Shown piece by piece: positions 1 through 64,000 of a stretch of 64,000 bases of DNA; the first letter of the stretch is position 1; each line of letters begins with the position of its first letter. Position numbers and translations under genes: made by a program. Source of the DNA: Gammaproteobacteria bacterium (GTDB lineage Bacteria; Pseudomonadota; Gammaproteobacteria; JAJPIJ01). A model generated the notes under the pieces. The model ran no database searches. It saw only the letters and a program-made list of their open reading frames with translations, and had not been told where the DNA came from. Location: positions 186,001 to 250,000 of the forward strand of contig JAJVIQ010000003.1 of NCBI GenBank assembly GCA_022071965.1, in the 5' to 3' direction.

Positions 1-428
1 CGCCGTGTCCTTGCGGCCGACGGTCGCCGCCGATCTCGCGCGCCCGCGTTTTCGTCCCCGCCCATCCGCCAATTGAAAATGCTCGAACATCAAACGGGAA
101 GCCACGACGACGCCATGCGATGGCCGCGCTAGCGAGTGCAGAAACGGTGCCACCTGCGACGGCAGGCCAAGCCCTTGTTCCGCGGAATGCCGGCGGGGAG
201 GGACGCGCCGATGCCATGCGCCGTCGCCACTTCATGGTGCAGGCGCCAAACCATCGCACAGCGGCGGTGCGCGGGCTCCAGCCATCACGCGGCAGCGGAA
301 GTCGCGCGCTGGCATATCCGGCTGGTGCAAGCGGCAGCGACTCATTCCCGCAGCGGTCAATATCCGCGCGAGTGATGCAGCGGGACGCATTCGATGCCAT
401 GCGCGCGGCCCGGCCTCGAGTGCCGGTC
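1..428. other. Leading stretch without a recognisable gene
   Basis: I see no convincing coding region here. Open frames exist on both strands but their translations are arginine, alanine and proline rich, change composition along their length, and match no family I know. The next gene has its start at 495, so its upstream open frame from 120 is best read as non-coding leader. The stretch could hold the decayed tail of a neighbour lying outside the window. Confidence 0.4.
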
Positions 429-434
429 TATAAT
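429..434 (+). promoter_or_regulatory. Candidate -10 element upstream of the modE-like gene
   Basis: A perfect TATAAT lies 60 bases upstream of the ATG at 495. I do not see a good -35 hexamer 16-18 bases further upstream, so this is either an extended or activator-assisted promoter or a chance match. Confidence 0.3.
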
Positions 435-494
435 GCCCGCACACCCGTGTCCCGATTCCGTGTGGATGCAACAGGGTCGGACTTCGGATCTGAA

Positions 495-875
495 ATGAAG
501 AAGAGAGCGACCGTACCGGCCCAACCGCGACTGCGCGTCCTGCTGGGCGCCAGTATCGCCATCGGTCCCGGGAAGGCGGACCTGCTCGAGGGTATCGCGG
601 CGACCGGTTCGATATCCGCTGCCGCCCGGCGGCTGGGAATGAGCTATCGCCGCGCCTGGCTGCTGGTCGATGTCATGAACCGATGCTTCCTGACCCCGCT
701 GGTCACCACGGCGAAGGGCGGGACGAGAGGCGGCGGCGCCGCCCTCACTCCCCTGGGGGAGGAGGTTCTGCGGCGCTACCGTGGGATGGAGGCACGCGCG
801 GCCCGGGCGATCGCAGGCGATCTTTCCAGGTTTCGCACCCTGTTGCGCAAACGCCCGGCCGCCTCCTTCCCCTAG
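495..875 (+). CDS. modE: ModE-type molybdate regulator, N-terminal HTH domain only
   Basis: This 126-residue protein is a LysR-like winged helix-turn-helix of the ModE/MopB class. The segment around residues 34-60 (TGSISAAARRLGMSYRRAW) is the typical ModE recognition helix region, followed by TAKGGTRGGGAALTPLGEEV, also diagnostic. Full ModE has about 260 residues with C-terminal molybdate-binding TOBE domains; these are absent here, as in many single-domain ModE homologues, so direct molybdate sensing by this protein is doubtful. I chose ATG 495 because the homology starts there and the longer frame from 120 is unlike coding sequence. It precedes modABC in the same direction with a ModE-like operator between them, so it is probably the local regulator. 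Confidence 0.85.
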   Translation: MKKRATVPAQPRLRVLLGASIAIGPGKADLLEGIAATGSISAAARRLGMSYRRAWLLVDVMNRCFLTPLVTTAKGGTRGGGAALTPLGEEVLRRYRGMEARAARAIAGDLSRFRTLLRKRPAASFP

Positions 876-1020
876 CCTTCGACGCCGCCGCCGTCCCGAC
901 AGCCATCGAGATGCGGTGCGGCGGCACACGCTCGCCGGCATGACGCCGGTCTGTCCGCAACGGGCATAGACCCTCTCCGCCGGGCTCACGGTTCGCGCCT
1001 CATGTTGTATCATCGGTCTA

Positions 1021-1044
1021 CGTTATATACGATCGAATACATCG
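1021..1044 (+). promoter_or_regulatory. ModE-like operator upstream of modA
   Basis: Two inverted arms, CGTTATATACG (1021-1031) and CGAATACATCG (1034-1044), match each other at 8 of 11 positions when one is reverse complemented and are separated by two bases. The CGnTATAT half-site resembles the known ModE box. The site ends 72 bases before the modA start, where binding could block transcription when molybdate is plentiful. This is a motif-based inference. Confidence 0.5.
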
Positions 1045-1116
1045 AAGGCTGTCCCTTCGTGCAGGCGCGCCACACCCCGATCCCCGTTTGAACGCCGGAA
1101 CGCAAGGAAAACGCCA

Positions 1117-1866
1117 ATGACAGTGCGCCGATGGCTATCGATGTTCATGCTGCTGGCATTCGCGCACGGGTCCCGGGCGGACACGCTGGTGTTCGCCGCG
1201 GCCAGTCTCACCAATGTTCTCGACGAGATTGCCGCGAACTACGAATCCCGGACCGGCCGGAAAGTCCTCGCTTCATACGCCGCCAGCTCGGTGCTGGCCA
1301 GGCAGATCGAGGCAGGATCACCGGCGCAGATCTTCATCGCCGCGGACCTGGACTGGATGAGGTATCTGCAACGACGGGATTTGGTGGCCGGCCGGCCGCA
1401 TCTGCTCGCACACAACCGGCTGGTGATAATCGCGCCCATGAACAGTGATGCGACACTGACCATCGGCAAGGACATGAACCTGCTATCGTTGCTGGGCGGC
1501 GAGCGCCTGGCGATCGGCGACCCCGCGGGCGTCCCGGCCGGCCGGTACGCGCGCGCGGCGCTGGAGTATTACGGCCAGTGGGCGTCCATCGCGAAGAAGG
1601 TGATCCCGGTGGAGAACGTTCGCATCGCCCTCATGCTCGTGGAGACGCGCGCCGCGGGCCTGGGCGTGGTCTACGCCACCGATGCGAAGGTGAGCTCGAA
1701 GGTGAAGGTGGTAGGGGTGTTCCCGGATGAGAGCCACCCGCCGATCGTGTATCCCGCGGCGCTCCTCAGGGAAGGGCGCGACGCCGACGCGGAGGCTTTT
1801 TTTGCCTATCTGCAATCCGGATCGGCCGCGGAGGTCCTGAGGCATGCCGGATTCGTGGTGCCGTGA
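1117..1866 (+). CDS. modA: Molybdate ABC transporter periplasmic binding protein ModA
   Basis: This 249-residue protein starts with a signal peptide (MTVRRWLSMFMLLAFAHGSRA, cleavage near residue 21) followed by TLVFAAASLTNVLDEIA, the standard ModA N-terminus whose serines contact the oxyanion. Later segments (SSVLARQIEAGSPAQIFIAAD, GDPAGVPAGRYARAAL, VETRAAGLGVVYATDA) are family hallmarks. Length fits the usual 230-260 residues. It captures molybdate or tungstate in the periplasm and hands it to ModB and ModC encoded downstream. A gap of about 190 bases separates it from modB, longer than usual, containing a small GC-rich hairpin at 2019-2033 that may tune downstream expression. Confidence 0.95.
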   Translation: MTVRRWLSMFMLLAFAHGSRADTLVFAAASLTNVLDEIAANYESRTGRKVLASYAASSVLARQIEAGSPAQIFIAADLDWMRYLQRRDLVAGRPHLLAHNRLVIIAPMNSDATLTIGKDMNLLSLLGGERLAIGDPAGVPAGRYARAALEYYGQWASIAKKVIPVENVRIALMLVETRAAGLGVVYATDAKVSSKVKVVGVFPDESHPPIVYPAALLREGRDADAEAFFAYLQSGSAAEVLRHAGFVVP

Positions 1867-2057
1867 CCGCAAACCGATGGCGGCGCACATGACGGTGCGG
1901 ACATCGGCGCGATTCAGTGGCGGGCAGAGGCGTCGTATTGACGGCGCACCCGCTCCTTCGGCATGGTTGATCCGCTGCGGGGCGAACCGGGGACAGGAGT
2001 CTGACGGGACCGCGGCCCGGGGCGGGACGCCCCCCAATGACTGGAGGACGAAAGAAT

Positions 2058-2744
2058 TTGGGACATGACGAGCTTCAGGCGTTGAGGTTGAGCGTGCAGG
2101 TCGCCATCTGCAGCGTCCTCGTAGGCCTGCCGCTCGCCCTGGTCGTGGCCTCGGCGCTGGCGCGCTGCCGGTTCCCCGGCAAGGCGCTGGTCGACGCGTT
2201 GATACACCTGCCGCTGGTCGTTCCGCCGGTGGTGACTGGCTACCTGCTGCTTCTGGTGCTCGGCCGGCGCGGTCTGCTCGGTGCGTGGCTCTACGAGCAG
2301 TTCGACATCGTGTTCGCGTTCCGCTGGACGGGGGCGGTCATCGCCGCCCTCGTGATGAGCTTTCCATTGATGGTTCGGCCCATACGACTGTCGATCGAGA
2401 ACGTCGACAGGCGGCTGGAAGACGCCGCCCGCACGCTCGGGGCGTCGCCGGCCCGGGTGTATCTTTCCGTCACCTTGCCGCTGGCGGTTCCGGGCATCGT
2501 GGTGGCGGCCATACTCGGTTTCGCCCGCAGTCTCGGCGAGTTCGGGGCGACCATCACCTTCGTCGGCAACATACCGGGGGAGACGCGGACGCTTTCAAGC
2601 GCCATCTATACGTTCATGCAGACGCCGGAGGGCGACACGAGCGCGCTCAACCTGACCATCGTGTCACTGGGAATATCGCTGCTGGCGCTGCTCGTGTCGG
2701 AGTACTGCACCCGGCGGGCGCAGGCGGTGGCGCACGGCATATGA
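2058..2744 (+). CDS. modB: Molybdate ABC transporter permease ModB
   Basis: The protein is an inner-membrane permease with about five transmembrane helices and the binding-protein-dependent transport signature (DRRLEDAARTLGASPARV, then LPLAVPGIVVAAILGFARSLGEFGAT), which forms the coupling helix touching ModC. I prefer the TTG at 2058 as start because GGAGGA at 2042-2047 sits about ten bases upstream and the family normally begins a few residues before the ELQALRLSVQV helix; an in-frame ATG at 2037 without a clear ribosome site would add seven residues. Its TGA stop overlaps the modC ATG in an ATGA junction, implying translational coupling. Confidence 0.93.
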   Translation: MGHDELQALRLSVQVAICSVLVGLPLALVVASALARCRFPGKALVDALIHLPLVVPPVVTGYLLLLVLGRRGLLGAWLYEQFDIVFAFRWTGAVIAALVMSFPLMVRPIRLSIENVDRRLEDAARTLGASPARVYLSVTLPLAVPGIVVAAILGFARSLGEFGATITFVGNIPGETRTLSSAIYTFMQTPEGDTSALNLTIVSLGISLLALLVSEYCTRRAQAVAHGI

Positions 2745-3934
2745 CATTGGAGGTGCGTGTACATCGGTGGCTCGGGGAATTCGAGATCGACGTGGATTTC
2801 CGCACCGGCCCCGGGATCACCGCACTGTTCGGACGGTCCGGCTGCGGCAAGACATCCATCGTCAGCATGATCGCCGGGCTGCTGAAACCGGATCGCGGCA
2901 GCATCAGCGCCGATGGCCGCGTGCTCTACGACAGCGAGCTGCGGATCGACATTCCCGCCCACCGACGCCGGGTCGCCTGCATCTTCCAGGACGCGCGCCT
3001 GTTCCCGAATCTGACGGTGCACAAGAACCTGCTCTACGGCCTGCAACTGGCCCCGCGTGAGGCACGATTCACCTCGTTCGAGCATGTCGTCGACATGCTC
3101 GGCATCGCAGCACTGCTGAACCGCCGCCCCGGGGCGCTTTCCGGCGGCGAGAAGCAGCGGGTGGCCATCGGCCGGGCGCTGCTGACCAGCCCCAGCGTAT
3201 TGCTCATGGACGAACCCCTCGCCTCGCTCGATGCGCAGCGCAAGGCGGAGATCATGCCGTACATCGAACGACTGCGCCGGGATTTCGGACTGTCGATGGT
3301 GTACGTCAGCCATGCGGTCGAGGAGGTGTTGCGTCTGGCGGACACGGTGGTGATGCTGCAGAACGGCAGGGTGAGTGCAGTCGGGCCGCTGGAAGAGACG
3401 CTCGGCCGCATCGATCTGTATCCGGTGATGGGCCGCAAGGAGGCGGGATCCATCCTCGCCACGAGCGTCATCGCGCACGACGATTCCGACGCCCTCACCA
3501 CCCTGCGGTTCGACGGCGGCGCCCTGCAGATCCCGCGCGTCAATCTGCCGCCGGGCACGCTCCTGCGCATCCACGTCAGGGCCCGGGACGTCGCATTGGC
3601 GGTGCAGCGTCCCGACGGAATCAGCATCCGCAATATTCTCGCCGGCCGCGTGACCGAGACGGCCGACAGCGCCGGTGCTTACGTCGAGGTGAAGGTCGCC
3701 ATCGGCGGCTCGTCCCTGGTGTCGCGGATCAGCCGGCAGGCGGCCAGAGAGCTGCGTATCGCGATTGGCCACGAGGTGTATGTACTGATCAAGAGCATTG
3801 CCATTGACACGAACAGCCTCGGCATCCTGTCGCCCGCCGACTACCTGCCCCGGGTCACCGCGGATGCGCCGGGCACCATCCGCGGCGCCCGCCCGGCGGA
3901 AGGCGAGATACTGCTCGACGTGCCGCTGCACTGA
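2741..3934 (+). CDS. modC: Molybdate ABC transporter ATP-binding protein ModC
   Basis: This 397-residue ATPase powers molybdate import. The Walker A motif GRSGCGKT is at residues 31-38, the ABC signature reads LSGGEKQRVAIGRALL, and Walker B is VLLMDEPLASLD. The C-terminal part (about residues 265-375) is a molybdate-binding TOBE domain, seen in LRIHVRARDVALAV and RNILAGRV, which in ModC monitors intracellular molybdate. The length is slightly above the usual 350-365. The ATG overlaps the end of modB, so the open frame upstream of it belongs to another reading and was excluded. It is the last gene of the operon. Confidence 0.95.
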   Translation: MTLEVRVHRWLGEFEIDVDFRTGPGITALFGRSGCGKTSIVSMIAGLLKPDRGSISADGRVLYDSELRIDIPAHRRRVACIFQDARLFPNLTVHKNLLYGLQLAPREARFTSFEHVVDMLGIAALLNRRPGALSGGEKQRVAIGRALLTSPSVLLMDEPLASLDAQRKAEIMPYIERLRRDFGLSMVYVSHAVEEVLRLADTVVMLQNGRVSAVGPLEETLGRIDLYPVMGRKEAGSILATSVIAHDDSDALTTLRFDGGALQIPRVNLPPGTLLRIHVRARDVALAVQRPDGISIRNILAGRVTETADSAGAYVEVKVAIGGSSLVSRISRQAARELRIAIGHEVYVLIKSIAIDTNSLGILSPADYLPRVTADAPGTIRGARPAEGEILLDVPLH

Positions 3935-3959
3935 GCCCCGCATTGCGTGACGGCGGGGC
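3935..3959 (+). terminator. Possible hairpin terminator between convergent modC and the PepSY gene
   Basis: GCCCCGC (3935-3941) and GCGGGGC (3953-3959) pair perfectly around an eleven-base loop directly after the modC stop. No T-run follows, so it may only slow polymerase or protect the messenger 3' end. Confidence 0.35.
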
Positions 3960-4008
3960 GCTGCCAGATCGATCGCGGATTGTCCGCTTCGCGCCCACTC
4001 CATCGTCC

Positions 4009-5283
4009 TCACTCCATCAACGGCACCGCCGCGCCCGTCCGCGCGCGCCGGCCACTCCTCACCGTGAGCGCGCGGCGCTTGCGGCACCAGATCATGACGC
4101 CGGTAATCGACAGCGTCGCCACCGCCAGACCGGTGACGCAGATCAGTATGCGACCGGGCAGGCCGAGGATCTGGCCGCTGTGCAGCGGATACTGCAGTCG
4201 GTGAAAGATATCGCCAGCCGACCCCTCCCCCGGCAGGTGCGCGCCCAGCGGCTCGCCGCTCGCCCCGTCGAAGTACAGCCATTCGTTGCCCAGCCCGGGT
4301 TCGTGATCCCTGCCGAAGCGCACGCCGTATATTCCGTACAGCGGGTTGTAGAAGATGCCGCTCGCCGCCTCGCTCCAGCCGCGCCGCCGTGCCCGCTCAT
4401 TGGCCGTTGCGACCATGGTCGCGAGCGGGATGGTCGGCTCGAGCATATTCTCGGCGGCACGTTCCTCGCGCGTATCGAAAGGTGACGGGGTGAGCGGCGA
4501 GATGGCGTTCACCACCGGCTCGAAGACTTCCTCGTGGAGGTTGAAGGAGACGCTGCTCACCGCGAGCATCAGCAGCAATCCCCAGCACCACAATCCGCCG
4601 GCGCGATGCAGATCGAAGTTGATCCGCCAGGCGCCGGCATCGCGTTTGATCCGCCAGGACGATCTCCAGCGCCGCCAGAACGTGCGGTCGTTGGTGCCGA
4701 CAGTCATGAGATCATCGTCCCCCGTCTCCGCTGTAGCGACCCCGCCGCGCCGGCGTGCCGGCAACGTCAGGTACAGACCGAAAAAGCAATCGAACACCCA
4801 CACCAGGCCGACGATCCCCATCAGCCATATGCCCCAGTTCCCCGGCAGGTGCAGCGAGTAGTGCACCGAATACAGGAACGGCATCAGGTGCGGACGCTCC
4901 AGGCAGCAGGCGCCCCACTGGCGCTCACCCAGCACGGCGCCGCTGGCGGGATCGACGAACAGCTGGTCGTAGCCCAACGCGTGCGGTGTGCCGCTCGCCG
5001 GATCGGCGCGCGGCGCCACGCCCAGCTCCAGCGAATGCCCGGCCTGGTGATCGAGCGGAACCCACGTGACGAACAGGCGCGGGTCATCGCGTTCGATCCT
5101 CTCGGCGAGCGCAAGTGGAGGGGTCGCCTGCCCGCCCGCCGCCACGCGGAACAGCCCAGGGTTCAGCCACTCGTCGAGCTCGTGGTAGAAGGCGAGCGCG
5201 CTGCCGGTCAGGCCCGCCACCGCCAGGAACAAGGCCGTGGCGAGCCCGAGGTAGCGATGCAACCTGCCGATCAGCACGCGCAC
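4009..5283 (-). CDS. PepSY-associated membrane protein, probable iron/siderophore reductase partner
   Basis: This 424-residue inner-membrane protein has the PepSY-TM layout: an N-terminal helix (IGRLHRYLGLATALFLAVAGLTG, split from HELDEWLNP by a short loop), a periplasmic domain, two central helices and a C-terminal helix (ICVTGLAVATLSITGVMIWCR) followed by a basic tail. Family members sit next to TonB-dependent siderophore receptors and several act as transmembrane reductases releasing iron from siderophores. I start at GTG 5283, ten bases after the receptor stop, because the upstream reading is only the receptor gene in another frame. Co-transcription with the receptor is very likely. The exact substrate is not visible. 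Confidence 0.85.
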   Translation of the reverse strand: MRVLIGRLHRYLGLATALFLAVAGLTGSALAFYHELDEWLNPGLFRVAAGGQATPPLALAERIERDDPRLFVTWVPLDHQAGHSLELGVAPRADPASGTPHALGYDQLFVDPASGAVLGERQWGACCLERPHLMPFLYSVHYSLHLPGNWGIWLMGIVGLVWVFDCFFGLYLTLPARRRGGVATAETGDDDLMTVGTNDRTFWRRWRSSWRIKRDAGAWRINFDLHRAGGLWCWGLLLMLAVSSVSFNLHEEVFEPVVNAISPLTPSPFDTREERAAENMLEPTIPLATMVATANERARRRGWSEAASGIFYNPLYGIYGVRFGRDHEPGLGNEWLYFDGASGEPLGAHLPGEGSAGDIFHRLQYPLHSGQILGLPGRILICVTGLAVATLSITGVMIWCRKRRALTVRSGRRARTGAAVPLME

Positions 5284-5293
5284 CGATGTCGTC

Positions 5294-7510
5294 TCAGAAG
5301 CTGTAGGTGACGCTGCCGACCACAGTGGCGCGCGAGCCGTACCAGCAGTCGCCACGCGACAGGCAGGAGGCGATGTAGGTCTCGTCGGTGATGTTGGTGC
5401 CGTTGAGCGCCACGCGCCAGCGACCGGTCTCGTAGGCGACCATCGCATCGAGCAGCGTCACGGACGGAATGTCCAGCAGCCCCGGCTCGTCGTGCGACTC
5501 GCCGACGTAGCGCAGGCCGCCGCCGACCGACAATCCGCGAAGCGCGCCGGCATCGAAGCTGTATCGCAGCCATCCCGAAGCCACGTGTGCCGGCACCTCG
5601 GCGATGTAGCGATCGCTGTTCACGCCGTCGCTGGTGCGTGCGTGGGTATAGGCGTAGTTGGCGATGAGGTCGATGCTGCGCGTGATGTTGGCATGCGCGT
5701 CGAGTTCGATACCCCAGATGTTCGCCTCGCCGAGTTGAATGTCGTTGAACGGGTTGTTCGGATCGGGCGAGAGGCGGTTCTGCTCGGTGATGTCGTAGAG
5801 CGCCGCCGTATAAAGGCTGTTCGATCCCGGCGGCTGGTAACGCAGGCCGACCTCGACCTGCTCGCCCCGGATCGGCTCGTAGGGCCGGTTGAACACATCG
5901 GTGAAGGTGATCGGCGTGAACGACTGCGAATAGCCGACGAACGGCGCGAGACCGTTTTCGAACAGATGCACCAGCCCGACGCGCCCGGTCAACGCCTCGT
6001 CTTCGGCATTCGTGCCGCCCTCGACCTCGGTGGACGCCCAGTCGTGGCGGAATCCGCCCGACAGTATCCATTTCTGACCGAGCCTGATCTGATCCTGGAA
6101 GTAGACCCCGACCTGCTGAATCGAGGTGTCGGGCTCGTGCAGTGCCACGGGCGCGGTGAAACTGCCGTAGACCGGATCGAACAGATCGAACGGGTTGGTG
6201 TCGACGCTGAAGCCCTGGCGGCGCTGGATGCGGTCGTGCGAGTAATCGAGTCCCACCAGCACGGTGTGTCTGGTGAATCCCCAATCCCAGTCGGCCTGCA
6301 TCTGATTGTCGAGCGTCCAGGCGTCGTCCTGCTGTTCGCGAATGTATCCGAACCGGAAGACCTTGCGTTGCGCCGCGTCGACGAAGGGATTCTGCGGATT
6401 GGAGAACACGTCGGGATACAACGTGCGATAGTCGACGCTGCTGTGGCTGTAGCGCATGTTCTGGCGGACCGTCCACATCGCATCTAACGCGTGCTCGAAC
6501 TGCCACCCTACCGCGTCCTGGGAGTTATCGAACCGGTCGAAGTCCGGCTCGCTGGTGAAGCGTTCGGTTCCGATCTCGCCGTTCGGATTCGGCAGCAGCG
6601 TGCCCGACCAAGGCGGGAAGGCCGTGGTCACCGTTCCCGTGTCGCGCTGGATGTTGACCAGCAGCGTCAGATTGGTGCGATCGGTCGGCTGCCACGTGAG
6701 CGACGGCGCCAGCAGCCAGCGGTCGCTCTCGGTGAAGTCGACCTGGGTTTCGCTGTCGCGGCCGACGCCGATGAATCGGTACAGCAAATCCCCGTCCGTG
6801 GTGAGCGGTCCCGTCAGGTCGACGCCGACCTGCCGTCGATCGTAGTTGCCCAGCTGCACGTCGATCTCCCGATGCGGTCGCGCCTGCGGGCGCTTGGACA
6901 CTACATTGACCGTACCGCCGGTCGATCCCTGACCGAACAGCGTCGAACCCGGGCCGCGCAGGATCTCGACACGCTCGATCGCATAGACCTCCGGACGGAC
7001 GTTGCTGAAGAAATCGAAGAACACGCGCATGCCGTCCTGGTATTGCGTCGGCTCGACGCCGCGGATGAACGACCAGTCGCCGCGGCTGTCCAGTCCGTAG
7101 GCGTCCGAACGCACGCCCGCGGAATAGCGCAGCGCATCCTGCAGGGTCTGTGCGCCCTGGTCCTGCATCTGCTGCCCGGTGACCACCGAGATCGACTGCG
7201 GCGTTTCCATGATCGGCGTGTCGGTCTTGGTCGCCGTCGTGCCCCGGTTCGCGACGTAATCCTCGGTGGGCCCGTGTGCGGTCTCCCCGCGCCCGGTCAC
7301 CGTCACGGTCGGCAGTGTGTCGGACGAGGACGCACCGACCTGCGTGTCGGCGCCGGCTGCCTGCGCGGTCGACGTCATGGCCGCGAGCAGCATCGCATAG
7401 CCGCCGGGCATGCCGAGCTGCCCTCGATCGCGCGGCCCGACCGGCTGATCGATGCTAACGATGCGGCCGCCGGGCAACGGCGGCACAATCCCCGGTGTCT
7501 GCATCTCCAT
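5294..7510 (-). CDS. TonB-dependent siderophore receptor (FhuA/FpvA type)
   Basis: This outer-membrane receptor of about 738 residues imports ferric siderophores using proton-motive force through TonB. It has a signal-like segment (GYAMLLAAMTSTAQAAGA), a TonB-box region near LPTVTVTGRGE, a plug domain (TPQSISVVTGQQMQDQGAQ, then VERVEILRGPGSTLFGQGS is seen as IERVEILRGPG) and a 22-strand barrel ending in the classical aromatic terminus VTYSF. I chose the ATG at 7510 because the in-frame ATGs further upstream fall inside a Fur-like box; an alternative is the ATG six bases downstream. Its neighbours (PepSY protein, hemP, exbB/exbD relic) are all iron-related. Confidence 0.93.
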   Translation of the reverse strand: MEMQTPGIVPPLPGGRIVSIDQPVGPRDRGQLGMPGGYAMLLAAMTSTAQAAGADTQVGASSSDTLPTVTVTGRGETAHGPTEDYVANRGTTATKTDTPIMETPQSISVVTGQQMQDQGAQTLQDALRYSAGVRSDAYGLDSRGDWSFIRGVEPTQYQDGMRVFFDFFSNVRPEVYAIERVEILRGPGSTLFGQGSTGGTVNVVSKRPQARPHREIDVQLGNYDRRQVGVDLTGPLTTDGDLLYRFIGVGRDSETQVDFTESDRWLLAPSLTWQPTDRTNLTLLVNIQRDTGTVTTAFPPWSGTLLPNPNGEIGTERFTSEPDFDRFDNSQDAVGWQFEHALDAMWTVRQNMRYSHSSVDYRTLYPDVFSNPQNPFVDAAQRKVFRFGYIREQQDDAWTLDNQMQADWDWGFTRHTVLVGLDYSHDRIQRRQGFSVDTNPFDLFDPVYGSFTAPVALHEPDTSIQQVGVYFQDQIRLGQKWILSGGFRHDWASTEVEGGTNAEDEALTGRVGLVHLFENGLAPFVGYSQSFTPITFTDVFNRPYEPIRGEQVEVGLRYQPPGSNSLYTAALYDITEQNRLSPDPNNPFNDIQLGEANIWGIELDAHANITRSIDLIANYAYTHARTSDGVNSDRYIAEVPAHVASGWLRYSFDAGALRGLSVGGGLRYVGESHDEPGLLDIPSVTLLDAMVAYETGRWRVALNGTNITDETYIASCLSRGDCWYGSRATVVGSVTYSF

Positions 7511-7539
7511 ATCCCCCGATTTCAAAAAAAATGTCTCGA

Positions 7540-7558
7540 TCAAATGATTGTCCTGTTC
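7540..7558 (-). promoter_or_regulatory. Fur-like box upstream of the TonB-dependent receptor
   Basis: Read on the minus strand, the 19 bases GAACAGGACAATCATTTGA agree with the classical Fur consensus at 12 of 19 positions, with the central AATCATT half intact. It lies 30 bases upstream of the chosen receptor start, a normal place for iron repression. This rests only on motif similarity. Confidence 0.42.
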
Positions 7559-7678
7559 ATGCATTGCCCCACGCATGCATTCCGGCTGCACGAGTTCCTC
7601 TTCATGCTTCTTTCCACGGGTCGATGCGTGGATGGTGATCGAGCTTCTCGAGACACCTCGGGGAGCGGATCGCCCTGC

Positions 7679-8227
7679 TCACGGCCCCGGGTTCGGCCAC
7701 GGGCGCCCGGGCAGCGCGACGAAACCGAGCCTGGCGATACCGGCGCCCTGTGTGTCGGACATGATTGCCGCCAGCCGCTCGTAGCGCGTGGCCTCGTCGG
7801 CGCGCATCGGCAACCCGGGCCGGGGCTGGCGCTGCGCCGCATCCGAGAGGCGCTGCGGGAGCGTCGCCTCGTCGTTCCAGAAGATCCGGGGATCGGCATC
7901 GAACGGGCGCGTGAGGAGCTCACTGCGCTTGCATGGCTCGCCGAGGGTGCCGACACGCTGCCTGACGCAGTTGGTCTCGGCAGCCACGCGCTCGCGCCCC
8001 GGCGTCGTGAACGGACCGTTCGAACCCCTGCGCGGCATCGCCGCGAGCGGGTCGTCGAACGGGGCCACCGTCCGGAACTGCCGCATGAAACGCCGGCCGT
8101 GACGGAGCTGTACGAGATGGCGCAGCGACTCGACGAGGATGATCGTCCGGCTCGCCACCGACATCAGCAGCATGATCGCGAGCCTGGAGCGGCCGGGGCG
8201 CCGGGATTCAATGCCGCGGCCGGCCAT
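7679..8227 (-). pseudogene. Collapsed exbB-exbD relic: exbB head joined to exbD tail
   Basis: One open frame reads first like the N-terminus of ExbB (LAIMLLMSVASRTIILVESL, then a basic HGRRFMRQF segment) and ends like the C-terminus of ExbD (RIFWNDEATLPQRLSDAA, LPMRADEATRYERLAAIM, GAGIARLGFVALP). The three-helix core of ExbB and the membrane anchor of ExbD, including its essential aspartate, are absent. A normal exbB plus exbD pair needs about 1.1 kb; only 0.55 kb remains. I infer a deletion that fused the outer ends of an exbBD operon, leaving a non-functional product. The receptor beside it must use an ExbBD-TonB complex encoded elsewhere. Confidence 0.65.
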
Positions 8228-8465
8228 TCAGATCGACCTGCGCGTCGACATCGATCCCTGCCCTCGGTTCGGCCGGCCATGCATCGAGACACTGCACCGC
8301 CGCCAGTAGCGTCTCAGCCATGTCCCGCAGTGTCTCCTCATGGATCTGCAGGGCCATGCGGCCACGCAGGTTCAGGTGCACGGCGCCGCAATACCGGCAC
8401 CGGCCCACGGCGCAGACGTCGCCCTGCGCAAGCAGATCCACGCTACAGCCCGATGCTCCGTTCAT
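8208..8465 (-). CDS. Small cysteine-containing conserved hypothetical protein in the heme/iron locus
   Basis: This 85-residue protein carries GDVCAVGRCRYCGAVHLNL, where CRYC looks like half of a metal-binding knuckle with the earlier cysteine as a possible third ligand. It is followed by a hydrophobic-acidic helix (HEETLRDMAETLLAAV). I have the impression of similar short proteins near hemP and exb genes but cannot name a family. The ATG at 8465 has AAAGGCGG about eight bases upstream. It lies between hemP and the exb relic on the same strand, so a role in iron or heme uptake or sensing is an inference from context only. Confidence 0.6.
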   Translation of the reverse strand: MNGASGCSVDLLAQGDVCAVGRCRYCGAVHLNLRGRMALQIHEETLRDMAETLLAAVQCLDAWPAEPRAGIDVDAQVDLNGRPRH

Positions 8466-8656
8466 GTTCGCACCGCCTTTCCTCTGTTCTCGGTGGCCGG
8501 GCGTCCCACGGCACCGCGTGCTGCCGCGCATAGGCGCGCACGAGCACGCGGCCGCGTGTGGAGGCCGTGCCGTTTGCGGCCGCTGTGGCCGTTGTGGGCT
8601 GGCTGATCGGCGAGTGCCGAGTGGCTGGCTACAGGGCCGGCGGGGGACGCCAGTCC

Positions 8657-8827
8657 CTACTTCGTGAGGATGAGCTTCTCCTGCCGCGTGATGCGCAGGC
8701 GGTAGATCTCACCCCGATGCTCGAGCTGCACTTCGCGCGCCTTACCGAACAGGTCCTCGGAACGGATAGCGGCTCCGGTCTCCTTCGGGCGGCTGCTGTG
8801 GCCGTGGGCGACGTCGTACCTGGACAT
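8657..8827 (-). CDS. hemP: Hemin uptake protein HemP
   Basis: Translating this short frame by hand gives 56 residues. The C-terminal part, SEDLFGKAREVQLEHRGEIY followed by RLRITRQEKLILTK, is the HemP family core, which almost always ends in a K-L-I-L-T-K type sequence. HemP proteins are small cytoplasmic factors encoded at the head of heme and siderophore uptake operons, and some promote expression of the downstream receptor. It is the first gene of the minus-strand iron unit, and a strong Fur-like box sits 20 bases upstream of its start. It is intact and of the usual family length. Confidence 0.88.
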   Translation of the reverse strand: MSRYDVAHGHSSRPKETGAAIRSEDLFGKAREVQLEHRGEIYRLRITRQEKLILTK

Positions 8828-8846
8828 GCAACAAAGCTTACAACGT

Positions 8847-8865
8847 AATGCGAATCGTTCGCAAC
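8847..8865 (-). promoter_or_regulatory. Fur-like operator and -10 region of hemP
   Basis: On the minus strand the 19 bases GTTGCGAACGATTCGCATT form a near-perfect inverted repeat (TGCGAA versus TTCGCA) of the type found before hemP genes in GC-rich bacteria. A TATAAC hexamer at 8876-8881, just upstream in the reading direction, could be the -10 element, so bound Fur would cover the transcription start. No gene is seen from here to the end of nasS at 9063. Confidence 0.6.
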
Positions 8866-9062
8866 ATTGTTCGTAGTTATATCATCGCTCGTACCGGCCC
8901 GCAGCCTTCAGGGACTCCTGACCTCCTCCCCGGATCAATAGATGGAAAAGGGCCTGCCCACCCGTGCCGGCGCCTCGTCACCGGCCACCACATGGGGCCG
9001 TCAGCGGTGATCCGGTGAGCGGTGAGTGGTGAGTGGTGTCAGCGGAGATCCGCCGACGCCGG

Positions 9063-10343
9063 TCAGCGGTTGCCGCCGGCAATGCCGTCGAGATCCGCCC
9101 CCAGGGCGCCGATCTCGAAACTCAGCAGATAATCGACGCAACGCGCGGGATCGAATTGCCGCCCGTCCATGAACGTGTCCGGCGCCATCGCGATCGGATG
9201 CGTGGCCTCGCCCAGCGTCCACGGCGAGGCATGCGCGCCCTCGACCTTCGCTTCGATCGCGGGTGCGTCGATACCGATCTGCCCGGCGACCTCGCGGTAC
9301 AATCCGCCGCGATAGACCGAACCGGCAAGCGCCCCGATATCCACAGGCTGATCGAGCTGCCCCCAGCGGTACATCTGCGTGACGATCCACATGGCGTGGG
9401 AACGCCACGGAAAGGTAGCCGCCGAGGCGAAGAAACAGCTCGGATTCACCATCGGGTGGCCATCGCGATCCGGAGCCCGGTCGGCCTGCTCTGCGCCCGG
9501 CAGCGAAGCGGCGATCAGGGTCGCGTCGACGCCGATGTGGCCAGGCGCCGCCAGGAGCGCTGCCGCGTGGTCGCCGTTGACGGGGTCATCGAGCCAGCGC
9601 GCCGCGCGTATGAGAGCGCGCAGCAACGCCTCGTGCGTGCGCGGATGACGTTCCGCCCATGCCCTGCTGACCGCCACGACCTTCTCGGGCTTGTTGCGCC
9701 AGATGTCCTGGCCGGTGACTACCGTGCGTCCGATGCCCTCGGCGCGCGCCAGCAGATTCCAGGGCTCGCCCACGCAGCAGCCGTCGATGGTTCCCGTCCG
9801 CAGGTTCGCCGCCATCTGCGGCGGCGGCACGACGACCAGCCGGATTTCCGTCTGCGGATCGATGCCGGCGGACGCCAACCAGTAGCGCAGCTCGTAATTG
9901 TGCATCGAGTACGGGAACTCCATCGCGAAGGTCATCGGCCGGCGGCCCTCGCGCCGATCGATCTCGATCACCCGCCGCAATGCGCGCGCCGACAGTTGCG
10001 GATCGACCACGGCGGCGAAGTCCGCCTCCAGCATGCGCGCGTACAGGGCGCTGCTCACCGTGATCGCATTGCCGTTCATCGCGAGGCTCAGCGCCGTGAC
10101 CATCGGCCTTGCGAAACCGCTCAGGCCGAGGGTGGAGGCGATGGGCATCGGCGCCAGCATGTGCGCGGCATCGAGGATGCCCAGCGCGACCTTGTCGCGC
10201 AGCGTCGCCCAGGAACCCTCGCGCGACAGCGCCACGTTCAGTCCCTCGACGGCGAAGTAGCCCAGTTCCTGCGCGATCACGATGGGCGCGCAATCGGTCA
10301 GCGGGATGAACCCCAGCGTGAGACTGTGTTTCTCCGGTTTCAT
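9063..10343 (-). CDS. nasS: NasS-type cytosolic nitrate/nitrite sensor (NrtA/CmpA family)
   Basis: This 426-residue protein belongs to the nitrate/bicarbonate-binding family (LTLGFIPLTDCAPIVIAQEL, MLAPMPIASTLG, DGCCVGEPWNLLA). The N-terminus MKPEKHSLTLGF has no signal peptide and no lipobox, which fits NasS, the cytosolic sensor that holds the antiterminator NasT when nitrate is absent, rather than the exported transporter NrtA. No permease or ATPase gene lies nearby. The start at 10343 is set by homology; the open frame upstream of it runs through the broken nasT. Without an intact local NasT its present role is uncertain. Confidence 0.82.
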   Translation of the reverse strand: MKPEKHSLTLGFIPLTDCAPIVIAQELGYFAVEGLNVALSREGSWATLRDKVALGILDAAHMLAPMPIASTLGLSGFARPMVTALSLAMNGNAITVSSALYARMLEADFAAVVDPQLSARALRRVIEIDRREGRRPMTFAMEFPYSMHNYELRYWLASAGIDPQTEIRLVVVPPPQMAANLRTGTIDGCCVGEPWNLLARAEGIGRTVVTGQDIWRNKPEKVVAVSRAWAERHPRTHEALLRALIRAARWLDDPVNGDHAAALLAAPGHIGVDATLIAASLPGAEQADRAPDRDGHPMVNPSCFFASAATFPWRSHAMWIVTQMYRWGQLDQPVDIGALAGSVYRGGLYREVAGQIGIDAPAIEAKVEGAHASPWTLGEATHPIAMAPDTFMDGRQFDPARCVDYLLSFEIGALGADLDGIAGGNR

Positions 10344-10425
10344 GATCCTCTCTTTTGATCCTCTCCCTCCGCTGGTCATGTAGTCGGGCGTCGGGTGCGT
10401 GATCGCAGGCTGTGCCTCTCCGGCT

Positions 10426-10779
10426 TCATGGTCCTCGCTTTCCGCGCCGCGGTTGAAAAAGCTCGGTGGCGGCGGTGGGCGTCCGCGCGAGATCGGCGAG
10501 CCTGATGTTGCCATCCATCGCCATATGGCGCGTGGCCTTGCAGGCGGCACCCTCATCCACGCGCGTCAGGCGCATCAGGAAGCCCCCGGCCTTCCCTGCG
10601 AGCTTGCGACCGGCGAGCGGGGATATCGTCTGCCTGCGCTCATCGCGCATCACCTGGAACTTCCCCGGAGCGCGCGACGGCCCGGCGTCCGGTTGCGTTC
10701 CGCGTCTGCTCGACGGTGTTGGTGCCCGCGGGGAGGCGATCCACGAGCACGATGCGCAGCCGTTTGGGGGTGTTCTCAT
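10426..10779 (-). pseudogene. nasT relic (ANTAR antiterminator), frameshifted and internally deleted
   Basis: The C-terminal half reads AGGFLMRLTRVDEG and then RHMAMDGNIRLADLARTPTA, the ANTAR RNA-binding domain of NasT. The start of the gene, in a second frame shifted after MRTP, reads KRLRIVLVDRLPAGTNTVEQ, the start of the NasT receiver domain. Most of the receiver domain, including the expected central core of about 80 residues, is missing. The TGA stop overlaps an ATG whose first codons read MKPERHSL, a near copy of the nasS start located 86 bases downstream. I infer that nasT-nasS were originally coupled and that nasT then decayed. Confidence 0.7.
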
Positions 10780-10797
10780 CCGTGCCTGAAGGGGGCA

Positions 10798-10820
10798 GGT
10801 ATGCTGCCCTGCAGCATACC
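10798..10820. repeat. Perfect 23-base palindrome upstream of the nasT relic
   Basis: GGTATGCTGC (10798-10807) and GCAGCATACC (10811-10820) pair perfectly around a three-base loop, CCT. It begins 18 bases upstream of the nasT relic start. It could be an operator for a dimeric regulator or an RNA hairpin; a three-base loop and the absence of a following T-run favour a protein-binding site. Confidence 0.6.
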
Positions 10821-11138
10821 CCATTCCATCGGGATAGTTACAGCGCCATCCACGGGACTGCGTACAGGCCCGGCGGATGTCCCGGCCGAACCCCCGGCCA
10901 CGCCGACCCCGTCCTCGATGTGCTCGCAAGGACCACGGCGGCGGCCGTGCGATCACCGTGGCCACGTTGCCCCCGGTCATCGCGCCGCCACGCCGTCGCG
11001 ACCGGCCGCGTCCGCGGACGCGACGCCCGCCGTGCGCCCGCCGGATGGTCGATCGCGGACCCTGCCAGCCCACTCGCCCGGGGCATGCACGCTGCACTAA
11101 GATTGTGCTCACGCCATGAAACCGGGAAGAGAATTGCC
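10821..11138. other. Non-coding stretch between the nasT relic and trmO
   Basis: No frame here resembles a protein family. Translations on both strands are strings of arginine, proline and serine with no hydrophobic pattern. The only structured element is the palindrome at its left edge. The trmO promoter should lie near the right end, but I see no clear -10/-35 pair. Confidence 0.4.
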
Positions 11139-11615
11139 ATGACCATCCAACTGCAGCCGATCGGGACCGTGCGCAGCGCCTTCGCCGAAGGCGGCCCCCG
11201 CATCTCGCGGCGGGACATCATCGCCGACATCGTCGTGCACGAGGCCTATGGCGCGGCACTGCAGGGCATCGAGCAATGGTCGCATCTCATCGTGCTGTTC
11301 TGGATGCACGAGCTCGCCGGCAGGCGATTCCCGCTGACCACGCACCCGCGGCGCCGACGCGACCTGCCCGCCGTCGGCGTGCTCGCGGCGCGCGGCCGCG
11401 AGCGGCCGAATCCCATTGGACTGGCGGTCGCAGAACTGCTGGGGCGCGAGGGCAACGTGCTGACCGTGCGCGCGCTGGACGCCTACGACGGATCGCCCAT
11501 ACTCGATATCAAGCCCTATGACGACTACGACGTCGTGACCGGGCTGCGCTGCCCGTCATGGTGGAAGAACGCCACGGGCGGACCGTGTTCCGGACGCATC
11601 GAGCGGCAAGCATGA
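11139..11615 (+). CDS. trmO: TrmO/TsaA-family tRNA methyltransferase
   Basis: This 158-residue protein is a TsaA/YaeB-like domain, which in TrmO uses S-adenosylmethionine to methylate N6-threonylcarbamoyladenosine 37 in tRNA. Recognisable elements are IGTVRSAFAEGGPRISR at the start, EQWSHLIVLFWMH, the ligand-binding RPNPIGLAVAELL segment and DGSPILDIKPYDDYD. The ATG at 11139 follows GGGAAGAG by about eight bases. Shorter than Escherichia coli TrmO (235 residues), it matches the single-domain version lacking the C-terminal extension, so tRNA activity is likely but not certain. Confidence 0.85.
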   Translation: MTIQLQPIGTVRSAFAEGGPRISRRDIIADIVVHEAYGAALQGIEQWSHLIVLFWMHELAGRRFPLTTHPRRRRDLPAVGVLAARGRERPNPIGLAVAELLGREGNVLTVRALDAYDGSPILDIKPYDDYDVVTGLRCPSWWKNATGGPCSGRIERQA

Positions 11616-11822
11616 TTCGTTGCACAGTATTCGGACAGCCGATGGCGGTCGAGCGGCGCGACGGCGCGTGGAGACTCTACGCGCTGTCCGGCGACGGCAA
11701 GCGACGGGCCGTGCACGACGTGGCGGTGCCGCCCGACCTGGAGGATTCTCGCCTGGCTGGCGGACATCTTGCACGAGTCCGCCAGCCCGCGGCATTTCGA
11801 CGTGTCCCGCCTCGGGGATTGA
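11612..11822 (+). pseudogene. Frameshifted small conserved protein coupled to trmO
   Basis: The ATG overlaps the trmO stop (ATGA). The first frame reads TVFGQPMAVERRDGAWRLYA, GDGKRRAVHDVAVPPDLED, then loses sense. The next frame continues with WLADILHESASPRHFDVSRL and a stop at 11820-11822. Together the two halves look like a roughly 70-residue conserved hypothetical protein with an acidic C-terminal helix. A one-base shift near 11750 breaks it. This may be real decay or a sequencing error. I do not know the family's function. Confidence 0.5.
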
Positions 11823-11838
11823 GAGCGTCCGGCGCCGG

Positions 11839-12489
11839 TCAGGGTGCGCCGTCCTCCCGGTGCCGGGCGCGCCGGTGTTGCTGGCCAAGCTGCTCGAGGC
11901 CGGTATGCAGCGCGTGCATGAAGCTGCCACGCTCGCCCGTCCAGCGGATCGCCTCGCCGACATAGACGTCGCAGAACCGCGGCACGAGCAGCGCCTCGCC
12001 CCGGGGCAGCGCCAGTCCCAGCCCGTGCATGAACACCGGCACGATCGGCACCTCGGGATGGCGCTCGGCCAGGTGCGCGATGCCGGTCTTCAGCTCGCCC
12101 AGCCTCTCGGGCTCACCGCGCGAGCCCTCCGGAAAGACGATGAGTATCTCGCCGCGCTCGAGCGCCCCGTAACAGCCGAGGAGCGGGTCGATCTTGCGCG
12201 CCTTGCGCGCGATGGGCAGGATGCCGACCAGCCGCGTCGATATCCAGGCAAGCAATCGATTGGAGAGAAAGTAGTCGGCCGCGGCGACCGGGCGCACGCG
12301 CGGGATGATCGACAGAGGAAACAGCGACAGCAGCGTCAGGGTATCGAGGTGGCTGTTGTGATTGGCGGCGATCACGGCCGGCCCACGCGCCGGCAGCCGC
12401 TCGCGGTGGCGCACGTGGATGCCGATCAGGACCAGGATCACCGGCCACGCGATCAACACGACGAACAGCCTGCGCAGCAGCGCGCTCAT
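11839..12489 (-). CDS. PlsC-like 1-acylglycerol-3-phosphate acyltransferase
   Basis: This 216-residue membrane-associated acyltransferase has an N-terminal hydrophobic anchor (FVVLIAWPVILVLIGIHV), the catalytic NHNSHLD motif (HX4D) and the substrate-binding FPEGSRGEP block, followed by GIAHLAERHPEVPIVPVF. It would transfer an acyl chain in phospholipid synthesis. Start ATG 12489 lies just after the cdsA stop at 12495, so the two are co-transcribed. With cdsA and the CDP-alcohol phosphotransferase relic upstream it forms an accessory phospholipid operon of the ynbAB kind rather than the main plsC locus. Confidence 0.88.
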   Translation of the reverse strand: MSALLRRLFVVLIAWPVILVLIGIHVRHRERLPARGPAVIAANHNSHLDTLTLLSLFPLSIIPRVRPVAAADYFLSNRLLAWISTRLVGILPIARKARKIDPLLGCYGALERGEILIVFPEGSRGEPERLGELKTGIAHLAERHPEVPIVPVFMHGLGLALPRGEALLVPRFCDVYVGEAIRWTGERGSFMHALHTGLEQLGQQHRRARHREDGAP

Positions 12490-12494
12490 GATCG

Positions 12495-13433
12495 TCAGTA
12501 GTGCAGGTAGCGCACGAAATGCAGGAACAGCGGCGCCGTGTACGTGAGGCTGTCGAGCCGGTCGAGCACGCCGCCGTGCCCGGGCAGCATGCTGCCGCTG
12601 TCCTTCACGCCGATGTCGCGCTTGACCGCCGAGACGGTGACGTCGCCGGCGAATCCGAACAGGCCGATGATGAGCCCCGCCGCGATCGACTCCGGCGCCG
12701 TCAGCGGCGTCAGCCAGGGCGCGAGCGCCCAGGCCAGCGCGGTCGTCGTCAGCACCCCGCCCGCCAGCCCCTCCACGGTCTTCTTCGGACTGACCTTGGG
12801 GATCACCTTGTGGCGGCCGAAGGCCTTGCCGCTGATGTACTGGGCGATGTCGTTCACCTCGGTCAGCAGCACGAGGTAGAGCAGCAGCGCATCGCCGCCG
12901 CCGTTCGGATTCCCCGCCGCCGGCAGGGCCGTGAGATAGGCCATGTGGCTCAGGCCGAACACGGTCGTCATCAGTCCCCAGTGCAGTGTGCCAGCCGCGC
13001 GCAGGAATCCCTGCGTCTCTCCGATCAGCACCATGCGCATCGCCAGGAACAGGAACGCGTAGACGGGGATGAAGATGATGAACATGCCGTACCAGGCGGT
13101 GGCGACCCAGTAGTACTGGATCGGGATCGCCAGATAGGCCCAGAACAGCACGCGATGATCGGCGCGCCGCGTCGGGATGAGCGAGAGGAATTCCTTGAAG
13201 GCCAGGAAACTGACGAAGCCGAGCACCCACACCGACACCGTGCGATCAAAGGCGACGGCCGCGCAGAAGACCAGGATGATGGACCACCAGGTCCTCACCC
13301 GCAGCCCGAGCTCCGTGTAATCCCGCTCCGGCCGCGCCCGCACCATCGCCGCCACGAGGATGGACGCCAGCGCCAGCACCGCGAGGATGGCGAGCAGCGC
13401 GACCCGCACGTTGTCCGGCACCTCGAAGCTCAT
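12495..13433 (-). CDS. cdsA: Phosphatidate cytidylyltransferase (CdsA family)
   Basis: This 312-residue polytopic membrane enzyme converts phosphatidic acid and CTP to CDP-diacylglycerol. About eight hydrophobic helices are visible, and the C-terminal signature SAVKRDIGVKDSGSMLPGHG followed by GVLDRLDS contains the acidic and basic residues of the active site. The N-terminus is unusually charged between helices 1 and 2 (MVRARPERDYTELGLRVRTW), as in accessory CdsA paralogues such as YnbB. Its ATG overlaps the stop of the truncated CDP-alcohol phosphotransferase upstream, showing that the three genes once formed one translationally coupled unit. Confidence 0.92.
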   Translation of the reverse strand: MSFEVPDNVRVALLAILAVLALASILVAAMVRARPERDYTELGLRVRTWWSIILVFCAAVAFDRTVSVWVLGFVSFLAFKEFLSLIPTRRADHRVLFWAYLAIPIQYYWVATAWYGMFIIFIPVYAFLFLAMRMVLIGETQGFLRAAGTLHWGLMTTVFGLSHMAYLTALPAAGNPNGGGDALLLYLVLLTEVNDIAQYISGKAFGRHKVIPKVSPKKTVEGLAGGVLTTTALAWALAPWLTPLTAPESIAAGLIIGLFGFAGDVTVSAVKRDIGVKDSGSMLPGHGGVLDRLDSLTYTAPLFLHFVRYLHY

Positions 13434-13648
13434 CGCGATTCGATCTCCTTCGGACCATTGCGCGCGCGGTTGCCGATGATGGGGAGCACCATCGATGCGA
13501 GTCCGGGAAACGCCCGGTCGATCCAGGTGCCGCTGCCGACGCCGACACCGACCAGCAGCGTCGGCGCGCCGACGCCGCGGGCGCGCACGCGCACGAGCGG
13601 ACGCAACAGGCCCTGGAAGACAGGCGCCAGATCGTTGATGGCGGTCAA
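13430..13648 (-). pseudogene. CDP-alcohol phosphatidyltransferase relic with its middle deleted
   Basis: The 72-residue frame opens with INDLAPVFQGLLRPLVRV, the typical N-terminus of CDP-alcohol phosphatidyltransferases of the YnbA kind, and ends with IIGNRARNGPKEIESR, like their C-terminal tail. The catalytic D-G-x2-A-R-x8-G-x3-D-x3-D block and all central helices are missing. The stop is still coupled to cdsA by an ATGA overlap, which indicates that the original 3' end is intact. An internal deletion of roughly 400 bases explains the structure. It cannot be an active enzyme. Confidence 0.55.
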
Positions 13649-13814
13649 CGCGGATCTCCCCGTGGTCGCCGGCGCGGGAGGCGGGCCCTGCGTCCTTTCC
13701 TGCCGTGCCGGGTCATCGCCTGCCGATGCGATCGGACTTTGTAGAAGTTTTCACGCTTGTGCAGTAGATTGTCGCACATACTCGCGTTTTCTCTCGAACA
13801 AGGACCTCCCCATC

Positions 13815-14354
13815 ATGACCCATCGGTACCCAACGAGCCCGCCGCACCGCCTCTCGACACTCGCCATCTCGCTCGCCCTCGCGGTGGTGGCATCGGCGCC
13901 GGCGCTCGCCGCTCCCAAGGACGGCGAGAAGTTCGACAACTGGGCGATCAGATGCGAAAAGCCGGACGCCAAGGAGAAGGAAAAAGGGGCCACCGAGGTC
14001 TGCTACGCCTTCCAGAACGTCGTGACCAAGGACGGCAACCAGCGCGTGCTCAACATCGCTGTCGGTTATGCGCCCAAGGTCGCCGACCCCGTTGCGCTCA
14101 TCACGCTGCCGCTCGGCATCGCCCTGCCCCCGGGCGCCGCGCTCACGATCGACGAGGACAAGCCCATACAGTTTCCCATCGAGCGCTGCGAGCCGGGCGG
14201 TTGCCGCGCCGGCCTGAAGCTGGAGAAATCATTGCTCGACAAGCTGAACGCCGCCAAGAAGGTGCAGGTCGGGTTCAGCGACGGCGCTCGCCGTCCCGTT
14301 CAGGTTCCGCTCTCGATGAAGGGATTCAGCGCGGCGCTGAAGACGTTGAAGTAG
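13815..14354 (+). CDS. Exported invasion-associated locus B (IalB) family protein
   Basis: This 179-residue protein begins with a signal peptide (LAISLALAVVASAPALA, cleavage near residue 32) and then matches the IalB family: FDNWAIRCEKPD, CYAFQNVV, IALPPGAALTIDEDKPIQ and a paired cysteine segment RCEPGGCRAGL. IalB-like proteins are periplasmic or envelope beta-sandwich proteins widespread in free-living proteobacteria; the name comes from Bartonella and does not imply virulence here. The gene stands alone, and its 3' end overlaps the convergent DUF192 gene by 29 bases. Confidence 0.85.
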   Translation: MTHRYPTSPPHRLSTLAISLALAVVASAPALAAPKDGEKFDNWAIRCEKPDAKEKEKGATEVCYAFQNVVTKDGNQRVLNIAVGYAPKVADPVALITLPLGIALPPGAALTIDEDKPIQFPIERCEPGGCRAGLKLEKSLLDKLNAAKKVQVGFSDGARRPVQVPLSMKGFSAALKTLK

Positions 14355-14817
14355 CCGCCAGGTCGTAGTGGACGCGGTCGCCGGCGCGTATGCCGAGGCG
14401 ATCGCAGCTGCCCCCGTTCAGCTCGATCACCGCCGAGACCGGCACGCCTGCGGATATCGGCTCGAGCGAATGCGGCGTCGTGCGGCTGGTGACTTGCACG
14501 ATCTCCCCCTCCGTATCGACGAACACCATGTCCAGCGGGATCAAGGTGTTCTTCATCCACATCGCCGCGACCTGCGGCGGGTCGTAGATGAAGATCATGC
14601 CGCCGTCGGCGGGCACCTCCTCGCGAAACATCAGTCCGCGCTGGCGCCGCACCTCCGTGTCCGCCACTTCGACCACGAATTCGTGGCCCTGCCCGTTCGC
14701 CGCGATCACCGTGACCACCGCCTCGACGGGATCCGCATGCGCGATCGTCGCAACGATCGACCCTAGTGCCGCGAGCACGAGGAGCGGCAATCGGGATCGG
14801 ACCGCAAGCTGCCTCAT
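14326..14817 (-). CDS. Exported DUF192 protein
   Basis: This 163-residue protein has a signal peptide (RLPLLVLAALGSIVATIAHA) and a complete DUF192 domain: VEVADTEVRRQRGLMFREE, GGMIFIYDPPQVAAMWMKNT, LIPLDMVFVD, ISAGVPVSAVIELNGG. The family forms a small beta-barrel of unknown function, often secreted and sometimes linked to stress or metal tolerance. The ATG at 14817 has an excellent ribosome site (GGAGGGGAAGG). Its 3' end overlaps the convergent IalB-like gene. Neighbouring genes give no further clue. Confidence 0.87.
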   Translation of the reverse strand: MRQLAVRSRLPLLVLAALGSIVATIAHADPVEAVVTVIAANGQGHEFVVEVADTEVRRQRGLMFREEVPADGGMIFIYDPPQVAAMWMKNTLIPLDMVFVDTEGEIVQVTSRTTPHSLEPISAGVPVSAVIELNGGSCDRLGIRAGDRVHYDLAATSTSSAPR

Positions 14818-14837
14818 GAGCCTTCCCCTCCCACTGT

Positions 14838-15183
14838 TCAGGATCGCAAGCCCCGCATCCGCCGCCAGGCCTCGGGCGCGCGCCGCCATGTTCCACCATC
14901 GGCCGCGGGCACATCATCCGGCGCGCGCCACGGTGAGTGCAAATCCCGGTCCGGCAGCCGGGCGAGGTCCGGCACCGATGTCCGGAAACACCCGTCCTCG
15001 GCAACGAGGCACGGCAGTGGTACGGTCAGCATCGGGGGCCCAGGCCGGAACCCATGTGACTTCCTCCGCCGGCACCCGAATGAACAGGGGATGAACGGGA
15101 TCGTCAGCCATGCATGCCGCCCGCAGCGCGGGGTCGCCGGCCAGGTGCCGACCCTGGCGCAGCCATTCCGGAACCGTATTCAT
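14838..15183 (-). pseudogene. Frameshifted hypothetical gene
   Basis: From ATG 15183 a frame reads NTVPEWLRQGRHLAGDPA and ADDPVHPLFIRVPAEEVTWV, then becomes arginine-glycine noise. A shift of one frame near 15030 restores sensible sequence (PLPCLVAEDGCFRTSVPDLA, LHSPWRAPDDVPAADGGTW) to a stop at 14838. The composition of both halves, rich in W, D, P and E, resembles coding sequence, giving an original product of about 114 residues. I do not recognise the family. A sequencing error could also explain the break. Confidence 0.4.
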
Positions 15184-15366
15184 CGAGCTCGCGCATCGCG
15201 ATCGGGTTCGCGGCCCGAGGGACCACTCCGAGTCGCCGGGAACCTTTCCTCCCACCATACAGCCTAACGCCGTGTCGGTGGCCAAACGTATGGCTTGCGT
15301 TTAACATTGGCGCCGGTTTGCGACCTCGTGAGTCGTCATACCGAAAACACCTGGAGGGAAAATACA

Positions 15367-15915
15367 ATGTACAAGTTCTTCCGATTTTCGATCGCCGCGC
15401 TGCTGGCCCTGCCGCTGGCGGCGCTCGCTCACGGCCCGTCGCGCCAGAAGGCCCAGAAGGAGGTCGAAGTCAATGCGCCGGCCGAGGCGGTGTGGAAGGC
15501 GCTGAAGGGGACGTGCTCGATCGCCGACTGGCACCCCGCGGTCGCCACCTGCGAAGGCAAGGGCGAAGGCAAGGGCGCCACGCGCGTGCTGACGCTGGGC
15601 GAGGCCGGCAGCGGCAAGACCATCGATGAGGAATTCACGATGTTCGACGATGAGAAGATGACCTTCAAGTACAAGATCACGAAGGTCGCCGCGGACGTGC
15701 TGCCCGTGAACAGCTATGCGGCACAGATGATCGTCGAGCCGGACGGGGCCGCCAAGTCGAAGGTCATCTGGAAGGCCGGCTACTACCGCTATTTCACCCA
15801 GAACGACCCGCCCAAGGGTCAGGACGAGGAAGCCGCCAACACCGCCGTGAACGGCGTGTTCGAGGCCGGACTGGCGGGACTGAAGAAGTTCATCGAGACC
15901 GGCAGCAAGAACTGA
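15367..15915 (+). CDS. Periplasmic SRPBCC protein resembling MxaD
   Basis: This 182-residue protein has a signal peptide (FRFSIAALLALPLAALA) and a START/SRPBCC fold: EVEVNAPAEAVWKALKGTCS, IADWHPAVATCEGKG, then GATRVLTLGEAG. This matches the MxaD family associated with periplasmic PQQ methanol dehydrogenases. The next gene encodes a YVTN beta-propeller protein, another companion of PQQ-dependent oxidation. No dehydrogenase, cytochrome or PQQ synthesis gene lies in the window, so the pair may serve an enzyme encoded elsewhere. The ATG follows a GGAGG at about nine bases. Confidence 0.8.
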   Translation: MYKFFRFSIAALLALPLAALAHGPSRQKAQKEVEVNAPAEAVWKALKGTCSIADWHPAVATCEGKGEGKGATRVLTLGEAGSGKTIDEEFTMFDDEKMTFKYKITKVAADVLPVNSYAAQMIVEPDGAAKSKVIWKAGYYRYFTQNDPPKGQDEEAANTAVNGVFEAGLAGLKKFIETGSKN

Positions 15916-16015
15916 CCGGGACACGCCGGGGCCCCGGCGCCGCTGCGCAACCCGTGGCGCCGGACCGCCTCCCACCCCTGCGCGTGGATACGTGGGGCCT
16001 CGGGGATCTCACCCC

Positions 16016-16978
16016 GTGAACCGCCGCCGACTCGCCTTCCTGCTCTGCGCTGCCGCGCTGCTGCAGATGCGCGGCATCAATGCGGCACCCTACGCCTACA
16101 TCACCAATCAGGGGGCCAACAGCGTCTCGGTGATCGATCTGGCCTCCGATGAGGTGATCGACACGATCGCCGTGGGCAGCAAGCCGGCCGGCGTGGCGGC
16201 GAGCAGGTCCGGCGATCGCATCTATGTCAGCAACCCGGAGAGCAAGGACGTCTCCGTGATCGATGGCGCAAGCCGCAAGGTCATTGGCACGCTGAAGATC
16301 GGCGAGGGCCCGCTCGGGATTGCACTGCATCCGGATGGCGGCACCCTCTACGTTGCCGACTGGTACCTCAACTTCGTCTCGGTCTTCGACACCACGACCT
16401 TGAAGCAGACGGCGACCATTCCGGTCGGCAGGTCGCCATCTGGCCTGGCGCTGGACCCGACGGGCAAGCGCCTGTACGTCACCAACCGCGACGACGACAC
16501 GCTCTCGGTACTGGACGCGCGCACCTACGCGCCGATCGCGCTCATCAAGACGGGCAAGGCGCCCTTCGGCGTCACCCTCACGCCGGATGGCGGGCGGGCG
16601 TTCACCGCCAACGTGCAGAGCAGCGACGTCACGATGATCGATACCGAAGCACTGGCGGTCACCGACACGATACCGGTGCACGAATTCCCCTACGCGGTCG
16701 CGGTCGACCCGGCACGCAACCGCATCTTCGTCACCAACCAGCATGACGACTCGGTCTCGGTGATCGATCTCGGCCTGGGCGAGGAGATCAAGCGCCTGGA
16801 TGTGAGCGGCTACCCCGAGGGCATCGCGCTCGCCCCGGATGGCCGGCACGTCTATGTCGCCAACTGGTTCGCGAACGCCGTGGACGTCATCAGCACGGAG
16901 ACGCTGGAGATCGTCGGCAACATCGCGGTCGGCGAGGGCTGCCGCGCCTTCGGCGAGTTCATCGCGCCACGCCCGTGA
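16016..16978 (+). CDS. Exported YVTN-repeat beta-propeller protein
   Basis: This 320-residue protein is made of about seven repeats of the YVTN type (NSVSVIDLASDEVIDTIAVG, IYVSNPESKDVSVIDG, LYVTNRDDDTLSVLDA, IFVTNQHDDSVSVIDL, VYVANWFANAVDVIS), which fold as a seven-bladed propeller. A signal peptide (LAFLLCAAALLQMRGINA) sends it to the periplasm. I selected GTG 16016, preceded by CGGGG about nine bases upstream, over a GTG at 15992 that would add eight residues before the signal peptide. Such propellers accompany quinoprotein oxidation pathways; with the MxaD-like gene 100 bases upstream it likely forms one unit. Confidence 0.87.
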   Translation: MNRRRLAFLLCAAALLQMRGINAAPYAYITNQGANSVSVIDLASDEVIDTIAVGSKPAGVAASRSGDRIYVSNPESKDVSVIDGASRKVIGTLKIGEGPLGIALHPDGGTLYVADWYLNFVSVFDTTTLKQTATIPVGRSPSGLALDPTGKRLYVTNRDDDTLSVLDARTYAPIALIKTGKAPFGVTLTPDGGRAFTANVQSSDVTMIDTEALAVTDTIPVHEFPYAVAVDPARNRIFVTNQHDDSVSVIDLGLGEEIKRLDVSGYPEGIALAPDGRHVYVANWFANAVDVISTETLEIVGNIAVGEGCRAFGEFIAPRP

Positions 16979-17130
16979 TCGACGCGCCGCGGGCGATTGC
17001 GGCGGCCTCATCCGCGTGCCTGAATGCCGCGCGTCGCGTCACGCATCGCACGGCCTCCGCGGCCGCCAAGCGCGGCGGGCTGTTCGGTTTCGTGCGGAGG
17101 CCGCTCGACCGCGGCGGCGGAACGCGACGA

Positions 17131-18153
17131 TCAACCCTGCTCCAGCAGGCGGCGCAGGTCGATGATGGCGGCGTTGGCGCGCGAGAGGTAGCTCGCCATC
17201 ACCAGTGAGTGGTTGGCGACCAGTCCGAACCCGGTCCCGTTCAGCACCATCGGGCTCCACATCGTGTCCTGCGTCCCCTCCAGTTCGCGGATGATCTGTC
17301 CGAGGCTCACCTGCGCGTTCTTCTTCGCCAGCACCGAGGCGAAATCGATCTCCGCGGCGTGCAGGAAGTGGATCAGCGCCCAGGCCGTGCCGCGCGCCTC
17401 GTAGAACACGTCATCGATCTCCAGCCACGGCGTCTTCACGGCGATCACCTTGCGCTCGTCCGTGGAGCCCGCCGCCGCCACCTCGCTGCCGAGATCGACG
17501 TTGATGCGCTCCTGCCCGACGCTGGCCGACAGCCGCTGCGAGAGGCTTCCGAGGCGCTTCTCCACCAGGACCAGCCAGTCGCGCAGGTTATCGGCACGCG
17601 CGTAGAACTGCGCGTTCTGGTCGTCGTCGTCGAGCAGGCGCGTGAGGTAGCGCTGCAGCGCGTCGCGGCCGTCGCGGTACTCGCTCTCGCTGGAAGGCAG
17701 GATCCACGCATCGTTCTGATAGTTGAAGCTCGGTTCGGCCTCCTGCAGGTCCTTGTCCTCGGTGGACTGCGACTGCGAGCGGCTCAGGTCGTTGCGCAGG
17801 GCCTTGGCGAGATCGCGCACCTGCACCAGCACCCCGAATTCCCAGTTGGGCATGTTGTCCATGAGCACGCCCGGCGGCATGAGGTCGTTGCTGATGTACC
17901 CGCCCGGCTTCTTCAGCAGGGTGTTGACGACCTCGATGAGCGTGGAGGTCGTCACCACGCCCGGCCAGAGCCTGGACTCCTCGCCCCCGGTCTGCCGCAG
18001 CGCGACCTCGCGCACGTTGAAGACGCCCGGCTCACGGCTCCAGTAGAACATGAGCACCAGGATGATCAGCGCGACCCCCGCGATCGCGGCGCCGATGCCG
18101 CTGGTCAGTCGTCCGGTCAGCCTCTGTCTAAGTTCAAGCCATCGCGCCGTCAT
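17131..18153 (-). CDS. DUF2333 inner-membrane protein
   Basis: This 340-residue protein matches DUF2333, a family typical of gammaproteobacteria. It has one N-terminal membrane helix (IGAAIAGVALIILVLMFYWS) followed by a large, probably periplasmic domain with VVTTSTLIEVVNTLLKKPGG, LMPPGVLMDNMPNWEFGVLV and ERKVIAVKTPWLEIDDVFYE. The function is unknown. I chose ATG 18153 with GGAG five bases upstream; an ATG at 18183 overlapping the serC stop would add ten residues. It is coupled to serC and likely co-transcribed. Confidence 0.88.
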   Translation of the reverse strand: MTARWLELRQRLTGRLTSGIGAAIAGVALIILVLMFYWSREPGVFNVREVALRQTGGEESRLWPGVVTTSTLIEVVNTLLKKPGGYISNDLMPPGVLMDNMPNWEFGVLVQVRDLAKALRNDLSRSQSQSTEDKDLQEAEPSFNYQNDAWILPSSESEYRDGRDALQRYLTRLLDDDDQNAQFYARADNLRDWLVLVEKRLGSLSQRLSASVGQERINVDLGSEVAAAGSTDERKVIAVKTPWLEIDDVFYEARGTAWALIHFLHAAEIDFASVLAKKNAQVSLGQIIRELEGTQDTMWSPMVLNGTGFGLVANHSLVMASYLSRANAAIIDLRRLLEQG

Positions 18154-18179
18154 CGCCGCTCCGCGTCCTTCCACCGAAT

Positions 18180-19346
18180 TCATTGCCTCGCGGCATGATA
18201 ACGCACCCGCACCTCGTTGTACGCCCAGTCCAGCCACGGCAGCAGGGCCTCGACATCGGCGGTGTCCACCGTCGCCCCGCACCAGATACGCAGCCCCGGC
18301 GGAGCGGCGCGATAGGCGCCGATGTCGCAGGCCACCGCCTCGCGCGCAAGGAGTTCCGTCATCGCGTTCACGATTGCCCGGCGCTCGGCCTCCGTCAGCG
18401 CCACGAACCAGTCCTCCACCAGCCCGAGACATACCGATGTGTTCGAGCGGGTGTCGGCGCGCCTGGCGAGGAAGTCGGCCCAGGCGGACGTGCGTTGCCA
18501 GCGCGCAATCGCCGCGAGACTGCGATCGCAGCGCGCGATGAGCGCCGGCAGTCCCCCCAGGGACTCCGCCCAGCAGAGCGCGTCGATCTGATCCTGCACG
18601 CACAGCATCGAGGGCGTGTTGATGGCGAAACCCTCGAAAATTTCCTCCATGAGACGGCCCTTGCGGGTCAGGCGGAACAGCTTCGGGATCGGCCAGGACG
18701 GCGTGTGACTCTCCAGGCGCGCGACCGCGCGCGGACTCAACACCAGCATGCCGTGCGCCGCCTCCCCGCCCAGGACCTTCTGCCAGGACCAGGTGGCGAC
18801 GTCGAGCTTGCTCCATGGCAGATCGACCGCAAACGCCGCGGAGGTCGCGTCGCAGATCGTCAGTCCCTCCCGATCCTCGCCAATCCAGTCTGCGTCGGGC
18901 ACCCGCACGCCGGAAGTCGTCCCGTTCCAGGTGAAGACGATGTCCCGCCGGCCGTCGGCCGCCCCGAGGTCGGGCAACGCACCGTATCCGGCCGCGTGCA
19001 CGCGCACGTCCTTCAGGCGCAGATGTTGCGTGATGTCCTCTGCCCACAATTCCCCGAAACTGTCCCAGGTGAAGACGTCCACCCCGCGCGCGCCCAGCAA
19101 TGACCAGAGCGCGATCTCCATCGCCCCGGTATCCGACCCCGGAACGATCGCGAGACGGTAGTCCGATGGCAGGCGCAGCAGCGCACGGCTGCGATCGATG
19201 ACCTCCTTCAGGCGCGCCTGACCCTCCGCCGAACGGTGCGATCGGCCGGCGAAGGTCGCGCGCAGCACCTCGGTGCTCCACCCAGGGCGCTTGGCGCACG
19301 GTCCGGAGGAGAAGAAGGGGCGGGCTGGTCGTACGGAGGGCTTCAT
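18180..19346 (-). CDS. serC: Phosphoserine aminotransferase SerC
   Basis: This 388-residue pyridoxal-phosphate enzyme makes phosphoserine from phosphohydroxypyruvate and glutamate, the second step of serine synthesis. The start MKPSVRPARPFFSSGPCAKR and the active-site region DVATWSWQKVLGGEAAHGML, whose lysine would bind the cofactor, identify the alphaproteobacterial/Methanosarcina subtype of SerC rather than the common gammaproteobacterial form. It starts at 19346 by homology, and the longer open frame upstream overlaps the divergent promoter region. The subtype hints at an old horizontal acquisition. Whether serA and serB are linked cannot be seen. Confidence 0.9.
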   Translation of the reverse strand: MKPSVRPARPFFSSGPCAKRPGWSTEVLRATFAGRSHRSAEGQARLKEVIDRSRALLRLPSDYRLAIVPGSDTGAMEIALWSLLGARGVDVFTWDSFGELWAEDITQHLRLKDVRVHAAGYGALPDLGAADGRRDIVFTWNGTTSGVRVPDADWIGEDREGLTICDATSAAFAVDLPWSKLDVATWSWQKVLGGEAAHGMLVLSPRAVARLESHTPSWPIPKLFRLTRKGRLMEEIFEGFAINTPSMLCVQDQIDALCWAESLGGLPALIARCDRSLAAIARWQRTSAWADFLARRADTRSNTSVCLGLVEDWFVALTEAERRAIVNAMTELLAREAVACDIGAYRAAPPGLRIWCGATVDTADVEALLPWLDWAYNEVRVRYHAARQ

Positions 19347-19516
19347 CGCGGCGCAACGGCGAATCGCTCGCCTTGTGCGCGGCATTCTAGCAAGGAAAGG
19401 CGCCGCGGATTTGGGTCGTGCCGGCGTCGGTGTCAGAATTGGCCGCCGACGCGCTTCAACCCCGCCGGTCGGACCAGTGCGTTGGATCGGGAGCAGGAAT
19501 CGGAACGGGAGGTGCC

Positions 19517-22500
19517 ATGCGTCGTCTTCAGCGGTTGTGGTGGTCGGTAGCCTGCATGCTGTGCGCGGGAGCGGCGTTGGCCGCGCCGATGTCGCCGGAG
19601 GACATCCCATTCAGCCTCAGGCCCTGGATCAAATGGGTGCTTGCCGACAACCCGCAGTTCGAGTGCCCCTACCTGTACAACAATCACGACGAGCGCCGCT
19701 GCGCATGGTCCACGCCGATGCAGGTGAACCTCGACGATCGCGGCGGCGCCTTCAGCATCGACTGGCAGGTCTATGCGCCGAGCTGGGTGATCCTGCCCGG
19801 GGATGCGCAGCATTGGCCGCAGGACGTGGTGATCGACGGAGCTCCGGCGGTCGTCACGGAGCGCGGCGGCCGACCGGCCATCTGGATGCAGGCCGGCATG
19901 GCCCAGGTGCAGGGGCGCTTCGATTGGGCCGCGCTGCCCGAGTCGCTGTGGGTCCCGCAGGACGTCGGCATCGTCCTGCTGACGGTGAACGGTGTCGAGA
20001 TCCCGTTCCCGAACATCAACGCGGAGGGGCGCCTGTGGCTGGCGCAGGGCGAGACTGGCGGCGATGGCGGCAACGACAGCCTGTCGGTGAAGGTCTACCG
20101 CCTGATCACCGACGACATTCCGCTGCAGACGAGCACACGCATCGAGCTGGACGTGGCGGGTCGGGCGCGAGAAGTGGCGCTCGAGGGTGCGTTGCTCGCG
20201 GACTTCATCCCCCTCGGGCTGGACAGCGCCCTTCCCGCCCGCCTGGACCCCGACGGCACCCTGCGTCTGCAGCTGCGGCCCGGCCACTGGACCGTGAGCG
20301 TCGATGCGCGCAGTCCGCGCGAGCGGAGCGAGCTGACCCTGGCGCCGGCGATCGCGCCCTGGCCCGACAACGAGCTGTGGTCGTTCGAGGCGCGCAATCA
20401 CCTGCGGCTGGTCGACGTGCAGGGGCTTGCCGCGGTCGATCCCAATCAGACCACGTTGCCGCCGGAGTGGCGCTCGTTCCCGGCCTATCGCATCGCCCCC
20501 GGCGAGACCATGCAAATCCTGGTCAATCGTCGCGGCGACCCGCAGCCGGAACCGGACAGGCTCTCCCTCGATCGCCAGCTGTGGCTGGATTTCGACGGCA
20601 AGGGCTACACCTTCTCCGACCGCATCGGCGGTACCATGACGGCCGGCTGGCGGCTCGATCTCAGCGCGCCGATGCAGCTCGGGCGGGTCGCCGTCGACGG
20701 TCAGCCGCAACTCGTCACGCGCGCGCAGGGCTCCGGGAACAGCGGTGTCGAGGTGCGCCGCGGCACGCTGAACCTGAATGCCGATGGCCGCTACGAGGGT
20801 GACGTTCGCCATGTGCCCGCGATCGGCTGGGATCATGACTTCCAGCAGGTGAACGCCACGCTGCACCTGCCGCCCGGGTGGAGACTCTTCAGCGTCGGCG
20901 GCGTGGACGACAAGCGTTCGACGCAGGCCTGGCTGCAGCGCTGGAGCATGCTCGACATCTTCCTGGTCGGGATCGCGGCCGTCATCATCTTCAGGCTCTG
21001 GGATCTCGGTTCGGCGCTGCTCGGATTCGCCACCCTGACGCTGGTGTGGTTCGAGCCCGGCGCGCCGCGATATCTCTGGCTGAATCTGATCGCCGCGATC
21101 GCCCTGCTGCGCGTGCTGCCGGAGGGCCGGCTGCGCTGGCTCATCGGGATCTACCGCACCCTCTCGGTGCTGGCGCTGGTCGCAGTGATCATTCCGTTCC
21201 TCGTGCAGCAGGTACGCGTCGGCCTGTTCCCGCAACTCGAGCAGCCATGGCGCGGCATCGCGGTGGCACCGGAGACCCCAGGCGGGTTCGCGCCGCCCGC
21301 GGCGTCGGCGCCGACGATGGCTCCGGAGGCCGGCGCCGTTGCGGAGGCGCCCGCGGCCGACATGGCGACGCCGGCGCAGGAGGCCGTGACCGGCGGGATC
21401 GACGCCATGAAGGCCGAGGGGATGGAACGCCGGCAGGAGCTGGAGGAACTCGCCGGCAAGCGCAAGCGGCGGATCATCGACTATTCCAGCGGCGACTTCA
21501 GCTCGCGGAACTACCAGGAGATCGATCCGAAGGCCAACGTGCAGACCGGTCCCGGACTGCCGCGCTGGGACTGGACCGCGGTGCCGCTCACCTGGCACGG
21601 CACGGTGGAGAAGGATCAGCAGCTGCGCCTCATGCTGATCTCGCCACGCCAGCATCTGCTGCTCAATTTGTTGCGCGTGATGCTGGTGGCGCTGCTCGCC
21701 GCCGCGTTCATCCGCGCCAGCTTTCCGGGGCTGCGCCGCATCGGCGGCGGTGCTGCGGGCGCGGCAGCCCTGGCGATGATCTTCATCGCCGGCACGCCGT
21801 CTCGCCCGGCTCTCGCCGAGGAATACCCGACGCCGGATCTGCTCAACGAACTGCGCGCGCGCCTCACCGCCGCTCCGGAGTGCGTGCCCGGTTGCGCCCA
21901 GGCCCCGCGTCTGCGCCTGAGCGTGCAGGGGAATCAACTGCAGCTGCGCCTGGAGGTGCACGCGGTGGAGCATGTCGCCGTGCCGCTGCCAGGCGCGCCG
22001 GATCACTGGCTGCCCACCGAGGTCAGTGTCGACGGCGTGGCCACCGACGCGCTGGCACGCTCGCCGGCCGGCGAGCTGTGGCTGCGCGTCGGACCCGGCG
22101 CGCACCAGGCGGTTCTGAGCGGCCCGCTGCCGCTGCGCGGCTCGGTGCAGTTGCCGCTGCCGCTGACGCCGCGGCGTGTTGAGATCGAGCAGGCGTCGGG
22201 GTGGCGTATCGACGGCGTGCGAGAGGACGGCACCAGCGACGCGCAGCTGGTGCTGACGCGCGAGGCGGACAACGGCGCCGCCGCCGCGATGAAGGAGGCA
22301 GAGACGCCGACGCTGCCCACGTTCGCACGCGTCGAGCGCACGCTGCTGCTCGGGCTGGAGTGGCGCGTGCACACCCGCATAGTTCGCCTGTCGGCGCCCG
22401 ACAGCGCCATCGTGCTCGAGGTGCCGCTGCTTGCCGGTGAGTCGATCACCACCGAGCAGGTGCGCGTGATCGACGGCAAGGCGCAGGTTAACCTCGCGGC

Positions 22501-23683
22501 CCAGGAGACCGCGACCGCCTTCGACTCCATCCTGGCAAAACGGCCGGAGATCACGCTGAAGGCACCCGCCACCACCGGCTGGGTGGAGGTATGGCGCGCC
22601 GACGTGAGCCCGGTGCTGCACGCCACGATGACGGGCATTCCGGTCGTGCATCATCAGAACACGCAGGGCAACTGGTTGCCGGAGTGGCGGCCGTGGCCGG
22701 GCGAATCCGTCACGCTCACGATCACCCGCCCGGAGGGCGTGCCGGGAAACACCCTCACCATCGACGCCAGTCGCCTGGTCTACACGCCGGGCGAGCGCAC
22801 GACCGACGTCACGATGACGCTGGACGCGCGCAGCAGCCAGGGCGGCCAGCACGCCATCACGCTGCCCGAGGGCGCGATGCTGCAATCCGCGACCATCAAC
22901 GGTGTGGCGCAGCCGATCCGTCAGCAGGGTCGCCTGGTGACGCTGCCGCTGACCCCCGGCGCGCAGAGTTTCGCGCTCAACTGGCGCGAGGCACGCGGCA
23001 TCGGCAACCGCTACCGCACCGCCGATGTCGATCTGGGTATCCCCAGCGTCAACGCCAGCACGCAGATCGCGATGCCCGTGGATCGCTGGATCCTGCTCAC
23101 GGGCGGTCCGCTGCTCGGGCCGGCGGTGATGTTCTGGGGCCTGCTGGTCGTCATCGCGCTGGTGGCCGGCGCGCTCGCCCGCGTGCCGCTCACGCCGCTC
23201 GGCGTGGTGTCATGGCTGCTGCTCGGCATCGGTCTGAGCCAGGTGTCCGTCGTCATGGGCCTGATCGTGGCCGGCTGGCTGCTGGCGCTCGGCTGGCGCG
23301 GGCGCTGGCCGGCGAGCCTGGGCAAGAGCGCGTTCAATCTCGGCCAGATCGGCCTGGCGGCGCTGACGCTCGCGGCTCTGTACTGCCTTTACCAGGCGAT
23401 CCGGCGCGGCCTGCTCGGCCTTCCGGAGATGCAGATCGGCGGCAACGCCTCGAGCACCACGCAGTTGAACTGGTATCAGGACCACGTCATGGCGGTGCTG
23501 CCGACCGCGTCGATCACGTCCGTACCGCTCATCGCCTACCACCTGCTGATGCTCGGATGGGCGCTTTGGCTCGCATTCGCACTGGTGGGTTGGATGCGCT
23601 GGGGCTGGAGGCAATACAGCCATCACGGACTGTGGCGCGAGTTTCATCTGTTCAGGCGCCGCGACCTGCCCGCCAAGGCCTGA
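19517..23683 (+). CDS. Giant envelope protein of unknown function with duplicated periplasmic domains
   Basis: This 1388-residue protein has a signal peptide (residues 1-23, WWSVACMLCAGAALAA). A first beta-rich periplasmic domain (about 24-475) carries a cysteine pair at 50 and 62. A membrane cluster follows (about 475-578), then an alanine-proline linker, more membrane helices (about 713-770) and a second periplasmic domain (about 770-1185) with a cysteine pair at 789 and 793. A C-terminal cluster of five or six helices spans about 1190-1385. The two periplasmic parts share a layout of Cys pair, beta strands and an LP-rich sheet segment, suggesting internal duplication. GGGAGG lies four bases before the ATG. 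I do not recognise a characterised family. It stands alone, divergent from serC. Confidence 0.8.
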   Translation: MRRLQRLWWSVACMLCAGAALAAPMSPEDIPFSLRPWIKWVLADNPQFECPYLYNNHDERRCAWSTPMQVNLDDRGGAFSIDWQVYAPSWVILPGDAQHWPQDVVIDGAPAVVTERGGRPAIWMQAGMAQVQGRFDWAALPESLWVPQDVGIVLLTVNGVEIPFPNINAEGRLWLAQGETGGDGGNDSLSVKVYRLITDDIPLQTSTRIELDVAGRAREVALEGALLADFIPLGLDSALPARLDPDGTLRLQLRPGHWTVSVDARSPRERSELTLAPAIAPWPDNELWSFEARNHLRLVDVQGLAAVDPNQTTLPPEWRSFPAYRIAPGETMQILVNRRGDPQPEPDRLSLDRQLWLDFDGKGYTFSDRIGGTMTAGWRLDLSAPMQLGRVAVDGQPQLVTRAQGSGNSGVEVRRGTLNLNADGRYEGDVRHVPAIGWDHDFQQVNATLHLPPGWRLFSVGGVDDKRSTQAWLQRWSMLDIFLVGIAAVIIFRLWDLGSALLGFATLTLVWFEPGAPRYLWLNLIAAIALLRVLPEGRLRWLIGIYRTLSVLALVAVIIPFLVQQVRVGLFPQLEQPWRGIAVAPETPGGFAPPAASAPTMAPEAGAVAEAPAADMATPAQEAVTGGIDAMKAEGMERRQELEELAGKRKRRIIDYSSGDFSSRNYQEIDPKANVQTGPGLPRWDWTAVPLTWHGTVEKDQQLRLMLISPRQHLLLNLLRVMLVALLAAAFIRASFPGLRRIGGGAAGAAALAMIFIAGTPSRPALAEEYPTPDLLNELRARLTAAPECVPGCAQAPRLRLSVQGNQLQLRLEVHAVEHVAVPLPGAPDHWLPTEVSVDGVATDALARSPAGELWLRVGPGAHQAVLSGPLPLRGSVQLPLPLTPRRVEIEQASGWRIDGVREDGTSDAQLVLTREADNGAAAAMKEAETPTLPTFARVERTLLLGLEWRVHTRIVRLSAPDSAIVLEVPLLAGESITTEQVRVIDGKAQVNLAAQETATAFDSILAKRPEITLKAPATTGWVEVWRADVSPVLHATMTGIPVVHHQNTQGNWLPEWRPWPGESVTLTITRPEGVPGNTLTIDASRLVYTPGERTTDVTMTLDARSSQGGQHAITLPEGAMLQSATINGVAQPIRQQGRLVTLPLTPGAQSFALNWREARGIGNRYRTADVDLGIPSVNASTQIAMPVDRWILLTGGPLLGPAVMFWGLLVVIALVAGALARVPLTPLGVVSWLLLGIGLSQVSVVMGLIVAGWLLALGWRGRWPASLGKSAFNLGQIGLAALTLAALYCLYQAIRRGLLGLPEMQIGGNASSTTQLNWYQDHVMAVLPTASITSVPLIAYHLLMLGWALWLAFALVGWMRWGWRQYSHHGLWREFHLFRRRDLPAKA

Positions 23684-23728
23684 ACCGGAGCCGACGGTCG
23701 GCCTGCGTCGGATCCGCAAGAGTGGAAA

Positions 23729-23752
23729 GGCCCTGACGCGCACGTCAGGGCC
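23729..23752. terminator. Strong hairpin terminator between the giant envelope gene and the FKBP gene
   Basis: GGCCCTGACG (23729-23738) and CGTCAGGGCC (23743-23752) pair perfectly around a four-base loop. On the minus strand the hairpin is followed by TTT, so it probably ends the convergent FKBP transcript, and it may work in both directions. A second short GC-rich inverted repeat follows on the plus strand. Confidence 0.75.
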
Positions 23753-23774
23753 CTCTCCCAGAGGGCATCAGGCC

Positions 23775-24464
23775 TCAGTTGGCCGGGGCGTTGCCCGCAC
23801 TGACCTTGACGAGGTCGATGGTGAACACCAGGGTCTCGTTCGGGCCGATCGGGCCGCCGCCCTCCATCCCGTAACCGAGCTCGGGCGGCACGACGATCTC
23901 CCACTTCGAGCCTTCGGGCATCTTCTGCAGCGTGTCCTGCCAGCCCTTGATGATGCCCTTCAGCGGGAACTTCACCGGCCCGCCCTGCGCCTGGGATGAA
24001 TCGAACACCTGACCGTTGACGTGCCTGCCCTCGTAGTTGACCTCGACGACATCCGCGATGGTCGGCTTCGGGCCCGTGCCCTCCTTGAGGACGCGATAGA
24101 GAATGCCGTTGTCGAACGCCTTCACGCCCTCCTTCTGCTTGTATTCATCGCGGAACGCGTTGCCCGCCGCCCCGTTCTTCTCCGCACGTGCCTTGGCAAT
24201 GGCCACGCGCTGCGTCTTGACGATCTTTTCGGCCTCCTCCGGGGAGAGCTTCGGCGCAGCGCCGCTGAGCGCGTCCTGCACGGCCATGGAGAATGCCTGC
24301 GCATCGAGATCGACACCCTGGCTCGCGAGGCTCTGGCCGATCTGCATGCCGACCGCGTAGCTGAACCTCTGCTTGTCGGTGGTCAGTGCACCCCCCGCCT
24401 CCTGCGCGTGCGCAACCGGTGCGATCAACAACGCTGCAACCACCAATGGCTTGATAGATTTCAT
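23775..24464 (-). CDS. FKBP-type peptidyl-prolyl isomerase, exported (FkpA/Mip-like)
   Basis: This 229-residue protein has a signal peptide (IKPLVVAALLIAPVAHAQ), an FKBP N-terminal dimerisation domain (FSYAVGMQIGQSLASQGVDL) and an FKBP isomerase domain (DVVEVNYEGRHVNGQVFDSS, FPLKGIIKGWQDTLQKMPEG, VPPELGYG). It is a periplasmic folding helper of the FkpA or Mip type. The ATG at 24464 has GAAGGA eight bases upstream; an ATG nine bases earlier lacks proper spacing. It is monocistronic and ends at a strong hairpin. Confidence 0.93.
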   Translation of the reverse strand: MKSIKPLVVAALLIAPVAHAQEAGGALTTDKQRFSYAVGMQIGQSLASQGVDLDAQAFSMAVQDALSGAAPKLSPEEAEKIVKTQRVAIAKARAEKNGAAGNAFRDEYKQKEGVKAFDNGILYRVLKEGTGPKPTIADVVEVNYEGRHVNGQVFDSSQAQGGPVKFPLKGIIKGWQDTLQKMPEGSKWEIVVPPELGYGMEGGGPIGPNETLVFTIDLVKVSAGNAPAN

Positions 24465-24658
24465 TAATGTCATCCTTCGAACGATGGGAGTGAGATCGTC
24501 GACGCGCGATCGCGGCGTCGAGTTGATGGGGAACCGCGCTTCGATTCGTGCCCCGGCATGCATGGCGCGGCATGTTCCCACAACTCCACGGGCGCGCCAA
24601 GCCGCCGCGCCGCGACGCATCGGGCGTCCGGCACGGGGAGGCGGGAGCGCGCGATCGC

Positions 24659-25951
24659 TCAGGCCAGCAGCCGCCTGGCCTCGGAGATCTCCGCCTGGGC
24701 CTCGCTCAGGATCTGCTGACTGAGCGTTGGAGTGACGCCGGTGCCGGCAAGCTTTCTGAATGCCGGCAGGTTGATCATGCTGGGGATGTTGGGACGCTCG
24801 GGCTTGCCGAGGTAACTGTGGATCTGGGCGACGAGCACCACATCGGCGAGATCGGGTTCGGGGCCGGAGTCGCGCCACCAGTTCTCGCTCTCGTAGACGA
24901 CGGTGGTCATCTCCACGGGCAGACGCCATTCCTGCAGCACGGTGACGCCGGCCCGCACGCGTGTGGCCATCACGAGCTGCTCGAAGGTCGCCGGGTCGTC
25001 GATGAGCGAAGGATGGTTGGCGGCATAATTCAGGATGGGCAGCATGCCTATGTCGTGCAGCAGTCCGGCGAGCATCGCCTCCTCGACGTCGAAGCGCTCG
25101 ACGAGCCTGGCGATCACCATGCTGATGGAGGCCACCTCGTTGCTGTGCTCCCACACCGCGCGCATGCGCCGCCGCAGCTCCGGCTGCGTAGTCGTGAACA
25201 GGTTGCGCAGGGCGAAGGCCGTCACGAGCTGGCGGGTGGTCTTCGCGCCCAGGCGCATGATCGCCTGCGTGCAGTTCTGGATCGGCGAGGTGGCGCGGAA
25301 CAGCGCGCTGTTGGCGGCCTTCAGCAGGTTCGCCGTCAGCGCCGGGTCCTTGGTGACCACGTGCGCGACCTCGTTGACCGTCGCGCTCTCGTCGTCGATG
25401 AGGCGGCGCACGTTGACCGCCACCTCCGGGAGGCTCGGGAGGACGAAACCCTCGCTCAGCAGCGTGATCTCGTGCATGTGGACGACGTCCGAGACCGGTG
25501 CGCTGGTCGCGAATTCGTGCACCGAATAGTCCTCGTGCGACTGGGTGAGCATGTCGTGTATGTCGCCCAGCTCGGAGACATCGATGCGTATGCAGATGGC
25601 CGGCGTCACCGTCACGGCGGTGTGCTGGCGCGGCTTGAGCGGCGAGAGCGGATTGCGCGCGGCAGGGCTGCGCGCCACGACCGGCTGCAGCCGGCCGTCG
25701 GCCGCCTTCAATTCCACCGTTCCCTCGATGAGGCAGAACATCCACGGATCGTTGGCGCCCTGCTTGAACAGCGACTGGCGCGCCGGGATCTGCTCGATGT
25801 TCGCCTTCGTGGCCAGCACCAGCAGGTCCGAGGTGTCCAGGCTCTTGAACGGGTCGAACCACTGCAATGCCTCGACGATGGCGTCCAGGGCAGCGGGCGT
25901 GACCGGGGCCGGCGCGGCGGCAGGGGCGGCTTTACGGGTGATGCCAAACAT
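24659..25951 (-). CDS. Signalling protein with cyclic-nucleotide-binding and HDOD domains
   Basis: This 430-residue protein has an N-terminal cNMP-binding-like domain (about residues 30-150, FKQGANDPWMFCLIEGTVEL) and an HDOD domain (about 175-375, LPSLPEVAVNVRRLIDDESA, ANSALFRATSPIQNCTQAIM, LHDIGMLPILNY). HDOD domains are relatives of HD-GYP phosphodiesterases without clear catalytic residues and act in signalling, often in motility and biofilm control. The start at 25951 has GGAGG about ten bases upstream. It is a single gene beside regA on the same strand. Confidence 0.88.
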   Translation of the reverse strand: MFGITRKAAPAAAPAPVTPAALDAIVEALQWFDPFKSLDTSDLLVLATKANIEQIPARQSLFKQGANDPWMFCLIEGTVELKAADGRLQPVVARSPAARNPLSPLKPRQHTAVTVTPAICIRIDVSELGDIHDMLTQSHEDYSVHEFATSAPVSDVVHMHEITLLSEGFVLPSLPEVAVNVRRLIDDESATVNEVAHVVTKDPALTANLLKAANSALFRATSPIQNCTQAIMRLGAKTTRQLVTAFALRNLFTTTQPELRRRMRAVWEHSNEVASISMVIARLVERFDVEEAMLAGLLHDIGMLPILNYAANHPSLIDDPATFEQLVMATRVRAGVTVLQEWRLPVEMTTVVYESENWWRDSGPEPDLADVVLVAQIHSYLGKPERPNIPSMINLPAFRKLAGTGVTPTLSQQILSEAQAEISEARRLLA

Positions 25952-26095
25952 GTATCGGCGGTCCTCCAGCCCCCGTTGATACAAGAGTCGTGCCTATTTC
26001 CCCGCCCGTTAAGGATGCATCCGGAAGAGGCAGGAATTGCCGCGAGTTGCAGCGGCGACCATGCCGGGGACGCCTGCCGCCCAGGCCGCGACCGT

Positions 26096-26626
26096 TCAGT
26101 CCCGGACGGGGCGCTTGTGCAGCTTCCGCTGCAGCGAGCGCCGGTGCATGCCGAGTTTCCGTGCCGCCTCGGAGATGTTGCCGCCGCAGTCGGCCAGCAC
26201 GCGCTGGATGTGCTCCCACTCCACGCGCCCGACCGACGGCGGAGAGTCAGGAACCGGTGCATGCACGTCACCGGCCTGTCGCGCGAAGGCCTGGATGATC
26301 TCGTCGGCATCGGCCGGCTTGGTGAGGTAGTGCACCGCACCCAGCTTGATGGCCTCCACTGCCGTGGCGATGCTGGCGTAGCCGGTCAGCACGACGATGC
26401 GGATGCCGGGCTGGTCGCGGGCCAGCACCTCCACCACCGTCAGCCCGGAGGGACCGGGCATGCGCAGATCGACCACCGCGCAGTCGAAGCGCTGCGCCCT
26501 GGCGAGCGCGAGTGCCGCCGGGCCGTCGGCGGCACTCGCGACCTCGTAGCCGCGGCGAATCAGCGCCGCGGACAGCACGCTCCGGAAGGTCTCGTCGTCA
26601 TCGACCAGCAGCATTCGCCCGTTCAT
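26096..26626 (-). CDS. regA: RegA/PrrA/ActR-type redox response regulator
   Basis: This 176-residue regulator has a receiver domain with phospho-acceptor Asp53 (AVVDLRMPGP), the switch threonine in VLTGYASIATA and lysine in LTKPADADE. A short linker leads to a Fis-type helix-turn-helix ending GGNISEAARKLGMHRRSLQR. This C-terminus is almost invariant in the RegA/PrrA/RoxR family, which controls respiration, carbon and energy metabolism in response to redox state. It overlaps the regB stop by four bases (ATGA), so sensor and regulator are made together. The adjacent divergent soxCD operon is a plausible target. Confidence 0.92.
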   Translation of the reverse strand: MNGRMLLVDDDETFRSVLSAALIRRGYEVASAADGPAALALARAQRFDCAVVDLRMPGPSGLTVVEVLARDQPGIRIVVLTGYASIATAVEAIKLGAVHYLTKPADADEIIQAFARQAGDVHAPVPDSPPSVGRVEWEHIQRVLADCGGNISEAARKLGMHRRSLQRKLHKRPVRD

Positions 26627-27846
26627 GCGCTCAGCCCGGCGAGTGGAAGATCGATGCTGGCCACGGCGCCGCGCCCGTCCCCGCGGTTGCGCAGTTCAAC
26701 GTGGCCGCCGAGCCGGCCGAGCGTCGTGCGCGCGATGTACAGGCCCAGCCCCATGCCCTCGGCCTTGGTGGTCACGAAGGCCTTGCCGATTTCTCCGGCG
26801 AGGCCCGGCGGCACGCCGGCGCCGCGATCACGGACCTCGATCTTCAGCTTTCCGGCGTCCCAATGGCCGGCCACTTCGACGTTCGCCGGCGAGGCATCCG
26901 CGGCGTTGTTGAGAACATTGATCAGCGCCTGCGTGACCGTGCGATCGGCGAGGATCGCGGGCGCCGGCTGCGGTCCATCCAGCTTCACCATCGCCTGCAC
27001 CTCCGGGCGCAGCACGCGCCATTCGCGTACGACCGCCTCGAGATAGCGATCGATGGTCGTGCGCGCGCCGCCCTCGGCACGCCGCTCGCCGGCCTGCGCG
27101 GCCATGCGGCCGAGGATCTCCTTGCAGCGATCCACCTGCGTGCGCAGCAGGGTGAGGCCTTCGCGCAGCGCCTTTTCGTCATTCAGATCGTGCTGCAGCT
27201 CCCTGGCCAACACCGCCATGGTCGCGAGCGGCGTGCCGAGTTCGTGCGCGGCGCCGGCGGCGAGCGTGCCCAGTGCCATCATCTGCCGCGCGCCGGCAAG
27301 CTCGCGGTCGTGGGCGCGCAGGGTCGCACCGATGCGCGCGACGAAGAAGGCGACGATCCCGGCGCTCAGCAGGAAGCCGAGCCACATCCCCCACAGGTGC
27401 AGCGCGAAGTGATCGCCGTCATGCACCCATTGCAGGGTCTGCCGGTGGTAGAACATCAGCAGCGTATAGCAGCCGGCGGCGGCGGCGGCCAGGAGCCAGG
27501 TGTAGGCCGGGCGCAGGGTGGCGGCGGCGACGGTGATCGGCAGCAGGAACAGCGACACGAACGGATTCCGCGAGCCGCCGGTGAAATAAAGCAGCACGGC
27601 GAGCGCGGCGATGTCCACGCACAACTGCCTCATCACCACCGCCTCGGTGATCTGCCGGCCCGCACGCATGCCTCGCCAGCTGCGGATGGTGAAGGCGGCG
27701 AGCACGCCCATCACGATGGCGATGGGCAGCCAGGGGACGGTCGTGCCCGGGAGCAGTTGCACGGCGACGAGCGCCAGCACCTGTCCGCCCATCGCGATGG
27801 CGCGCAGCAGCAGCAGGTAGCGCAGGCACAGGCTGGTCAGGATCAC
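26623..27846 (-). CDS. regB: RegB/PrrB-type redox-sensing histidine kinase
   Basis: This 407-residue sensor kinase has six membrane helices. The loop GGSRNPFVSLFLLPIT matches the quinone-sensing GGxxNPF motif of RegB. The H-box is ALGTLAAGAAHELGTPLATM, and the ATPase domain shows NVLNNAADAS, DRGAGVPPGL and GMGLGLYIAR. RegB senses the ubiquinone pool and usually a redox-active cysteine near the H-box; in this protein a cysteine is present in QVDRCKEIL, matching the position of the known redox cysteine. It is the first gene of the regB-regA pair, divergent from soxC. Confidence 0.92.
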   Translation of the reverse strand: MILTSLCLRYLLLLRAIAMGGQVLALVAVQLLPGTTVPWLPIAIVMGVLAAFTIRSWRGMRAGRQITEAVVMRQLCVDIAALAVLLYFTGGSRNPFVSLFLLPITVAAATLRPAYTWLLAAAAAGCYTLLMFYHRQTLQWVHDGDHFALHLWGMWLGFLLSAGIVAFFVARIGATLRAHDRELAGARQMMALGTLAAGAAHELGTPLATMAVLARELQHDLNDEKALREGLTLLRTQVDRCKEILGRMAAQAGERRAEGGARTTIDRYLEAVVREWRVLRPEVQAMVKLDGPQPAPAILADRTVTQALINVLNNAADASPANVEVAGHWDAGKLKIEVRDRGAGVPPGLAGEIGKAFVTTKAEGMGLGLYIARTTLGRLGGHVELRNRGDGRGAVASIDLPLAGLSA

Positions 27847-27865
27847 GAGCCGATTCTATAACGCT

Positions 27866-27897
27866 GCGACAACCGGACGCATGCGGCACTTCGCCGC
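27866..27897. promoter_or_regulatory. Two RegA/PrrA-like sites between regB and soxC
   Basis: GCGAC-N5-GACGC lies at 27866-27880 and GCGGC-N5-GCCGC at 27883-27897, side by side in the 173-base divergent region. Both fit the loose RegA/PrrA consensus of GCGRC-like and GNCGC-like half-sites. They are nearer to regB than to soxC. In GC-rich DNA such motifs arise by chance, so this is suggestive only. Confidence 0.4.
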
Positions 27898-28019
27898 GTG
27901 CCCGGGGCCGGCGCCGCGGCGCCGGCACGAAAACCACCGCGCCGTTACCGAATTCACGGGGCACGGGCTGCCGGCATTTGGCGCTATGATGGCGGCGCGG
28001 ACCGCCACGCGGAGGCGCA

Positions 28020-29342
28020 ATGCGGGAGGACAACGACAGGAACTCATCGCTGCCGGGACTCGCGCACGCCGAGGACCTGATCCCGGTGGCAGGCGGCGGA
28101 CTGCTGCACCGGCGCGTCTTCCTGCGCCGCGGCGCCGCGCTGGCCGCGGGCGTGGCCAGCGGCGCCGCGCTGGCGGCCGCGGACTCCGCATCGCCGGCGG
28201 ACGGCACACTCACCACGCCGCCCTGGATGCGCAAGCCGGGACTGCCCTTCTCCAACTACGGCCGGCCTTCCGAGCATGAGCAGGTCGTGCGCTGGATCTC
28301 GGCCAACCCCGCGGTGCCCGGCAACGGCATCTCCTGGACGCCGCTGCACGAACTGGAAGGCACCATTACGCCGTCCGGCCTGCACTTCGAGCGCCACCAC
28401 AATGGCGTGCCGCAGATCGATCCGGCCGATCACCGTCTGCTCATCCACGGCATGGTGAAGCAGCCGCTGAAGTACACCGTGAAGGACCTGGCGCGCTACC
28501 CCATGCGCTCGGACCTCATCTTCATCGAGTGCGGCGGCAACAGCAACGCCGGCTGGCGCGAGGAACCCGCGCCACAGCCCGCCGGCTTCATTCACGGGCT
28601 GGCCTCCTGCAGCGAGTGGACGGGCGTGCCGCTGTCGATACTGCTGGAGGAGGCCGGTATCGATCCGGCCGCGACCTGGATGATTGCCGAGGGTGCGGAC
28701 GCGATCGCGCATGTCATGAGCCTGCCGGTGGAGAAGGCCATGAACGACTGCATCCTCGCGCTCTACCAGAACGGCGAGAAGATTCGCCCCGAGAACGGTT
28801 ATCCGCTTCGCCTCGTTGCGCCGGGATGGGAGGGCGTGCTCAACGTGAAGTGGCTGCGGCGGCTGGAGCTCACCGATCGGCCGGTGATGTCACGCAACGA
28901 GACCTCCCGCTACACCGAGCTCCTGCCGAGCGGCAAGGCGCGGCAGTTCACGTTCTGGATCGATGCCAAGTCGGTGATCATGGCGCCGACGCACGGAATG
29001 ACCATGCCGGGGACGGGCTACTACGAGGTGAGCGGATTGGCCTGGAGCGGCCGCGGCCGCGTCACCAGGGTCGAGGTCTCCGCCGACGGCGGCAAGAGCT
29101 GGGCCGATGCCGCGCTGCAGGAGCCCGTGCTGCCGCGCTGCTTCACGCGCTTTCGCATGGGTTGGCACTGGGACGGCGCGCCGGCGATCCTCAAGAGCCG
29201 CGCGACCGACGAGACCGGCTACGTGCAGCCGGAGCGGGACGCGCTCCTCGCCGAGCGCGGGCGCAACGGTTATTTTCACTACAACGCGATCGTCGCCTGG
29301 GAAGTGAGCGCGGACGGCAGAGTCACCCATGTCTACGCCTGA
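28020..29342 (+). CDS. soxC: Sulfur dehydrogenase molybdenum subunit SoxC
   Basis: This 440-residue protein is a molybdopterin sulfite-oxidase-family enzyme. A Tat motif (RRVFLRRG, residues 31-38) precedes a hydrophobic stretch, so the cofactor-loaded protein is exported. The sulfite-oxidase core includes DLIFIECGGNSNAGWREE, the molybdenum-ligand cysteine at residue 197 in LASCSEWTGVPL, and the C-terminal dimerisation domain (GMTMPGTGYYEVSGLAWSGR). SoxC with SoxD removes six electrons from SoxYZ-bound sulfane sulfur during thiosulfate oxidation. The remaining sox genes are not in this window. soxD overlaps the last codons. Confidence 0.93.
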   Translation: MREDNDRNSSLPGLAHAEDLIPVAGGGLLHRRVFLRRGAALAAGVASGAALAAADSASPADGTLTTPPWMRKPGLPFSNYGRPSEHEQVVRWISANPAVPGNGISWTPLHELEGTITPSGLHFERHHNGVPQIDPADHRLLIHGMVKQPLKYTVKDLARYPMRSDLIFIECGGNSNAGWREEPAPQPAGFIHGLASCSEWTGVPLSILLEEAGIDPAATWMIAEGADAIAHVMSLPVEKAMNDCILALYQNGEKIRPENGYPLRLVAPGWEGVLNVKWLRRLELTDRPVMSRNETSRYTELLPSGKARQFTFWIDAKSVIMAPTHGMTMPGTGYYEVSGLAWSGRGRVTRVEVSADGGKSWADAALQEPVLPRCFTRFRMGWHWDGAPAILKSRATDETGYVQPERDALLAERGRNGYFHYNAIVAWEVSADGRVTHVYA

Positions 29343-30021
29343 TCGCGCAGCGCCGCCACCTCCGGGGCATCCTTCATCGGGCCACGCCGACGCAGCTGCC
29401 AGGGGCGCTCACCGCGCCGCCGGTCCGGCTCCAATCCCGGCGTGGGCGCGCTCACCGCTGCGGCGTCCCGCGAGCGCGCTCGTCGTCCTGCTCGCCTGTC
29501 TCGCACCTTGCACGGCACGCGCGGCCGACGGCATCCCCGACAGCCCACGACTCGGCAGGCCGGCCACCGCCGCGGACATCGCAGCCTGGAATCTCAGCAT
29601 CTACCCGGACGGGACCGGCCTGCCCGAGGGCGACGGGACGGCCGCGCAGGGCAAGGAGTTGTTCGCTCAACGCTGCGCGGCGTGCCACGGCCAGGAAGGG
29701 ATCGGCGGCACGGCGGACGAGCTCGCCGGCGGGACCTCGCCGCTCGACAGCGAGCACCCGGACAAGAACATCGGCATGTACTGGCCATACGCCACCACGC
29801 TCTTCGATTTCATCCGGCGCGCGATGCCCATGGACAAGCCCGAGTCCCTGAGCAACGACGAGATCTACGCGCTCACCGCCTATCTCTTGCATCGCAACGG
29901 CATCATCGGGGAGGGCGAGACGATGGACGCGCGGACTCTGCCGCAGGTCAAGATGCCCAACCGCCACGGGTTCATCTGGATAGACGCCAAGGGGCAGCCG
30001 CAGCCCCATGCGTCCCCCTGA
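29329..30021 (+). CDS. soxD: SoxD-like c-type cytochrome, partner of SoxC
   Basis: This 230-residue protein carries one heme c motif, CAACH at residues 116-120, and a distal methionine candidate in RRAMPMDKPESLS. The segment AADIAAWNLSIYPDGTGLPE is typical of SoxD and sulfite dehydrogenase cytochromes. The hydrophobic export signal (ALVVLLACLAPCTARA) is preceded by about 45 proline-alanine-rich residues, longer than normal, so the true start may lie further in, although no good internal start is visible. It overlaps soxC by 14 bases and so is translationally coupled. Confidence 0.9.
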   Translation: MSTPDRAAPPPPGHPSSGHADAAARGAHRAAGPAPIPAWARSPLRRPASALVVLLACLAPCTARAADGIPDSPRLGRPATAADIAAWNLSIYPDGTGLPEGDGTAAQGKELFAQRCAACHGQEGIGGTADELAGGTSPLDSEHPDKNIGMYWPYATTLFDFIRRAMPMDKPESLSNDEIYALTAYLLHRNGIIGEGETMDARTLPQVKMPNRHGFIWIDAKGQPQPHASP

Positions 30022-30499
30022 GCACTGCGGTGATTCCTGATGCCGAAGTATCGGTAGGACGATCTCCCGCCGTTGCGGGACGAGCGAAAGCTCGATCGCG
30101 ATAGCGCTGCGCGCGGGCTCTTCCGCCTCGCAACTTCGCGCCGGGAGGACTTTCATATCTTCCCGGGCATCGGCCACGCCGCGTCCCGACCAGCAAGGGG
30201 CTGCACGACGCCGCTGGATGCGCGATCACGGGCAGACCGCCGTGCCTGCACCCTGTGTCATCGCACGTCCAGTTCCGTGATTCCGCGGCGTCGTCGTGCC
30301 GGCACGGTTTTCAGAAACGTGTAATTCCGGTAGCTTTCGATCGAGACGGCACGCCGTATCCGTCGGTGACGATTGCCGGCGGCCGGTCGCACGCGCTTGC
30401 CCGCGGTCTTCAGGGATCAGGACGTCCCGTATCGTAGCGGGCCGCCGGTTCATGAAACAGACATGGCTATCGAATGCCTGAAACCTTCCCGGGAGCCGA
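30022..30499. other. Non-coding region between soxD and the universal stress gene
   Basis: No frame here looks coding. A small hairpin, CGAGC-GAAA-GCTCG at 30081-30094, is nested in a longer imperfect fold (GTTGCG near 30072 with CGCAAC near 30135). The hairpin could end the soxCD transcript or form part of an unannotated RNA, but it has no T-run. The promoter of the stress gene must lie in the right half, though I see no clear elements. Confidence 0.4.
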
Positions 30500-30500
30500 G

Positions 30501-31358
30501 ATGACGCCGAAGACGATACTGTTTGCCACGGACCTCAGCCCACGATGCGATCGCGCGCTGGATCGGGCCACGTCGCTCGCCGCCCGGTGGCACGCACGCC
30601 TGATCGTGGTGCACGTGCTTCCGGAACCGACACCACTCACCGACATGCCGTCGTGGCGGCGAGCACCGGATCCACGGCAGGCTGCCTGGGAACGGGTGCG
30701 CCGAGATCTGCAAGGAGCCGGGGGCATCGAGATCGACGTCGTAGTGGAGCGCGGTGAACCCGCATCGCTCATCCCGCAGCTCATCGTATCCCTCCGTTGC
30801 GACCTCGTCGTGACGGGAATGGCGCGCGACGAGACGCTTGGCCGCATCTTGTTGGGCACCACGGTGGAGGCACTGGTCCGCAAGACGAATGTTCCCGTGC
30901 TGGTGGTGAAGTCCCGGCCCCGGGGTCCGTATCGAAACGTGGTTGTGGCAACGGATTTTTCAGAAGGTTCACGATGCGCACTGGAGACGGCACTCGCACT
31001 TCTGCCGGAGGCGCAGATCAGCGTTTTCCATGCCTATGGCGTCAACTTCGAGGGGCTCGTCGGCGACCGGCCGGCGGCTCGCGAGTCCGCGGCACGAGAG
31101 GCACAGGCGGCCGGTGAAGCCTTCCTCGCCGCCACACCGGCGGTGGCCGCCGCGCGGCATCCGATCCGGGCCGTTTGCGAGTACGGCGAGGTCGGCGCCG
31201 TACTTCAGGACTTCATCGAGACTCGCGGCGCCGAGCTGGCGGTCCTGGGAACCGAGGGGCGCAGCGGCCTCGCGGGCGTGCTGCTGGGCAGCGTCGCACA
31301 ACGCCTGCTCGCTTACCTGGCGGCTGACGTACTGGCCGTGCGCCGGCAACGAGATTGA
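30501..31358 (+). CDS. Universal stress protein with two UspA domains
   Basis: This 285-residue protein contains two tandem UspA domains: TPKTILFATDLSPRCDRALD to LLGTTVEALVRKTNVPVLVV, and YRNVVVATDFSEGSRCALET to SGLAGVLLGSVAQRLLAYLA. The second ends with the G-2x-G-9x-G-S type ATP-binding loop. Such proteins support survival in stress or stationary phase. I chose ATG 30501 with GGGAG five bases upstream over ATG 30474, which lacks a ribosome site. A cation exchanger gene begins 17 bases downstream, probably in the same operon. Confidence 0.9.
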   Translation: MTPKTILFATDLSPRCDRALDRATSLAARWHARLIVVHVLPEPTPLTDMPSWRRAPDPRQAAWERVRRDLQGAGGIEIDVVVERGEPASLIPQLIVSLRCDLVVTGMARDETLGRILLGTTVEALVRKTNVPVLVVKSRPRGPYRNVVVATDFSEGSRCALETALALLPEAQISVFHAYGVNFEGLVGDRPAARESAAREAQAAGEAFLAATPAVAAARHPIRAVCEYGEVGAVLQDFIETRGAELAVLGTEGRSGLAGVLLGSVAQRLLAYLAADVLAVRRQRD

Positions 31359-31375
31359 GAGGCGGCGGACGATCA

Positions 31376-32362
31376 TTGGACATCAACGGGTTGGCTGTTT
31401 TCATCACGGGCCTCGCCGTTCTCATTGTCGGGGCGGAACTGCTGGTGAGCGGGGGTTCACGACTGGCGTTGTCGCTCGGCGTGAAGCCGCTGGTGCTCGG
31501 CCTGACGGTCGTCGCGGTCGGCACCAGCACGCCCGAGCTGGCGGTCGGCATCACTGCCAGTTGGGAGGGAAGCGGTTCGCTGGCGGTGGGCAACATCGCC
31601 GGCACCAACGTGGTCAATATCCTGTTCATCCTGGGCCTGAGCGCGCTGCTGCGCCCCCTGCCGCTGCATCTGCAGACCATCAGGCTCGACCTTCCGATGA
31701 TGATCGCGGCAGCAGGCCTGATGACCGCGTTCGCGTGGGACGGCGTGCTCTCCCGCCTGGACGGGAGCGTGATGCTCTGCGCGGCCATCCTCTACACCGT
31801 GGCGCTCGTCCGCAGGGCGGCCGGCGAGAGCCAGGCCGTGAAGGATGAGTTCCAGGACATGTTCGGCGACGACGGTCGCAAGGCGGGCCCGGCCGTCGCG
31901 CGCATGCGCGCTGCCAACGCCGCGCTCCTTGCCGCCGGCATACTGCTCTCGGTGCTCGGCGCCCATTGGCTGGTCAGTGGTGCGGTCGACATCGCGCGCA
32001 GGCTGGGGGCATCGGAGGCCTTTATCGGCCTCACCATCGTGGCCATCGGAACCTCGGGCCCGGAGCTGGTCACCACCATGATCGCCACCATCAGGGACGA
32101 GCGCGACGTCGCCATCGGCAACCTCCTCGGCAGCAGCATCTACAACATCGTGGCGATTCTGCCGATCACCTGCCTCGTTGCTCCCGTCGGAATACCGGTC
32201 GAGCCGCGTCTGCTGTTGTTCGACATCCCCCTGATGGCCGGTGCCGCGCTCCTCTGCGTGCCGGTCTTCATGACCGGCAGGCGCGTCTCCAGGGTCGAGG
32301 GCGGCGTATTCGTGGCGCTGTACCTGGGCTACCTGTCGTCACTGACCTACGTCCGCCCCTGA
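31376..32362 (+). CDS. Calcium/sodium antiporter of the CaCA family (YrbG-like)
   Basis: This 328-residue inner-membrane exchanger has two homologous halves of about five helices each. The alpha-repeats, with their ion-binding glutamates, read VVAVGTSTPELAVGITA in the first half and IVAIGTSGPELVTTMIATIR in the second, each followed by GN(I/L)xGxxxxN (AVGNIAGTNVVNIL and AIGNLLGSSIYNIV). It would exchange Ca2+ for Na+ or H+. The likely start is TTG 31376, since the frame has no good ATG and GGCGGCGGA lies upstream; a TTG at 31355 is an alternative. Confidence 0.88.
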   Translation: MDINGLAVFITGLAVLIVGAELLVSGGSRLALSLGVKPLVLGLTVVAVGTSTPELAVGITASWEGSGSLAVGNIAGTNVVNILFILGLSALLRPLPLHLQTIRLDLPMMIAAAGLMTAFAWDGVLSRLDGSVMLCAAILYTVALVRRAAGESQAVKDEFQDMFGDDGRKAGPAVARMRAANAALLAAGILLSVLGAHWLVSGAVDIARRLGASEAFIGLTIVAIGTSGPELVTTMIATIRDERDVAIGNLLGSSIYNIVAILPITCLVAPVGIPVEPRLLLFDIPLMAGAALLCVPVFMTGRRVSRVEGGVFVALYLGYLSSLTYVRP

Positions 32363-32468
32363 CCCCGGCAGCCCGTGCCAGCCGCCGCGCCGCCACCGGC
32401 AGGCAGACGCCGGCGGTGCGCGCGATCGCGAGTGGACCGGTGCGGATGGACGCGCCGGCGCCTTCGGG

Positions 32469-32687
32469 TTACCGGCGGCCCCGTTCCCAGTGAAACCTGT
32501 GCAGCACCCGATGCAGCACCGGGGTCAGGATCAGGCCTGCGGCGATCGAAAAGACCAGACCCGCATACAGCGCATAGCACCCGAGGAACAGCTTGCCGCC
32601 ATCCGTCCGGGGCGCGTCGATGGGGCCCATGCCGCCGAGAAGCATGGCGGCGTTCAGGAATGCATCGCGCCACGCAAGATGTTCGAG
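32469..32687 (-). pseudogene. 5'-truncated two-helix membrane protein relic
   Basis: The frame ending at 32469 reads LEHLAWRDAFLNAAMLLGGM, then a LFLGCYALYAGLVFSIAAGL helix and LTPVLHRVLHRFHWE. This resembles the C-terminal part of a small proteobacterial membrane protein whose first helix should precede EHLAW. That helix and its start codon are missing; upstream sequence on this strand has no family resemblance. The truncation point lies next to the truncated start of a divergent MerR-family relic, suggesting one deletion removed both gene heads. Confidence 0.55.
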
Positions 32688-32723
32688 TTGTCCCGGTGGC
32701 GGAACCACCGGGGTTCGGCGCGT

Positions 32724-32870
32724 GACATCAGGCGGCTTGCAGCGGGGCATCTCGCGGAGATCGAGGCAGGGATTGCCGAGCTGCAGTCGATCTCGACCAT
32801 CCTCGTCCACCTGCTCGCGCGCTCCCACGGCGGCACGCGCGCGGATAGTCCCATACTCCGTGACCTGCAG
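32724..32870 (+). pseudogene. MerR-family regulator relic, C-terminal part only
   Basis: The frame reads IRRLAAGHLAEIEAGIAELQ, then ILVHLLARSHGG and SPILRDLQ. This is the dimerisation helix and metal-loop end of MerR/CueR/ZntR-type regulators, which normally read CHGx..CPI. The helix-turn-helix is absent and both usual loop cysteines are replaced (SHGG, SPI). There is no start codon in frame with a ribosome site. It is a fragment, not a working regulator. Confidence 0.5.
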
Positions 32871-33060
32871 GTCGGCGGGCACATCGAGGCGGTACCGGCC
32901 GCACGGAGGTCGAGGCGAACGCCGAGTCGTGGCCCGAAGGCATCGACGCGGCGAGCGCGCCGGCAGCAATGCCGCTGACGCGCGACGACCTGGACAACGC
33001 CTCGCCCATGGCGAGAAGGAGATCGTCCGGCTAACGGAGTTGACCAGGAAACCCGAGCGG

Positions 33061-34302
33061 CTAGACGTAGGCGTCGACGAGACCGACGCGCAGCGTACGG
33101 ATGGCGGGCGAGGTCACTTCCTCTTCGCCGCCGGCAGGCTCCTGGTTCCCGGCCGCGGCGCCGCCTGCGAACTGCTGCGCCTGTCCGTCTCGCCCCGGCG
33201 CGTGCTGGAACACGTTCGCGTCGGCGAGGTTCAGACCGGATTGCGAGAGCATTTCGCGCAGCCGCGGCATCGCGTCTTCGATCACCTGCCGCACCGCATG
33301 GTGCGCGGTGACGAACTGCGCGCTGACCTTGTCGTCCTGCAGGCTCATGCGCACCTCAATCGGCCCCAGTTCCGGGGGATTGATCGCCACGCTCACCTGC
33401 TGCAACCCGTCCCTGACCTGCCACGCCACGCGCGAGGCGAATGCCTCCTGCCAGTGCGGATGATTGATCGGCAGCGGGATGCTCGTGCTGGCCGCGGCCG
33501 TCGTCGGCGCCTGGCCGACCTGCGCAGTCGTGGTGGACCCCGCTGAGGTCTGCGCCAGCGCGAGAGCCGTGTCGAATCGAGTCGTCGCCGCGGCCGTGCG
33601 ATCGGCGGCGGCGCCGGTGTCGCCGGCGGCGATCGCCGCGAGCTCGGCGCCGTGGCCGGCGTCGCCCGTGGCCGCGGCATGCGGATGCACCTGCCCGATG
33701 GCGACGCCGATGCGAGCCGTGCTTCCGCTCGGCGCAGCCGCTGCCGGCCGGCCGCCGCCTTGGGCGACGGGTGCGTCGCTTCCCGTGAGCGCGGTCTCGA
33801 GGGTCGTCGGTACCCTGCCGATCGAGGCGTGCGAGGTGGCCGTGGCAGCCGTGTCGCGCACCGCCGCGGCGACGGCGAACGGCATCGAGCTGTTCGCGGC
33901 GGCAGCGGCCGCCGGCGCACCCGTGACCGGCAACGGCTCGGCCACGACGTTCAACGATGGCGGCAATTCGTTGCCGGCCTGCGGCGCAGCCTCGGCCGCC
34001 CGTGCATCGGAAGCCTGATTCACCTCCACCTCGCCCTGGGCCTTGCCGTCGCCGGTGGGCTGTGCCGTCTCCGTGCCGGGCCGGTTAGCGGCACCCTCGG
34101 TCCGCTTGCCCACGGGCCGCTCGTCTTCCGAGGCGGCATTTGCCTTTTCGGCCCGGGACTTGGCGGAAGTGTCGCGCAGGACCTCCGAGAACTCGCGACC
34201 GCGCGGTCCCGGTGCTGCGCTGCGGCCGGTGGACCCGGCTGTGGCGCGCGCGCCGGGCGCGTCGGACGGAGTAAGGGATGCGGCGTTGATGGCGGCAGGC
34301 AT
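33061..34302 (-). CDS. fliK: Flagellar hook-length control protein FliK
   Basis: This 413-residue protein has a long, low-complexity, alanine-rich secreted ruler region and a conserved C-terminal domain (HWQEAFASRVAWQVRDGLQQ, then VAINPPELGPIEVRMSLQDD). The latter is the FliK substrate-specificity switch that acts on FlhB when the hook is complete. The start at 34302 is favoured because a sigma-54 promoter at 34352-34367 would begin transcription near 34342, downstream of the alternative ATG at 34368. It follows fliJ in reading order but is separated from it by a gene on the other strand and has its own promoter. Confidence 0.87.
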   Translation of the reverse strand: MPAAINAASLTPSDAPGARATAGSTGRSAAPGPRGREFSEVLRDTSAKSRAEKANAASEDERPVGKRTEGAANRPGTETAQPTGDGKAQGEVEVNQASDARAAEAAPQAGNELPPSLNVVAEPLPVTGAPAAAAAANSSMPFAVAAAVRDTAATATSHASIGRVPTTLETALTGSDAPVAQGGGRPAAAAPSGSTARIGVAIGQVHPHAAATGDAGHGAELAAIAAGDTGAAADRTAAATTRFDTALALAQTSAGSTTTAQVGQAPTTAAASTSIPLPINHPHWQEAFASRVAWQVRDGLQQVSVAINPPELGPIEVRMSLQDDKVSAQFVTAHHAVRQVIEDAMPRLREMLSQSGLNLADANVFQHAPGRDGQAQQFAGGAAAGNQEPAGGEEEVTSPAIRTLRVGLVDAYV

Positions 34303-34351
34303 GTGATTGCGACGTCCTCGATGGCAACGGCGGGCTCTTGCAGCACCAGTC

Positions 34352-34367
34352 AGCAACCGGTGTGCCA
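34352..34367 (-). promoter_or_regulatory. Sigma-54 promoter of fliK
   Basis: The minus strand reads TGGCACA-CCGG-TTGCT, matching the sigma-54 consensus TGGCACG-N4-TTGCW at all but one position, with exact GG-N10-GC spacing. Transcription would start near 34342, 40 bases before the fliK ATG. FlrA or FlrC is the expected activator. Confidence 0.8.
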
Positions 34368-34466
34368 TGACTCCTTCAATCGGGATCGGCGCCCGGGCGA
34401 CCGGCCCGTGCACCGGCTGCAATCCCGGCACTTTCATCCGTCGGCGCGAAGCCTGGCGCCGAAAGC

Positions 34467-34493
34467 TAAACCTCCATGCAACACGGCCGAAAA
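34467..34493 (+). promoter_or_regulatory. Sigma-28 (FliA) promoter facing right, upstream of the 63-residue gene
   Basis: TAAA at 34467-34470 is followed after exactly 15 bases by GCCGAAAA (34486-34493), one mismatch from the FliA -10 consensus GCCGATAA. Its quality is close to that of the flagellin promoter in this window. Transcription would start near 34500, about 38 bases before the ATG at 34538. Confidence 0.75.
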
Positions 34494-34537
34494 CCTGATC
34501 GACAGGCGCGCCCCGTGTGGCGCGCGAGGAGGACGCC

Positions 34538-34729
34538 ATGAGCGCCACCATCATCGAGATGAACGCGTGGAGGCTGCGGGCCGACGCCAAGGAATACGTG
34601 CGCCGGTTCGTCGAGTACGGTTTCGAATGCGCGGCACTATGGTCCATGGACCACGTGCGCGAGGCCGATTCCGCCCGCTTCAGCTCTTACGTACGCGAAG
34701 AGATGCGCAAGTGCGGATTCGGCGGCTGA
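34538..34729 (+). CDS. Unknown 63-residue protein under FliA control, antisense within the fli cluster
   Basis: The product begins MSATIIEMNAWRLRADAKEY and ends EEMRKCGFGG; it is charged, tryptophan-containing, probably two or three helices, with cysteines near residues 31 and 59. It has no signal peptide or membrane helix. The ATG has a near-perfect ribosome site (GAGGAGG, five bases upstream) and a sigma-28 promoter 45 bases upstream. It sits on the plus strand between fliK and fliJ, both on the minus strand. It does not look like FlgM, FliT, a stator or a chemotaxis adaptor. I do not recognise it. Promoter, ribosome site and sensible composition together argue that it is a real late-class flagellar gene. 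Confidence 0.7.
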   Translation: MSATIIEMNAWRLRADAKEYVRRFVEYGFECAALWSMDHVREADSARFSSYVREEMRKCGFGG

Positions 34730-34832
34730 TGGCCGCGGGCCGAATGGTGGTCGTCGACGCATGACTACCGGCAGCCGGCGCCACGATCGCCGTCGCACCC
34801 CCGACCGCACCCTGCAATCCCCGGTTCGCCCC

Positions 34833-35270
34833 TCACCGCTTGCCGCCGTCCGACAACGGACGGAGATCGTCGATCTCCCGCTGCACCTTGCTCTCCGCCG
34901 CGCGCGCCTCCTCGCGACGGTAGCGATCGGCGATGTCGCCCAGCGCATCCTGCCTGCGCTTCTGCCCCTGCCACTGTTCGCGGTGCTGGTCGTTGACATT
35001 CTGCTTGTGCGCCAGCTGCTGCTGCAGCTGCGCGATGGCGATGTCGAGCCTGCTGACGAAGTTACGCAGCTCGCGCATCTGCGCCACGCCCATCGTCGTG
35101 CCGCTCACCAGCCGCGAGAGGTACTGCGAGCGGCCCGCCTGCAGTTGTGCGAGCTTCTGCGCGAGGTCGTCGACCTCGCGCCGGCTCGCCAGCAGGCGCT
35201 CCGCGGCCGCCCGTTCGGACTGCTCGGCGAGCCAAAGCACGGTCTTCATGCGCTTCCCCTTCCCGGCCAT
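34833..35270 (-). CDS. fliJ: Flagellar export chaperone/stalk protein FliJ
   Basis: This 145-residue protein is almost entirely a long coiled-coil hairpin rich in glutamine, arginine and glutamate (LAEQSERAAAERLLASRREV, then SRLDIAIAQLQQQLAHKQNV), as expected of FliJ, the central stalk that inserts into the FliI ATPase ring and contacts FlhA. It starts three bases after the fliI stop. An internal ATG at 35249 with a good ribosome site is possible, but homologues carry the extra N-terminal residues. Confidence 0.88.
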   Translation of the reverse strand: MAGKGKRMKTVLWLAEQSERAAAERLLASRREVDDLAQKLAQLQAGRSQYLSRLVSGTTMGVAQMRELRNFVSRLDIAIAQLQQQLAHKQNVNDQHREQWQGQKRRQDALGDIADRYRREEARAAESKVQREIDDLRPLSDGGKR

Positions 35271-35273
35271 CGG

Positions 35274-36638
35274 CTAGCCCGCCTTCGCGCCCTCGATGAG
35301 AGCCCGCAACTGCGCCAGCGTCTCCGGCATGGGGACCTTCTCGCGCATGTCCTGCCGCAGGAATGCCCGCATCCGCGGCAGCAGTGCGATGGCGCGATCG
35401 AGGTCCGGATTCGAGCCGGACTTGTAGGCGCCGACGCTGATGAGGTCCCGGTTCTGCTCGTGCAGCGACCAAAGGTGGCGGAAGGCGCGCGCGTCGGCCT
35501 CGTGCTCGGGGACGACGACCTGGTGCATGACGCGGCTGATCGAGGCATCCAGATCGATGGCGGGGAAGTGTCCCGACTCCGCCAGCCGCCGCGCGAGGAT
35601 GATGTGCCCGTCGAGGATGGCGCGCGCAGCCTCCGCCACGGGATCGCCCGAGTCCTCGCCGTCCGTCAGCACGGTATAGAACGCGGTGATCGAGCCCCCG
35701 TTCATGCCGCCCGGTCCGGCGCGCTCGGCCAGCGCCGGCAGGCGCGCGAACACCGACGGGGGGAAGCCCCGCGTCGCGGGTGGCTCGCCGATCGTGAGCG
35801 CGATCTCCCGCAGCGCCTGCGCGTAGCGCGTCAGCGAATCCATGAGCAGCAGCACGCGCTTGCCCTGATCGCGAAAGTACTCGGCGATCGCGGTGGCCAC
35901 GGAAGCGCCGTGCACGCGCATCAGCGGCGGCATGTCCGCAGGCGTGGCCACGACCACCGAGCGCCTCAGCCCCTCCTCGCCGAGGCTCTCCTCGATGAAC
36001 TCCTTCACCTCGCGGCCGCGCTCGCCGATGAGACCGACCACGATCACGTCCGCGGTGGTGAACCGCGTCATCATGCCGAGCAGTATCGACTTGCCGACGC
36101 CGGCCGGCGCGAACAGGCCGAGACGCTGCCCGCCGCCGACGGTGAGCAGCGCATTGATGGCGCGCACGCCTACGTCGAGCGGCTGCCTGATGGGCGTGCG
36201 GCTTAGCGGATTGATCATCGTGCCGTTCAGCGGCACGCGCTCCTCCGCGCGCGGCAGGCGCCTGCCATCCAGCGGCCGCCCCGCGCCGTCGATGATGCGC
36301 CCGAGCAGGTGCTCGCCGACCGCCACGTCGCCGGCGCGCCCGATCGGCACGACGCGCGCGTTCGGTGCCAGGCCGTCCGGCGAGCCGGTCGGCATCAGGA
36401 ACAGCCGCTCGCCGGCGAAGCCCACCACCTCGGCCTCCACCGGCGCGCCGCCGCGGCTGGCCACGCGGCAGCGATCCCCGATCGCCGACTGGCAGCCCAC
36501 CGCCTCCAGGGTCAGGCCGACCATGCGTGTCAGCTTGCCCTCGACGACCGGCTTCCACTGCGCCCTGCGCAACCGCTCGTTGTGCTGCCGGAGCTTGTCC
36601 GCCCACACGGACTGGCGCCCGGTTTGCGCGTCACTCAT
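35274..36638 (-). CDS. fliI: Flagellum-specific ATPase FliI
   Basis: This 454-residue ATPase is related to the F1 beta subunit and energises flagellar type III export. The Walker A motif is FAPAGVGKS, followed by VIVVGLIGERGREVKEFIEE with the catalytic glutamate, Walker B RVLLLMDSLTRYA, and PPATRGFPPSVFARLPALAE. It overlaps the end of fliH by eight bases. Length and order within the fliEFGHIJ operon are standard. Confidence 0.96.
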   Translation of the reverse strand: MSDAQTGRQSVWADKLRQHNERLRRAQWKPVVEGKLTRMVGLTLEAVGCQSAIGDRCRVASRGGAPVEAEVVGFAGERLFLMPTGSPDGLAPNARVVPIGRAGDVAVGEHLLGRIIDGAGRPLDGRRLPRAEERVPLNGTMINPLSRTPIRQPLDVGVRAINALLTVGGGQRLGLFAPAGVGKSILLGMMTRFTTADVIVVGLIGERGREVKEFIEESLGEEGLRRSVVVATPADMPPLMRVHGASVATAIAEYFRDQGKRVLLLMDSLTRYAQALREIALTIGEPPATRGFPPSVFARLPALAERAGPGGMNGGSITAFYTVLTDGEDSGDPVAEAARAILDGHIILARRLAESGHFPAIDLDASISRVMHQVVVPEHEADARAFRHLWSLHEQNRDLISVGAYKSGSNPDLDRAIALLPRMRAFLRQDMREKVPMPETLAQLRALIEGAKAG

Positions 36639-37305
36639 TCTGATCGTTCTCGCGCAGACTGCCGAAGCACTGCGCGATGGTGGCGTTCAGGCGCGCCTCC
36701 ACCGTCGCGTCGATGAACGAGGTCGCCGTCTCGATGAGGCAGCCGCCGCGCGAGATCAGGGGGTCCTCCTCCAGCGAGTAGGCCTCCTGGGCTTCTCCGA
36801 GCGAGAAGGCCTGGCGGACGATCTCGACGTCCTCGGGATTGAGGTGGATGCGCGGATGACGCGAGGCGATGGGAAGGCTCGCCACGGCCTCGCGCACGAC
36901 GGCGACGACCTCGCCGTGGCTGGTCTTCAGTTCGCGCCGGATGAGCTGGCGGGCGATGAGCACCACCATGTCCACCAGCGTTCGCTCGAGTTCATCGTCC
37001 AGCCGCTCGATCGGCGCGGCGATGGCGCTCAGCATGGATGCCAGCGCCTTCAGCTTCGGCTGGTACTTCGCGTCGAACTGCTGGACAACCTCGCGCTGAC
37101 CGGCCTCGCGTCCCTCGCGCCGGCCGAGTGCGAAACCCTCCTCGTAGGCGTGCTTCTGTATCGACTGCAGATCCGAGGCGGTCAGCGGGCGCACCGCCTG
37201 ACGATGCACGCCGGTGTGGATATCGCCGTCGACGGACGGGAGATCGTAGCGCTGGATCCCTGTGACCTGATCGCGGCTGAGGATGCGGGGCGGACGCGCG
37301 GACAT
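36631..37305 (-). CDS. fliH: Flagellar assembly protein FliH
   Basis: This 224-residue protein is the dimeric regulator of FliI. It has a variable N-terminus, a glycine/glutamine heptad region (EEGFALGRREGREAGQREVV, the classical GxxxG-rich part) and a conserved C-terminal domain (IARQLIRRELKTSHGEVVAV, then VASLPIASRHPRIHLNPEDV). FliH docks the ATPase complex to the C-ring. It begins 12 bases after fliG. Confidence 0.93.
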   Translation of the reverse strand: MSARPPRILSRDQVTGIQRYDLPSVDGDIHTGVHRQAVRPLTASDLQSIQKHAYEEGFALGRREGREAGQREVVQQFDAKYQPKLKALASMLSAIAAPIERLDDELERTLVDMVVLIARQLIRRELKTSHGEVVAVVREAVASLPIASRHPRIHLNPEDVEIVRQAFSLGEAQEAYSLEEDPLISRGGCLIETATSFIDATVEARLNATIAQCFGSLRENDQNE

Positions 37306-37317
37306 GGCGGTTGGCGG

Positions 37318-38325
37318 CTAGACCATCTGCTCGCCGGCCCCGGCCAGTACAATCTGGCCCTCGTCGGCGAGGCGACGCGCGATCGTGATGATCTCCTTCT
37401 GTGCGGTCTCGACGTCCGAAAGCTTCACCGGCCCGCGCGCCTCCAGATCCTCGCGCAGCATCTCGGCCGCACGCTGCGACATGTTCGAGAGTATCTTCTG
37501 CTTGATGCCGTCCTCGGCGCCCTTCAGCGCGAGCACCAGAGTCTCGCTGGAGATCTCGCGCAACAGCGTCTGTATGCCCCGGTTGTCGACCTCCACGAGG
37601 TCGTCGAAGACGAACATGAGGTCCTGTATCGACTGGCAGAGATCGGCGTCGGCGTCCTTCATCGCATCCATGACCTTGTTGCCGACGCTGCCGTCGACGA
37701 AGTTCAGGATGTTGGCCGCGCACTTCACGCCGCCGATGCTGGACGACTTCAGCCCGCTGCCGCCGCCCTTAAGTTGCCGCTCCAGGATGTCGTTCAGCTC
37801 CTGCATCGCCGAGGGCTGCACCCCGTTCAGCGTCGCCACCCGCAGGACGAGATCGCTGCGCAGCTTCTCCGGGAATTCCTGCAGCACTGCCGCGGCCTGG
37901 TCGCTCTCCAGGTAGGAAAGCACGATGGCGATGATCTGCGGATGCTCCAGCCGGATGAGCTCGGCGACCGCGCGCGGGTCCATCCACTTCAGCGACTCCA
38001 GGCCCTTGGTGTTGCCGCCGAGCAGGATGCGGTCGATCATGGTCGCCGCCTTCTCCTCGCCCAGGGCGTTCACGAGCACGCTGCGGATGTATTCATCTGA
38101 GCCGACTCCGAGCGAGGTCTGGTTGTGCAGACCGTTGACGAAGTCGGCCATCGTCGCGGTGACCGACTCCTTGGACACGTTCTGCAGCGAGGCCATGGCG
38201 ATGCCGATCTTCTGCACCTCCTTCGGCCCCATGTGCTTGAGAATCTGGGCCGCTGCCTGTTCGCCCATGGTCATGAGCAGCACGGCCGCCTTCTCGACGC
38301 CGTTCAGTCTGGTCGTCTCGGCCAT
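37318..38325 (-). CDS. fliG: Flagellar rotor switch protein FliG
   Basis: This 335-residue protein shows the three FliG domains: KAAVLLMTMGEQAAAQILKH (N-terminal, binds FliF), the EHPQ motif in IRLEHPQIIAIVLSYL (middle, binds FliM), and the C-terminal torque helix (LMFVFDDLVEVDNRGIQTLL). The charged residues of the torque helix interact with MotA. The gene lies ten bases after fliF. Length and motifs are fully normal. Confidence 0.96.
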   Translation of the reverse strand: MAETTRLNGVEKAAVLLMTMGEQAAAQILKHMGPKEVQKIGIAMASLQNVSKESVTATMADFVNGLHNQTSLGVGSDEYIRSVLVNALGEEKAATMIDRILLGGNTKGLESLKWMDPRAVAELIRLEHPQIIAIVLSYLESDQAAAVLQEFPEKLRSDLVLRVATLNGVQPSAMQELNDILERQLKGGGSGLKSSSIGGVKCAANILNFVDGSVGNKVMDAMKDADADLCQSIQDLMFVFDDLVEVDNRGIQTLLREISSETLVLALKGAEDGIKQKILSNMSQRAAEMLREDLEARGPVKLSDVETAQKEIITIARRLADEGQIVLAGAGEQMV

Positions 38326-38335
38326 GGGCGATCGA

Positions 38336-40000
38336 TCAGTCCGCGTTGACCCAGCCCCTGACGACCTGCGCCGCCAGCTTGGGGTCCTGTGATGCCAGCG
38401 CCTTCACCCGATCGAGCTCCGATTGATCGCGGGGCGGGGCAAGCTGGGCTACCGGACCGGCCCCGCCTGGCAGCGTGGCGCCCGCGCCGGCTGGCAGTGA
38501 CAGCGAGCCGTCTGCGTTCATCACCGGCTCGGTGCCGCCCGGCACCACGACCTCGCGACGCATGAGCGCGCGGATCGCCGGCCGGATGACGCCGAAGGCG
38601 ACGATCAGCGCGAACAATCCACCCAGGACCTGCTTGCCGAGATCGATCACCCAGGCCTGCTTCCAGATGGGCGGCTCGGGCAGCGGCTCGACCTTGGGCG
38701 GCAGGGTGAAGTCGGCGTTGGTCACGTTGACGGTATCGCCGCGCGTGGCGTCGAACCCGACCGCCTCCTTGACCAGCGCGGTCATGCGCTCGATCTCCTC
38801 CTTGGTGAGCGGTGTCTTCGTGATCTTCCCGTTCTTGCCCACTTTGGTCCTGTTGTCGACCAGAACGGCGACCGACAGCCGGCGCACGGAGCCGGCCGAG
38901 AGGCGGCTGTGGCTGATGGTGCGATCGACCTCGAAATTGCGCGTCGCCTGCTTGCGATTGCTCTGCGGCCCGGTACTGGCCGCTGCAGCCGCCGTTGCGC
39001 CCGCCGCCGCGGCGGCACCCGGATCCGCGGCGGTGGTCTCGGGCGCGGCGCCGGCCCCCGGCGGCTGGTTGCTGAGCGCGCCCGGCACCCCACCCTCGAT
39101 GCCGCCGGCGCGGTTCTCCTCCAGCGTCTGCTCACTGCGCACGCTCTGCGAGTCGGGATTGAAGCTCTCACTGGTCTGTTCGGTCGCGGTGAAGTCGACC
39201 TCGGCGGCCACCGTCGCCTTCACACCGTCGCTGCCGACCAGCGGCGAGAGGATGTCCTCGACCCTGCGAGCGAAGGTCTCCTCGAGCTTGCGCGTGTACT
39301 GAAAGCGGTGTGCCGCCTCGCGCATCTGCTCGGGACCCTGGGAACCGGTAAGAAGGCGCCCCTGCTGATCGATGACCGTGACCGCGGACATCTTCAGATT
39401 CGGCACGCTCGCCGACACCATGTGCGCGATGGCATCGACCTGTCCTTCCTCCAGCACGCGGCCCGGGTAGAGATCGATGAGCACCGAGGCACTCGGATCC
39501 TTCCTGTCGCGGGCGAATACCGAGGGCTTCGGTATGGCGAGGTGCACGCGTGCGCTGCGCACGTTCGACAGTCTGCCGATCGAACGGGCGAGTTCCTCCT
39601 CCAGTGCGCGCTGGAACCGCGCTAGCTCCGCGGCCTGGCTGTTGCCGAACGGACTGGATTCGTTATCGAGGACCTCGAACCCCATGCTCGCGCTCTTGGG
39701 AAGCCCGGCCGCGGCCAGCTTCAGGCGCGCATCGTAGACCTGATCCGCCGGCACCATGATCGCGCCGCTGGCGTTGTCGACCTTGAAGCGGATGTCCGCC
39801 GCCTGCAGCGCATCCATCACCTGCGTGAGATCGCGATCGGACAGGCTCGAGTACAGCATCCCATAGCTCGGGGTACGCGACCACAACACCACGGCAACGC
39901 CCAATGCCACTGCCGCGGCGATGCCCACCATCACGCCAACCTGGCGCAGCCAGGACAACTGCCCGTTGGCCGGCACCAGCAGTGTGGTCTGTTCCGCCAT
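38336..40000 (-). CDS. fliF: Flagellar MS-ring protein FliF
   Basis: This 554-residue protein forms the membrane ring at the base of the flagellum. It has a first membrane helix (VGVMVGIAAAVALGVAVVLW), ring-building motifs (GLPKSASMGFEVLD, FQRALEEELARSIGRLSNV, VHLAIPKPSVFARD), a low-complexity alanine/proline loop, a second membrane helix (LGGLFALIVAFGVIRPAIRA) and a C-terminal FliG-binding tail. I start at ATG 40000 with GGAG upstream instead of the TTG 18 bases earlier. Confidence 0.95.
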   Translation of the reverse strand: MAEQTTLLVPANGQLSWLRQVGVMVGIAAAVALGVAVVLWSRTPSYGMLYSSLSDRDLTQVMDALQAADIRFKVDNASGAIMVPADQVYDARLKLAAAGLPKSASMGFEVLDNESSPFGNSQAAELARFQRALEEELARSIGRLSNVRSARVHLAIPKPSVFARDRKDPSASVLIDLYPGRVLEEGQVDAIAHMVSASVPNLKMSAVTVIDQQGRLLTGSQGPEQMREAAHRFQYTRKLEETFARRVEDILSPLVGSDGVKATVAAEVDFTATEQTSESFNPDSQSVRSEQTLEENRAGGIEGGVPGALSNQPPGAGAAPETTAADPGAAAAAGATAAAAASTGPQSNRKQATRNFEVDRTISHSRLSAGSVRRLSVAVLVDNRTKVGKNGKITKTPLTKEEIERMTALVKEAVGFDATRGDTVNVTNADFTLPPKVEPLPEPPIWKQAWVIDLGKQVLGGLFALIVAFGVIRPAIRALMRREVVVPGGTEPVMNADGSLSLPAGAGATLPGGAGPVAQLAPPRDQSELDRVKALASQDPKLAAQVVRGWVNAD

Positions 40001-40067
40001 CTGTTCTCCGCTCCCCAAGTCCGTCCGTACGTGCTCGCCGCCGTATATCGCGCGCGGGCCGCGCGAT

Positions 40068-40400
40068 CTAGACCTGCATGTTCATGATTTCCTGATAGGC
40101 GGCAACGACCTTGTTGCGAACCTGCAGGACCGTCTGGAATCCAAGGCTCGCCTTCTGCATGGCCAGCATCACGTCGGCGATATCCGCGTCGGTGGCCCCG
40201 ACCTCCGCCGCCGTGGACATCTCGATGGCGCGTTGTTGCGCGCTGTTGACCTGTTCGATCGCCTGCCTGAACATCGTGCCGAAACCGCCGCCGGCCTGAC
40301 CTGTCTGCGGCACTGCGGGCGCTGAATGCAGGCCCTCGGCGCGTGCCGCCATCGCGCGCATCTGCAACAGCACGGAGTTCATGTCGATACCGGATGTCAT
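40068..40400 (-). CDS. fliE: Flagellar hook-basal body protein FliE
   Basis: This 110-residue protein joins the MS ring to the rod. The C-terminus is the FliE signature: DIADVMLAMQKASLGFQTVL followed by QVRNKVVAAYQEIMNMQV. The central part FGTMFRQAIEQVNSAQQRA is also typical. It is the first gene of the fliEFGHIJ run and begins 50 bases after flrC. No separate sigma-54 element is visible in that gap, so transcription may continue from flrBC or start inside flrC. Confidence 0.93.
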   Translation of the reverse strand: MTSGIDMNSVLLQMRAMAARAEGLHSAPAVPQTGQAGGGFGTMFRQAIEQVNSAQQRAIEMSTAAEVGATDADIADVMLAMQKASLGFQTVLQVRNKVVAAYQEIMNMQV

Positions 40401-40449
40401 GAATCCCAGTCTCCTGAACGCTCTGTCCGAATTCCTGATCCGCCCGGGG

Positions 40450-41835
40450 TCACCGCAATGGCACGCTGAGGCCGTCTTCCCGCATGCGCGCCAGCTTGTA
40501 GCGCAGCGTGCGTTCGCTGATCCCGAGTCTGGCCGCGGCCGTCTTGCGACTGCCGCGGGATTGCTGCAACGCATCCATGATGATCTTGCGCTCGCGATCG
40601 CGCAGGTCGCCGGCCAGCGAGTCGTTCTCGCCGTCGGCGTCGTCCACGGTCGCAGCGGCCGGCGCCTCGATCGTGGCGGTCGCCGGCATCGTCACCATCG
40701 CGCCACGCTGCTCGAGGCGTATGTCGCGCGCCTCGACCTGCCTGCCGTCGTGCACGATGAGGGCTCGCTGCATGACGTTGTCCAGTTCCCGCACATTGCC
40801 CGGCCAGCCGTAGGACTGCAGCAGTTCGCAGGCCTCGGGCGAGAGCGCCGGGCAGTCGACGCCGGTGCGCGCCGCGGCGCGTGCCAGCAGAAAATCCGCC
40901 AGCGGCACGATGTCCTCGCGGCGTTCGCGCAGCGCCGGCACGTGGATCGGAAATACGTTCAGCCGGTAGAACAGATCCTCGCGGAAGTGCCCGACGTCGA
41001 CCGCCGTGCGCAGGTCGCGGTTGGTGGTAGCGATGACGCGCACGTCCAGATCGGTGACCTTGTTGCTGCCGAGACGCTCGACCTGCCGCTCCTGCAGCAC
41101 GCGCAGCAGCTTGGCCTGCAGCGGCAGCGACATCTCCGAAATCTCGTCCAGCAGGATGGATCCGCCCTGCGCCTGTTCGAACTTGCCGGGACTGGGCTTG
41201 TAGGCGCCGGTGAAGGCGCCCTTCTCGTAGCCGAACAGGATCGCCTCCAGCATGTTCTCCGGGATGGCCGCGCAATTCAGCGCGATCGCCGGTCCCTTGC
41301 TGCGCGGGGAGTTCTCGTGCAGGTAGCGGAACATGACCTCCTTGCCGACGCCGCTCTCGCCCGTCAGCAGCACGGTGGCGTCGCTTTGCGCCACGCGGCG
41401 CGTGAGCCTGACGACGTCCTTCATGACCGGATCGACCGCCACCATTCCGCCGTCGCTGGTGGCAGCGCTGGCGGAGACGGAAAGCAGATCGGACACCTTG
41501 GCGGCGAGCACCTCGGCATCGAACGGCTTGACGAGATAATCCGAGGCACCGTCGCGCATCGCCTGCACCGCGCTGGGAATCGTGCCGTAGGCGGTCATGA
41601 GCAGCACCGGCAGCGAGGCGTCTCGCGCCTTCACATGCGTCAGGAGTGTGTGACCGTCCATCGGGCGCATCTGTATGTCGCTGACGACGAGGTCGAACTG
41701 CTGTTCGCCGAGCGCCGCCAGCGCGGCATGGCCGTCGGCCGCGCCGAATACCTCGTGGCCCGCGAGCTCCAGCGTCATCGACAGGGCCTCGCGCAACGCG
41801 TTGTCATCCTCGACGACGAGAATCCTCGCACTCAT
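40450..41835 (-). CDS. flrC: Sigma-54-dependent flagellar response regulator FlrC/FleR
   Basis: This 461-residue NtrC-type activator has a receiver domain (phospho-acceptor Asp53 in VVSDIQMRPMDG), an AAA+ domain with LLTGESGVGKE, the sigma-54-contacting GAFTGA loop and ILLDEISEMSLPLQAKLLRV, and a Fis-type C-terminal helix-turn-helix (SRKTAAARLGISERTLRYKL). With FlrB it switches on the middle flagellar genes. ATG 41835 has GAGG eight bases upstream. It follows flrB closely. Confidence 0.93.
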   Translation of the reverse strand: MSARILVVEDDNALREALSMTLELAGHEVFGAADGHAALAALGEQQFDLVVSDIQMRPMDGHTLLTHVKARDASLPVLLMTAYGTIPSAVQAMRDGASDYLVKPFDAEVLAAKVSDLLSVSASAATSDGGMVAVDPVMKDVVRLTRRVAQSDATVLLTGESGVGKEVMFRYLHENSPRSKGPAIALNCAAIPENMLEAILFGYEKGAFTGAYKPSPGKFEQAQGGSILLDEISEMSLPLQAKLLRVLQERQVERLGSNKVTDLDVRVIATTNRDLRTAVDVGHFREDLFYRLNVFPIHVPALRERREDIVPLADFLLARAAARTGVDCPALSPEACELLQSYGWPGNVRELDNVMQRALIVHDGRQVEARDIRLEQRGAMVTMPATATIEAPAAATVDDADGENDSLAGDLRDRERKIIMDALQQSRGSRKTAAARLGISERTLRYKLARMREDGLSVPLR

Positions 41836-41901
41836 GACGTCAACCTCGGCTCGCTCCGGCCCCCGCCGCTCGCGGGCATGCACGTGTCCATGGTCATCGG
41901 G

Positions 41902-43110
41902 TCAGACCGCCGTGGTGGCCGGCGCGGACTCCTCGGCCGCGCCCTGTAGCGGCAGGCGCACGAAGAACGTGCTGCCGCTGCCGCTGGGTGGCTCGAGGGA
42001 GATCTCCCCGCCATGGGCGCGTATGACCGCCTGGGTAACCGCAAGTCCCAGGCCGCTTCCGCCCATGCGGGTGGTGAAGAAGGGTTCAAAAATGGTCTCG
42101 CGCAGATTCGCCGGTATGCCCGGACCGTCATCGGTGAATCCCAGCACGGCCATGTCAGCGCCTTCGATCACCGCCTCGATCATCATCGAGCCGTTGCCAC
42201 CGCAGGCCTGGCGCGCGTTGTCGATGAGGTTGCGCAGTGCGCTGGCCAGGGCGTCGCGGTTGCCGCGCACGCGCGCGCCGCCGGTGGTGTCGAGCACTTC
42301 GATGCGGAAGGCATCCAGCGCGCTGCCGCCGTCATTGGCCAGTTCCCGGAGCAGATCTGAGAGCGCCACATCGGCGGCATCGAACGCGCCGCCACGTGCG
42401 AACAGGAGCATGTCGGCGACCAGCCGCTCCAGATGCTGCAGCCGGTTCGTCGCCTGATCGATGCACTTATGCCGCAGCGCCTCGTCGCCGCGACCCAACC
42501 GCACGTTGGACAGGTACAGGATGGCGGAGGCCAGCGGCGTGCGCACCTGGTGCGCGAGCGCTGCGGCCATCTCTCCCATCGAGGCGAGCCGGCGATGACG
42601 GTTGAGCTCGTCCTGCAGGCCGCGCGTCTCGGTGACGTCCTTCAGCAATACGATCTGGCCCGGCTCGCCGTGCAGCGGCTGGGTGGAGAGATTGACCCGC
42701 CGGCCGCACTTCAGCGTGATGTCGTGACCGTCGTCCCAGCGCGGCGCGAACGAGGCGGCGACCACATCGACCCATGGACGGCCCACTGCGATGTCCACCA
42801 GCAGCTCACGTGCCGCGTCATTGGAATCACGAACACGGCCTTCACTGTCGAGGATGATCACGGCGGCCGGCAGGGCCTGCAGCAGGTTGGAGAACCGGGA
42901 CTCGGCGCTTTCCAGCGCCGCCTGGGTCGTCGCGTGCCGCTGCACCAGCTCCGCGATCCACGATTCCAGGTGCTGATGCGACTCGGCAAGATCAAAATAG
43001 GCGCCCTGCACGGAGGCGAATGCGTCGCGCAGATCGGTGTGTTCGCAGTCGTAGCCGGAATCGGCGCTCTTGTCCTCGGCGACCATGAATTTGCCCATTT
43101 CGAGACCCAT
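41902..43110 (-). CDS. flrB: Flagellar sensor kinase FlrB/FleS
   Basis: This soluble histidine kinase of about 402 residues has no membrane helix. It has a coiled start, a PAS domain (LLQALPAAVIILDSEGRVRD), an H-box with phospho-acceptor histidine (MGEMAAALAHQVRTPLASAI) and an ATPase domain (LRNLIDNARQACGG, DDGPGIPANL, GSGLGLAVTQAVIRAHGGEI). It phosphorylates FlrC. A sigma-54 element predicts transcription from about 43116, leaving almost no leader for ATG 43110; in-frame ATGs at 43098 and 43086 are plausible real starts. Confidence 0.92.
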   Translation of the reverse strand: MGLEMGKFMVAEDKSADSGYDCEHTDLRDAFASVQGAYFDLAESHQHLESWIAELVQRHATTQAALESAESRFSNLLQALPAAVIILDSEGRVRDSNDAARELLVDIAVGRPWVDVVAASFAPRWDDGHDITLKCGRRVNLSTQPLHGEPGQIVLLKDVTETRGLQDELNRHRRLASMGEMAAALAHQVRTPLASAILYLSNVRLGRGDEALRHKCIDQATNRLQHLERLVADMLLFARGGAFDAADVALSDLLRELANDGGSALDAFRIEVLDTTGGARVRGNRDALASALRNLIDNARQACGGNGSMMIEAVIEGADMAVLGFTDDGPGIPANLRETIFEPFFTTRMGGSGLGLAVTQAVIRAHGGEISLEPPSGSGSTFFVRLPLQGAAEESAPATTAV

Positions 43111-43125
43111 CTTGCGAGGGGTTCG

Positions 43126-43141
43126 AGCAAATCCTATGCCA
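43126..43141 (-). promoter_or_regulatory. Sigma-54 promoter of flrBC
   Basis: The minus strand reads TGGCATA-GGAT-TTGCT, with the invariant GG and GC separated by exactly ten bases and a perfect TTGCT. In Vibrio, flrBC are class II genes switched on by FlrA with sigma-54, and this gene order fits the same arrangement. Confidence 0.7.
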
Positions 43142-43266
43142 CGGATTTTCCGACCCGGTCCGGCACCGGAGCGTGCCGGAATTCGGACGCTATTTCAGCG
43201 AGTTAAGCACCGTCGGTCCGCATGGACGCGCAATGACATGCGTCGGGCTGGCGCTCGACAGCCGAT

Positions 43267-43290
43267 AAAAAACGGGCGCGCCAGCGCCCG
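43267..43290 (-). terminator. Rho-independent terminator after flrA
   Basis: On the minus strand CGGGCGC and GCGCCCG form a perfect seven-pair stem around a four-base loop, followed by six T residues. It ends about 30 bases beyond the flrA stop and isolates flrA from the flrBC operon. Confidence 0.88.
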
Positions 43291-43324
43291 GTTTCGAACA
43301 CCACGGCGACAGCGGCACGAACCG

Positions 43325-44773
43325 TCAAATTCCCGCTGCCCCCTCCTCGTCACGCTGCAGACCGAGCTTGCGCATCTTCTCCACCAGCGTCGTGCGCCCC
43401 ATCATCAGACGCTTGGCGGCATGTGCGACCACCCAGTTGGATTCCTGCAGCGCCTGCAGGATGAGGTTGTACTCCAGGCTGGTCAGGTGCTCCTTCAGAT
43501 CGATGCCGCCGCGCGGCAGCCGGATGAACTGGCCGGGATCGGCCACGCCCGGTGCCACCGCAGCGGCCTCGGCGGCGACCTCCGTAGCCGCCTTGGCCAC
43601 GAGCTCCGTGGCCTGGTACTTCTCCGGCAGGTCGTGCAGATCGACCACGCCGTTGGGATAGAGGATCGAGAGCCGCTCGATCAGATTGGCGAGTTCGCGA
43701 ACGTTACCTGGCCATTTGTAGTGACCCAGGGACTGCATCGCCGTCGGCGTCAGGCGCAGGCTGCCGTGACCCTCGTGCGCGCTGCGCTCGATGAGGTCGT
43801 TGACCAGCAGCGGCAGATCCTCGACACGATCGCGCAGCGGCGGGGTTTCTATGGGGAAGACGTTCAGGCGATAGAAGAGGTCCTCGCGGAACCGCCCGGA
43901 CTCGATCGCCTTCTCGAGATTGACGTGCGTCGCGGCGATGATTCGCACGTTGACCGTGATGCTCTTGTTGCTGCCGACCCGCTCGAAGGTGCGCTCCTGC
44001 AGCACGCGCAGGAGCTTGACCTGCATGTTCAGGCTCATGTCTCCGATCTCGTCGAGGAACAGTGTACCGCCATCGGCCATCTCGAAACGCCCCTGGCGGG
44101 CGGTGATCGCCCCCGTGAACGCGCCCTTCTCATGGCCGAACAGCTCGCTCTCGAGGAGATCCGGTGGAATGGCGCCGCAGTTGACCGGGACAAACGGCTT
44201 GTTGCGCCGCGCGGAGTGATAGTGGATGTGGCGCGCCACCACCTCCTTGCCAGTGCCGGACTCACCGGTGATGAGCACGTTGGCGTCCGAGGATGCCACC
44301 ATCTCGATCATCTTCCGCACCCGCTGTATGCCCTTGCTGGAGCCCACCAGGTTGCGGAACAGCTCGAGGTTGCGCGGCGAGCCGTTCTGATGGCGGTTCT
44401 CGCGGAAGGTCTGCACCTTCTGCAGCACGGAGTTCACGCGGCGCGCGCGCAACGGCATCTCCACCATGTCGATGACGCCGGCCTCGAGCTCGGCGGTGAG
44501 CTTGATCCCGCCCTTGGGGTCGAGGACCAGCACGACGGGAATGTGCGGATCGAGTGAACGGATCTTGCGCAGAACTTCCACGGCGGACCCGTTGGCGCCG
44601 GCACCGCCGAGGAGAACCATCCAGATGGCGTCCGGCGGGTTGCCGAGGTGCTCGTTCAGGGCCTCCGGCCCCTCGACCGTGACGGGCTCGTATTCCAGAA
44701 ACTCCATAATCGAGCAGATGTGATTCCGAGTCACCGGATGCTGCTCGTACACCAGTACTTTACCGCCCGACAT
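43325..44773 (-). CDS. flrA: Master flagellar activator FlrA/FleQ
   Basis: This 482-residue sigma-54 activator has the degenerate FleQ-type receiver domain at the N-terminus (KVLVYEQHPVTRNHICSIME, lacking a clear phospho-acceptor Asp). Its AAA+ domain has ITGESGTGKEVVARHIHYHS, ELFGHEKGAFTGAI and GTLFLDEIGDMSLNMQVKLL. The helix-turn-helix reads NWVVAHAAKRLMMGRTTLVE with the FleQ-typical MMGRTTL. It sits at the top of the flagellar cascade and in related bacteria responds to cyclic di-GMP. The ATG follows GGGGGCGTGCC. A strong terminator ends the gene. Confidence 0.94.
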   Translation of the reverse strand: MSGGKVLVYEQHPVTRNHICSIMEFLEYEPVTVEGPEALNEHLGNPPDAIWMVLLGGAGANGSAVEVLRKIRSLDPHIPVVLVLDPKGGIKLTAELEAGVIDMVEMPLRARRVNSVLQKVQTFRENRHQNGSPRNLELFRNLVGSSKGIQRVRKMIEMVASSDANVLITGESGTGKEVVARHIHYHSARRNKPFVPVNCGAIPPDLLESELFGHEKGAFTGAITARQGRFEMADGGTLFLDEIGDMSLNMQVKLLRVLQERTFERVGSNKSITVNVRIIAATHVNLEKAIESGRFREDLFYRLNVFPIETPPLRDRVEDLPLLVNDLIERSAHEGHGSLRLTPTAMQSLGHYKWPGNVRELANLIERLSILYPNGVVDLHDLPEKYQATELVAKAATEVAAEAAAVAPGVADPGQFIRLPRGGIDLKEHLTSLEYNLILQALQESNWVVAHAAKRLMMGRTTLVEKMRKLGLQRDEEGAAGI

Positions 44774-44887
44774 GGCACGCCCCCTGTGTAATGATCATTG
44801 TGTGAGCGGACCCGGCCACGACTCCTCCGGCCGATCTGCCCGCGTGTCTCGTCAAAACTTTGGCAACCTCGCTGCGGCCATCTGGCT

Positions 44888-44903
44888 TGCAAAGCAGGGG
44901 CCA
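44888..44903 (-). promoter_or_regulatory. Sigma-54-like element upstream of flrA
   Basis: The minus strand reads TGGCCCC-TGCT-TTGCA, which has GG-N10-GC spacing and a perfect TTGCA but a degenerate upstream half. Immediately beside it, GCCAAA and TTTGGC form an inverted repeat at about 44901-44914. FlrA/FleQ genes are usually driven by the main sigma factor, so this may be autoregulatory or fortuitous. Confidence 0.35.
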
Positions 44904-44914
44904 AATTTTTGGCG

Positions 44915-45510
44915 CCTGCACAATTGCATGATTTGACAGACTATTCATTGCAGGATCGACCAAAATACCGCTATGTGCAAGGAGATTTTAGCCGACTCTG
45001 TCTCCCTTCAGCGACAGACATCCGTCGCGCAGGCGGCTCCCACTTGACCCGTCGCTGTTTTGCGCGGCTTAACGGCGGAAGACTGACGCGAGAAGTGCGA
45101 TCTAACCGGTCAGAGGGGAAGGGAAATTCACCGCAATAGCGGGCTCACCGCGAATTCGGCCACGGCGGAAAGGCGGTTTGTCACCGGACGCGAGGTCAGT
45201 CCCTGGTGATGTGCGATAGGCCATGTTCAGACCTGGATCCGATTCGGCGATCCGGCCCGCCTCGCGCACGAGCGCGCTCGTGCGCACCTCGATGACGGCG
45301 CAGGCTGGCCATTCGCCTCGCTCCGCATGGCACGCACATGCTCTCCAGCATGCGCGCCGGCCCGGCGGCGAGGGATTTGAAACGGACATGAGGATCGCGC
45401 GGCACGATACTGGCGACGGCAATGGCAAGGTGTGCGCCGAGGGTGGCGACGGTTGTGCCGCCCGGCGTGCTCGCAAGGGGTGGTTCCGCGCCCGATTCGC
45501 GCCCGCGCTT
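44915..45510. other. Gene-free region between flrA and fliT
   Basis: About 600 bases without a recognisable gene. The left third is AT-richer than the surroundings, as expected for a promoter region of flrA. The right part holds open frames whose translations (for example on the minus strand 45200-45480) are arginine-rich and match nothing I know. A decayed small gene downstream of fliT is possible, since a PilZ-domain gene is often found there, but I cannot demonstrate it. Confidence 0.35.
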
Positions 45511-45837
45511 TCAGGCCCGCGAGTAGGCGCGCGCGGCCAGGCGCCCGCGCCCCGCCGTCTGCATCGCCTTGCGCATCTCGACCTGCGCCCGCGCGCACAT
45601 CGTCAACAGTTGATCGTTGCGGCTCAACAGCTCCCGCATCTGCGGCACGCATGCGGCCGGCGGCGGCGCGTCGCGCAACCCGCCCAACAGCGGCTGGCGG
45701 GCCTGATCGAGTTCAAGCATCTCGATCCATTCGCCGCGCATCGCGAGCTCGTACATGCGGCGGGTAATATCGAGCGCCATCTCGATGGCCGTTCTCGTAT
45801 CGGAGGCGTCCACGGAAGTCGATGGCGTGGGAGTCAA
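45511..45837 (-). CDS. fliT: FliT-like flagellar chaperone
   Basis: This 108-residue helical protein follows fliS and resembles FliT in size and pattern (ITRRMYELAMRGEWIEMLEL, where EW.....LE..R is typical, then LLSRNDQLLTMCARAQVEM). FliT is the export chaperone for the cap protein FliD and in some bacteria modulates the master regulator. Sequence conservation in this family is low, so the call rests on position, length and the EWxxMLELD pattern. Confidence 0.8.
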   Translation of the reverse strand: MTPTPSTSVDASDTRTAIEMALDITRRMYELAMRGEWIEMLELDQARQPLLGGLRDAPPPAACVPQMRELLSRNDQLLTMCARAQVEMRKAMQTAGRGRLAARAYSRA

Positions 45838-45857
45838 GGCGAGGCGATTGCGGCGTC

Positions 45858-46286
45858 TCAGCCGCTGCTCGCCGCCACGGAAATGCTCTCGGCCGCCTCA
45901 CGGATGCCATCCCAGCCCGTCTGGATCTCGCACAGCAGTCGATGCACCTCGCGCAGGGCCTCCGGGTCGTTACGATGGTTGGCGCTGACGAGGCGCCGCG
46001 CCATGTAATCGTAAAGCTGGTCGAGCCGTGCCGCCAGCTCACCACCGGCCTCCATGTTCAGGCCGCCGCGCAACCCGTTGACGATCGCGATGCAGGCATC
46101 GATGGCCTCTCGTTTGCCGGGCATGTTTCCGCGCTGGATATGTCCGAGCGCCTCGGCGAGGCGCGCCAGGGCGCCGTCGAACAAGAGCTGTACGAGCCGG
46201 TGCGGCGATGCGCCCAGCACGGCCGAATGCACACCCACCTTCCTGTACTTGCCGATCGCCGAGATGGTCCTGCCCGCGTTTGCCAT
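45858..46286 (-). CDS. fliS: Flagellin export chaperone FliS
   Basis: This 142-residue four-helix chaperone prevents premature flagellin assembly. The core SAIGKYRKVGVHSAVLGASP with HRLVQLLFDGALARLAEALG is diagnostic, followed by LNMEAGGELAARLDQLYDYM. I start at ATG 46286 with GGGGAA nine bases upstream; the frame is open further up, but the usual family length supports this start. It is placed with fliT in a pair separated from fliD by about 225 bases that contain a sigma-28-like promoter. Confidence 0.93.
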   Translation of the reverse strand: MANAGRTISAIGKYRKVGVHSAVLGASPHRLVQLLFDGALARLAEALGHIQRGNMPGKREAIDACIAIVNGLRGGLNMEAGGELAARLDQLYDYMARRLVSANHRNDPEALREVHRLLCEIQTGWDGIREAAESISVAASSG

Positions 46287-46357
46287 TCTTTGCATTTCCC
46301 CGAAGAAATGTAGGTGGGTTTCCATGCGAATCAGGCGCGCTGCTCGCATACCCATGC

Positions 46358-46384
46358 TTAGCGGCGGAGGCGGCCAAACCTTGA
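46358..46384 (-). promoter_or_regulatory. Probable sigma-28 promoter of fliS-fliT
   Basis: On the minus strand TCAA (one mismatch to TAAA) is followed after 15 bases by GCCGCTAA (one mismatch to GCCGATAA). It lies about 70 bases upstream of the fliS start, in the 225-base gap after fliD. Confidence 0.5.
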
Positions 46385-46511
46385 TGACGTATGGAGAGGA
46401 TTTCCCGAAACTCGCAACGTCACGAACGACGACTGGCCGTCCGGGTGGCCATCCGGAGATCCCCGGGGCGCAGGCGCGCTGTGGGCGTCGGGAAAGCGGG
46501 CTGGCCGCTGA

Positions 46512-47852
46512 TTAGCGGGACGTCGAGGCGAGCTGCGCGGTGAGGAAGCTGCTCGTCGTCTGCAGACTGGACAGCAGCGTGTCGAGCGCCGCGAACTGCT
46601 TGATGTAGCGATTCTGGATCAGCTCCAAGCGGGCCTCGAGGCGGGACTCCTTGTCCTTCATGCTGCTCAGCTGGTTGTTCAGGTTGTCGGTCTGCGACTC
46701 GAGGATCCCGCCGGACTGCAGGTACTCGTCCATGATCGCGTCCAAGCGCACCGCGATGCCGTTGGTACCGTCCGTGAACAGTGCCGCCACGCCGGAGAAG
46801 TCCGACTGCAAGGCCTCGGAAAGCAGGTCGCTGTCGAGCGTGATGCTGCCGTCGCGCTGCGTCTGCAGCCCGATTTCGGAGACGAAGGAAAAGCTGCCGC
46901 CGACGCTCGTCGAGGTGGTCAGCATCCCGCGCACCTGATTTTCGATTCCACGAAGCAGGCTGCCGTAGCCCTTCAGATCCTTCGCCGCCAGGCTGTCCAG
47001 CGATGAGAACAGGGCCGACGCCGCTTCGGCGAAGGACTTGACGTTGCTTTCGATCGTGTCCTCGTCGCGCTCGACCTTGACCGTCCCGGTCCCGGCCGCC
47101 TTCAATTCCAGGGTGACGCCCTGGATCGGATCGGTCACGGTGTTGTTGCTGCTGGTGATCTGGAACTGGCCCTCGAGCTGCAGTACGGCGTCGAGGTCCG
47201 CGGCGGTGAATGAGCCGCTGCCGTTGCGATCGGTGTTCAGGCTGCTCAGTGCGAACGGATCGCTGCCGCTGAAGCTCGTCCCTACGAAATTGTCGCTGCC
47301 GGTCTCCTCGGCGGCGAGCAGCAACCGGTAACCGGCGTCGTCATGGATGATCGAGGCGGTCACGCCGGTGTTGTCGCTGGCGTCGTTGATGGCCTCGCGG
47401 ATCTCCGCCAGCGTCTTGCCGCCGATATCGACGGTGAAAGCATCGCTGCCGACGGCAATCGTCATGGTATCGCCGCCGGTGCCGATGGCCGTCGTGTCGG
47501 TGTCGGCGTAAGTGGTCCCGGCGGCCATGCGGTGATACTCGGCGATGCGGCTGACCGTCACGGAGCAATTGCCCCTCGCCGCCGAGGAGGAGGCGCTGGC
47601 GGTCAGGACGTCCTCATCGGAAAACGTCGCGGAATGCACCTTGAAGCTCGACTCCCTGGCGAGCTTGGCCATCGCATCCTGGAAGGTCGACAGGGCGCTC
47701 TTCAACTTGCCGATCGCGCTGACCTGCGAGTTGACCGAGGTCATCTTGGTCTGCAGCGCGGTCAGCGGTTGCCGCTCCACGGCCATCAGGCCGCTGAGCA
47801 GGCTGTTGAGATCCAGACCGGACCCGACTCCCAGGGACGTGACGGTCGGCAT
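46512..47852 (-). CDS. fliD: Flagellar cap / hook-associated protein 2, FliD
   Basis: This 446-residue protein caps the filament and guides flagellin folding. The N-terminus TVTSLGVGSGLDLNSLLSGL with VAVERQPL-like MAVERQPLTALQTKMTSVNS is the FliD signature. The C-terminal coiled coil (LNNQLSSMKDKESRLEARLE, then YIKQFAALDTLLSSLQTTSS) is conserved. It starts seven bases after flaG, so flaG and fliD are co-transcribed. Confidence 0.95.
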   Translation of the reverse strand: MPTVTSLGVGSGLDLNSLLSGLMAVERQPLTALQTKMTSVNSQVSAIGKLKSALSTFQDAMAKLARESSFKVHSATFSDEDVLTASASSSAARGNCSVTVSRIAEYHRMAAGTTYADTDTTAIGTGGDTMTIAVGSDAFTVDIGGKTLAEIREAINDASDNTGVTASIIHDDAGYRLLLAAEETGSDNFVGTSFSGSDPFALSSLNTDRNGSGSFTAADLDAVLQLEGQFQITSSNNTVTDPIQGVTLELKAAGTGTVKVERDEDTIESNVKSFAEAASALFSSLDSLAAKDLKGYGSLLRGIENQVRGMLTTSTSVGGSFSFVSEIGLQTQRDGSITLDSDLLSEALQSDFSGVAALFTDGTNGIAVRLDAIMDEYLQSGGILESQTDNLNNQLSSMKDKESRLEARLELIQNRYIKQFAALDTLLSSLQTTSSFLTAQLASTSR

Positions 47853-47858
47853 TGCCGG

Positions 47859-48251
47859 CTACACCTTGTCGTCCACGAGCAGACCGGTGGCCGCCTCGAG
47901 TCGCCTCGAGATCGCCAGCAGCTCTTCCGACGGTATCTGACGGATCAGCTCCTTGGTCTCGCTGTCGATGACCCGCACCACGGTGCTGTTGGTCTCGCTG
48001 TCGACGGTGAACTGCAACTGCCGCTGGTTGGTCTGCAGGCGATCTGCGACATCCCGGGCCACCCTGTCGACGAGCTCGGTGCTGAAGGGTCCCTCGGCCG
48101 GAGTTCCGCCAGGGTCTTCCTGTATCTGTGCAACGCGATCGGCGATCGGACGCACCGACCCGGCTGTGCTCACACCCTGCACGGCCGTACGGCCCACCTT
48201 GGGCTCCGTCTTGACCTGCGACGCCGCTGAATACTGCAACTGGTTGATCAT
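47859..48251 (-). CDS. flaG: FlaG family protein
   Basis: This 130-residue protein has a disordered first half and a conserved FlaG domain: RQLQFTVDSETNSTVVRVID followed by ETKELIRQIPSEELLAISRR. FlaG influences filament length in polarly flagellated bacteria and is usually located between fliC and fliD, as here. The start MINQLQYSAA at 48251 has GAGGG eight bases upstream. It is co-transcribed with fliD. Confidence 0.9.
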   Translation of the reverse strand: MINQLQYSAASQVKTEPKVGRTAVQGVSTAGSVRPIADRVAQIQEDPGGTPAEGPFSTELVDRVARDVADRLQTNQRQLQFTVDSETNSTVVRVIDSETKELIRQIPSEELLAISRRLEAATGLLVDDKV

Positions 48252-48291
48252 GGCCGCTACCCTCTTGGTAACGAAACTGGGGGGACGGCGC

Positions 48292-48307
48292 CCGGGGCTA
48301 CCCCCGG
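48292..48307 (-). terminator. Hairpin between fliC and flaG
   Basis: CCGGGG and CCCCGG pair around a four-base loop about 45 bases after the fliC stop. No T-run follows. It may partly end the very abundant flagellin transcript while allowing some readthrough into flaG-fliD. Confidence 0.35.
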
Positions 48308-48349
48308 ACACTGCCCCCCCCTGTTGCTAACTGGCCCCTGCCCGATTCA

Positions 48350-49174
48350 CTAGCCGAGAAGCTGCAGCACGCTCTGCGGCAGCGCGTTAGCCTGCGCCAG
48401 CATCGCCGTGCCCGCCTGCTGCAGGATCTGCGTACGGGTCAGGTTGGCGGTTTCCACCGCATAGTCCGCGTCCATGATCCGGCCGTAGGCGGACTTCTGG
48501 TTCTCGTACTGCACCTGGAGGTTGTTGATGGTGAACTCCAGGCGGTTCTGGGCGGCACCCAGCGTGGCGCGATTGGTGTTCAGGTCCGTGATTGCGTCGT
48601 CGATGTCGGCGAGGATGGCCGAGGCACCTGAGGCCGAGGCGATGTCGCCCGAGGCGACACCCAGCGTCGAAGCCAGGACGTCCAGTGTGCTGAAATCGAT
48701 GGAGACGTTGTCCGTGCCTTCCACGTCGACGGCGAAGTCCGTGGAGGTGCCCGAGCCGTTGATCAGGGCCACGCCGTTGAACTTGGTGGAGTTGGCGATA
48801 CGATCGATCTCCTCGACCAGATCGTCATACTCGGTGCCCAACGCCGTGCGTGCATCGCTGTCGTAGGTGCCGTTGGCCGACTGCATGGCCAGCTCGCGCA
48901 TACGCTGCAGGATATCGCCGATCTGCGACATGCCGCCTTCCGCGGTCTGGGCCATGGAGATGCCGTCATTTGCGTTGCGGATGGCGACCTGCGAGGAACG
49001 CGCCTTGGCGTTCATCTGCTGGGCGACCGCGAGGCCGGCGGCGTCGTCCTTGGAGCTGTTGACCCGCAGCCCGGAGGACAGGCGCGCCATGGAGGTCGCC
49101 AGCGAGCTTTGCGAGGTGCCCAACGCGCGCTGCGAGTTGAGCGACATCATATTGGTGTTGATGACAGCAGCCAT
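48350..49174 (-). CDS. fliC: Flagellin FliC
   Basis: This 274-residue flagellin has intact terminal helices that form the filament core: NTNMMSLNSQRALGTSQSSL with SARLSSGLRVNSSKDDAAGL (seen as MARLSSGLRVNSSKDDAAGL), and at the end LTRTQILQQAGTAMLAQANA with LPQSVLQLLG. The surface-exposed middle is very short (about residues 135-190), so the filament subunit is compact, yet it is serine/threonine rich (GSGTSTDFAVDVEG) and could be modified by the nearby HAD/methyltransferase genes. A sigma-28 promoter lies about 110 bases upstream. Confidence 0.97.
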   Translation of the reverse strand: MAAVINTNMMSLNSQRALGTSQSSLATSMARLSSGLRVNSSKDDAAGLAVAQQMNAKARSSQVAIRNANDGISMAQTAEGGMSQIGDILQRMRELAMQSANGTYDSDARTALGTEYDDLVEEIDRIANSTKFNGVALINGSGTSTDFAVDVEGTDNVSIDFSTLDVLASTLGVASGDIASASGASAILADIDDAITDLNTNRATLGAAQNRLEFTINNLQVQYENQKSAYGRIMDADYAVETANLTRTQILQQAGTAMLAQANALPQSVLQLLG

Positions 49175-49282
49175 GATAGTTGACTCCTAACTGTTGAGCC
49201 CGGGGACGCCTCGAGGCGTGCCGGCCCGGGAGTTTGTCTTTGGCGGATATATTCGAATGAATATTCACCGCCTCCGGAGAAG

Positions 49283-49309
49283 TTAACGGCGTGCGGGCGG
49301 CAGACTTTA
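49283..49309 (-). promoter_or_regulatory. Sigma-28 (FliA) promoter of fliC
   Basis: The minus strand reads TAAA, 15 bases, then GCCGTTAA, one mismatch from the FliA -10 consensus. The bases after TAAA (GTCT) also resemble the extended GTTT. Transcription would start near 49277, giving a leader of about 100 bases before the flagellin ATG. Confidence 0.85.
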
Positions 49310-49575
49310 GCCGCATCTCGCCCCGAATCTGCCGCCGCCTGTGATGCGGGTCGGATTTGGCGAGCGGGATGCGGACTCCGTGCCGCCCGCCGGTCTCGCC
49401 CGCGGCGCCCGGCATGCGCGTGACCCCGCCTAACCGTCTGTAACAAGGACGAATCCCCCACCGCGACGCCAGCGGTGACGCTGGCCCCGGCAGGCCAAAC
49501 CCCGCGGCGCGTCGGCCGCGAGGCCGAGCGGCATGCGCCCGTGTGCGCAGGCGCACGCGGCGCCGGGGTGTCGTC
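49310..49575. other. Intergenic region between the divergent fliC and HAD gene promoters
   Basis: With the promoter motifs on each side, the stretch from the fliC start to the HAD gene start is about 590 bases without a gene. The part between the sigma-28 and sigma-54 elements has no recognisable coding frame or repeat. It may hold activator sites for FlrC or FlrA. Confidence 0.4.
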
Positions 49576-49591
49576 TGGCACGCTAGCTGCA
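49576..49591 (+). promoter_or_regulatory. Sigma-54 promoter of the HAD-methyltransferase pair
   Basis: The plus strand reads TGGCACG-CTAG-CTGCA. The upstream half is perfect and the downstream half differs at one base from TTGCA, with exact GG-N10-GC spacing. Transcription would start near 49602, leaving a leader of about 165 bases. It places the two genes in the flagellar sigma-54 regulon. Confidence 0.72.
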
Positions 49592-49767
49592 ATGGCCGTC
49601 CGCAGGACCGGAAAACAGCCGCCGCCGGCGCGCCTTGCGGATCGACGGCTTGGGGGCGCGCCGCGGCGCGCATCCGCCCGCGAGCCGCCAGTTCCGTCCC
49701 GCCTGCCGTCTCCGGGGACACAGGGGCCGGAGGGACTCGCAGGCCACAGATTCAGGTGTATCCCGAA

Positions 49768-52236
49768 ATGGCGAACAGAAAAATCGATGTCGCGGGTCTG
49801 CACACGGTGCTGGACCGGTACGGCGCCGGCTGCAAGGTCCTCTCGCTCGATTGCTTCGACACGCTCGTGTGGCGCCGCGTGGCCACCCCGACGGACGCCT
49901 TCTTTCTGCTGGCGCAGGGCGAGTCCTTCCGGAGCCGCGGGCTGACGGCGGCCTCGCGGACGGCCGCGGAAACCGCGGCGCGCCGGACGCGGAAGGCGAC
50001 TGAGGATCGCACCGAGGTGACGCTCTCCCAGATCTACGGCCATCTGATCCCCGGCGCGTCGCAGGGCGACATCGAGGCGCTGGTCACCGAGGAACTGGCC
50101 CTCGAGAAGCGGATCTGCTTTGCGTTCCGACCCGTGCTCGATCTCATTGCCCGGGCGAGGGCCCGCGGCATGAAGGTCATCGTGGTCAGCGACACCTACT
50201 TCAATGAAACGCAACTGGGCGAACTCATCGCCTCGACCATCGGCGCACCGGACGCATCCTCGCTGTTCGACGCGCTGTACTGTTCCTCGCGCTACGGCCG
50301 CGCCAAGCACGACGGTCTGTTCGACGACGTCATCGGCGCGCTCGCCATTCCCGCCGACCAGGTTCTGCACATCGGCGACAATCCCGCCGCCGATCTGCAA
50401 GGCGCCAACGACCGTGGCGTTCGCGGCGTGCACTTCACGGCGTTCACCAAGCCGATCCAGGAGGCATCGAGGATGGCGGTAGTGGCCGGCAGCATGCTCA
50501 TGCCGTCGGTGCGTACCTCCTCGCCGGCTCACGAGCTGTGCCATGCGCTCTGGGCACAGCACGCCATCCAGCTCGATGCGCCGGAGCGCGTCGGACACAC
50601 CGCGCTGGGGCCGATCATGCTGGGGTTCGCGCGCTGGCTGGCGGATCGCGCGCTGGCGATGAAGGACGCCGGGGAAAACCCGCGCCTGGTCTTCCTGCTC
50701 CGCGACGGATGGCTGCCGCACCGCGCCTACGAGCGGCTGATCGCCGCTGACCCCCGGCTTGCGGACATCCCGCACTCAGAGGCGGAGATCTCCCGATTCG
50801 CCGGCTACGCAAGTTCGTTCACCGGCACGGAGGCCGTCGATCGCTATCTCGCGTTCATGGGAAGGCAGAAGGGCTACGCGCAGATGGCCCGTCAGCTCGG
50901 TCTCACGGGCAAGCGCGCCGCCGTGCTGGTTCGCGAGGCGGAGCGGCGCGCCGACGGCCTGAAGGTCTTCCACAAGCGCATCAAGGAGCCCAAGACGCTG
51001 GCGGAGATCACCGCCGTGAGCCGCGCGTATCGGAAGCGGCTGATGAACTATCTGCGCACGGCGACTGGCATCCGCGCCGGTGAGACCCTCGTGCTGGTGG
51101 ATCTCGGTTACAGCGGCACCGTGCAGACGCTCATCCAGTCGTCCGTGGAGGAGAGCCTCGGCGTACGGGTTCAGGGCGCCTACCTGCTGTTGCGGGACAC
51201 CCATGAGACGCTGCGCGACAAGCACGGCTGGATGGACAGGCACAGCACCGACCCGCGCGCGATCGAGGCGCTGATCAAACCCATCTCGGTGCTGGAGCAG
51301 CTCTGCACCTGCGAACTGGACAGTGTCGTCGATTACAGCGAGGACGGACGGCCCGTGCGACGCGCCGGCATCCTCTCCAAACCGCAGGCGGAGCTACGCG
51401 CCCGCATCCAGCAGGCCGCACTGGACTTCATCGACGCCGCCCTCGGCCCCGATCACCGTGCGTTCTGGGACGACCCGGACGCGGCGAGATATGCCGGCAT
51501 CAGTCAGCTCGGCAGGCTTCTTTACCTGCCGGGCGAGACCGAGACGAGCACCTTCGGGCAGTTCCGTCACGACGTAAACCTGGGCACTGACGATGAGTGG
51601 GAGTTCTTCAATACCGACGAGGCGGCACTCGGACTGCGACGCCGGGGCCTCGCCTACGTCAACTCCACGACCCGGCCGACGCTTTCGATGGAATTGCAGC
51701 CCAACGGCATCACCCTGCCGATGACCTACTTCGCCCAATCTCGCTTCCGGTTCGCGCTCCAGGCCGGCGATTTCAACGGCCAGAGCGAAACCATGCCGGT
51801 GATGCTGTCGCGTAATAACAACTTGGTGGTGCGAGACGTCAACGTGCAGCGGACGCACGATGGCTACCTGCTCGCGCTGGTGAGCGTCGACGATCTGAAT
51901 ACCGACCTCGGACTGCTCTTCGGGCGCCGCTGGTCGCTGCTGCAACTCGAGAGCGTAAGCCTGGTGTCGCTGGAGCGACTGATGAGCCAGCACGACAATC
52001 CCCGCGGCTACAGCCTGATGGACAATCTCAGCTTCGAGAACATCGAGCGCATCGGCGGCACGGTGCTGCGCTGCCGCGACAGCTCCGCCTTCGTCTTCGT
52101 GAAAGTCACCGGGAGGATCCCGTCCAAGACCGGAACCCGGTACGCCTGCGCGGTCGTCTTCCGGCCGATCGAAGAGCAGCCGGCGCGCGACGGCGACGCG
52201 AACACCCCGCAACCCGCGCTGGCGATCGCGGGCTGA
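49768..52236 (+). CDS. Large HAD-superfamily protein, candidate flagellin/glycan modification enzyme
   Basis: This 822-residue protein begins with a HAD phosphatase-like domain (about residues 20-240). Motif I is LSLDCFDTLVWRR (D-x-F-D-T variant), motif II VIVVSDTYFN, motif III lysine region RAKHDGLFDD, and motif IV HIGDNPAADLQGAN. A second domain (about 270-600) contains LVFLLRDGWLPHRAYERL and a LVLVDLGYSGTVQTLIQSS segment. The C-terminal 200 residues are beta-rich. Similar long HAD proteins occur in surface-polysaccharide loci. Its place between fliC and flgL and its sigma-54 promoter suggest a role in flagellin modification, an inference. The ribosome site is weak (AGGTG, ten bases upstream). 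Confidence 0.8.
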   Translation: MANRKIDVAGLHTVLDRYGAGCKVLSLDCFDTLVWRRVATPTDAFFLLAQGESFRSRGLTAASRTAAETAARRTRKATEDRTEVTLSQIYGHLIPGASQGDIEALVTEELALEKRICFAFRPVLDLIARARARGMKVIVVSDTYFNETQLGELIASTIGAPDASSLFDALYCSSRYGRAKHDGLFDDVIGALAIPADQVLHIGDNPAADLQGANDRGVRGVHFTAFTKPIQEASRMAVVAGSMLMPSVRTSSPAHELCHALWAQHAIQLDAPERVGHTALGPIMLGFARWLADRALAMKDAGENPRLVFLLRDGWLPHRAYERLIAADPRLADIPHSEAEISRFAGYASSFTGTEAVDRYLAFMGRQKGYAQMARQLGLTGKRAAVLVREAERRADGLKVFHKRIKEPKTLAEITAVSRAYRKRLMNYLRTATGIRAGETLVLVDLGYSGTVQTLIQSSVEESLGVRVQGAYLLLRDTHETLRDKHGWMDRHSTDPRAIEALIKPISVLEQLCTCELDSVVDYSEDGRPVRRAGILSKPQAELRARIQQAALDFIDAALGPDHRAFWDDPDAARYAGISQLGRLLYLPGETETSTFGQFRHDVNLGTDDEWEFFNTDEAALGLRRRGLAYVNSTTRPTLSMELQPNGITLPMTYFAQSRFRFALQAGDFNGQSETMPVMLSRNNNLVVRDVNVQRTHDGYLLALVSVDDLNTDLGLLFGRRWSLLQLESVSLVSLERLMSQHDNPRGYSLMDNLSFENIERIGGTVLRCRDSSAFVFVKVTGRIPSKTGTRYACAVVFRPIEEQPARDGDANTPQPALAIAG

Positions 52237-52278
52237 TTGCCGCGCCGCGCACTCGACGTAGAAGTGAGGAGATCACGT

Positions 52279-54357
52279 ATGAAATATGGCATCCGTTTTG
52301 TCGAGGACCTCTTGCGGATCGTCGGACCGGGGAGCTTCCTCCTGCTCGGCTGCGATCATCCCGAGCTGCCGCAGGAACTGCTGCGCCGGGCGTGCAGCGT
52401 GCGCATCATTCCCGGCGACGACCCGGCCCTCGATCACGACTTCGCCGGCTCCGTATCCAATGCGCTGCCCGGCGCCGAGGAGAAATTCCATGTGGTGATG
52501 GCGTGCCAGTCCATGATGGAGACGATCGCCAACCCGGAGGAGAGCTTTGCCGCCATGCGGCAGTGGATCGGCCGTTACCTCGTGCTCGCGCCGACACGCC
52601 GCCTCGATGGCGGGACGAAGTCGCGGATGAGGCTGCTGAGCGCGTACTGGGCGGATGCCGCCCTGCGCAGCGGTCTGCGCCGTGCGCCGGCCGCGGTCTC
52701 GGTGGGCGGCTACCCGGCGCTGAACAATCCGGCGCTGCAACCGCTGTCGGTATTCGAGGTCATCGGGGAAGCGGACGCGGCCGGGCGCGAGATGCAGTGG
52801 CTGCTCGCCAACCGTGACCTGCACATGGACATGTCGCGAGAGTTCGGACCGCGCTCCGACGCGCACATGGTCCGTTACGCACAGGCTGCGGAATGGGTGC
52901 GCCCCGGCGACACGGTGCTCGATTGCGCATGCGGACTCGGCTACGGGAGCGCGATCCTTGCCGCCCGTTCCGCGGCCGGGCGCGTAATCGGCGTAGATAT
53001 CGACCCGGCGTCGGTCTCATACGCCCAACGGCACTTCGCCGCACGCTACGGCATCGAGTTCATGGCCTCCAGCGGCACCGACCTGGCGGCCATCCCGGAT
53101 CGCAGCATCGACCTGATCGCCTCCTTCGAGACCATCGAGCACGTCGAGGACTATCACGCGCTGATTGCGGAGTTCGCACGCGTGCTGAAGCCCGATGGCC
53201 GCATCGTGGCCAGCGTACCGAACCTGTGGGTCGACGAGACCGGCCGCGACCCCAACCCGCATCACTTCCACGCCTTCGACTGGGAGAAGTTCCGCGCTGC
53301 ATTCGATTCCCGCTTCATCGTCGAGGCGCGCTATCGCCAGGAAGCGCCCGGCGGCTTCAAGCTCCAGAAGGCCGCGCGCGCGCTCGAGCGCTGCGCGCTG
53401 GATACACGGGAGCCGGACACCGAGTGGTGGATCCTGGTAGCGTCGATGGATCCGACCGCGGCGCAGGCCGCCTACTCCGGACACCCGCAGTTCGCACGCT
53501 CGCACATTGACGGCGAGCACGTGGCTGACTTCGGCGCGCACTACCAGAATCCGTGGATATACCGCAGCATGGTCCAGATGGGCGAGCGCATCGCCGATGA
53601 CGCCGCGCTGGCGGATCTCGCGCTGCGCGTGCTGCAGACCATGCCCCTGGATTCCGTGGACGCCGGCGCGGCGATTACGGTGCTCGGGTACCACCTGTTG
53701 GCCCGCCGCCGCTTCGATCAGGTCGCCGACTGGCGCAACGTGGCTGAGGCCTACCTCGCCTGCAGCAGCGGGAATCCCCACGTCCTCCGCTGGCAGATCT
53801 CGACGGCCTTTGCCGCCGCCCTGCTCGCCCGCGACCTCGGCCTGCGCGATCAGGCGCGCGCGGACTTCGACCGCGTCGCGACGATGGACGCCCTGGCATT
53901 CAGTCCGCTGTTGATGACCAAGATCATCGCCGCGCGCTTCTGGTCCGGCGTCGCGCGCCTTGTCGACGGTGACCCCGGCGGCGCAAGGGCCTGCTTTCAC
54001 GCCGGAACGGAGGCGGCGCGCGCCGCGCTGCACGCACCCGACGTCAATGCCATCGGCAGTCCCGAGCAGCCCCTGGGGTTCGGCTTCCAGGAGCTTGCCG
54101 AGGTCGCCGACATGGCCTCTCAATGCGCGACGGCGATGAACTGCATCGATCTGTATGCGCGGAGCCCGGGCCTGTTCTGGAGCCGGGTCGACACGCGCCG
54201 CTTCGGACTGGCGTCATGGGCGAAGTATCTCGAACAGGAGAACCGGGCACTGCAGGCCCACCTGACGGCGCTGGTTTCGGCGGCGCGGCAGCACGCCGAG
54301 GCGCCCGCGGCCGCCCGGGAGGCACCTGGACAGCCCTGTTACAAGAGGACGGCCTGA
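52279..54357 (+). CDS. SAM-dependent methyltransferase with helical repeat tail
   Basis: This 692-residue protein has an N-terminal Rossmann-like region (about 1-190, FLLLGCDHPELPQELLRRAC). A class I methyltransferase domain follows (about 200-390) with the SAM motif VLDCACGLGYGSAILAARSA, acidic IGVDIDPASV, LIASFETIEHVED and FARVLKPDGRIVASVPNLW. The C-terminal 300 residues are helical, with tetratricopeptide-like spacing (LALRVLQTMPLDSVDAGAAI, FDRVATMDALAFSPL), ending in a short coiled coil. GAGGAGA precedes the ATG by about seven bases. It follows the HAD gene by 42 bases and is surely co-transcribed. A role in methylating a flagellin glycan is plausible but unproven. Confidence 0.82.
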   Translation: MKYGIRFVEDLLRIVGPGSFLLLGCDHPELPQELLRRACSVRIIPGDDPALDHDFAGSVSNALPGAEEKFHVVMACQSMMETIANPEESFAAMRQWIGRYLVLAPTRRLDGGTKSRMRLLSAYWADAALRSGLRRAPAAVSVGGYPALNNPALQPLSVFEVIGEADAAGREMQWLLANRDLHMDMSREFGPRSDAHMVRYAQAAEWVRPGDTVLDCACGLGYGSAILAARSAAGRVIGVDIDPASVSYAQRHFAARYGIEFMASSGTDLAAIPDRSIDLIASFETIEHVEDYHALIAEFARVLKPDGRIVASVPNLWVDETGRDPNPHHFHAFDWEKFRAAFDSRFIVEARYRQEAPGGFKLQKAARALERCALDTREPDTEWWILVASMDPTAAQAAYSGHPQFARSHIDGEHVADFGAHYQNPWIYRSMVQMGERIADDAALADLALRVLQTMPLDSVDAGAAITVLGYHLLARRRFDQVADWRNVAEAYLACSSGNPHVLRWQISTAFAAALLARDLGLRDQARADFDRVATMDALAFSPLLMTKIIAARFWSGVARLVDGDPGGARACFHAGTEAARAALHAPDVNAIGSPEQPLGFGFQELAEVADMASQCATAMNCIDLYARSPGLFWSRVDTRRFGLASWAKYLEQENRALQAHLTALVSAARQHAEAPAAAREAPGQPCYKRTA

Positions 54358-54384
54358 CCGCTGCGCGGCCCAGCCATGACCGGC

Positions 54385-54728
54385 TCAGGCGCGGCGGTAT
54401 AGGTAGTTCGGCACGTCGCGGGTCTGCGGCGTGGCGAACTTGGCATTCTGCCTCTTGTGCACGAAATCCGGGCCGGCCTCGCCCAGTATCGCGCTGACCT
54501 CCTCGAGCCGAGCATCGCCGCGTATATCGAGTAGATGCCGACATCGGCGCCGACGTCCCACATCGTCTCGCCCGCCCCGAAGCCGTCGATCCACTCGATA
54601 GTCTCCGGCTCCTTTTCCAGCAGCGTGTCGTACCGCCAGCCTCCGCCCTGCGCCATGTAGTGGACGACGTGACCGTTTATGCGGCGGCTCCTGGCCGCGC
54701 CCAGGCCGAGTCGGTTCAGATCCGCCAT
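54385..54728 (-). pseudogene. fkbM-type methyltransferase relic, internal deletion plus frameshift
   Basis: The first part reads RYDTLLEKEPETIEWIDGFG and GETMWDVGADVGIYSIYAAM, the SAM-binding head of FkbM-family methyltransferases. The end, in another frame, reads EEVSAILGEAGPDFVHKRQN and then RDVPNYLYRRA, a typical FkbM tail. The middle of the domain, roughly 130 residues, is missing. FkbM enzymes methylate sugars in glycans, so this gene probably belonged to the same modification locus as its plus-strand neighbours. Its start overlaps the end of the truncated oxygenase relic upstream. Confidence 0.65.
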
Positions 54729-55186
54729 TGCATCATCCCCCCGTCGGAGCGGTACTCCCTGCCCTTGACGTAGATGGTGAGCGCCAGGGTATCGCGGTGC
54801 GACTCGCCCATCGCCATGCGCTCGACGCCGTGCCAGCTGTCCTCGGTGCGCACGAAGGCGTAGACCGAGTTCGGCCTGAAGACGTTGGTCTTGTACTTCT
54901 GGAAGCCCGCGGCCGTCTCGAGGTAGAAGGAGGTGCCGAGGTGCAGCTGCGAGTCATCGCGCGGAAGACAGGACTGCATGGTCGCCACCTCGTACGCCGC
55001 GTCGGTGTGCACGCCGATCCGGTAGCCGGGGAAGTCGCGGCAGAGGATCGGCACCGAGATCAGCGGCGGCCGGTGCGTGCCGAAACGCTCCTCGATGCGA
55101 TTGGCGGAATTCTCCAGGATCGCCTGCTGCAACGGCTCCGGGGCGAGTATCGCGGTGAGTTCCCGCCAGGAGGCCCGATCGCCGGC
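54716..55186 (-). pseudogene. 5'-truncated 2-oxoglutarate/Fe(II) oxygenase-like gene
   Basis: Readable sequence runs from just after a stop at 55187-55189 (AGDRASWRELTAILAPEPLQ) to the end (SDGGMMQWRI). It includes a metal-site-like HTD in FPGYRIGVHTDAAYEVATMQ and LHLGTSFYLETAAGFQKYKT, with a possible distal histidine in EDSWHGVERM. Related proteins are about 60-80 residues longer at the N-terminus; that part is gone, and the frame opens without a good ATG (the first candidate is TTG 55132). The rest is intact, so a shortened product from 55132 cannot be fully excluded. It overlaps the fkbM relic. Confidence 0.55.
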
Positions 55187-55292
55187 CTACAGACGCGTCA
55201 CGGTGTGCGGCCCGATAACGGGAGGTCGGAACGAAGCCGGCGCAGCGGACCCCGCGCAGGCTCTCGCGGCCGTGCCGCCGCGGACGGCGGCG

Positions 55293-56498
55293 TCAGAGGT
55301 AGTTGAACAGGCTCAGGTTCTGCATCCGGGCGAACGCGGCCTGCGCCGCCTGCAGGGTGACGAGCCGCAGATTCAGGTTGCTGGCCGCCTCGACGAGGTC
55401 CACATCCTCGAGCGAGGACCGCAGGCCGGTCAGCTGCAGGTTCAGGTCCTCGTTGAAGGACTTCTGCGCCTCGATGATGTTCTGCCGCGCGCCGATGGCC
55501 GCGCGCACCTCGAGGAAGTTGTCCTGGCTGCGGTCGATGTCGGCGATGGCGGAGTTGAGCGCGTTCTGCAACTGCGCATTCGCCGCCGGCGTCCCGGCCG
55601 GCGTCTCCAGTGCGGTGGCCATGCGGTCCAGGGTCTCGAAGACGGACTGGTAGCTGCTCGGCGAGACATTGAACTCGTCACCCGCCGCCGGAGCGCCGGT
55701 GATGATCATCGTCTGGCCGTCGAATCCGATGCTGCTGCCGCCGGTGTAGGCCTGGCCGCCGAGCACCACGGCGCCGCTGGTGTCGTCGAGCACGTCGTAG
55801 GTCGTGGCCGAGGTGAACACGATCCGGTAGTCGTGGGCAAGGAACGCGTCTGCGTCCGTGACGCTGCCGACGTTGATCACGCCGGTACCGGTGTTGGCCG
55901 TGTTGGCGCTGGTCGCGAACTGGCCGTTGCCGCCGCGCGTCATCATGAAGACCTCCGACCCCGGATCGCCGTCGGCGACGGTGTTCGTCGGACTGATGTC
56001 CAGCACGCGCACGCCCTGGTCGCCGTTGTACTGCACAGACCCGGTCGAGCCGTCGATCGTGAACGGCTTGGTCTTGGCCTGGTAACCGGCGAACAGATAA
56101 TCGCCGTTGCCGTCGACGGTATTGGCCAGGCTCATCATCTGCCCGAGCAGCTGCCGGATCTCCACGGCGAGAAAGCCGCGTTCGCGGTCGCTGTACTGGC
56201 CGCTGCGGCCTTGAAGCGCGAGCTCGCGCGCGCGCACCATGATCTCCGAGGCGCTCGCGATCGCACCCTCCTCCAGCTGCAGGCGCGAGGTCGCCATGTC
56301 GGCGTTCTTCTGGTACTGGTCGGTCGTGGAAGTGGCGTTCTCGATCGACAGCACCTGCGCCGAGGCGGCCGGGTCGTCCGACGGGGCGAGGATGCGTTTC
56401 TGGGTCGCGATCTGCTGCTGGATGCGCGCGACCTCGGTCTGTTTGCTGAGTATGTTGGTGATGCCCTGTTGGTAGATCTGGCTGGTCGATATGCGCAT
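55293..56498 (-). CDS. flgL: Flagellar hook-filament junction protein FlgL (HAP3)
   Basis: This 401-residue protein joins hook and filament. Its termini resemble flagellin: MRISTSQIYQQGITNILSKQ with TEVARIQQQIATQKRILAPS, and at the end LVEAASNLNLRLVTLQAAQA and FARMQNLSLFNYL. It follows flgK by five bases and ends the flgE-to-flgL run. A GC-rich inverted repeat just beyond the stop (55274-55291) lacks a T-run. Confidence 0.95.
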   Translation of the reverse strand: MRISTSQIYQQGITNILSKQTEVARIQQQIATQKRILAPSDDPAASAQVLSIENATSTTDQYQKNADMATSRLQLEEGAIASASEIMVRARELALQGRSGQYSDRERGFLAVEIRQLLGQMMSLANTVDGNGDYLFAGYQAKTKPFTIDGSTGSVQYNGDQGVRVLDISPTNTVADGDPGSEVFMMTRGGNGQFATSANTANTGTGVINVGSVTDADAFLAHDYRIVFTSATTYDVLDDTSGAVVLGGQAYTGGSSIGFDGQTMIITGAPAAGDEFNVSPSSYQSVFETLDRMATALETPAGTPAANAQLQNALNSAIADIDRSQDNFLEVRAAIGARQNIIEAQKSFNEDLNLQLTGLRSSLEDVDLVEAASNLNLRLVTLQAAQAAFARMQNLSLFNYL

Positions 56499-56503
56499 GA
56501 CGG

Positions 56504-58390
56504 TTAGCCCCTGACCGCATTCAGCAGTTCGTCGAACACCGTGTTGCCCGTGGCGATCACCTGGGCCGCCGCCTGGTAGGCCTGCTGGAACTTCAACAGG
56601 TTGGCAGCCTCCTCGTCCAGGTTCACCCCCGAGAGCGCCTGCTGAGAGCTAACGGCATTGTCGAGCAGGGTCTTGAGGGCCGTGCTGCTGACCTCGTGCT
56701 GGCGCGTGACAGTGCCGACATTGCCGACCATCGCGCCGTATGCATCGCCGTAGGTCGCCGTGCCGCCTTCGAGGACGCCGATCTGCGCCAGTTCAGCCAG
56801 GGCGAGCAGGTTGCGGTTGTCGCCCACGCCGCCGGTGTTGGCCTCGATCACGACCTGGTCGCCGGCCGCCGGCGTGCCGCTCAGCTGTATCCGCCAGCCG
56901 TTGATGTCGATGTTGGCACCGGCGGTGTAGGCGATGCTGGCACCGGCGCCGTTGATGCGGTAACTGGTCGGCGGGTCGTCGAAGACCAGCGTGACCGTCG
57001 TGGTCAGGTTCGCATTGCCCGCGTCCAGGACTTCCGGGGCCGTCACGTTGACGTTGCCGAGATTGCTCAGCGAGGCGCCGGCTCGCACCGGGCTCGCCGC
57101 GGCGATCTCGCGTACATCGGTGATGGCGAGCCCGATGTCGCGCGCGATGTAGCGCGTCGGCTGCAGCCGGTAGGTGTCGCCGGCCGCCGGCGCCGTGCCT
57201 ACCGTGATCGTCAACCCGTCGACGCTGAAGGGACCGGCGCCGCTCAGGGTCTGCGTCGTGCCGTCGGAGTACCGGTAGAGCTGCCAGTCGGTGCCGTCGA
57301 AGGTGAGGTCGTAGTCGGAAATGGTGAGGTCGTCGACATTGGCGGTATCGAAGGCCAGCGCGATGGTGCCGGTGTTGCCGCTGGCGGCATTGAAGGACGG
57401 CGACGGTGTGGAGAAGAAATCCCCGCCCATGGCCCCGTTCATGTCGACGCCTTCCTGGTGCTGCGCATTGAAGGTCATCGCCAGCGCGGCACTGAGGCGG
57501 CCGAGCGCGTTCCGGGTCGGCTCCAGCAGATCCTCGCGAAACGCGAGCGCGCCGCCCATCTGGCCCGAGCTCATCTGGCTGGACACCACCGAGGTCACGC
57601 CGCCCACCACGTAGCCGATCTCCAGGCGCGAGGCGTCCAGGCTGTTCGGCTGCGTCGTCAGCGTGGCGGTCGTCGAGCCGGTGACCAGCATCAGTCCGTC
57701 GCCGACCATGACGTTCATGGCGCCGTCGTCCTGGATGAAGGTGCTGACCCCGGTGATCCCGGAGAGATCGAGCACGAGCTGGTCGCGCCGGTCGAGGAGA
57801 TCGTTGGCGGAATCCGACCCGGTGCGCCCGTTGGCGAGCACGATGCTCCGGTTGAGATCGGCGATCGACGCGGCCAGTTCGTTGACCTGGCGCACCTGGT
57901 CGGCGAGCTTGGTGTTGATGGCGCTGTTGATGTCATCCAGGCGCGCGATCTGATCGTGCATCCGCGCGACCATGGTCCCGGCCGACCCGAGCATGGCCTG
58001 CCGGGAAGGTATGGATGTCGGCTGGTCGGCCAGTTGCTCGATGCTGCTGAAGAACCCGGTCATCGCGGTCGACAGGCCGGAGTTCGAATCGGCCAGCATG
58101 TTGTTCAACTGCGTGGCCAGGTCATAGAAGGAGCTGGCCTGCTGGTAGCTGGTCGAACCCAGTTGCACCTGGCGGTTGAGGAAGGCGTCCGTGGCCCGGC
58201 TCACGTCGCTGATGCCGACACCCTTGCCGAAGTACACGTTGCCGCTGGCCTGCGGCGCGCGCGCGGCGAGTTCCACGCGCTGGCGCGAGTAGCCGGGCGT
58301 GTTGGCGTTGGAGATGTTGTGGCCAATGGTCGAGAGCGCGCGCTGCGTCGACAACAGCGCGGAAACGCCGATGTTCAGGATGTCAGCCAT
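56504..58390 (-). CDS. flgK: Flagellar hook-associated protein FlgK (HAP1)
   Basis: This 628-residue protein is the first hook-filament junction protein. The N-terminus GVSALLSTQRALSTIGHNIS with NANTPGYSRQRVELAARAPQ and the C-terminus SSQQALSGVNLDEEAANLLK with FQQAYQAAAQVIATGNTVFD are diagnostic. The central domain contains repeated PAAGD segments in beta-rich sequence (TVGTAPAAGDTYRLQPTRYI). It begins 51 bases after flgJ and has no obvious sigma-28 promoter of its own. Confidence 0.96.
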   Translation of the reverse strand: MADILNIGVSALLSTQRALSTIGHNISNANTPGYSRQRVELAARAPQASGNVYFGKGVGISDVSRATDAFLNRQVQLGSTSYQQASSFYDLATQLNNMLADSNSGLSTAMTGFFSSIEQLADQPTSIPSRQAMLGSAGTMVARMHDQIARLDDINSAINTKLADQVRQVNELAASIADLNRSIVLANGRTGSDSANDLLDRRDQLVLDLSGITGVSTFIQDDGAMNVMVGDGLMLVTGSTTATLTTQPNSLDASRLEIGYVVGGVTSVVSSQMSSGQMGGALAFREDLLEPTRNALGRLSAALAMTFNAQHQEGVDMNGAMGGDFFSTPSPSFNAASGNTGTIALAFDTANVDDLTISDYDLTFDGTDWQLYRYSDGTTQTLSGAGPFSVDGLTITVGTAPAAGDTYRLQPTRYIARDIGLAITDVREIAAASPVRAGASLSNLGNVNVTAPEVLDAGNANLTTTVTLVFDDPPTSYRINGAGASIAYTAGANIDINGWRIQLSGTPAAGDQVVIEANTGGVGDNRNLLALAELAQIGVLEGGTATYGDAYGAMVGNVGTVTRQHEVSSTALKTLLDNAVSSQQALSGVNLDEEAANLLKFQQAYQAAAQVIATGNTVFDELLNAVRG

Positions 58391-58441
58391 GTGTGCTGCC
58401 TCGTCTCACCGCACCCGCCCTGCGAAGCGCGTCCGTCGCGT

Positions 58442-59437
58442 TCAGCCGTTGTCCGAGCCGCCCGCTGCCTGCGCCTGGCGCAGGGTGCGGATCTGATTGT
58501 TCATGATGCTGAGCACCTTGTCCGCGTAGCGCGGGTCGGTGGCATAGCCGGCTCCCTGCAGGGAGCGGATGTAGGATTCCGGATTGCCCGCGTTCCGGAG
58601 CGCGCGCGCGTAGCGCGGGCGGCTCTGCAGGAAATCGACGTAGTCGTTGAAGCTGTGCGAATAGGATTCGTAGGCGCGGAACGGTGCCAACTCGCGACGC
58701 GCCACACCATTCCCGTACTCGAGCGTGCTCACCCGCATCCGCTCGCCCGCCCAGCTCGAGCCGGCCTTGATGCCGAAGAGATTGAAGCTGGAGTCCCCGG
58801 CGCGGTCGCGGATCATGTGCTTGCCCCAGCCGGTCTCGAGCGCCGCCTGCGCCAGCAGCAGGTCCGGATCCAGGCCCAGTTTCCTGCCCGCCGCCTCGGC
58901 GTGCGGCGCCAGCGCGCGCACGAATTCCTCGCGCGAACCGAAGGTGCGCGGATTGTAAGCCGGGCTCTCTTCAGGCGCATCGGCCGGCCCGGCATCGTCC
59001 GTCGATTCGCCGACGGCGGCGGCGACACGCTCGGAGGTCTCCAGCTGCCGCATCGTCTGCAGAGGCTCGCCGTGCATGCCCTGCCACCAGCGGGGCTCGA
59101 ACGTGGCGAGCGCCCCGGCGTCCACCGTGCCGGTCTCCCCCGGCATGATCTGCTTCAGCAGCATGTCGGCGAAGCCGAGGTCGCCACGCCTGGCGATGTC
59201 CGCGGATATCTGCTTGTCGAAGAGGTCCTGGTAGAGCTCGGTCTGCGAGCTGTCGAACATTCCGCTGAAGTTGTTCGCCTCGCGCATGCTCTGCAACATG
59301 GTCTGTACGAACAGGGCCTCGAACTGCCGGGCCACGGCATGCGCGGCCTCGGGCGAGTTCCTGCGGGCCTGGGCGCGCAGGCCAGCCAGTGCGCCGAAAT
59401 CCGTGCCTGCCAGCGCCTTCTCGAAGCCGTTCGCCAT
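58442..59437 (-). CDS. flgJ: Rod cap and muramidase FlgJ
   Basis: This 331-residue bifunctional protein has an N-terminal rod-capping domain (AVARQFEALFVQTMLQSMRE) and a C-terminal glucosaminidase domain (LDPDLLLAQAALETGWGKHM, FNLFGIKAGSSWAG, FRAYESYSHSFNDYVDFLQS) that cuts peptidoglycan for rod passage. The catalytic glutamate is in AALETGWG. The ATG overlaps the flgI stop (ATGA). The dual-domain form is typical of gammaproteobacteria. Confidence 0.95.
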   Translation of the reverse strand: MANGFEKALAGTDFGALAGLRAQARRNSPEAAHAVARQFEALFVQTMLQSMREANNFSGMFDSSQTELYQDLFDKQISADIARRGDLGFADMLLKQIMPGETGTVDAGALATFEPRWWQGMHGEPLQTMRQLETSERVAAAVGESTDDAGPADAPEESPAYNPRTFGSREEFVRALAPHAEAAGRKLGLDPDLLLAQAALETGWGKHMIRDRAGDSSFNLFGIKAGSSWAGERMRVSTLEYGNGVARRELAPFRAYESYSHSFNDYVDFLQSRPRYARALRNAGNPESYIRSLQGAGYATDPRYADKVLSIMNNQIRTLRQAQAAGGSDNG

Positions 59438-60531
59438 CAGATCACCACCAGCTCGGCCTTCAGCGCGCCGGCCTGCTTGAGCGCCTCCAGTATCGCGACC
59501 AGATCGCCCGGTGCCGCGCCCACCGCGTTCACGGCGCGCACGATCTCGTCGAGCCGGACGCCCGGGTTGAAGAGGAACATGCGGTTCTTCTCCTCCCTGA
59601 CGTCGATGTTCTGCTTCGGAACCACGACCGTATCGCCGCGCGACAGGGGCGGCGGCTGGCTGACGACGGGGTCGTTGGTGATCGTGACCGTCAGGCTGCC
59701 GTGCGTCACCGCGGCAGCGCTGACGGCCACGTGCTGACCGATGACGATGGTGCCGGTGCGCGAGTTGACGACCACCTTGGCGGCCGCCTCGCCCGGGGAG
59801 AGCTCCAGATTCTCGACCTGCGACACGAACGCCACCCGTTGCTGCGGGTCGACGGGCATGGCGACGGCCACGGAGGAGCCGTCGATCGGCTGGGCCCGCC
59901 CGCCATTGGCATTGATGGCCTCGGCCATGCGGGTGGCGGTGGTGAAATCCGGGGCGTTGAGCGTGAGCACCAGCTGGTTTCCATGGTTGAACGCGGTCAT
60001 GACCTCGCGCTCCACGGTCGCGCCGTTGGCGATGCGTCCGCTGCTCGGCACGTTGATGCTGATCGAGGAACCGTCCGTGGTCTCCACGCCAAGTCCGCCG
60101 ACCACCACGTTACCCTGCGCGATCGCGTAGATGTTGCCGTCGGCGCCCTTCAGCGGCGTCATGACGAGGCTGCCTCCGCGCAGGCTCTTGGCATCGCCGA
60201 TCGAGGACACGGTCACGTCGATGGTCTGCCCGGGCTTCGCGAACGCCGGCAGCATCGCATGCACGATGACCGCGGCCGCGTTCTTCAGTGAAGGATTCGT
60301 TTTTTCCGGCAGCGTGACACCCAGCTGCTTGGCCATGTTCTTGGCACTCTGGGTGGTGAACTGGGTCTTGTCGCCGGTGCCATCGAGGCCGACGACCAGG
60401 CCGAAGCCGACGAGCTGGTTGTCGCGCACCCCGGCGATCCGCGCGATGTCCTTGATGCGCTCGGCCTGCGCCGTGGCGGCGAGCACGGCCAGCAGCGCGC
60501 CGGCCATCACATCCATCAACACCCGCTTCAT
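59437..60531 (-). CDS. flgI: Flagellar P-ring protein FlgI
   Basis: This 364-residue periplasmic protein has a signal peptide ([16 protein letters not shown]) followed by [40 protein letters not shown] and NVAAVMVHA-like [19 protein letters not shown]. It ends in [20 protein letters not shown] and [19 protein letters not shown], both classical for FlgI. I start at ATG 60531 with AGGG nine bases upstream; an ATG two codons earlier is possible. It forms the ring in the peptidoglycan layer. Confidence 0.96.
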
Positions 60532-60560
60532 GTGCATGCCCTGCCCGATTGCCTGGTTGA

Positions 60561-61310
60561 TCAGAGCGGCGAGAGCGCGCTGGTGAAGAATCGCGTCAGC
60601 CAGCCGGCCTTGTTGGCGCTGGCGGTCTGCCCGTCGCCGTTGTAGATGATGGTGGCGTCGGCGACCTTGGTCGACGGTATGGAGTTGTCCGTGCCGATGT
60701 CGATCGGCCGCACGATGCCGGAGAGCTTCACGTACTCGTTGCCCTGGTTGATGCGTACGCGTTTCTCGCCCCGTACCACGAGATTGCCGTTCGGGAGCAC
60801 ATCCGCGACCGTTACCGTGATGTCGCCGATCAGGCTGTTGCTCTGCTCGTTGTCGCCCTTGCCCTCGAAATCCGAGGTGGCGCCCATCGAGGTCTCCAGC
60901 GTGTTGTTGTCGGTGTCCGCCAGAGGCAGCGCGCCGGGCAGACCGAACTGCGGGGTGGAGCCGAGTATCGTCGGATTGGCGATGCTCGTCGAGCTCTCCC
61001 TGTCGAAACTGCTGCTGGAGGAGCTTTCGGCCTCGGTCTTCTCCACCAGTTTGATGGTCAGCGTATCGCCGATGCGACGCGCCTTGGCGTCCTCGAACAG
61101 GTAGAGGTTGTACCCGGGCTGATAGATGGACCCGCCGGGGTGCTGCTCGGCCGGCACGCGTGCCGCCGGCATGGCCGCGGCGAACTCCGGGTCGCGCCGC
61201 GGTGCGTTCCCGGTGCAGCCGCTGAAAGCGATGATGGCCACGGCGAGGAAGATCCAGGCCGCCACCAGCGTGGCCCTGTCGTACATGCGCGATGAAATCG
61301 CCTTGATCAT
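60561..61310 (-). CDS. flgH: Flagellar L-ring lipoprotein FlgH
   Basis: This 249-residue protein has a lipoprotein signal ([14 protein letters not shown], lipobox FSGC) and the FlgH pattern: [60 protein letters not shown] and [20 protein letters not shown]. It forms the outer-membrane bushing of the flagellum. It starts 15 bases after flgG. Confidence 0.96.
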
Positions 61311-61325
61311 GTTTCCGCCTGCCTG

Positions 61326-62111
61326 TCAGAGAGTCTGGGTCACGAAGCCCAGCATTTGATCCACGGTGGAGATGGCCTTGGAGTTCATCTCGTAGGCGCG
61401 TTGCGTCTCGATCATGTTCACCAGTTCCTCCACCACGTTGACGTTCGAGCTCTCCAGCGATCCCTGCACCACCGTGCCCATGCCGTCGGTGCCCGGCGTT
61501 CCGGTCTGCGCCGTGCCGCTCGACACGGTCTCCTTGAACAGGTTCTGGCCGATCGGCTGCAGGCCGAGCGGGTTGATGAAATCGGCGAGCTCGATCGTGC
61601 CGATCTGCTGCGGCGTGGAATCGCCGGCCACGAGCGCGCTCACCGTTCCGTCGGAGCCCACGGTGAGGCTCAGGGTGTCCTCGGGGATCGTGATCGCCGG
61701 CTCGACGAGGTAGCCCTCGGAGGTCACGAGCTGGCCCTCGGAATCCATCTCGAAGGACCCGTCGCGCGTATAGGAGATGCTGCCGTCGGGCATCAGGACC
61801 TGGAAGAAGCCGCGGCCCTGGATGGCGACGTCGAGCGGGTTGTCGGTCTGCTCGATGCTGCCCTGCCCGAAACTCTTCTCGGTGGCGACGATGCGCACGC
61901 CGGTGCCGAGCATGAGACCCGATGGAAGTTCGGAATTCTGCGAGGAGGCCGCTCCGGGCTGCCGCACCGTCTGGTAGAGCAGATCCTCGAAGGAGGCGCG
62001 GTCGCGCTTGAAGCCTGTCGTGTTGACGTTGGCCAGGTTGTGCGCGATGACCTGCATGCGCGTGTTCTGGGCATCCAGTCCGGTCTTCGCGACCCAGAGT
62101 GCGGGTTCCAT
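61326..62111 (-). CDS. flgG: Distal rod protein FlgG
   Basis: This 261-residue protein has the rod/hook termini: [20 protein letters not shown] and [20 protein letters not shown] at the start, [20 protein letters not shown] and [20 protein letters not shown] at the end. The segment [20 protein letters not shown] is typical of FlgG. A 142-base gap to flgF is longer than elsewhere in the operon and contains short direct repeats (GTCGTG and GTGATT words), but no clear promoter. Confidence 0.96.
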
Positions 62112-62253
62112 TCTGTTTCTCCGTCGGTGCCAATGGCACCAGTCAGGGTGTGTGTCGTGAGTCGTGTTTGCCGAGTCGTGATTGGTGATTCGGCCTGGCC
62201 GGGCATGGCAACGACCGGTCGCCGGTCACGCCTCACCGTATGCCAATCATTTT

Positions 62254-62994
62254 CTATGCCATCCGCATCAGCTGCGACATGGCGGCGTCATTCTTCTCGG
62301 CGGTCTGCATCGCCTTGACCTGCAGCTCGAAGTTGCGCTGATAGGTCATCATGTTGATCATCTCGGAGACCGAGTTCACATTGCTGCTCTCCAGCGCGCC
62401 CTGCACCACGCGCACCGCGGCGTCGGCCTCGAGATTCGCGCGGTTTTTCTGCCGAAACAGGCCGTCCTCGCCCTTGTACAGCTCCCTGGTGTCCGGCCTG
62501 ACGAGCTTCAGGCGATCGACCACCACCAGCGCTTCGGAGCCCTGGCCGACCGGGCGGATCGAGATCGTGCCGTCGGCGGCGATGACGACGGCATCCGCCG
62601 GCGGAATGGCAACCGGTCCGCCGTTGCCGAGCACCGGCCGACCGATGCCGGTCTCCAGCATGCCGTTGCCATTCAGCCGCAGGTCCCCCGCGCGCGTGTA
62701 GGCCTCGGTGCCGTCGGCCGCCTGCACCGCGAGGAAACCCTCGCCGTCGACCGCGACGTCGAGGTCGTTGCCGGTCGTTTCGAGCGAACCGGGCTGGAAG
62801 TTCACGGCCGGCCGCTCCGCCATCGCGTAGACGCGCGAGGGCTGGCCGGGGCCGAAGACCGGCATGGCGCGAAACGCCTCGAGGTCGGCGCGGAAACCGG
62901 GGCTGGCGGCATTGGCGAGGTTGTTCGACGCCGCGGCCTGCTGCATCAGCATCTGCCGCGCCCCCGTCATTGCCAGATAGACCATCCGATCCAT
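62254..62994 (-). CDS. flgF: Proximal rod protein FlgF
   Basis: This 246-residue rod protein begins MDRMVYLAMTGARQMLMQQA followed by ASNNLANAASPGFRADLEAF, as in FlgF, and ends ALESSNVNSVSEMINMMTYQ with RNFELQVKAMQTAEKNDAAM. The central part is shared with FlgG. It starts 33 bases after the flgE stop and continues the operon. Confidence 0.95.
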   Translation of the reverse strand: MDRMVYLAMTGARQMLMQQAAASNNLANAASPGFRADLEAFRAMPVFGPGQPSRVYAMAERPAVNFQPGSLETTGNDLDVAVDGEGFLAVQAADGTEAYTRAGDLRLNGNGMLETGIGRPVLGNGGPVAIPPADAVVIAADGTISIRPVGQGSEALVVVDRLKLVRPDTRELYKGEDGLFRQKNRANLEADAAVRVVQGALESSNVNSVSEMINMMTYQRNFELQVKAMQTAEKNDAAMSQLMRMA

Positions 62995-63027
62995 GCGCGT
63001 TTCCCCGGGCCGTCAGCCGTTCGATGA

Positions 63028-64000
63028 TTAGCGGATGTTGATGATCGACTGCGTGACCTGGTCGGCGGTCTGGATGACCTGCGCATTCGCCTGGAAGTTG
63101 CGCTGCGCGACGATCATCTTCACCAGTTCCTCGGAGAGATCGACGTTGGACTCCTCGAGCGCCCCACCCTGGATGAGGCCAAGATTCGACGACCCCGGCG
63201 AGGAGATGAGTGGCGCTCCGGCCTCGTAGGTCTCGGCCCAGTTGGTATCGCCCACCGGCTGCAGACCCTGCTGGTTGGCGAAGTTCGCCAGCGCGATCTG
63301 CCCCAGCGTCACGGCCTGACCGTTGGAGTAACGGGCGAAGATGACGCCGGTCTTGTCGACGTCGATGCCGCTCAGGGTGCCGGTCGTGTAACCGTCCTGA
63401 ACCATGCTGTTGACCGAAAACGGACTTCCGTACTGCGTGCTCGTGCCGTAGCTGACGTCGAGCGTCATCGCGGCGCCGCCGCCGCCAGGCGTGAACGAGG
63501 CGGTGGTGAACGTGCCGCCAGCGGGTGCGGTAAGCGCGCCGCTGGTGTCGAAGGTCAGCGCCGTCGGGCCGTCCACCGCGGTTCCATCGACATACGTGTA
63601 GGTATTCCACGCATTCGCGCCCGTCTTCACGTAATACATGCTCGCGATGTGTGAGTTCCCGAGCGAGTCGTAGACCGTCGTCGAGGTGGCATTGTTATAG
63701 CTGGCGGTATCGGTCGGATCGAAGGTGCCGACCGACGGCACGCTGGCCGAGGAGTCCAGGTTCAATCCGATGGTGATCCCGGTCGTCGCCGATGGCGAAA
63801 CGTTCGAGGTGTTGATCAGCAGATCGCCGGTCGCGCCGGTGATATTGCCGGTGGCGTCCGCCTGGAAGGCCTGCAGGCGCTGATTCTGCGCGTTCACGAT
63901 GTATCCCTGCCGGTCCACTCCGAAGGCGCCGGCACGCGTGTAGAGGTTCGCACCGCCGTCGTTGACGATGAAGAAACCGTTGCCGTTGATCGCAAGATCG
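63028..64000 (-). CDS. flgE: Flagellar hook protein FlgE (5' end outside the window)
   Basis: The C-terminal 324 or so residues are present; the reading frame continues through the right edge (AINGNGFFIVNDGGANLYTR just inside it). Hook features are GYIVNAQNQRLQAFQADATG, the beta-rich middle with NATSTTVYDSLGNSHIASMY, and the end ALEESNVDLSEELVKMIVAQ with RNFQANAQVIQTADQVTQSI. The N-terminal start codon and promoter lie beyond the window, presumably together with flgB, flgC and flgD. Confidence 0.95.
   Translation of the reverse strand, partial: DLAINGNGFFIVNDGGANLYTRAGAFGVDRQGYIVNAQNQRLQAFQADATGNITGATGDLLINTSNVSPSATTGITIGLNLDSSASVPSVGTFDPTDTASYNNATSTTVYDSLGNSHIASMYYVKTGANAWNTYTYVDGTAVDGPTALTFDTSGALTAPAGGTFTTASFTPGGGGAAMTLDVSYGTSTQYGSPFSVNSMVQDGYTTGTLSGIDVDKTGVIFARYSNGQAVTLGQIALANFANQQGLQPVGDTNWAETYEAGAPLISSPGSSNLGLIQGGALEESNVDLSEELVKMIVAQRNFQANAQVIQTADQVTQSIINIR

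Follow-up and report, generated by a model that had tools for sequence, protein, structure and literature searches.

A conserved small gene behind a FliA-type promoter between fliK and fliJ, a probable genus-restricted class IV flagellar gene

Results

The whole stretch of DNA analysed here (the window, 64 kb in length) carries fliK at 33061-34302 (PF02120, E 3e-24) and fliJ at 34833-35270 (PF02050, E 3e-16), both on the minus strand and separated by a gap of 530 bp, and entirely inside this gap on the plus strand sits a predicted gene for a 63-residue protein (34538-34729, from the first base of its ATG to the last base of its stop), recognised as such by a conserved coding pattern in a relative. 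It is preceded on the same strand by a FliA (sigma-28) promoter, TAAA-N15-GCCGAAAA, at 34467-34493, which has no mismatch to the motif, by a probable 5' leader at 34500-34537 as counted from the presumed transcription start, and by a ribosome site, GAGGAGG, read in the sequence at 34526-34532. Folding predicts a 7-bp GC hairpin in the leader (34506-34525), the stability of which is no greater than that of shuffled sequences (z -0.62), and therefore its conservation alone is notable. Neither a sigma-70 promoter nor an intrinsic terminator was found at the locus. The original prediction had described a promoter, a GAGGAGG site and a 63-residue frame at these positions, on the strand opposite to fliK and fliJ and between them, and all of this is borne out by the sequence and by the domain matches of the two flanking genes; its further description of the frame as antisense inside the fli cluster holds with respect to strand, but not with respect to overlap, as neither neighbouring coding sequence is touched.

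Upstream of fliK lies a sigma-54 site, TGGCACACCGGTTGCT (34352-34367, minus), which points away from the small gene, is the sole exact match within the window, and keeps its -24/-12 elements in a relative of the same genus. Because fliK has this site of its own, the small gene is to be viewed as divergent from fliK rather than antisense to a coding region. In regulatory terms it stands between the sigma-54 site of fliK and its own sigma-28 site, and it is convergent with fliJ, with 103 bases between the two stops. On the minus strand the fliK frame remains open in both genomes of the genus for 345 bases 5' of the likely fliK start (34303-34647), so an automatic gene caller may lengthen fliK and hide the small gene. 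In this window the flagellar cluster ends at fliK. The frames to its left (30474-33060) resemble, by eye, a sodium/calcium exchanger and a protein of the universal-stress type, so that fliK is not followed by fliL-fliM-type genes.

The promoter was compared with the remainder of the window by a search for TAAA-N15-GCCGAWAA allowing at most one mismatch, with the chance expectation drawn from shuffles. Two matches were returned where 0.03 were expected, namely the site of the small gene (no mismatches) and that of flagellin (49283-49309, minus; one mismatch), such that the view of the small-gene promoter as about as good as that of flagellin is upheld, the former being slightly closer to consensus. 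In the 4.3 Mb genome of the relative, the small-gene site is the only match without a mismatch. Flagellin is preceded by a FliA-type site in both genomes of the genus, as is flgM (TAAA-N15-GCCGCTAC). The genome encodes both FliA itself (TIGR02479, 267 bits) and its anti-sigma factor FlgM (PF04316, 60 bits), as belongs to a class IV regulon, and the sigma-28 promoter directly upstream of the small gene is of the type proper to this organism. As the window also holds FleQ-like and FleR-like sigma-54 activators, FliS, FliT and flagellin, the flagellar hierarchy is of the Pseudomonas/Vibrio kind (PMC7064773). At the level of sequence, the case for FliA control of the small gene is strong.

Other FliA-like sites were also encountered. 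A weaker one, TCAA-N15-GCCGCTAA (46358-46384, minus), adjoins the start of the fliS frame (45858-46355) and is present in the relative too (L158:6340, minus). A consensus site elsewhere in the genome (L050; G000:C2:207419-207445, minus) lies roughly 50-100 bases upstream of a gene for a 115-aa pentapeptide-repeat protein (PF00805), which is 93% identical in the relative, where the site is found with one mismatch (G001:C43:14117-14143, minus). This gene is a candidate for a second uncharacterised FliA target.

The 63-residue protein (7.4 kDa, pI 6.6) has no evident signal or membrane segment. Two AlphaFold2 runs gave pLDDT values of 56 and 59, with two helices modelled at low confidence, and so nothing structural supports a mechanism. 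Homologue searches across about 700 sampled genomes (56 relatives, 369 genomes of the class and 398 of the phylum, the last set overlapping that of the class), plasmids, phages, viral contigs and the PDB returned none beyond the genus, and the PDB search with the protein gave no match. A scan of about 85,000 species genomes for short exact peptides, the reach of which is close relatives, identified only the same-genus genome. The class and phylum samples contributed weak partial matches only; one (L010) was rejected because it reads through an array of tandem, CRISPR-like repeats, and the others (15-20 bits, partial, several of them in long frames or with stops) are taken as chance. No profile of Pfam, NCBIfam or PHROGs, including those for FlgM, FliT and FliS, matched near its cut-off, and no Rfam covariance model matched 34300-34900 up to an E of 1. 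Downstream of fliJ, 58 other regions from the class were examined and all lack an opposite-strand FliA site, as judged by a strict motif that weaker sites would escape. Two genomes of a sister genus have no recognisable FliJ, so no positional comparison is available there. As far as seen, then, the small gene appears restricted to one genus.

Within that genus the comparison is of two genomes, the source and one other (G001) that is about 10% diverged, in which the match falls on contig JAJVHZ010000030.1 of a gammaproteobacterial metagenome assembly, the same contig returned by the species-genome scan. Everything is kept there, from the promoter through the leader and ribosome site to the frame. 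Over 34480-34719 the DNA identity is 0.93-0.97 (about 95% for the block), against 0.60-0.82 in the flanks (34320-34479 and 34720-34839), and the conserved block extends from promoter to stop. Both promoter halves are unchanged while 3 of the 15 spacer bases differ, and the 44-base leader (34494-34537) has a single change, located in the hairpin loop. The 192 bases of the frame contain 11 substitutions: the start codon ATG becomes GTG, nine changes at third positions are synonymous, and one alters a residue (G62S), so that the protein is 98% identical. Nine of the ten internal substitutions are thus at codon position 3 (P 4e-4 under equal positions), with none at position 2, and third-position divergence (0.14) resembles that of fliI (0.143) and fliJ (0.123). 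The aligned stretch contains 137 frames of at least 50 codons besides those listed as genes, and the small frame is one of the three among them with the lowest replacement share, the other two being opposite-strand shadows of conserved genes; when all frames of at least 50 codons are considered, equally few replacements occur only in conserved genes or their opposite-strand shadows. The codon-position-specific purifying selection expected of a protein-coding gene is therefore observed, albeit in a small test since it draws on only two genomes about 10% diverged, and in a phase common to the minus frame. Given this conservation, the small frame is very probably more than a product of chance, as the original prediction had argued from the co-occurrence of promoter, ribosome site and protein-like composition. 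Of the homologue and the promoter motif that it proposed to look for in relatives, both are kept in the nearest one and nothing was recovered outside the genus.

Discussion

The reading that best accommodates these observations is that of a class IV flagellar gene which is specific to this lineage and encodes an accessory protein, and we consider it quite probable, as judged from promoter and codon pattern, that the locus is a FliA-driven, protein-coding late flagellar gene. The earlier proposal of an undescribed gene under a FliA-type promoter is in agreement with the conserved site and frame, with the presence of FliA and FlgM, and with a motif common to late genes. The conserved signal might nonetheless belong to the other strand, as the fliK frame is open upstream to the same ATG at 34647 in both genomes, and inside the overlap the third positions of the plus frame face those of the minus frame; the strand therefore cannot be read from codon phase alone, and the nine synonymous changes and one replacement would suit a fliK greatly lengthened at its N terminus (528 codons when started from 34647), with the plus frame as its shadow. 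It is very unlikely that this is the case, however, as the block runs beyond 34647 to the plus-strand stop and in doing so crosses a minus-frame stop kept in both genomes (34687-34689, TAA to TAG), while nearer fliK the identity of the extension is 60-70% with two compensating single-base indels. Moreover, the stretch that separates the likely fliK start codon (34302) from the upstream ATG (34647) contains the consensus sigma-54 site, and it is on the plus strand only that a fitting FliA promoter and ribosome site occur.

A transcript from this promoter could instead work as a small RNA that base-pairs with flagellar mRNAs, for example those from sigma-54 genes, whether it is purely regulatory or has a dual function and is translated as well. 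Sigma-28-dependent small RNAs are known in E. coli (PMC10578931), those of Campylobacter have predicted sigma-54 targets (PMC4626219), and the 44-base leader is conserved like the coding part, but the third-position pattern, the conserved end of the frame and the ribosome site favour translation, and the lack of an Rfam match up to an E of 1, a hairpin no stronger than shuffles and the want of an intrinsic terminator make a regulatory RNA improbable. Less likely again is that FliA binds here without effect, or that the site is spurious, and that the frame behind it arose by chance. In E. coli 30 of 52 FliA sites are intragenic, most without detectable RNA (PMC4183435), which sets a precedent to which the absence of homologues outside the genus may be added; the present site, however, is intergenic, stands 45 bases upstream of a start with a ribosome site, and has been conserved jointly with leader and frame while the adjoining DNA diverged. 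The original prediction also raised antisense effects, and the transcript does head toward fliJ, whose 3' end is 103 bases from the small-gene stop, with no intrinsic terminator found. Yet the frame is wholly within the fliJ-fliK gap, such that only read-through past 34729 would reach fliJ, no coding sequence is overlapped if fliK starts at 34302, and the interval from the small-gene stop to fliJ is poorly conserved (0.70-0.80); we regard antisense regulation of fliJ (or fliK) as most improbable.

If the small gene is a class IV accessory gene, its FliA transcription, timing, cytosolic location and accessory role are matters that we infer, and the course of events may be envisaged as follows. 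Upon completion of the hook-basal body and export of FlgM, FliA would transcribe the small gene together with flagellin, and the short leader with its GC hairpin and strong ribosome site would lead to translation of a soluble, probably helical, cytosolic product. This accessory protein might then bind a flagellar or chemotaxis protein and so tune late assembly or motor output; any protein-binding regulatory role, suggested by regulon, size and composition, is a tentative proposal that we hold to be somewhat doubtful. One option would be feedback upon the neighbouring sigma-54 fliK/hook stage, although it seems unlikely that a lineage-specific late regulator, via the protein, the conserved RNA leader or both, lets the FliA stage act back on the sigma-54 hook stage. 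A substitute for FlgM is rejected, a true FlgM being present in the genome. The size of the protein and its adjacency to fliK would fit a FliK chaperone, but FliA-dependent expression comes after FliK export and for this reason a chaperone is not preferred.

With flagellin, flgM and other class IV genes of polar flagellates, the small gene shares its promoter type and its genome, but it differs from them in having no homology, in lying opposite to the orientation of the fli cluster and in being found, as far as seen, in one genus. It is comparable to the Feds (flagellar coexpressed determinants) of Campylobacter jejuni (PMC7064773, citing Barrero-Tobon and Hendrixson 2012) in being apparently sigma-28-dependent and not a core flagellar part, with no sequence relation known; the Feds serve host colonisation, whereas nothing at the small gene points there. 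As a short FliA-type transcription unit it is also like E. coli UhpU, MotR, FliX and FlgO (PMC10578931) and Campylobacter CjNC1/CjNC4 (PMC4626219), but unlike the sigma-28 small RNAs it has a conserved frame and ribosome site and no Rfam match. What is best supported as new here is a protein sequence that matches no family searched, in what appears to be a lineage-specific class IV gene.

Lineage-specific genes in late flagellar regulons may be short and poor in relatives, and automated annotation can miss them. In this instance the promoter of the small gene predicts its regulator, and a single relative about 10% apart can distinguish a genuine small gene from a fortuitous frame, as long as the frame on the opposite strand is checked as well.
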